DNA of 22,286 bases, taken from the IMG/VR virus record IMGVR_UViG_3300030110_005272, positions 1 to 22,286 of that record; one strand, given 5' to 3'. Made by a program: the position numbers and the translations under genes. Below, piece after piece: positions 1 through 22,286 of the stretch. Numbering within the stretch: the first letter of the stretch is position 1; each line of letters opens with the position of its first letter. The stretch is from a virus. The notes under the pieces were generated by a model that was not told where the DNA came from, made no database searches, and was given only the letters and a program-made list of their open reading frames with translations.

Positions 1-2
1 GC

Positions 3-302
3 AAGAATATGAGTGCCAGACTCCGTGAGGGGTGGGAACCAGTTCGAGCCGATGAATACCCTGACTTTGAATATCCAGCCTTTGATAGTGGCAGATACGA
101 TGGTGTTATTGGTGTCGGCGGATTGATTCTTTGCAGGATTCCACGGGAAACTGTGGATGAAAGAAGTGAATACTTCAATGCAAAGACCCGAGATCAAATG
201 TTATCAGTAGATAATGATTTGATGAAGGAAGAAAATCCAGCCATGCCGATCAATAAGAGTAGGCAAAGTCGCGTAACATTTGGCGGAAATAGAGGCGAGT
301 AA
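3..302 (+). CDS. Conserved phage protein, probably 5'-truncated by the window edge
   Basis: The reading frame is open to the left edge. The first in-frame ATG is at 9, but no ribosome binding site can be judged in the few bases before it, so this is probably the C-terminal part of a longer protein. The visible 97 residues are soluble and charged. They contain an IPRETVDER segment and end in a basic tail with SRVTFGG. As I recall, marine phages carry proteins with an ending of this kind (an 'NDLM..E..PAMPI' motif) just upstream of the decoration and capsid genes, where they are left as hypothetical. Position suggests a head-assembly role, but no catalytic motif is visible and I do not assign a function. 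Confidence 0.6.
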   Translation, partial: KNMSARLREGWEPVRADEYPDFEYPAFDSGRYDGVIGVGGLILCRIPRETVDERSEYFNAKTRDQMLSVDNDLMKEENPAMPINKSRQSRVTFGGNRGE

Positions 303-329
303 CATCAACTTTATTTCTTAATTTTAATT

Positions 330-338
330 TGTTATATA
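330..338 (+). promoter_or_regulatory. Weak extended -10 candidate before the decoration gene
   Basis: TG at 330-331, one spacer base, then TATATA at 333-338, in the 49-nt gap before the gene at 352. TATATA differs from TATAAT at the last two positions and no -35 box is seen. In AT-rich DNA this could be chance. Confidence 0.25.
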
Positions 339-351
339 TGGAAAAGTTACA

Positions 352-933
352 ATGGCAAACACAGATGCAGCATTTGGTTTAAGACCCTACCAAGGGTTTT
401 CACCATCTAGTGCTATCCCACAAGCCCGTAAATACTTAATCAATCCATCAGGTTACGGAACTACCATCTTTCAAGGTGATTTAGTGAAGTTTAATGGTGG
501 TTACATTGAACAAGCAGGTGTTAGCGATGCTAATATCGTTGGTGTATTTAATGGTGTGTTCTTTCAGTCTTCTGACGGTCCAGTATACAAAAATCATTAT
601 GTAGCTAGCACAACTGCTAGTTCAGGTGATATTGAAGTATACATTTACGACGATCCTAACATGTTGTTTTTAGTACAGGGCGATACCGCTACTGCTACTA
701 CTCAAGCAGCTGTTGGTAGAAACGCAGATTCTGTTGGCACAAGTGGTAGTACTACTACTGGACTGTCTTCCAGAGAACTTGACGTAAGCACTCTAAACAC
801 TACTCAAGGCTTACAGCTTAAAGTAGTTGGTTTCGCAGACGATGACAAAAACGGGACTGTTGCAGGTACGCACGCTAACATGGTAGTCATGATTAATGAG
901 CACGCCTACAGAGGTCCAATAGCAGGTACTTAA
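352..933 (+). CDS. Capsid decoration-like structural protein
   Basis: 193 residues, rich in Gly, Ser, Thr and Val with regular beta-strand patterning and no membrane segment. The N-terminus MANTDAAFGLRPYQG and the pattern of a 'GD.V' segment, a DDP segment and an 'AVGRNAD' segment match a family usually found immediately before the major capsid gene in marine phages. It is commonly read as a head decoration or minor capsid protein. The capsid gene starts 2 nt after the stop codon, which fits coupled, high-level expression. A weak purine run (GGAAAAG, 340-346) precedes the ATG. The virion role is inferred from position and composition; a sequence-level match to a known decoration protein cannot be shown here. 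Confidence 0.65.
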   Translation: MANTDAAFGLRPYQGFSPSSAIPQARKYLINPSGYGTTIFQGDLVKFNGGYIEQAGVSDANIVGVFNGVFFQSSDGPVYKNHYVASTTASSGDIEVYIYDDPNMLFLVQGDTATATTQAAVGRNADSVGTSGSTTTGLSSRELDVSTLNTTQGLQLKVVGFADDDKNGTVAGTHANMVVMINEHAYRGPIAGT

Positions 934-935
934 TA

Positions 936-1844
936 ATGGCTATATCTAGAGCACAATTAGTTAAGGAACTTGAACCAGGATTAAACGCACTTTTTGGTCT
1001 TGAGTACGACAGATATGAGAACGAACATGCCGAAATTTTCGACACTGAGTCCTCAGATCGTGCTTTTGAAGAAGAAGTAATGTTGTCTGGTTTTGATGTC
1101 GCACCTGTTAAGTCTGAAGGATCAGGGGTGGCTTTTGACACAGCTCAAGAGTCTTTCACTGCTCGTTACAGTCACGAAACAGTTGCGCTAGCGTTTAGCA
1201 TTACTGAAGAAGCAATCGAAGATAACTTGTACGACAGACTGTCTGCAAGATATACAAGAGCGCTGGCTAGAAGTATGTCAACAACCAAGCAAATTAAAGC
1301 TGCCTCAGTTTTAAATAATGCCTTCAGCAGCAGTTTCGCTGGCGGTGACGGTAAAGAGCTATGTGCTACTGACCACCCTACTATTAGTGGTGGATCTTTA
1401 AGCAATGAGCTTTCTACTGCAGCTGACCTAAACGAGACTTCTCTTGAGCAGGCATTAATTGATATTGCGGCGTTCGTAGACGAACGTGGATTAAAAGTAG
1501 CAGTACAAGGGACTAAGTTAATTATCCCTAAAGAGCTACAATTCACAGCTGATAGATTGCTTGAGTCACCAGGTAGAGTGAACACTTCTGATAACGATAT
1601 TAACGCTATCAGAAACATGGGCATGGTACCTGAAGGTTATGTAGTAAATCACTACTTAACTGACACTGACGCGTTTTTCATTAAGACTGATGCACCAAAC
1701 GGATTTAAAATGTTCGAAAGGTCGCCTATCAGAACTTCAATGGAAGCAGACTTCGATACAGGTAATGTACGTTACAAAGCTAGAGAAAGATACTCCTTCG
1801 GATTCTCGGATCCAAGATGTGTCTTCGGTTCTCCAGGAGCATAA
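936..1844 (+). CDS. Major capsid protein (HK97 fold, Mu gpT-like)
   Basis: 302 residues, the usual size for an HK97-fold coat protein of this group. Visible family signs are the start MAISRAQL followed by a region with 'LFGLEYDRYE' (the N-arm), a central charged helical stretch (EEAIEDNLYDRLSARY) like the spine helix, the LCATDHP motif near residue 145 as in Mu gpT-like proteins, a VPP-like 'LIIPKELQFTADRLL' element, and a C-terminal strand ending in FGFSDPR. It should form the icosahedral shell. No cleaved scaffold or protease domain is fused to it, and no scaffold gene is seen inside the window. It is the last gene of its transcription unit: a strong terminator lies 57 nt downstream. Confidence 0.85.
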   Translation: MAISRAQLVKELEPGLNALFGLEYDRYENEHAEIFDTESSDRAFEEEVMLSGFDVAPVKSEGSGVAFDTAQESFTARYSHETVALAFSITEEAIEDNLYDRLSARYTRALARSMSTTKQIKAASVLNNAFSSSFAGGDGKELCATDHPTISGGSLSNELSTAADLNETSLEQALIDIAAFVDERGLKVAVQGTKLIIPKELQFTADRLLESPGRVNTSDNDINAIRNMGMVPEGYVVNHYLTDTDAFFIKTDAPNGFKMFERSPIRTSMEADFDTGNVRYKARERYSFGFSDPRCVFGSPGA

Positions 1845-1901
1845 GTTCATACTTAATTAAGAACCCCGCCGGTGGTTTTTTACTCAAGCCGGCAACTTTT
1901 T

Positions 1902-1931
1902 AAAAGAGAGGCTATACGCCTCTCTTTTTTT
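1902..1931 (+). terminator. Rho-independent terminator after the capsid gene
   Basis: Perfect 11-bp stem (1902-1912 with 1918-1928), a TATAC loop at 1913-1917, and a run of seven T at 1925-1931. The G+C part is GAGAGGC/GCCTCTC. A second, weaker element lies just upstream: GCCGG at 1868-1872 can pair with CCGGC at 1889-1893, followed by a short T run. The main hairpin should end transcription after the capsid gene. Confidence 0.88.
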
Positions 1932-1939
1932 GGTATAAT
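1931..1939 (+). promoter_or_regulatory. Extended -10 promoter overlapping the terminator U-tract
   Basis: TGG followed by a perfect TATAAT (1934-1939). The T of the extended TG is the last base of the terminator T-run, so stop and restart signals share a base. No -35 box is visible at the right spacing, as expected of extended -10 promoters. The predicted start is near 1946, which gives a leader of about 84 nt before the gene at 2030. Confidence 0.55.
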
Positions 1940-1948
1940 ATTTAATTA

Positions 1949-2006
1949 CTAGGATTAATTTTAATTGTTTATCAACTGACCTAGCAGACAAGCCAAGATG
2001 ATAAAC
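1949..2006 (+). promoter_or_regulatory. Possible structured 5' leader (H-type pseudoknot)
   Basis: Two interleaved inverted repeats lie between the promoter and the start codon. CTAGG (1949-1953) can pair with CCTAG (1980-1984), and GTTTATCA (1967-1974) with TGATAAAC (1999-2006). The order A-B-A'-B' is that of an H-type pseudoknot. A strong ribosome binding site, AAGGAGG (2019-2025), follows. The 8-bp pair is unlikely but not impossible by chance; the 5-bp pair alone is weak. I do not recognise it as a named riboswitch. Confidence 0.35.
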
Positions 2007-2029
2007 TTACATTCTCTAAGGAGGGAATT

Positions 2030-2578
2030 ATGGCAAATTCAACTTTTAATGGACCAGTCAGGTCCGAAAATGGATTTAAGGTAATATCAAAAAACAGCAC
2101 TACTGGTGCTGAAACTGATGTTGTAAATATAGCTTCTACAGGTATTGTTACTAACAAGTTTCAAAAACACGTAGGTTTCGCAACAGGCGTAACAGTAAAC
2201 ACTACAGCAGGTGATTCACCTACTATTGGAGAGTTTACTCAGCCAGCAAATACTATCATTACAGATATTAAAATATTCTGTGACACTGCTCCAGTTATAG
2301 GAACAGGTGATATAGGGTATGAAGTCGGTACTTCAAGTTCAGGCGCACAAATTGTTGCAGCTCAAACTGATGAGATACTAGACGGTGGTACAACTGTAGT
2401 TGCACACAACGTAACTATAACTAGTTTGGTTTTACAAACTCAAGATGGTACGACAGCTCCAGCTTCAGTTCAATATACAGACACTGAAAGAACTATATTC
2501 TGTAACATTACTAACACAGTAGATGCTACAACAGCAGGTTCATTTACGTTTATTATTGAATACGTTCAAATAGCGTAA
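2030..2578 (+). CDS. Predicted virion structural protein
   Basis: 182 residues, dominated by Thr, Val, Gly and Ala in beta-strand alternation and without signal peptide or membrane helix. The start MANSTFNGPVRSENGF is typical of a structural family in marine phages. The C-terminus alternates hydrophobic residues (FTFIIEYVQIA), like a beta-sandwich. It is the first gene after the terminator-promoter junction and has a very strong ribosome binding site (AAGGAGG, five bases before the ATG), so it is probably made in large amounts, as expected of a decoration, spike or neck protein. The exact place in the virion cannot be read from the sequence. Confidence 0.6.
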   Translation: MANSTFNGPVRSENGFKVISKNSTTGAETDVVNIASTGIVTNKFQKHVGFATGVTVNTTAGDSPTIGEFTQPANTIITDIKIFCDTAPVIGTGDIGYEVGTSSSGAQIVAAQTDEILDGGTTVVAHNVTITSLVLQTQDGTTAPASVQYTDTERTIFCNITNTVDATTAGSFTFIIEYVQIA

Positions 2579-2588
2579 GGAGTAAATT

Positions 2589-2990
2589 ATGGCTGATACA
2601 GTAACAAGTCAAATTATTCAAGACGGTGGTAAAACTGCTGTCTTGAAATTTACTAACGAATCAGACGGTACAGGAGAGGCTTCTGTTAAAAAAGTCGATG
2701 TCTCAGCTTTAGAAACTGACAGCGAAGGTAATGCGTGCACTGGTGTATCTATAAGAAGAATATACTGGGCAACAAGAGGAATGGGTGTTGATTTAGAATT
2801 TGATGCCACAACTAATGTTTTAGCAATTCCTTTACCTGCTGACAGTACTGGAGATGAAGAATACGATACGTTTGGCGGCATACCAAATAATTCAGGTAGC
2901 GGTAAAACGGGAGACATAGATTTCACTACAGTAGGACACTCTAATGGCGATTCTTATTCGATAATTTTAGTTTTGACAAAAAACTTCTAA
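2589..2990 (+). CDS. Conserved small structural protein
   Basis: 133 residues, beginning 11 nt after the previous stop with a good ribosome binding site (AAGGAG at 2577-2582). It has no membrane segment and is rich in Asp, Gly, Thr and Val. A central segment, IRRIYWATRGMGVDLEF, is followed by a Gly/Ser-rich loop and a C-terminal strand (SIILVLTKNF). Proteins of this kind stand between decoration and connector genes in short-tailed marine phages and are normally left as hypothetical. A virion role is inferred from the operon only. Confidence 0.55.
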   Translation: MADTVTSQIIQDGGKTAVLKFTNESDGTGEASVKKVDVSALETDSEGNACTGVSIRRIYWATRGMGVDLEFDATTNVLAIPLPADSTGDEEYDTFGGIPNNSGSGKTGDIDFTTVGHSNGDSYSIILVLTKNF

Positions 2991-2999
2991 CGAATAACT

Positions 3000-3659
3000 A
3001 TGGCAACATCTGGAACTACAGCTTTTGATTTAAGCATCGACGAGTTAATTGAAGAGGCTTACGAACGTTGCGGTCTAGAACTGAGAACAGGTTATGATTT
3101 AGATTCTGCTAAAAGATCATTAAATATAATGATGGCAGAATGGGCAAATCGTGGCCTGAATCAGTGGACCATAGAACAAAGATCATTTACCACTACAAAA
3201 GGTACAAGTGACTATAATTTAGGTACAGATATTATTGATGTTACTGAAGCAGTAATAACTAGAGATAGCACTGATATTCAACTAGAAAGAATTAGTCGCT
3301 CTGATTATTTATTTACCCCAACAAAAACACAACAAGCTAGACCAACTCAGTTTTTTCTAGATAGACAAACTACACCTTCAGTAAAACTTTTTCCAACACC
3401 TGAAAACTCTACTGACATAATTAAATATAATGCGCTTACTAGAATCCAAGATGTTGGGGACTACACTAATAACATGGAAGTAGTATTTCGTTTTATTCCA
3501 TGTTTGGTTTCTGGGCTAGCTTATTATTTAGCTATGAAAAGAGCACCAGAAAAAGTACAGCTTTTAAAATCAATTTATGATGAGGAGTTCGACAGGGCAG
3601 CTTTTGAAGATATAGATAGTGTTAGTTCTAGATTCTTGCCTGGCAGAACTATTATGTAA
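3000..3659 (+). CDS. P22 gp4-like tail accessory / head-completion protein
   Basis: 219 residues. The N-terminal helical region (DELIEEAYERCGLE, then LDSAKRSLNIMMAEWANRGLN) is the hallmark of the gp4-like head-tail accessory family, which binds below the portal and prepares the tail attachment site. A beta-rich middle and a helical end follow, with a hydrophobic LVSGLAYYLAMKRAP segment near residues 168-182. The last codon overlaps the next start (TAATG at 3657-3661). The start has no clear ribosome binding site but lies 9 nt after the preceding stop, which suggests coupling. Assignment is by pattern and neighbourhood. Confidence 0.7.
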   Translation: MATSGTTAFDLSIDELIEEAYERCGLELRTGYDLDSAKRSLNIMMAEWANRGLNQWTIEQRSFTTTKGTSDYNLGTDIIDVTEAVITRDSTDIQLERISRSDYLFTPTKTQQARPTQFFLDRQTTPSVKLFPTPENSTDIIKYNALTRIQDVGDYTNNMEVVFRFIPCLVSGLAYYLAMKRAPEKVQLLKSIYDEEFDRAAFEDIDSVSSRFLPGRTIM

Positions 3660-3964
3660 TGGCGTTTGCTTCTAATAAAAATGCTTACGGTATTTGCGAT
3701 ATATCAGGATTTAGATATAGACTAAAAGACATGCGAAAGACTTGGGACGGCTTACTAGTTGGTCCTGATCAATACGAGCCAAAACATCCACAACTACAAC
3801 CAAGACATACACCAGCTGACCCTGAAGCTTTACGTGACCCTCGACCCAATACTGATTTTGAAGTTGGACAGGGTAAAGTAATTACTACCGAAGACCCTAT
3901 TGGTACTATGATTATAGGAAATAAATTAACAGCATCTGTTGGAAATGTTACAATCACAATATGA
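3659..3964 (+). CDS. Conserved protein of the connector operon
   Basis: 101 residues. Visible features are a start rich in Asn and Lys, an ICDISGFRY segment, the run 'MRKTWDGLLVGPDQYEPKHPQ' (about residues 25-45), a Pro/Arg/Asp-rich middle (DPEALRDPRP) and a hydrophobic C-terminal strand ending TITI. This small family regularly follows gp4-like genes in marine short-tailed phages. It overlaps its neighbours at both ends (1 nt upstream, ATGA downstream), so its synthesis is tightly linked to that of the two connector proteins. Role in the head-tail joint is inferred; no enzymatic motif is seen. Confidence 0.6.
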   Translation: MAFASNKNAYGICDISGFRYRLKDMRKTWDGLLVGPDQYEPKHPQLQPRHTPADPEALRDPRPNTDFEVGQGKVITTEDPIGTMIIGNKLTASVGNVTITI

Positions 3965-4635
3965 CCCTAACGGAACTAAAAACTTTAATTCAAAATTTTT
4001 GTGAAAGCACAGAAACAACTTTTGTTGCTTCTTTAAATGATTTTATAAAAAGTTCAGAAGATAGAATATTTGAATTAGTTCAATCAGATTATTTTAAAAA
4101 AGTAATAGCGGGTAACGTCTCAACAGGAAATAGATTTTTAACTTGCCCAACAGATTTTATTTTAAGTTTTAGTTTAGCTGTTGTTGATTCTAATAATGAT
4201 TATCACTACTTGCTAAAAAAACATTCTAGTTTTATGCAAGAGTACAATAAAGATATCGCTGACACTAATTTACGTGGTTTGCCAAAGTATTATGCTGACC
4301 AAGATAAAGAACTTTCTTCCGGGTCTAACTCAGGCTCCACATTACTTATTGCTCCAGTCCCTGATGCAAACTATTCTGTAGAACTAACTTATTTACACAA
4401 ACCAAATAGTTTAGTTACAGATACAACAGGAACGTGGTTATCAACTAACGCTAAAAATGCTTTACTTTATGGGTCTTTAGTAGAGGCGTACACTTTTTTA
4501 AAAGGCGAACAAGATTTATTACAGCTTTATGAAAATAGATTTGTGCAAGAAATAGACAGACTTAAAAACAGAGCAGAAGCTAGAGGCAGACGCGACGAAT
4601 ATCGTTATGACGCATTGAGGACTCCTACCACTTAA
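3961..4635 (+). CDS. Head-tail adaptor protein (SU10 adaptor type)
   Basis: 224 residues. The N-terminal part has the pattern 'LNDFIKSSEDRIFELVQSDYF', followed by a beta part with 'RFLTCPTDFILSFSLAV', a Gly/Ser-rich loop near residue 120 and 'LLIAPVPDANYSVELTYLHKP'. The C-terminus is a helix with 'YGSLVEAYTFLKGEQDLLQLYENRF' character and a very basic end. This order is that of the adaptor family that forms the ring between portal and tail nozzle in phiSU10-like and many marine podoviruses. It overlaps the previous gene by ATGA and the next by TAATG. Confidence 0.7.
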   Translation: MTLTELKTLIQNFCESTETTFVASLNDFIKSSEDRIFELVQSDYFKKVIAGNVSTGNRFLTCPTDFILSFSLAVVDSNNDYHYLLKKHSSFMQEYNKDIADTNLRGLPKYYADQDKELSSGSNSGSTLLIAPVPDANYSVELTYLHKPNSLVTDTTGTWLSTNAKNALLYGSLVEAYTFLKGEQDLLQLYENRFVQEIDRLKNRAEARGRRDEYRYDALRTPTT

Positions 4636-5372
4636 TGAGAAAGATAAAAGAACTAGAAGGCAAAACTGTAGGTATTGTCGGGTTAGGATCAAGTTGGCTA
4701 GAATATAATTTAGCTAAATCACACGGGCAACATTTTGATGAAGTTTGGGCAATAAACAATGTTGCTTCAGTTATTTATCACGATCGCGTTTTTATGATGG
4801 ATCCACCTAATAGATTTTTAGATAGTGATGATGCTGGTGGTCAAACTGAAGGCATGAAAAGCCTTTTACTTAAACACGATAAACCAATCTACACTTGTAT
4901 AGATGACGAACGTTGTAATGAAAACATACAAGAATATCCAATTTTTGAAATACTTAAAGATTTAAACTGTCATTATTTAAATAACACTGTTGCATACGCA
5001 ATTGCGTTTGCTTTATGGAACAAAGTTGGCAGGCTTAAATTATTTGGCATAGATTTTTCATATAAAGGCAACTTACATTTTGCTGAATCAGGTAGAGCTT
5101 GTGTTGAGTTTTGGTTATGTAAATGTTCAGAAGCAGGAATGGAAATAGAAGTAGCAGCCAGCAGTGCTTTGTTAGACACAGCTGTACCTTTAAATGAAAA
5201 ACTATATGGCTATCACAGACTAGAAGATCCTTTAATACCTGTACTTTTAGAAGATAATACTTTATCAGTTAAAACAGAAAGTTCTTTACAAGAAAAGATT
5301 GTTCCTAAAGAAGGAGTTTTAATTGGTCGTCACGATGAACATTTAAAACCAGTGGAGCCAAAAAAATGGTAG
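4635..5372 (+). CDS. Rossmann-fold protein of MptE/DUF115 (Maf-like) type
   Basis: 245 residues. The N-terminus has a nucleotide-binding-like beta-loop-helix (VGIVGLGSSW, residues 12-21), then 'EVWAINN' (36-42) and 'DRVFMMDPPNRF' (50-61). A second core is 'KLFGIDFSYKGN' (135-146) followed by 'RACVEFWLCKC' (154-164). This layout resembles DUF115/MptE-like enzymes, the superfamily that includes pterin diphosphokinases and the Maf proteins thought to add nonulosonic sugars to flagellin. The substrate here is unknown. It is embedded in the connector operon (1-nt overlap upstream, 7-nt overlap downstream), which is odd for an enzyme and suggests modification of a virion or host surface component. 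The last ~50 residues (EDNTLSVKTESS onward) look like a flexible tail. Confidence 0.55.
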   Translation: MRKIKELEGKTVGIVGLGSSWLEYNLAKSHGQHFDEVWAINNVASVIYHDRVFMMDPPNRFLDSDDAGGQTEGMKSLLLKHDKPIYTCIDDERCNENIQEYPIFEILKDLNCHYLNNTVAYAIAFALWNKVGRLKLFGIDFSYKGNLHFAESGRACVEFWLCKCSEAGMEIEVAASSALLDTAVPLNEKLYGYHRLEDPLIPVLLEDNTLSVKTESSLQEKIVPKEGVLIGRHDEHLKPVEPKKW

Positions 5373-5665
5373 ACGAAATAACTCCTAGTGGCTTACCTGA
5401 TTTAGGTATAGTCGAAACTAAAACAACTAGTTTTGGTGGACATCCACCAGAATTTTGGGCGCAAAGACTTGCTGAAAAAATAGCTAATTACTCTGATGAT
5501 GTTGAGCCACATATAAAAGAACAGGCTAAAGCCTATCAAAATTTAATTTATGAAGTTAGTTTGATTTACATTAAAAATGCTATAAAATCATACAAAGCTA
5601 GTTTAATTCAAGAGCTAATAAAAGCCGGTGATGAGGACTTAGCAAAAATTATTAAAAGGATATAA
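5366..5665 (+). CDS. Conserved small helical protein
   Basis: 99 residues. The N-terminal 30 residues are Pro/Gly/Thr-rich, with HPPEFWAQRLAEKI near residues 26-39. The rest is predicted helical, with an amphipathic segment (IYIKNAIKSYKASLIQELI) and a basic end. There is no signal peptide. The start lies inside the last codons of the upstream Rossmann-fold gene. Its size and helical build would suit a chaperone or a small connector component, but I do not recognise a characterised relative. Confidence 0.55.
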   Translation: MVDEITPSGLPDLGIVETKTTSFGGHPPEFWAQRLAEKIANYSDDVEPHIKEQAKAYQNLIYEVSLIYIKNAIKSYKASLIQELIKAGDEDLAKIIKRI

Positions 5666-5666
5666 C

Positions 5667-6095
5667 ATGGCCATTACATCAACACTAACAACTAGTTTCA
5701 AGAAAGAGTTGCTTGAAGCTGTACACAATTTTAAAAACTCAGGTGGCGATACTTTTAAGTTAGCTCTATATACTAGTTCTGCAACACTTGGCGCAACTAC
5801 AACTGCTTTTGTTACAACTGGCCAAGCTTCAGGTACTAACTATACTTCAGGAGGTGCAAACCTTACTAGAGTAGATCCAACTACTGGCGGAACTACAGGC
5901 TTTACTGATTTCTCAGATTTAACTTTTGGAACTGCTACTGTTACTGCTAGAGGTTGTATGATTTATAACTCATCTGATAGCAACAAATCAGTAGCTACCA
6001 TTGACTTTGGTGGAGACAAAACTTCAACCGCTGGTGACTTTACAATAGTTTTCCCAGCTGCTGCTGCATCTACTGCTATTATCAGAATAGCGTAA
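5667..6095 (+). CDS. Conserved virion-associated beta protein
   Basis: 142 residues, starting 1 nt after the previous stop with AAAGGA as ribosome binding site. The N-terminus (SFKKELLEAVHNF) is helical, then 'KLALYTSSATLG', 'TNYTSGGANLT' and 'FGTATVTARGCMIYN' follow, and the end is hydrophobic (IVFPAAAASTAIIRIA). This motif order recurs in marine phages directly before large tail-fibre genes, where the protein is presumed to be part of the tail or fibre. It has no catalytic residues that I can identify. Confidence 0.6.
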   Translation: MAITSTLTTSFKKELLEAVHNFKNSGGDTFKLALYTSSATLGATTTAFVTTGQASGTNYTSGGANLTRVDPTTGGTTGFTDFSDLTFGTATVTARGCMIYNSSDSNKSVATIDFGGDKTSTAGDFTIVFPAAAASTAIIRIA

Positions 6096-6108
6096 AGGGG
6101 AAAGCATT

Positions 6109-9100
6109 GTGGCTTTTGTCCTTAACGACAGAGTAAAAGAAACCACTACCACTACTGGGACAGGTACCGTTAATCTTGGTGGGGCGGCATCAGGTTTTGA
6201 TACTTTTGTTGCTGGGATCGGTAATAGCAATGTTACTTACTACTGTATAGCTGGACAAACTACTGCTGAATTTGAAGTAGGTATTGGTACTGTTACAGAT
6301 GCTTCACCTGATACCCTTTCACGTACTACAATTTTATCTAGCTCTAACAGTGATAATGCTGTTGATTTTAGCGCTGGCACTAAAGATGTCTTTTGTACTC
6401 TCCCTGCAAGTAAAGCAGTGGTTGAAGATACAAGTAGCAACGTCACACTGCCTGGAACTATAACTGCTAATGCAGGTGTTGTTGTAGACGAACTTACTAT
6501 TGATGCAGACACCATTACAGCTACAGATGACTTCATAATAGATGCAGTAGGAGATATAACTCTTGACGCTGCTGATAATCAAATATTTTTTAAAGATGCA
6601 GGAACTACAGTAGGCACTGTAACTATGACTGGCAGTGATTTAAAAATCATATCAAACGTAAATGACAAAGATATGATTTTTGCAGGAACAGACAATAATT
6701 CAGAAGTAGTCGCTCTTACCCTTGATATGTCTAATGCAGGTAAAGCCACATTCAACTCAAGTGTATTTATAGGTAATCATTTATATCTTGGTGACAGCAA
6801 CAAAGCTATTTTTGGTGCAGGCGAAGATTTAGACATACAAAGTGATGGAACAAATGGTCAAATAAATGCTGTTAATGGAAATCTAACATTAGATGTAGCA
6901 GGAGATATTATCCTTGATGCTGATGGTGGTGATATTAAACTCCAAGATGGAGGAACTGAATTTTCTCGTATAGCAAAAGGCTCTAGTGATGATGTTTTTA
7001 TTTCTGCCATAGTTCAAGATAAAGATATACAGTTTAGAGGCAATGATGGTGGCTCTGTTATAACTGCCCTAACGCTTGATATGTCTCAAGCAGGAGAAGC
7101 AGACTTTAATAGTGCGGTTAAAGTAGCTGGAGGCATAGTTGCACATCAAACTGATAGAGGAGTTTTAGAGTATGCTTCAAACTTTTTTAAATTAAGGTCT
7201 TATGGTGCTTCCGCAGGAAGTGGTGCTTTTGTTATTAATGTTGGTGGTGGCGGTGGCAGTGCTGACTCAGAAGCTTTAAGAATAGATAGTTCAGGAAATG
7301 TTGGAATTGGTACAACTTCACCATCAAGTGCATTACAGGTAAATGGTGCTGTATCAATTACAGGCGATGGCAGTAATGCAACAACTTTAACTGAAAGTGG
7401 GTCAGGTGATTTTACTGTAGATACAGTAGGAAACATTGTTCTTAATGCTGATGGTGGTGGCATACAGTTTTATGATGGTAGTGACTATATTGGTTCTTTT
7501 GGAAACTCAAGTACTAACTTTTCAATCATGTCTAGAACAAATGATAAAGATATTGTTTTCAAAGGTATTGATGGTGGTTCAACCATTACTGCCCTAACGC
7601 TTGATATGTCAGCAGGTGGTAAAGCTGTATTTGCAAACAATATAGATTTTGGAGACGGTCATTTTATTGGAAATGATTCAGATGATAATTTATACATTGC
7701 AAGTAGTGCAGGAGAAAATATTAGATTAGATTCACCAGCTGAAATAGTTTTAGATGCCGATGGTGGAAACATTACCTTAACCGATGGTGGCACAGCAATT
7801 GGTCAATTCCAGTTAAATGATACCAACCATTTAAAACTAGGTTCAAAAGTATCTGATGCTGATATTAGATTTTTTGGTACCGATGGTGGCTCTCTTATAA
7901 CTGCTCTTATCCTTGATATGTCAGACGCTGGTACAGCTATATTTAACCACGATGTAAAACTTCCTGACAATGGTATTCTTGCAATTGGTGATGGTGGCGA
8001 TTTACAGCTAACTCATAATAATAGCAATGGCACTATAACTAACAGCACAGGCGATCTAACATTAGATGTAGCAGGAGACATTATTCTTGATGCCGATGGT
8101 GGAGATATAAGATTTAAAGACGCAGGAACTGAAATAGGTGCTTTAGAAAATTCTAGCTCTGATTTACAAATAAAAGCTAGTGTTCAAGACAAAGACATAA
8201 TATTTAGAGGTAATGATGGTGGTTCTGGAATTAATGCCCTAATCCTTGATATGTCTGCAAGTGGTGCAGCAACATTTAATGACCAAGTAACAATCGGTGG
8301 TAATTTAGTACACGCAGGAAATATGACTGTAGATGTAGCAGGAGATTTAACACTTGATGCAGATGGCGGAGATGTAATTATAAGTGATGGTGGTAGTGAA
8401 AAAGCTAGAATAGATGGTTCTGGTCGATTATTACTAAATTCAACATCTACATCTTTTAATGACTTTCTTTATGTAAATGGTGACGCATACACTACTGGTG
8501 GTTGGCGAGTAGGAAGTTCTGGAACTTATGTTGGTAAGATGTACAACAATAGTGGCAAACTTCAATTAGAAGCAGATGGTAGTAGAGATATACGTTTTGG
8601 TAATGCTACAAATTCCGACATTTTATACGTTGATACATCAAGCCAACACGTAGGAATTAACACTTCATCGCCAGTATCAATTTTTCACACAAGAACTACA
8701 GATGCTACTTCTAATAATAACGCTGGTGGTGGTTTTTCTTTAACAAGTTCATCAACAGCAGGTAGCAGAAGAGCTTTAATGTTTCTGGATGCAGACAATG
8801 GAAACTTTAGTACAAGTTCTGATGGTGCATACGCTTTCATTGAAAAGAAAGGTGATGGTGGTAACTTAAATATAGTCAACCAAGACACAGCTAACATTGA
8901 TTTAATGCAAGGTAGCAATGTCAGGTTTAGTATAGATTCATCAGGAAATATTGACATACATGGTAGAGAATTAATTCTTGATGTTGATGGCGATTCTTCT
9001 ATACAAGCAAGTACTGATGACGTTATACAATTTAAAACTGCTACTAACGAAAGAATGCGAATTGATGCTTCTGGTGATGTTGGAATTGGAACTACATCGC

Positions 9101-10371
9101 CAAACGCTAAATTAGAAGTTACTGGTAGTAGTGATGGTGATTTAACTACTGCAATATTTGCTAATACTGTACAAGGTGGTACAAACGATACGGTTGCAGT
9201 TGAATTACAATTAGCTGGTACAAGTGGACAAGTTGCTGCTAGTACATTAAGAGCTGGTAAAGGTGAAGATTGGACAAGTGGTACAAGTAGAAGTGGTTTC
9301 TTAGCAATAGAAGCAGTGTTAGATGGTACTAATCGTCAAATGGCATACTTTGGTTCTGATGGTGATGGTAGTTCAAAAGTAAGTTTTTCAACTAACAATT
9401 CAGAAGCAATGCGAATTGATTCTTCTGGCAATGTTGCAATTGGTGCTACATCTGCTGGTGCTAAGTTAGATGTGAATGAAAATTCAAGTACAGCTTATTC
9501 TACTACTGGTGAACCAAGAGAAGATATTATTATTCATAACACAAATGGTGCTGATGGTAGTGGAGTAAATAATTATGCTAGTTTAGGGTTTCAAGTAGCT
9601 AGTGGTGCAACTTCACAAGGTTTTATAAATTATGTAAGAACAGCAGATAACTTAGGTGCTTTTACTTTTTCTCAAAGAACTGGTAGTTCTAGTTATGCAG
9701 AAGCAATGCGAATTAATTCTGATGGGATAACTACTTTTGGTACAACTGGTGCTAGTCCAGTTTTTAACAATCAAAGTGGTGTATCTATCGGTGATAACAA
9801 TGGTGCAACTGTTGTTGGTGTAGGTCAGTTTTCTGCTTCTGGTGCAGTTGCTGGAAGATTTAATAGGACAAATGAAGATGGTGTAATTATTGCAATACAT
9901 CAAGCTGGAACACAAGAAGGTACTATTTCTGTAAGTGGCTCAACAGTTTCTTATAATGGTTTTTCTGGCAATCACGAAACATCGGGCATAGCATCTGATA
10001 CACCTATTGGTACTGTATGTAGCACCATAGATGAATTAGATACTTATTTATCAGGCAGTAAAGAAGGACAAACTAGAGCAGACCACGCAAAAATTAAAGT
10101 AAGTGATGCAGTAGGTGATACTAGAGTTTATGGTGTTTTAACTAACTTTGATAGAGAAATTGATAATAAACCAATTGTAGCTTCGGTGGGTATAGGTTCT
10201 ATATTAGTGACTGGCAGTTGTGTTGGTGGAGATTTATTAGAATCTAATGGTGATGGCACAGCTAAAGTACAAGACGATGACATTATTAGAAGTAAAACAA
10301 TAGGTAAAGTTACAATAGGAAACTCAACTTCAAGTGTAAAACTTGTTTCATGTGTTTTATACTGTGGTTAA
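6109..10371 (+). CDS. Large repetitive tail fibre protein
   Basis: 1,420 residues with a GTG start at 6109 behind AAAGGGG. Repeats of 'AL.LDMS..G.A.FN' begin near residues 205, 323, 498, 602 and 713, separated by beta units of 'LDVAGDIILDADGGDI' type. The second half has fibre motifs of GIGTTSP kind near 396, 847, 989 and 1107. The last ~140 residues form a different module that starts near FSGNHE (1285-1290) and ends in VSCVLYCG. An F.G.H motif at this place is seen in C-terminal modules of some phage fibres and neck appendages (peptidase G2-like). The DYRLKEN motif of S74-type chaperones is absent. The protein should form a trimeric fibre that binds the host. The repeats are also visible at DNA level and make the gene prone to recombination. 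Confidence 0.85.
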   Translation: MAFVLNDRVKETTTTTGTGTVNLGGAASGFDTFVAGIGNSNVTYYCIAGQTTAEFEVGIGTVTDASPDTLSRTTILSSSNSDNAVDFSAGTKDVFCTLPASKAVVEDTSSNVTLPGTITANAGVVVDELTIDADTITATDDFIIDAVGDITLDAADNQIFFKDAGTTVGTVTMTGSDLKIISNVNDKDMIFAGTDNNSEVVALTLDMSNAGKATFNSSVFIGNHLYLGDSNKAIFGAGEDLDIQSDGTNGQINAVNGNLTLDVAGDIILDADGGDIKLQDGGTEFSRIAKGSSDDVFISAIVQDKDIQFRGNDGGSVITALTLDMSQAGEADFNSAVKVAGGIVAHQTDRGVLEYASNFFKLRSYGASAGSGAFVINVGGGGGSADSEALRIDSSGNVGIGTTSPSSALQVNGAVSITGDGSNATTLTESGSGDFTVDTVGNIVLNADGGGIQFYDGSDYIGSFGNSSTNFSIMSRTNDKDIVFKGIDGGSTITALTLDMSAGGKAVFANNIDFGDGHFIGNDSDDNLYIASSAGENIRLDSPAEIVLDADGGNITLTDGGTAIGQFQLNDTNHLKLGSKVSDADIRFFGTDGGSLITALILDMSDAGTAIFNHDVKLPDNGILAIGDGGDLQLTHNNSNGTITNSTGDLTLDVAGDIILDADGGDIRFKDAGTEIGALENSSSDLQIKASVQDKDIIFRGNDGGSGINALILDMSASGAATFNDQVTIGGNLVHAGNMTVDVAGDLTLDADGGDVIISDGGSEKARIDGSGRLLLNSTSTSFNDFLYVNGDAYTTGGWRVGSSGTYVGKMYNNSGKLQLEADGSRDIRFGNATNSDILYVDTSSQHVGINTSSPVSIFHTRTTDATSNNNAGGGFSLTSSSTAGSRRALMFLDADNGNFSTSSDGAYAFIEKKGDGGNLNIVNQDTANIDLMQGSNVRFSIDSSGNIDIHGRELILDVDGDSSIQASTDDVIQFKTATNERMRIDASGDVGIGTTSPNAKLEVTGSSDGDLTTAIFANTVQGGTNDTVAVELQLAGTSGQVAASTLRAGKGEDWTSGTSRSGFLAIEAVLDGTNRQMAYFGSDGDGSSKVSFSTNNSEAMRIDSSGNVAIGATSAGAKLDVNENSSTAYSTTGEPREDIIIHNTNGADGSGVNNYASLGFQVASGATSQGFINYVRTADNLGAFTFSQRTGSSSYAEAMRINSDGITTFGTTGASPVFNNQSGVSIGDNNGATVVGVGQFSASGAVAGRFNRTNEDGVIIAIHQAGTQEGTISVSGSTVSYNGFSGNHETSGIASDTPIGTVCSTIDELDTYLSGSKEGQTRADHAKIKVSDAVGDTRVYGVLTNFDREIDNKPIVASVGIGSILVTGSCVGGDLLESNGDGTAKVQDDDIIRSKTIGKVTIGNSTSSVKLVSCVLYCG
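6697..8268 (+). repeat. Five-fold degenerate repeat inside the tail fibre gene
   Basis: Blocks encoding 'AL.LDMS..G.A.FN' have their LDMS start at 6721, 7075, 7600, 7912 and 8245, that is 354, 525, 312 and 333 nt apart, all in frame. A second block encoding 'LTLDVAGDIILDADGGD' occurs near 6881 and again 1,173 nt later near 8054, with only a few base changes. Nucleotide as well as protein similarity is kept between copies, which suggests duplication or gene conversion. Confidence 0.75.
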
Positions 10372-10397
10372 TTTTAAAATAAAAAGAGGTAAATAAA

Positions 10398-10742
10398 ATG
10401 GCAATATCATATGAATGGGATGTAAAAACGGTAGACACTTATCCTACTAAAGACTCTAAGTCTGACGTAGTTTATAATGTGCACTGGCGACTAACAGCTA
10501 CTGATGATACTAATAATGATGCAAACGGTGATCCGCAAACTGCAACAAGTTATGGTTCTGAATCTTTAGACACTTCAGACTTATCAAGCTTTACAGCTTT
10601 TGCTGATCTCGATGCTGCAAAAGTGCAGGGTTGGGTCGAAGCATCTTTAACGTCTGACAGAGTAGCAGAAATGAAAACTAATCTCGATGCGGAAATAGCT
10701 GAAAAAATAACGCCAACATCCGTACAAAAAACTATAGGGTAG
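10398..10742 (+). CDS. Small conserved phage protein (DUF7936-like)
   Basis: 114 residues. The start MAISYEWDVKTVDTYP and the following VVYNVHWRL strand, an acidic Asn/Asp loop, then 'FTAFADLDAAKVQGWVEASL' and a C-terminal helix match a small family common in cyanophages and other marine phages beside fibre genes. The second half resembles a helix pair with a conserved GW. A ribosome binding site (AGAGG) precedes the ATG. Function is unknown; a fibre-assembly or attachment role is only suggested by the neighbours. Confidence 0.6.
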   Translation: MAISYEWDVKTVDTYPTKDSKSDVVYNVHWRLTATDDTNNDANGDPQTATSYGSESLDTSDLSSFTAFADLDAAKVQGWVEASLTSDRVAEMKTNLDAEIAEKITPTSVQKTIG

Positions 10743-10746
10743 TAAC

Positions 10747-10977
10747 ATGACAGAAAAACTCCTTATTGATGATAAAGAATATCCAGTTGATGAAATGTCT
10801 GATCAACAAAAATATTTTTATGATTTAATTAAAGAACAACAAGCAGAAAAATTTAAAGCTCAAAAAGCTTTAGATGTAATTGTGGCCGCTTTAATAGTAT
10901 TAGAAAATAATTTAAAAACTTCTTTACAAGAATCTAAAGAAACAAAAACAGAAACAGAAGAAATAACAGAGAGCTAA
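10747..10977 (+). CDS. Small coiled-coil protein (DUF6447-like)
   Basis: 76 residues. A short N-terminal beta element (LLIDDKEYPVDEMSD) precedes a long helix (about residues 20-62) with heptad-like leucines and a Thr/Glu-rich end. The pattern 'ID.KEY....LS..' followed by a helix is that of DUF6447-like proteins found with phage fibre genes. It sits 4 nt after one gene and 1 nt before the next. It could be a trimerisation or folding helper for the fibres, but that is inference. Confidence 0.55.
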   Translation: MTEKLLIDDKEYPVDEMSDQQKYFYDLIKEQQAEKFKAQKALDVIVAALIVLENNLKTSLQESKETKTETEEITES

Positions 10978-10978
10978 A

Positions 10979-11674
10979 ATGTTTGGGATAAGTGCCTTTT
11001 CTCAATCACCCTTTTCGGCCTTTGGCGATATTCATGTACAGGTTACGCTTTCTGGTTTAGCTGGCACTTCAGCACTTGGCACTACTGCTCAAGTAGGTCA
11101 GGCAAATTTAACTCTATCAGGAGAAGCAGCCACCAGTGCTGTTTCTGGTGTTGGGGTCAACGCTCAAGCTATTGCTACACTACCTACTTTAATTAGTACA
11201 GTTGGCTCAGTTAGTGTTGCCACTGATGCTGAGGCAAATGTAACTCCAAGCAGTCAAGTTGGCACTTCTGCTTTAGGAACTATTGCAATTGACGCTGCTA
11301 GTAATCTTACAGTTACTGGCTTAGCAGCTACTAGTGGGCTTGGCACTTCTAGCGTTGTTGCAAAAGCAAATATAGCTTTAACTAGTCAAGCAGCTACTAG
11401 TGGACTTGGAACTTCTACTGTTGTTGCAAAAGCAGACGTAGCTCTAACCGGGCAAGCAGTAACTTCTAGTTTAGGTTCTGTAACAATGTTTGGTAAAGCT
11501 AATGTAAGCCCAGTAGGAGTTAGTGCTGATGGTTTAGTTAGTGAAGATTTAATAATTTGGTTTAAGTTTGATACCACACAAACACCAAATTATAGTAATA
11601 TAACTACAACGCAAACTCCAAGTTGGGAAGAAGTTACTGAAACACAAACACCAAATTGGGAAGAAGTTGCATAG
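10979..11674 (+). CDS. Repetitive fibre-associated protein with 22-residue beta repeats
   Basis: 231 residues. The start has 'FSQSPFSAFG', then about six or seven copies of a 22-residue unit of the form 'N.T.TG.AATSGLGT..V.AKA'. The body ends in 'DLIIWFKFD', followed by three 11-residue aromatic repeats (QTPNYSNITTT, QTPSWEEVTET, QTPNWEEVA) at residues 201-231. I recall the same two-part plan, beta repeats and then short aromatic repeats, in cyanophage and other marine phage proteins of unknown function near fibre genes. A beta-helical or sandwich rod with a C-terminal docking peptide is a reasonable reading. No signal peptide is seen. Confidence 0.65.
   Translation: MFGISAFSQSPFSAFGDIHVQVTLSGLAGTSALGTTAQVGQANLTLSGEAATSAVSGVGVNAQAIATLPTLISTVGSVSVATDAEANVTPSSQVGTSALGTIAIDAASNLTVTGLAATSGLGTSSVVAKANIALTSQAATSGLGTSTVVAKADVALTGQAVTSSLGSVTMFGKANVSPVGVSADGLVSEDLIIWFKFDTTQTPNYSNITTTQTPSWEEVTETQTPNWEEVA
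11324..11671 (+). repeat. 66-nt and 33-nt tandem repeats within the fibre-associated gene
   Basis: A 66-nt period is clearest between 11324-11368 and 11390-11434, where about nine of ten bases agree. At 11579-11671 a separate 33-nt period encodes three QTP.[YW] units. Both periods are whole codons, so copy number could change without breaking the frame. Confidence 0.7.
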
Positions 11675-11683
11675 AGGACATAG

Positions 11684-12823
11684 ATGGCTACGTATGTAAA
11701 CGATTTAAGACTGAAAGAAATTAGCACCGGTGACGAATCAGGAACCTGGGGTACTTCAACGAACACTAACTTAGAATTAGTTGCTGAAGGTTTTGCCCGT
11801 GGCACTAAAGATTGTTTTAGTTCAGATGCTGATGCTACCGAAACCATGGCGGATGGTGCTACTGATGAAATTAGAAAATTATATTTAAAGGTAACTTCTT
11901 CAGCTACATTAAGCGCGACTAGGACTTTAACACTAGCTCCTAACACAGTTTCTAAAGTCTGGATTATTGAAAACAGCACTACTGGTAATCAAGCAATTAA
12001 TATTTCTCAAGGTAGTGGTGCTAACGTACAAATACCAAATGGTGCAGTAAAAGTTGTCGCTACTGATGGCGCTGGATCTGGTGCCGCAGTTTATGATTTA
12101 GGTTTAGTAGATTTAAGTAGCACACAAACTCTGACAAATAAATCAATTGATTCTGATAACAACACAATTACTAACGTTGTTAATGCTGATATAAAATCTA
12201 GTGCTGCTATTGCTTTTAGCAAGATGGCAGACCTTACCGCTTCAAGAGCTTTAGTTTCTGATGGTAGTGGCGATGTTTCAGTAAGCGCTGTAACCTCTAC
12301 AGAAATAGGTTATTTAGATGGTGTTAGTTCTGCAATACAAACTCAGATAGACGCTAAAACAACCCTAGCAGCAGTTTATCCAGTGGGGTCTATTTACATT
12401 AATGCTACTAATAGCACTAATCCAAGTAGCTTATTAGGTTTTGGTACATGGGCAGCTTTTGGTGCTGGTCGAGTTATGGTTGGTTTTGATAGCAGCGATT
12501 CAGATTTTGATGCTTCCGAAGAAACTGGTGGAGCAAAAACAAAAACATTATCAGTTTCTGAATTACCGGCTCACTCACACACAATTACTAGTAGCGTTAC
12601 AGATCCTTCTCATAGTCATACTTTTGCAATAGGAGACGGTACAGGCACTCCTATGCCTGACTTTAATCCTCAAGACGGTAATACACAAAGAGCAACTCCT
12701 AGTACAAATACTGCAACTACTGGTATATCAGTTAGTTCATCTGCAGCTAATACTGGTGGCGACACTGCTTTTTCTCTTATGAACCCATATATTACTGTTT
12801 ATATGTGGAAAAGAACTGCATAG
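11684..12823 (+). CDS. Collar-type tail fibre with HxH motifs
   Basis: 379 residues. The N-terminal ~110 residues (YVNDLRLKEI, GDESGTWGTSTNTNLE) form a domain usual at the virion-attachment end of marine phage fibres. A linker has 'TQTLTNKSIDSDNNTI' and a short helical stalk (IGYLDGVSSAIQTQIDAKT). The C-terminal ~140 residues begin at 'PVGSIYINATNSTNP' and include 'GFGTWAAFGAGRVMVG', two H-S-H motifs (297-299 and 310-312) and the end 'NPYITVYMWKRTA'. This is the collar/baseplate-type receptor-binding domain, in which HxH pairs can hold a metal ion in a trimer. It is probably a second receptor-binding protein beside the long fibre at 6109. A GAGGA ribosome binding site is present. Confidence 0.8.
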   Translation: MATYVNDLRLKEISTGDESGTWGTSTNTNLELVAEGFARGTKDCFSSDADATETMADGATDEIRKLYLKVTSSATLSATRTLTLAPNTVSKVWIIENSTTGNQAINISQGSGANVQIPNGAVKVVATDGAGSGAAVYDLGLVDLSSTQTLTNKSIDSDNNTITNVVNADIKSSAAIAFSKMADLTASRALVSDGSGDVSVSAVTSTEIGYLDGVSSAIQTQIDAKTTLAAVYPVGSIYINATNSTNPSSLLGFGTWAAFGAGRVMVGFDSSDSDFDASEETGGAKTKTLSVSELPAHSHTITSSVTDPSHSHTFAIGDGTGTPMPDFNPQDGNTQRATPSTNTATTGISVSSSAANTGGDTAFSLMNPYITVYMWKRTA

Positions 12824-12829
12824 TCGTAG

Positions 12830-12835
12830 TATACT
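12830..12835 (+). promoter_or_regulatory. Candidate -10 element for a leaderless start at 12842
   Basis: TATACT lies six bases before the ATG at 12842, so transcription would start at or beside the start codon. No Shine-Dalgarno sequence exists in the 18-nt gap. No convincing -35 box is visible, so confidence is limited. Confidence 0.35.
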
Positions 12836-12841
12836 TTTTAC

Positions 12842-13756
12842 ATGAAAAAATTAGTTTGGTTAAGTTTAGCTTTTCTATTGTCTATACCTATGCACGCAGC
12901 TCAAACAGGCGATTGCACCATGGGTTCTCAATACTGTGAAGGCAACAGTTTAAACACTGTTAACACTACTACTACGACAAATACAAATACGAACAACAAC
13001 ACTAATAACAACACCAACACTAATACTAATACCAACAGCAATACGAATAATAATACCAATGTTAGTACCACCACAAATAGTAATACCAACGCTAATACTA
13101 ATATTAACACTAGCACTAGTAACGTAACTTCAACTGCTACTCAAACTGTGAACAATACAAATAGCAGTACCAACGTTAATACCAATAGTTCAACGAATAA
13201 TAACAACAACACTAGTACTAGTACTTCTAATGTCAGCACTAGCAATCAAAATAATAATAACAACACTAGCACTGCAACTAATACTAATAACAATAATTCA
13301 AACTCTAATCAAAAAATAGAACAAGATATAACTTCTCCACCGGCTTCGGCTATCGCGCCTAGCATTATGTCTTACTCGCAAGACCTTTGTACTACTGGAG
13401 TTTCAGGCGCGTTTCAAGGTCAACTCTTTGGTTTGTCTGGTGGTAAAGCTGTCCGAGATCAAAATTGTGAGCGGTTAAAATTATCTAAATATTTATATGA
13501 CACTGGTATGAAGGTAGCTTCAGTAGCAATACTTTGCCAAGACTCTAGGGTATTTAAAGCTATGGAAATGGCTGGTACGCCTTGTCCATACATGGGTAAA
13601 ATAGGTGAAGATGCTTCGGTCGCTTGGGTAGATAACAAAATAGATCGACCTGATTACTTAGAGCGCAAAAATAAATTTATGCAAAGTTGCACTAGAAGTA
13701 AGAATCATAAAGGCGTAAGAAAGAGCCGACGCACCTGTGAAAAAGAGTATAGTTAG
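12842..13756 (+). CDS. Exported Asn/Thr-rich protein with C-terminal Cys domain
   Basis: 304 residues. A Sec signal peptide covers about residues 1-20 (MKKLVWLSLAFLLSIP, cleavage near HAA|Q). Residues 38-157 are almost only Asn, Thr and Ser, much of it as TNTN and NNNT runs. The last ~130 residues are a folded domain with 'GLSGGKAVRDQNCERLKLSKYL', 'VASVAILCQDSRVF' and 'AGTPCPYMG', ending in a basic tail. There are eight cysteines (25, 32, 183, 209, 232, 248, 283, 299), which would fit disulphides outside the cytoplasm. I recall similar C-terminal domains after low-complexity regions in marine phages, all uncharacterised. The Asn-rich stretch is prion-like in composition, and TxT patterns also occur in beta-solenoid proteins. 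Its job is unknown: surface fibre, superinfection barrier, or virion part. No ribosome binding site precedes the ATG. Confidence 0.75.
   Translation: MKKLVWLSLAFLLSIPMHAAQTGDCTMGSQYCEGNSLNTVNTTTTTNTNTNNNTNNNTNTNTNTNSNTNNNTNVSTTTNSNTNANTNINTSTSNVTSTATQTVNNTNSSTNVNTNSSTNNNNNTSTSTSNVSTSNQNNNNNTSTATNTNNNNSNSNQKIEQDITSPPASAIAPSIMSYSQDLCTTGVSGAFQGQLFGLSGGKAVRDQNCERLKLSKYLYDTGMKVASVAILCQDSRVFKAMEMAGTPCPYMGKIGEDASVAWVDNKIDRPDYLERKNKFMQSCTRSKNHKGVRKSRRTCEKEYS
12953..13312 (+). repeat. ACY/AAY codon-repeat tract (Asn/Thr low-complexity region)
   Basis: About 360 nt made mostly of ACN and AAY codons, leaving the + strand nearly free of G. Synonymous codons change from unit to unit (AAT/AAC, ACT/ACC/ACA/ACG), so the protein pattern is older than any recent slippage. 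The tract is in frame throughout. Confidence 0.85.
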
Positions 13757-15764
13757 TCTGGCTTTATTTAGTAGTTTTATTTTTAGCAACTACATACCAG
13801 AATCAAACCAACCTTTATATCAACTACAAACCAACGCTAATAATTTTCAAGGCGAATTAGCCTACGAAGTAGCAGATGATGGTGTTTCACCAGCTATAGA
13901 CTTATCTTTTAATTTTACTTTTTACGATCAAACTTTTAGTCAAGCGCGTATGGCAACTAATGGTTGTTTGCACTTTAAAACTAGTGGCGCTTATTGTAAT
14001 GATTACACACCGGATCCTCTTACTGGTCAGCACACTTATACTATGTACCCTTTTTGGACAGACTTAATTAGAGACACTAATGCTCGTATGAAATCTTGGG
14101 GAGACTCAAGCAAAATGATTTTCGGCTGGTATGAGTTACGTGAATACAATCGTAGTGGTAGCGATAATAGTTTTGAAATAATATTGTGGCCCAACAATAC
14201 TTTTGAATATAGATACGGCGACTTAGATATACAAACGCATGATGTGCTTATTGGTGAAACTGGTAACAACACAGAAAAATATACGTATTTATTTTATGAT
14301 GAATGTAACACTGGTAGTACTAACTCAGGCACTTGCGTAAATGTTGATTGGAATAACTCTATAGCAAACTCAGGTCTAGAAAGTGGTGGTTCACTTTATG
14401 GAGTTGGCTCTGGTAATGGCAGCAGTATTGATTGTTCTAATCCACTTAATGATATGAGCTGTGCTGGTTACTGGGAAGCTTTTGACGATCAACAATGTGA
14501 CATAGATCCGCAATATGCTCCGTTTTGTGCTGGCTATAGATTTGAACAAGATGTTGGTTATTTTGCGCAAGAAGAATTTGATTATGGTTTTATTGATGAG
14601 CAAGACATGATGGCTAGTGGTCAATTTGATCATAGTGAAGAACATCAGCAAGAACAATATGAAGATCCTTTTGTTTTTACTGCAATAGCAGTTAACGAAG
14701 GTTTTACTGTTTTTGAACCAGAACCAATGTTTTCACCAGAACCTTTTCGTCAAGAAACTGTGTTTGAGCTAGACCCACTACCAGAACTTTATCCAGAACT
14801 ACCAGAAGAACTAATTCAATTTATCCAGTTTGAAGAGACTGTGCGATTAATTTCTTTAATAGAAGAACTGCCTTTTGATGAACCGCAGCAAGAAGAACGT
14901 GAAGTTGAAGAAGAAGTACTTACTTTTGAAACGCTTGAAGAGTTAGAAATATTTGCTGAAGACTTAGATCAAATTATTGTTGAAGAACGTCGTGAAGAAA
15001 TACGACAAGAAGAACGAGTTGAAGCTGAAGAAGAACGTTTGGTTGAAGCAGAAGAACGTTTAGAAAATATTTTTGAAGAAGAAACTGCTCCAGTAGAAGT
15101 AGAAGTAATTGCAGCAGTGGCTAAAATAGATGAAAAATCTGGTATTACTAACACTCAATTAAATGTGGTTGCCGCAAGTATCAACGCTGCAACTAGCAGT
15201 GTTAGCGGCACTACTGCTGGGAATGATACGCACGCTAGTGGTAATAGTTATAGTTCTGGCGGCTTAAGTAGTTCAACTAGTATACAAACTAATTTAACTT
15301 TAAATTTTAATTTAAACACTACTAGTTCTGATACAGCTGTAAACACTAACGTTGGTGCGACTGAAACTACTGCCGAAACTACTGTAGTTACAAATCAAGT
15401 AGTTAGCAGCGGTGATAATCAAGACACTACTGGTTTAACAACTGAAACAAAATCAGAAGCAGATACTATAGCGGATGAGATTGTTGCACAAAATTTAGAG
15501 GATCAAGCTAAAGATCAAATTGAAGAAAGAAAAAACAACAGCAATGAGTATGGGGACGAGCAAAAAATTATTGCTTACATTGGCTTTGTACCAGGCTTTG
15601 ATGCGTACACTAACGCTAATCTGCCGGTAAAACTTGATTGGTATGCAACAAAATTAATTTATGCGAACAACACAATATCAGATAACACACTGGCTTTTAA
15701 AAAATTATCTGGTATAAATTACCAAAAGCTTGATAAAATAATTCAATTACAACCGGGTTTATAG
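13737..15764 (+). CDS. Exported protein with nidogen-like domain and Glu-rich coiled coil
   Basis: 675 residues. GTG start at 13737, inside the last 20 nt of the upstream gene; this start gives a proper signal peptide (MKKSIVSLALFSSFIFS). Residues ~50-190 resemble nidogen-type beta domains: 'FNFTFYDQTF', 'MATNGCLHF', 'YPFWTDLIR', 'SFEIILWPNNTFEYRYGD'. Residues 233-266 hold a Cys cluster with CAGY twice (242, 264). Residues ~326-450 are extremely acidic, Pro/Glu-rich and then helical with long Glu/Arg runs. Ser/Thr-rich sequence (~480-580) and a C-terminal domain with 'AYIGFVPGFDAY' (613-624) follow. It should be exported and extended, built like an adhesin or stalk. Translation is probably coupled to the Asn/Thr-rich partner. 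No membrane anchor or enzyme motif is seen. Confidence 0.75.
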   Translation: MKKSIVSLALFSSFIFSNYIPESNQPLYQLQTNANNFQGELAYEVADDGVSPAIDLSFNFTFYDQTFSQARMATNGCLHFKTSGAYCNDYTPDPLTGQHTYTMYPFWTDLIRDTNARMKSWGDSSKMIFGWYELREYNRSGSDNSFEIILWPNNTFEYRYGDLDIQTHDVLIGETGNNTEKYTYLFYDECNTGSTNSGTCVNVDWNNSIANSGLESGGSLYGVGSGNGSSIDCSNPLNDMSCAGYWEAFDDQQCDIDPQYAPFCAGYRFEQDVGYFAQEEFDYGFIDEQDMMASGQFDHSEEHQQEQYEDPFVFTAIAVNEGFTVFEPEPMFSPEPFRQETVFELDPLPELYPELPEELIQFIQFEETVRLISLIEELPFDEPQQEEREVEEEVLTFETLEELEIFAEDLDQIIVEERREEIRQEERVEAEEERLVEAEERLENIFEEETAPVEVEVIAAVAKIDEKSGITNTQLNVVAASINAATSSVSGTTAGNDTHASGNSYSSGGLSSSTSIQTNLTLNFNLNTTSSDTAVNTNVGATETTAETTVVTNQVVSSGDNQDTTGLTTETKSEADTIADEIVAQNLEDQAKDQIEERKNNSNEYGDEQKIIAYIGFVPGFDAYTNANLPVKLDWYATKLIYANNTISDNTLAFKKLSGINYQKLDKIIQLQPGL

Positions 15765-15765
15765 T

Positions 15766-16062
15766 ATGGAATGGCTTAAAGGAAAATTAGGACAAATAAT
15801 CGCAGTAGCTGCTTTAGTTAGTACTATTGCTGGTTTTGGCTATACTGGTGCTGGGTATGTAACTAGGTTAGAAGCAGTTGAAAAACGTTCAGGTGTTTCT
15901 TATAAAAAAGAACTGCAAGACTTAACTGAAACGGATGTGGTAATAGAAAAAGAAATTTTAGTACTACAAACAGAAATAAAAGCTTTGCAAGATAAAGTTA
16001 CGGCTATACAGAAAAAACAAGACGATAGTGGTAATCCTTTGATATCAATAAACAAGAGGTAG
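15766..16062 (+). CDS. Small membrane protein with coiled coil
   Basis: 98 residues starting 1 nt after the previous stop. One transmembrane helix (about residues 9-31, with GFGYTGAGY at its end) is followed by a coiled coil (about 33-86) with regular leucine and isoleucine spacing, and a short polar end. An N-terminal anchor and a helical outer part recall inner-membrane spanins, but no partner lipoprotein is found. It could also anchor the exported proteins encoded just upstream. Confidence 0.6.
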   Translation: MEWLKGKLGQIIAVAALVSTIAGFGYTGAGYVTRLEAVEKRSGVSYKKELQDLTETDVVIEKEILVLQTEIKALQDKVTAIQKKQDDSGNPLISINKR

Positions 16063-16064
16063 AT

Positions 16065-16226
16065 ATGAAATACGGTAAAAAGAAAATGAGTATGGGTGAC
16101 GATGACATGAAAGCCATTGCTAAAATGGAAAAAGGTGGCATTGTTAAAATGATGAAAGGTGGCAAGGTTGGCTATATGCACGGTGGTCTTGTACACGATT
16201 TAGAAAAATTAAATAAAAAAGGCTAA
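16065..16226 (+). CDS. Small Lys/Met/Gly-rich protein (53 aa)
   Basis: ATG at 16065 behind AAGAGGTAG, stop at 16224-16226. The product is strongly basic, with nine Met, and contains MEKGGIVKMM, KGGKVGYMHGG and a helical end (DLEKLNKKG). KGGKV..M.GG-type small proteins are frequent in marine phage genomes and have no known function. It fits without gaps between two membrane-protein genes, which supports it as a real gene. Confidence 0.6.
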   Translation: MKYGKKKMSMGDDDMKAIAKMEKGGIVKMMKGGKVGYMHGGLVHDLEKLNKKG

Positions 16227-16230
16227 AGCT

Positions 16231-16350
16231 ATGACAGAAATACTTATACTATTAGCAGTTATTGTTGGCGTTGGAGCAGCACTTAAATTTTTTGCTCCAA
16301 GTAAGTTTGAAGATGTTAAGAAAAATCTTTTAAACTGGTTTAACGAATAA
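16231..16350 (+). CDS. Very small single-helix membrane protein (39 aa)
   Basis: ATG at 16231, stop at 16348-16350. Residues ~3-21 form a hydrophobic helix (ILILLAVIVGVGAALKFF); the rest is a short charged tail. Size and topology fit a pinholin-like or lysis-regulating peptide, or a membrane subunit for its neighbours. The ribosome binding site is poor and it starts 4 nt after the previous stop, which suggests coupling. Confidence 0.55.
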   Translation: MTEILILLAVIVGVGAALKFFAPSKFEDVKKNLLNWFNE

Positions 16351-16351
16351 A

Positions 16352-16561
16352 ATGACTAGAGCAACTGTTTCAGAATTAGATAAAAGATTATCTGCACATG
16401 AAGCAGCTTGCGAAGTTAGGTGGCGCGAAAACTGGCGTCGATTAGAAACAATTGAAACCGAAGTAAAATCAATAAATAAAAGCATTAGAGCGGGCCTAGT
16501 ATTTTTTGGTACTTTAATGCTAAGTGTTACAGGCTTTATGGTAAAAACATCCCTCTTCTAA
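16352..16561 (+). CDS. Coiled coil plus C-terminal membrane helix protein
   Basis: 69 residues, 1 nt after the previous stop. The first 45 residues are a charged amphipathic helix (SELDKRLSAHEA, ENWRRLETIETEVKSINKSI), followed by one membrane helix at about 47-65 (GLVFFGTLMLSVTGFMV). The plan of cytoplasmic coiled coil followed by a C-terminal membrane helix is that of haemolysin XhlA-like phage proteins, which help lysis in some phages. It is the last gene before a 35-nt gap and a new start signal. Confidence 0.6.
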   Translation: MTRATVSELDKRLSAHEAACEVRWRENWRRLETIETEVKSINKSIRAGLVFFGTLMLSVTGFMVKTSLF

Positions 16562-16584
16562 CTTTGTTGTTAATTTTTTTCGTG

Positions 16585-16590
16585 TAAAAT
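16585..16590 (+). promoter_or_regulatory. Candidate -10 element for a leaderless start at 16597
   Basis: TAAAAT ends six bases before the ATG at 16597. A TTGTTG at 16564-16569 could serve as a -35 box with a short 15-bp spacer. No Shine-Dalgarno sequence is present in the gap. The spacing matches that at 12830-12842. Confidence 0.38.
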
Positions 16591-16596
16591 GAAAAA

Positions 16597-18735
16597 ATGG
16601 CACTAAGAAAAATAACCTTTCAACCCGGAATAAATCGCGAAGGAACCTCTTATGATAATGAGTTAGGTTGGTTCGATTGTAATTTAATTCGTTTTCGTAT
16701 GGGCCGACCAGAAAAATTTGGCGGTTGGCAAAAACTTTTATCTACAGCTTATGAAGGTTCAGCTAGAGCGCTACATAATTTTATTTCTTTAGCAGGAGTA
16801 AAATATTTAGGTGTAGGCACACATTTAAAATATTACGTAGTTGAAAACAACAACGCCTTTAACGACATTACACCAATTAGAAAAACCAGCACCAATTCAA
16901 TAACGTTTGCTGCTACTAATGGTTCGTCAACTTTAACAGTAACCGATGCTTCTCATGGCGCAGTTTTAAATGATTTCGTTACTATTTCTGGAGCAGCTAG
17001 TTTAGGTGGTTTAATTACAGCCAGTGTGTTGGATCAAGAATATCAAATAGCAAGTATTATTGACGGTAATACTTATACTATTACAGCAAAAGACACTTCT
17101 GGTAATACAGTTACTGCCAACAGCAGTGACACAGGTAATAGTGGTTCAGGTACAGATGGTGTCTATCAAATAAATACTGGTTTAGATGTAGTAGTTAGAT
17201 CAACAGGTTGGGGAGCTGGACTCTGGGGTGGTACTACAGATAGTGCTTTAACTACAACTTTAAACGACTCTGGCGGTATCTCTAATTCTGACACAACCAT
17301 AATATTAACTAGTGCTACAGGGTTTGCGGCTAATGACATAATTTTAATTGGTTCTGAATTAATAAAAATAGGTTCTATTTCTACTAATACTTTAAGTAGT
17401 TGTGTGCGTGCTCAAAATGGCACAGTGGCTGCTGCGCACAACGACGGTGCTAGCGTTAGATTGGTTACAGGTAATACTGATGATGCTAATGATTTTAATG
17501 GTTGGGGCATAGCTGCAACTTCTGGAGTTGAGACAGCATTAAATAATTTAAGGCTTTGGAGTCATGACAATTATGGCGAAGATTTAATTTTAAATGTTAG
17601 AGGTGGTGGTATTTATCGTTGGGTTGAAAACAACGGCACTACTACTAGAGCAGTTGAGTTAAGTAGTCAAACTGGAGCCAACAAAGTACCGACAGTTGCT
17701 ATGCAAGTTTTAACTTCTGAAACCGATCGACATTTAATTATTTTAGGTTGTGACCCACTTAGCGCAACTGGAGACAGAACAGGTGAGATAGACCCTATGC
17801 TCATAGCTTTTAGTGATCAAGAAGATCCTTTGCAATTTGAAACTTTAAGCACTAACACTGCTGGAGAACTAAGACTGTCTTCTGGGTCTAAAATTATTGG
17901 TGCGGTAAAAGCTAGACAAGAAATAGTTGTTTTTACTGACACTGCTATTTATAGCATGCAGTTTATTGGACCACCCTTTACGTTTGGTTTAAATTTAATT
18001 AATGAAAATACTGGGCTAATAGGACCTAAAGCTGCAGTAACTGCTCCTGGTGGCGTGTTCTTTATGAGCTATGACTCTTTCTATTTATATAATGGTACTG
18101 TGCAACAACTACCTTGCACAGTTAGAAACTATGTTTTTAGTGACATTAATCAAGAACAAGGTTTTAAAATACACGGCTTTACTAATAACAAACACTCAGA
18201 AGTAGGTTGGTTTTATCCTTCTGCTAGCTCTACTGAAATAGATAGATATGTAATTTATAATTATCAAGAACAAGTTTGGTACTATGGAGAGTTAAATAGA
18301 ACTGCTTGGCTAGACTCAAACATTGAAGAATATCCACAAGCAGCTGGTAGTAATTATTTGTTTGAACATGAGACTGGTTTTAATGATGATGGTGCTGAAA
18401 TGACCAACGTTTTTATCGAATCCGCTGATTTTGATATAGAAGATGGAGAAAGATTTTCTTTTTTAAGAAAAGTTATACCGGATGTAAAATTTTTAAATAA
18501 CGACGCTAGTTCTAGCGTAAATATAATAACTAAAACTAGAGACTTTCCAGGCGCTACTTTAAGTTCTGGACAAACTTCAACTATAACGCCAAGCACAACA
18601 CAAAGTCACATTAGAGCTAGAGGCAGACAAGCCGTAGTACGTCTAGCGTCTAACGATGGTGACAGCGGTAACTTAGGAGTAGGCTGGCGTTTAGGAGCAA
18701 CACGTTACGAAATCAGAGCAGACGGTAGAAGATAA
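16597..18735 (+). CDS. P22 gp10-like packaged-DNA stabilisation / tail hub protein
   Basis: 712 residues. It starts ALRKITFQPGINREGTSYDN, with 'GWFDCNLIRFRMGRPEKFGGW' at about 24-44, the usual N-terminus of this hub family. A beta insert of 'LTVTDASHGAVLNDFVTISGA' type (~110-130) is a known accessory domain of such proteins. Later come repeated blade-like elements ('LRLWSHDNYGEDLILNVRGGGIYRW', 'VVFTDTAIYSMQFIGPP', 'GVFFMSYDSFYLYNG'), consistent with a propeller-like hub, and a C-terminal region with DFPGATLSSGQ and RARGRQAVVRL. It should close the tail tube after DNA packaging. It is longer than P22 gp10, mainly through the beta inserts. It stands far from the gp4-like gene at 3000. Confidence 0.72.
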   Translation: MALRKITFQPGINREGTSYDNELGWFDCNLIRFRMGRPEKFGGWQKLLSTAYEGSARALHNFISLAGVKYLGVGTHLKYYVVENNNAFNDITPIRKTSTNSITFAATNGSSTLTVTDASHGAVLNDFVTISGAASLGGLITASVLDQEYQIASIIDGNTYTITAKDTSGNTVTANSSDTGNSGSGTDGVYQINTGLDVVVRSTGWGAGLWGGTTDSALTTTLNDSGGISNSDTTIILTSATGFAANDIILIGSELIKIGSISTNTLSSCVRAQNGTVAAAHNDGASVRLVTGNTDDANDFNGWGIAATSGVETALNNLRLWSHDNYGEDLILNVRGGGIYRWVENNGTTTRAVELSSQTGANKVPTVAMQVLTSETDRHLIILGCDPLSATGDRTGEIDPMLIAFSDQEDPLQFETLSTNTAGELRLSSGSKIIGAVKARQEIVVFTDTAIYSMQFIGPPFTFGLNLINENTGLIGPKAAVTAPGGVFFMSYDSFYLYNGTVQQLPCTVRNYVFSDINQEQGFKIHGFTNNKHSEVGWFYPSASSTEIDRYVIYNYQEQVWYYGELNRTAWLDSNIEEYPQAAGSNYLFEHETGFNDDGAEMTNVFIESADFDIEDGERFSFLRKVIPDVKFLNNDASSSVNIITKTRDFPGATLSSGQTSTITPSTTQSHIRARGRQAVVRLASNDGDSGNLGVGWRLGATRYEIRADGRR

Positions 18736-19067
18736 TGGCAAAGCTGCTTGGCACTAGATTACCAATAGCTAGCACTGAGGTAACACCAGAACTGTTTAAT
18801 CGTTTAGTTAGATTATTAGAATTAAATTTAGGTGAGTTTGATCCTAGCAATACGGAACAATTTACTACTGCGCAACGAGATAAATCTAATTTTAATGTTG
18901 GCACAGTAATTTTTAATACTACTACAAACTCACTACAAGTTTTTGACGGCGTAGGGTTTGCTGATATTAGTGAGCCTTTTGCTATAATTACTGTTGTCGG
19001 CACTAAAGTTAGGTTTAGTCCAGCTCTGACCGCTAGTCTAGGCGCTATTAGTATTACAATATCTTAA
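18735..19067 (+). CDS. Small knob-like structural protein
   Basis: 110 residues; its ATG shares one base with the stop of the hub gene. The N-terminal 40 residues are helical (LFNRLVRLLELNLGEFD), followed by 'VGTVIFNTTTNSLQVFDGVGFADI', a beta-hairpin motif usual in fibre and spike heads, and a beta-rich end. Tight coupling to the hub suggests that it is added to the tail tip or helps hub assembly. No named family is recognised. Confidence 0.55.
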   Translation: MAKLLGTRLPIASTEVTPELFNRLVRLLELNLGEFDPSNTEQFTTAQRDKSNFNVGTVIFNTTTNSLQVFDGVGFADISEPFAIITVVGTKVRFSPALTASLGAISITIS

Positions 19068-19069
19068 CT

Positions 19070-19549
19070 ATGAACATTTTTGATTGGACCAATAATACAA
19101 AATTAAGTAGAAACTTTTCGTTACGTGAGTTAACCAAAAGCTCTACCGCAGTTAGAAAAAACATAGATAACTCTGTTAAAGATAGAGACGTCTATAACTA
19201 TTTAGTAAAAGTCTGTAAACATATTCTGCAACCAATTAGGGAACACTACGACATACCATTTAGTCCTAACAGTGGTTATCGTTGTCCAGAACTAAACACT
19301 GCAATTGGTGGCTCAACTACAAGTCAGCATTGTTCAGGTCAAGCAGTAGACATAGAACTACCGACTGTAAACAATTCAGAGTTGTTTGATTTTATAAAAG
19401 AAAATCTTGAGTTTGATCAAGTTATTTTAGAATACTATGATGGTGTAGATCCGCGTAGTGGTTGGGTGCATGTTTCTTACATATCACCTAAAATGAATAG
19501 AAACAGAGCCATGACTTTCGATGGTAAAAATTATAGAATAATAGAATGA
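19070..19549 (+). CDS. Endolysin, M15 family zinc peptidase
   Basis: 159 residues. The motif SQHCSGQAVDIE places zinc ligands H87 and D94, and the third ligand is H134 in GWVHVSY; E121 (in DQVILEYY) is the likely catalytic acid/base. 'NFSLRELTKS' near the start and 'SGYRCPELNTAIGG' (68-81) are also usual in M15_3 peptidases, which cut peptide bridges of peptidoglycan. There is no signal peptide or membrane helix, so export needs a holin; a 3-TM holin gene stands 1.6 kb downstream. It starts 2 nt after the previous stop and overlaps the next gene by 4 nt. Confidence 0.88.
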   Translation: MNIFDWTNNTKLSRNFSLRELTKSSTAVRKNIDNSVKDRDVYNYLVKVCKHILQPIREHYDIPFSPNSGYRCPELNTAIGGSTTSQHCSGQAVDIELPTVNNSELFDFIKENLEFDQVILEYYDGVDPRSGWVHVSYISPKMNRNRAMTFDGKNYRIIE

Positions 19550-19794
19550 GTACAGGACTTAAAAAATGGTTTGAAGAAGACTGGGTCGACATTGGCGCAC
19601 CTAAAAAAGGTGGTGGCTACAAAAAGTGTGGTCGTAAATCTGTTAAAGGCTCAAAAAGAAAATATCCTAAATGTGTTCCAGCAGCTAAAGCAGCACGCAT
19701 GTCAAAAAGTCAAATAGCTAGTGCAGTAAAAAGAAAACGCTCTAAAAAACAAGGTGTTGGTGGTAAACCGACCAATGTAAAAACAATTGTGTGA
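19546..19794 (+). CDS. Small basic protein (DUF5872-like)
   Basis: 82 residues, starting in an ATGA overlap with the endolysin gene. Features are LKKWFEEDWVDIGAPKK near the start, a Cys pair (GYKKCGRKS, KYPKCVPAAKAARM) and a Lys/Arg-rich end. The motif 'W..EDWVDI..P' with 'C.R........YPKC.P' is that of the DUF5872 family of viruses and phages. The high charge suggests nucleic acid or membrane binding; the function is unknown. Confidence 0.68.
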   Translation: MSTGLKKWFEEDWVDIGAPKKGGGYKKCGRKSVKGSKRKYPKCVPAAKAARMSKSQIASAVKRKRSKKQGVGGKPTNVKTIV

Positions 19795-19910
19795 TGGCTA
19801 TATCTAGGTCGCAACTCAGTAAAACTACCGAGAAAAAATATAAAAAACGCAACCACAAAGGTTGTGGTGTTGTTCTAAACGACAGAAGAAAAAAGACTAC
19901 TTATGCCTAG
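19794..19910 (+). CDS. Small basic protein with GCG...NDRRKKT motif (38 aa)
   Basis: ATG at 19794 (1-nt overlap with the previous stop) to the stop at 19908-19910, 8 nt into the next gene. It starts MAISRSQLSK, followed by Lys/Arg clusters and KGCGVVLNDRRKKTTYA. Small proteins ending in GCG.V..NRRK.T are common in marine phages and uncharacterised. The first five codons agree with those of the capsid gene at 936 except for one base. Confidence 0.6.
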   Translation: MAISRSQLSKTTEKKYKKRNHKGCGVVLNDRRKKTTYA

Positions 19911-20202
19911 AAAGAAAACCAAAGCTATCCGCAAAACTACTAAAGGCAAAGGCGCAAACTATAGGCCTACTAAGTCTGGTGCTGGCATGACCAAGAAAGG
20001 TGTGGCCGCTTATCGTAAAGCTAATCCTGGCTCTAAATTAAAAACTGCAGTCACTGGTAAAGTTAAAAAAGGTAGCAAAGCAGCAAAAAGACGTAAGTCA
20101 TATTGCGCTAGATCGTTAGGTCAATTAAAGAAAAGTTCAGCTAAAACCAGAAACAATCCTAATTCTAGAATACGTCAAGCGCGTAGACGCTGGAAATGTT
20201 GA
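19903..20202 (+). CDS. Small, extremely basic protein
   Basis: 99 residues, about a third Lys or Arg. 'GAGMTKKGVAAYRKANPGSKLKTAV' in the middle and 'RRKSYCARSLGQLKK', 'NNPNSRIRQARRRWKC' at the end are conserved-looking motifs of a family seen in marine phages and some algal viruses. It should bind nucleic acid, as a histone-like packaging or host-nucleoid protein might, but no function has been shown. It overlaps the previous gene by 8 nt and ends with a Cys. Confidence 0.62.
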   Translation: MPRKKTKAIRKTTKGKGANYRPTKSGAGMTKKGVAAYRKANPGSKLKTAVTGKVKKGSKAAKRRKSYCARSLGQLKKSSAKTRNNPNSRIRQARRRWKC

Positions 20203-20213
20203 TAAATCAATAA

Positions 20214-20219
20214 TATAAT
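20214..20219 (+). promoter_or_regulatory. Possible -10 element before the gene at 20252
   Basis: A perfect TATAAT at 20214-20219 (a second copy at 20229-20234) stands in the 49-nt gap between genes. No -35 or extended -10 is visible, so this may reflect AT-richness. A good ribosome binding site, AAAGGAG, follows near 20241. Confidence 0.28.
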
Positions 20220-20251
20220 ATACAAACCTATAATTACAAAAAAGGAGCAAC

Positions 20252-20413
20252 ATGGTAGCAAAGAAAGGAAAAGGTAAATCAACCCCAAAAAATAAAGCTT
20301 TATACTCAAGAGTAAAATCTGAGGCTAAGAAAAAATTCAAAGTGTACCCTTCAGCTTACGCTAATGCTTGGTTGGTAAAAACTTATAAAAAACGTGGCGG
20401 CACATACAGCTAA
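20252..20413 (+). CDS. Small basic protein with YPSAYAN motif (53 aa)
   Basis: ATG at 20252 behind AAAGGAG, stop 20411-20413. The Lys-rich start is followed by 'LYSRVKSEAKKKFKVYPSAYANAW' and a basic end (VKTYKKRGGTYS). The YPSAYAN.W..K.YK.RGG.Y motif is well kept in many marine phages, in proteins of unknown function. It is soluble and probably binds nucleic acid or protein. Stop and next start overlap (TAATG). Confidence 0.68.
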   Translation: MVAKKGKGKSTPKNKALYSRVKSEAKKKFKVYPSAYANAWLVKTYKKRGGTYS

Positions 20414-20559
20414 TGACTACAGGAATGAAATTTGATGTGCTTGGTGAGTTAAATGGAAAACCATTTATTACAGCTAGAAATTTATCTAGAACTGTTGCTG
20501 AAGATATGGTTAAAAGAAAAGGCGGAACAATAGTTCCAGCCGGGACTAAAGCAAAATGA
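20413..20559 (+). CDS. Small hypothetical protein (48 aa)
   Basis: ATG at 20413 in TAATG with the previous stop; ends at 20557-20559, overlapping the next start by 4 nt. The product has a short beta-like start (KFDVLGELNGKPFITARN), one helix (LSRTVAEDMVKRKGG) and a basic end. I do not recognise a family. Its gapless fit between two coupled small genes is the main support. Confidence 0.52.
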   Translation: MTTGMKFDVLGELNGKPFITARNLSRTVAEDMVKRKGGTIVPAGTKAK

Positions 20560-20705
20560 GAGTTAAAGCACCAAAAGGCTATCACTGGATGAAACAAAAA
20601 AATGGTAGTTATAAATTAATGAAACACTCAGGTAAGTTTGTAGCACACAAAGGCGCAACACAATCAGCTAATTTTGCTGTGCAAAAAGTACACAAAAAAT
20701 CATGA
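20556..20705 (+). CDS. Small basic protein with GYHWM motif (49 aa)
   Basis: ATG at 20556 (ATGA overlap with the stop upstream), stop 20703-20705 (ATGA overlap with the holin gene). It reads 'KGYHWMKQKNGSYKLMKHSG' and then 'HKGATQSANFAVQKVHKK', which looks like a compact beta-hairpin plus helix. Proteins with this GYHWM pattern are found in marine phages and are uncharacterised. Coupling to the holin suggests shared late expression. Confidence 0.58.
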   Translation: MRVKAPKGYHWMKQKNGSYKLMKHSGKFVAHKGATQSANFAVQKVHKKS

Positions 20706-21088
20706 TTGAATCAATAGTAGGCGTAGCCGGTAACGTGCTAGATAAATTTGTGGTCGACAAAGATTTAAAAGCTAAATTAGACCATGAACTTAAGACCGCT
20801 TTTCACTCAGCTAACTTAGCGCAGATAGAGTTAAACAAACAAGAAGCAGCACACAAGAGTATGTTTGTTGCGGGCTGGAGGCCCTTCGTTGGGTGGACGT
20901 GTGGAGTGGCTTTAGCTTATCACTTTATACTTTCTCCGTTACTATCTTTTGTATTAGTGGTAACGGGAATAGATACTCCTATGCCCGCATTTGAGTTTTC
21001 ACAACTTTCTACTATTCTTATGGGCATGCTCGGGCTTGGTGGCTTGAGGTCATATGAAAAAATGAAGGGCGTGCAGAGAGAGAAATAG
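20702..21088 (+). CDS. Holin (GTA_holin_3TM-like)
   Basis: 128 residues. A helical N-terminal half (AKLDHELKTAFHSANLAQIEL) leads into 'FVAGWRPFVGWTCGVALAYHF' (55-75), a long hydrophobic region to about residue 90, a Pro-containing loop, and 'LSTILMGMLGLGGLRSYEKMKG' (102-123). The WRPFVGW and GLGGLRSYEK signatures are those of the 3-TM holin superfamily of phages and gene transfer agents. It should open the inner membrane for the endolysin at 19070. The stop overlaps the GTG of the next gene by 1 nt. Confidence 0.82.
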   Translation: MIESIVGVAGNVLDKFVVDKDLKAKLDHELKTAFHSANLAQIELNKQEAAHKSMFVAGWRPFVGWTCGVALAYHFILSPLLSFVLVVTGIDTPMPAFEFSQLSTILMGMLGLGGLRSYEKMKGVQREK

Positions 21089-21777
21089 TGTATGAGTTTA
21101 AAAACTTATTGCTAAAATATCCGGCTGACTGGTTTATTGAACCAGAAACTTTAGAAACAGCTAAAGCTTCGTTAGGGAACATTGTTGCTTTTTACGAAGA
21201 ACTAGGGACCAAGGACTTAAAGAAACTGCCACTGCAAGATTTAATCAAACAACCCTTACCAGAAGTTTATACCCTACCTTTGTTCTCTAAAAAATTCTGT
21301 GACTTATTAGTTGATGAATTACAGCACATGCAAAAAACAATTGATTTTGTTCCTAACCCAGAAGAAGACACGCTTAGACAAATACCAGAAATAGTTTTTA
21401 ACGAACATTGTCCCGAACTATTTGAGTCTTTAATGACGGTAGTACAAAATGTAGTCAACCCAATATTTTTAAGTATTTGGAACAGACATGTAGTCGGTGG
21501 TAACATACAATTAGCTAATTATAATTTAAAGGATAAAAAGCAAGGCGCTTGGCATCACGATGCTAGCTCTGATATAAGTATGGTTGTACCTCTAAATACT
21601 GGTGATTATAAGGGTGGTGGCACTGAATTTTTTAACCGTGGCACAATCTATCCATTGCCTACAGGAAATGCTATGATGTTTCCTAGTTTTACACACATGC
21701 ACAGAGGATTGCCTGTGGAATCTGGTGACAGATATTTATTAGTTTTTTGGTTAAAAGGTGATGCAGAAATTGTTTAA
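21088..21777 (+). CDS. 2-oxoglutarate/Fe(II)-dependent oxygenase
   Basis: 229 residues with a GTG start sharing one base with the holin stop. The iron-binding triad is visible: H156 and D158 in AWHHDAS (HxD) and H205 in HMHRGLPV; R215 in GDRYLLVFW, ten residues later, should bind 2-oxoglutarate. The core strands 'SMVVPLNTGDYKGGGTEFF' and 'LPTGNAMMFPSF' match prolyl-4-hydroxylase-like folds. The N-terminal ~60 residues (YPADWFIEPETL onward) are an extra helical region. Such genes are frequent in marine phages; the substrate may be a protein side chain or a nucleic acid base. The position beside virion genes hints at modification of a structural protein, but that is inference. Confidence 0.85.
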   Translation: MYEFKNLLLKYPADWFIEPETLETAKASLGNIVAFYEELGTKDLKKLPLQDLIKQPLPEVYTLPLFSKKFCDLLVDELQHMQKTIDFVPNPEEDTLRQIPEIVFNEHCPELFESLMTVVQNVVNPIFLSIWNRHVVGGNIQLANYNLKDKKQGAWHHDASSDISMVVPLNTGDYKGGGTEFFNRGTIYPLPTGNAMMFPSFTHMHRGLPVESGDRYLLVFWLKGDAEIV

Positions 21778-21797
21778 AACCTTTAACATATATAGGG

Positions 21798-21803
21798 TAA
21801 AAT
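21798..21803 (+). promoter_or_regulatory. Candidate -10 element before the gene at 21813
   Basis: TAAAAT stands nine bases before the ATG at 21813, preceded by GGG, in a 35-nt gap without a Shine-Dalgarno sequence. It looks like a weaker version of the arrangement at 16585-16597. Confidence 0.3.
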
Positions 21804-21812
21804 TTAGTTAAT

Positions 21813-22286
21813 ATGAATAAAATAGATAATAGTGGCACAGGCATAGCAGCATTAGGTAGAGACGAGGACGCATTTTTAGCTCACGTTGCTCCCGGCGAAA
21901 TGGTTGTACCCCCAGTCATCACACCAGAAACTAGAGCTCGTTTATTCCAAGAAATGCAACAAGTAGGATTAGATCCTAATGAGTACACTGTTGGTCAGGG
22001 TATGTCTATCAACCCAATTACTGGTTTACCTGAATTTGGTTTTTTAAAGAAAACATTTAAATCTGTTAAAAAAGTTGTTAAAAAAGCTGCACCAATTGTA
22101 TTGCCTATGGTTTTGCCAGGGATTGGTGGAGCTATAAGCTCAGGGTTAGGAAGTTTAGGCGGAGCTTTAGGAGGCATAGGTAGTGCAGTCACTGGTGCTG
22201 TAAGTGCTATTCCGGGAATTGGTGGAGCTTTAAGCTCAGGGTTAGGTAGTTTTGGAAGTGCTTTAGGAAATTTTGGTAAGGGTATA
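21813..22286 (+). CDS. Gly-rich amphipathic protein, open at the right edge
   Basis: 158 residues visible, no stop before the window ends. The N-terminus has 'AFLAHVAPGEMVVPP' (20-34) and 'INPITGLPEFGF' (66-77), motifs I recall at the start of large marine phage proteins thought to be internal or ejected. A basic amphipathic helix follows (LKKTFKSVKKVVKKAAP, 78-94) and then a Gly/Ala-rich hydrophobic stretch with a 32-residue repeat (PGIGGA.SSGLGS at 102 and 134). This resembles membrane-inserting sequence. A role in DNA ejection is possible but cannot be tested with the C-terminus missing. The ATG lacks a Shine-Dalgarno sequence. Confidence 0.7.
   Translation, partial: MNKIDNSGTGIAALGRDEDAFLAHVAPGEMVVPPVITPETRARLFQEMQQVGLDPNEYTVGQGMSINPITGLPEFGFLKKTFKSVKKVVKKAAPIVLPMVLPGIGGAISSGLGSLGGALGGIGSAVTGAVSAIPGIGGALSSGLGSFGSALGNFGKGI
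22122..22253 (+). repeat. 36-nt direct repeat, 96 nt apart
   Basis: 22122-22157 and 22218-22253 agree at 33 of 36 positions and encode IGGA.SSGLGS. The 96-nt offset is 32 codons, so the repeat is an in-frame duplication within the Gly-rich domain. Confidence 0.75.

Follow-up and report, generated by a model that had tools for sequence, protein, structure and literature searches.

The gene at positions 12842-13756 of the window (the whole 22,286-nucleotide stretch analyzed here, drawn from a 42.3-kb virus record) is the first member of a conserved three-gene cassette, A-B-C, whose products we tentatively interpret as a late, exported envelope complex that acts at lysis in a spanin-like role, a reading to which we assign a probability of roughly 0.42. 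Our computational analysis defines the family of A, its cassette, the signal-peptide-like and transmembrane (TM) segments of the encoded proteins, a two-residue register under selection in A, and the homology of its core to a phage lipoprotein. The envelope-lysis reading would account for the signal peptides and the Cys core, for a coiled coil held in the membrane, for the related lipoprotein, and for where the genes lie and their occurrence in both podo- and myophages. Because A appears to be made with two envelope proteins beside lysis genes, a part in opening the cell is more likely for it than a free extracellular fibre. Gene A and its parts are as follows.

12842..13756, + strand: gene A, predicted exported N/T-tract protein of 304 aa, PHROG 20531 (sequence, PHROG match, homologs)
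12842..12901, + strand: signal-peptide-like N terminus, residues 1-20, with predicted cleavage near MHA/AQ or HAA/QT and no lipobox (sequence)
12914..12940, + strand: N-terminal Cys pair CTMGSQYCE, residues 25-33; C25 and C32 invariant in 65 homologs
12941..13336, + strand: Asn/Thr/Ser tract, residues 34-165 (132 residues), in strict two-residue register
13337..13636, + strand: conserved core, residues 166-265, with four Cys (183, 209, 232, 248) common to all clades
13637..13753, + strand: C-terminal basic helical tail with two further Cys (283, 299) (homologs, AlphaFold2)

The first 20 residues begin Lys-rich, pass through a hydrophobic core (10 residues with a Kyte-Doolittle value of 2.6) and finish in a sequence resembling A-x-A, and a signal-peptide-like start of this kind is found in nearly all relatives, which supports the earlier note's proposal that A is exported. 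A consensus lipobox is absent from A in 74 homologs. The N-terminal Cys pair (CxxxxxxCE) is typical of the long-tract clade, and we delimited the tract as the stretch from this motif to PPASAI. The nearly pure Asn/Thr/Ser tract that the note had placed at residues 38-157 is present, with 52 Asn, 39 Thr and 20 Ser among 132 residues (84%), but runs slightly longer, from 34 to 165; the Cys-containing domain described after it stands, its four cysteines being conserved across all clades. Codons within the tract are mixed (AAT 30/AAC 22; ACT 23/ACC 8/ACA 4/ACG 4) and only 4 of 65 neighboring hexanucleotides are identical, so the tract is not a recent perfect DNA repeat.

The window's A matches PHROG 20531 with an E value of 2.1e-13 over residues 78-259, and its relatives in the other clades belong to the same family over the Cys core (HTVC023P, E 3e-18). 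We found relatives in at least 599 IMG/VR stretches and in 11 annotated phage records, six from Pelagibacter (the myophage Mosig among them), two from Roseobacter and three from uncultured phages. They fall into four clades that differ mainly in the tract: 112-290 residues in clade I, which includes the window, ~45-50 in clade II (HTVC023P, HTVC202P, Mosig type), ~13 in clade III (HTVC115P type) and ~45 in clade IV (roseophage type). The signal peptide and the four core cysteines are kept in all four. Of the two losses among relatives that the earlier note named as counting against its reading, loss of the signal peptide is thus not seen, whereas the tract is indeed short in three of the four clades. 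Since the long tract is confined to one clade of four, we regard it as an elaboration of clade I and place the shared function of A in the four-Cys core. Metagenome-assembled contigs gave nine relatives, and most of these contigs carry other phage genes of this kind; we therefore read them as phage and claim no cellular homolog of A. In the phage CRP-810, gene A (gp53) is annotated as an "OmpA family protein" and gene C (gp51) as "lysozyme", and both look misannotated. The capsid protein of the window's virus is 80% identical to that of phage DSL-LC04 (host given as Gammaproteobacteria) and 76% identical to that of HTVC023P, identities that make a SAR11-like host likely.

The tract of clade I alternates strictly between two phases. 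Its length is even in all 101 unique tract/core combinations, among which there are 44 different lengths, and parsimony on the core tree requires at least 61 length changes, all of them even. We counted phase composition on the 97 correctly delimited tracts among 98 unique ones: the constant phase is 58% Asn and 21% Ser with 0 charged residues among 8,972, whereas the variable phase is 58% Thr with 907 charged residues among 8,972, counts that are not independent because clade I tracts share descent. All clade I relatives whose sequence spans the region have the tract, which, together with this charge distribution, argues against chance. In 26 disjoint close pairs, nonsynonymous and synonymous changes number 87:216 in the variable phase versus 18:190 in the constant phase (Fisher p 1.5e-8), and over all 64 pairs the ratio is 0.42 versus 0.07, making the uncharged face about six times more constrained than the charged one. 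These values, along with the mixed codons, bear out the earlier suggestion that the amino-acid pattern is selected. The same two faces recur, with three exceptions, in a separate lineage (L414) that has 16-residue units such as STNLNTNRNFNESTST. This long-tract relative, with units of the NxNxNxNxSxSx type, lacks the N-terminal Cys motif, and its contig is binned as Actinomycetota yet bears a phage capsid gene. The tract in another relative, L019, is 156 residues long, again an even number.

An explanation of the tract alone, compatible with any role of the complex, is that it forms a flexible spacer, an unstructured or glycosylated stalk whose even lengths arise by slippage of six-base units. 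The one clean tract indel, between L117 and L118, is indeed an in-phase six-base duplication, and because such slippage would also yield even lengths, we rejected these by themselves as proof of structure. A spacer would also fit the long alternating serine dipeptide repeats, O-glycosylated, of Fap1-type adhesins (PMC3601411), and AlphaFold2 leaves the tract unstructured. Slippage is insufficient, however, as it explains neither the charge-free phase (0/8,972 versus 907) nor why the nonsynonymous/synonymous ratio of that phase is six-fold lower; Asn predominates on the conserved face, which does not resemble O-glycosylated Ser, and Asn runs on it peak at 4, far from shuffled strings. We therefore consider a spacer quite unlikely. 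Strong two-residue selection on a low-complexity tract suggests that it is probably structured rather than disordered, and the simplest reading is that it would adopt a two-faced beta structure. The alternation fits the beta-solenoid envisaged in the earlier note, although AlphaFold2 gives the tract no fold (pLDDT 24-38); in the same model, residues 213-303 are helical with a pLDDT of about 90. Foldseek found no match in the PDB for the A or B models, sequence searches of the PDB with the A family profile and with the tract gave nothing useful, and Pfam has no match to the window's A or B at E 0.1.

Downstream of A, the window encodes the two other members of the cassette.

13737..15764, + strand: gene B, predicted exported protein of 675 aa; its start overlaps the end of A by 20 nt
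13854..14306, + strand: head of B, NIDO-like beta domain, about residues 40-190 (NIDO profile match, AlphaFold2)
15480..15761, + strand: C-terminal domain of B, WYxPxxIYxxxxIxDNxxAF...LQPxL, conserved within clade I
15766..16062, + strand: gene C, 98 aa, with one N-terminal TM segment, a coiled coil and a near-invariant NPL near the C terminus

The order A, B, C is kept across the four clades: among 407 loci or records, many of which are truncated, 371 have B and 298 have C, the latter sometimes lying beyond the stored flank of the locus. In the window, B and C are 1 nt apart; in HTVC023P, the products of A, B and C are gp45, gp46 and gp48. B begins with a signal-peptide-like sequence in 47 of 47 homologs from clade I and in 5 of 6 from clade II; a lipobox pattern occurs in only 5 of the 47, and the window's B is without one. 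The protein also contains an acidic linker, and the window's B has a net charge of -86. The NIDO domain is matched in 8 of 47 homologs (best E 4.4e-7), and AlphaFold2 models this head and helices with a pLDDT for the head mostly of 80-90 and a pTM of 0.38. In clade II, the head is replaced by a carbohydrate-binding-like one with a sub-threshold match to CBM_4_9, and B of S28-C10 and HTVC033P is annotated "putative carbohydrate binding domain". Because the heads differ between clades, a tblastn search with the window's B found no match in phages, and HHalign of clade I against clade II B aligned only the signal peptide; we thus group the B proteins by where they are encoded and how they are built rather than by proven homology.

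These heads could instead mean that B, with A, is a receptor-binding component of the virion made beside the tail fibre, as has been proposed for marine phage genes that carry the annotation of B in S28-C10 and HTVC033P. The window's cassette comes just after tail fibre and collar genes, and such carbohydrate-binding genes are highly variable in metaviromic islands (PMC3909814). Cytoplasmic virion assembly is hard to square, however, with a C anchored in the membrane and with A and B that begin in signal-peptide-like sequences. HMM searches found no tail family for A and only a weak baseplate match to B (E 0.018), and the cassette also occurs away from tail fibres, upstream of terL. We regard a virion role as improbable. 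Two other genes of the window deserve mention: positions 6109-10371 encode a putative tail fibre of 1420 aa in which units of the LTLDVAGDIILDADGGDI type are repeated, and a 245-aa ORF at 4635-5372, starting MRKIKELEGKTVGIVGLGSSW, looks unlike a structural protein although it lies within the structural gene block.

C has one hydrophobic segment near residues 8-25 and a coiled coil of varying length in 30 homologs, with NPL close to the C terminus in 29 of the 30 aligned and, among the clade III proteins inspected, in the majority. It weakly matches PHROG profiles of Rz-like spanins and XhlA-type haemolysins, and its charge bias toward an N-in orientation is weak. In L037, an 88-aa ORF with a lipobox-like start, MKNLYLLFVGMFLASCA, directly follows B in the place that C takes in relatives. 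The cassette usually lies near endolysin, holin or terminase genes, and three such neighbors follow it in the window.

16352..16561, + strand: 69-aa coiled-coil protein with a C-terminal TM segment, XhlA-like layout (sequence)
19070..19549, + strand: M15 peptidase, candidate endolysin (Pfam PF08291, E 5e-20)
20702..21088, + strand: predicted three-TM holin (PF11351, E 6e-16; PHROG 3427 holin, E 1e-29)

Candidate endolysin or holin genes lie near the cassette in several isolates too. In the T7-like phage S28-C10, the gene order is tail fibre, a holin-like gene, A, B, C, terL, and the cassette occupies the place of Rz/Rz1 in T7. In HTVC022P, which has no match to A, the same slot near terL contains only a gene for a TM and coiled-coil protein. 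The Rz family PF03245 scored above its cut-off in 0 of 11 cassette records, with one sub-threshold match in HTVC033P. Farther along the window, the ORF at 21088-21777 matches an OGFOD2-like protein (2OG-Fe oxygenase-type) at E 2.7e-7, just at Pfam's cut-off.

The strongest hint of an envelope role for A comes from the roseophages. Of 83 clade IV loci or records, 77 encode, overlapping the frame of A, a small protein with a lipobox-like start and the four-Cys pattern of A; its start was assigned automatically in only part of the 77 cases. The two proteins share the pattern CQRN...G...AA..LMC......C, HHalign relates them with a probability of 94 (E 1.4e-7), and five of five lipoproteins tested match PHROG 20531 at the core of A (E 6e-4 to 7e-3). 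The core fold of A therefore occurs in what is predicted to be an outer-membrane-type lipoprotein. These small lipoproteins (L087, L085, L329-L408) are in part unannotated.

Exported proteins with adhesive-type heads (NIDO, CBM-like) and an N/S-faced beta register could also build a surface coat, in which A and B would reach the outside of the infected cell and serve to exclude superinfecting phages or to aggregate cells, the B head binding surface glycans and the A tract forming a fibrous layer in the spirit of pelagiphage curli operons. Complete curli (T8SS) operons do occur in other pelagiphages, with proposed roles in aggregation and in defence against superinfection (PMC9599517). Against a coat, no CsgG was found in the cassette genomes and no other outer-membrane channel was noticed in them, C is a predicted inner-membrane coiled coil, the context is usually one of tail, lysis or packaging genes, and the tract is only short in three clades. 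A coat is accordingly unlikely in our estimation, and the extracellular filament or coat put forward in the earlier note finds no support in a compact, conserved envelope cassette that usually lies near lysis or packaging genes.

We infer the late expression, complex formation, disulfides, rod and lysis role of the envelope-lysis reading from the features above. A would be a late, Sec-exported envelope protein in a three-protein complex with B and C. C would sit in the inner membrane and extend its coiled coil into the periplasm, the variable head of exported B could bind an envelope or surface ligand, and A would join both through its disulfide-type four-Cys core. The tract may form a two-faced, beta-strand-like rod or solenoid, N/S pointing inward and T and charged residues outward, which would govern spacing or adhesion and change length in two-residue steps. 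By linking the envelope layers, the complex would disrupt the outer membrane after endolysin action, as spanins do. With no lipobox in A or in the window's B, and no lipobox ORF found near the window's cassette, a canonical o-spanin is missing at the window. HTVC027P, of the HTVC023P group, has an M15 peptidase and no match to A, and it lyses its host (PMC12753301); A is therefore not needed for lysis in that group.

A more far-reaching version, which we hold to be doubtful, is that the cassette is a new envelope machine of marine alphaproteobacterial phages. A would then be a polar-core beta-solenoid or fibre with an interior Asn/Ser ladder, adjustable in length in two-residue steps; its disulfide-rich core would connect it both to the coiled coil in the inner membrane and to a ligand-binding protein that varies, and the whole would open the envelope without a canonical outer-membrane lipoprotein. 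The cassette phages include isolates of SAR11, one of the most abundant ocean bacterial groups, and A occurs in hundreds of viral contigs. The literature searched says little about how these phages get through the SAR11 envelope, and the cassette would offer a direct handle on that question if it carries out the outer-membrane step of lysis. The tract is, in addition, a clear example from nature of a low-complexity sequence, dark to AlphaFold, on which two-residue selection is strong.

Among known families and systems, PHROG 20531 is the same sequence family as A and has no function assigned; its cassette, register and lipoprotein relative have no description in the literature searched. The pelagiphage curli/type VIII secretion operons (PMC9599517) likewise come from phages of the same host group and encode an exported, beta-rich, Asn-containing protein with a Sec signal, but the cassette has another gene set and A has an N/S versus T/charged two-residue register in place of the curlin repeat unit. 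We rejected membership in this system, as CsgG was found in 0 of 11 cassette records, with controls positive, and A has no Pfam match. Serine-rich repeat adhesins such as Fap1 (PMC3601411) resemble A in their long exported dipeptide-repeat tract, with one phase near-constant and the other variable and charged; they differ in that the constant residue of A is Asn/Ser rather than the alternating Ser, the phage is Gram-negative and no LPxTG was seen. The "carbohydrate binding" genes of metaviromic islands, the most frequent identified genes there, share their "putative carbohydrate binding domain" annotation with B of S28-C10, but they were interpreted there as host recognition (PMC3909814), in passages that discuss neither signal peptides nor partners like A and C. 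Two-component spanins such as lambda Rz/Rz1 (PMC6139136) contain, as the cassette does, a protein with one N-terminal TM segment and a periplasmic coiled coil, the layout of an i-spanin that C is predicted to have. An outer-membrane lipoprotein with a lipobox, the mark of an o-spanin, is absent at the window, with a lipobox-like protein in the roseophage clade. Further likenesses are exported Cys-containing partners, overlapping genes, the T7 Rz/Rz1 slot in S28-C10 and the small lipoprotein that roseophages add over A. The cassette differs from such spanins in having three or four genes, cleavable-type signal peptides without a lipobox on A and B, a large B head with an acidic linker and the long beta-patterned tract of A. 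Its membership in the spanins, the pelagiphage curli and the serine-rich repeat adhesins is thus at most partial in each case.
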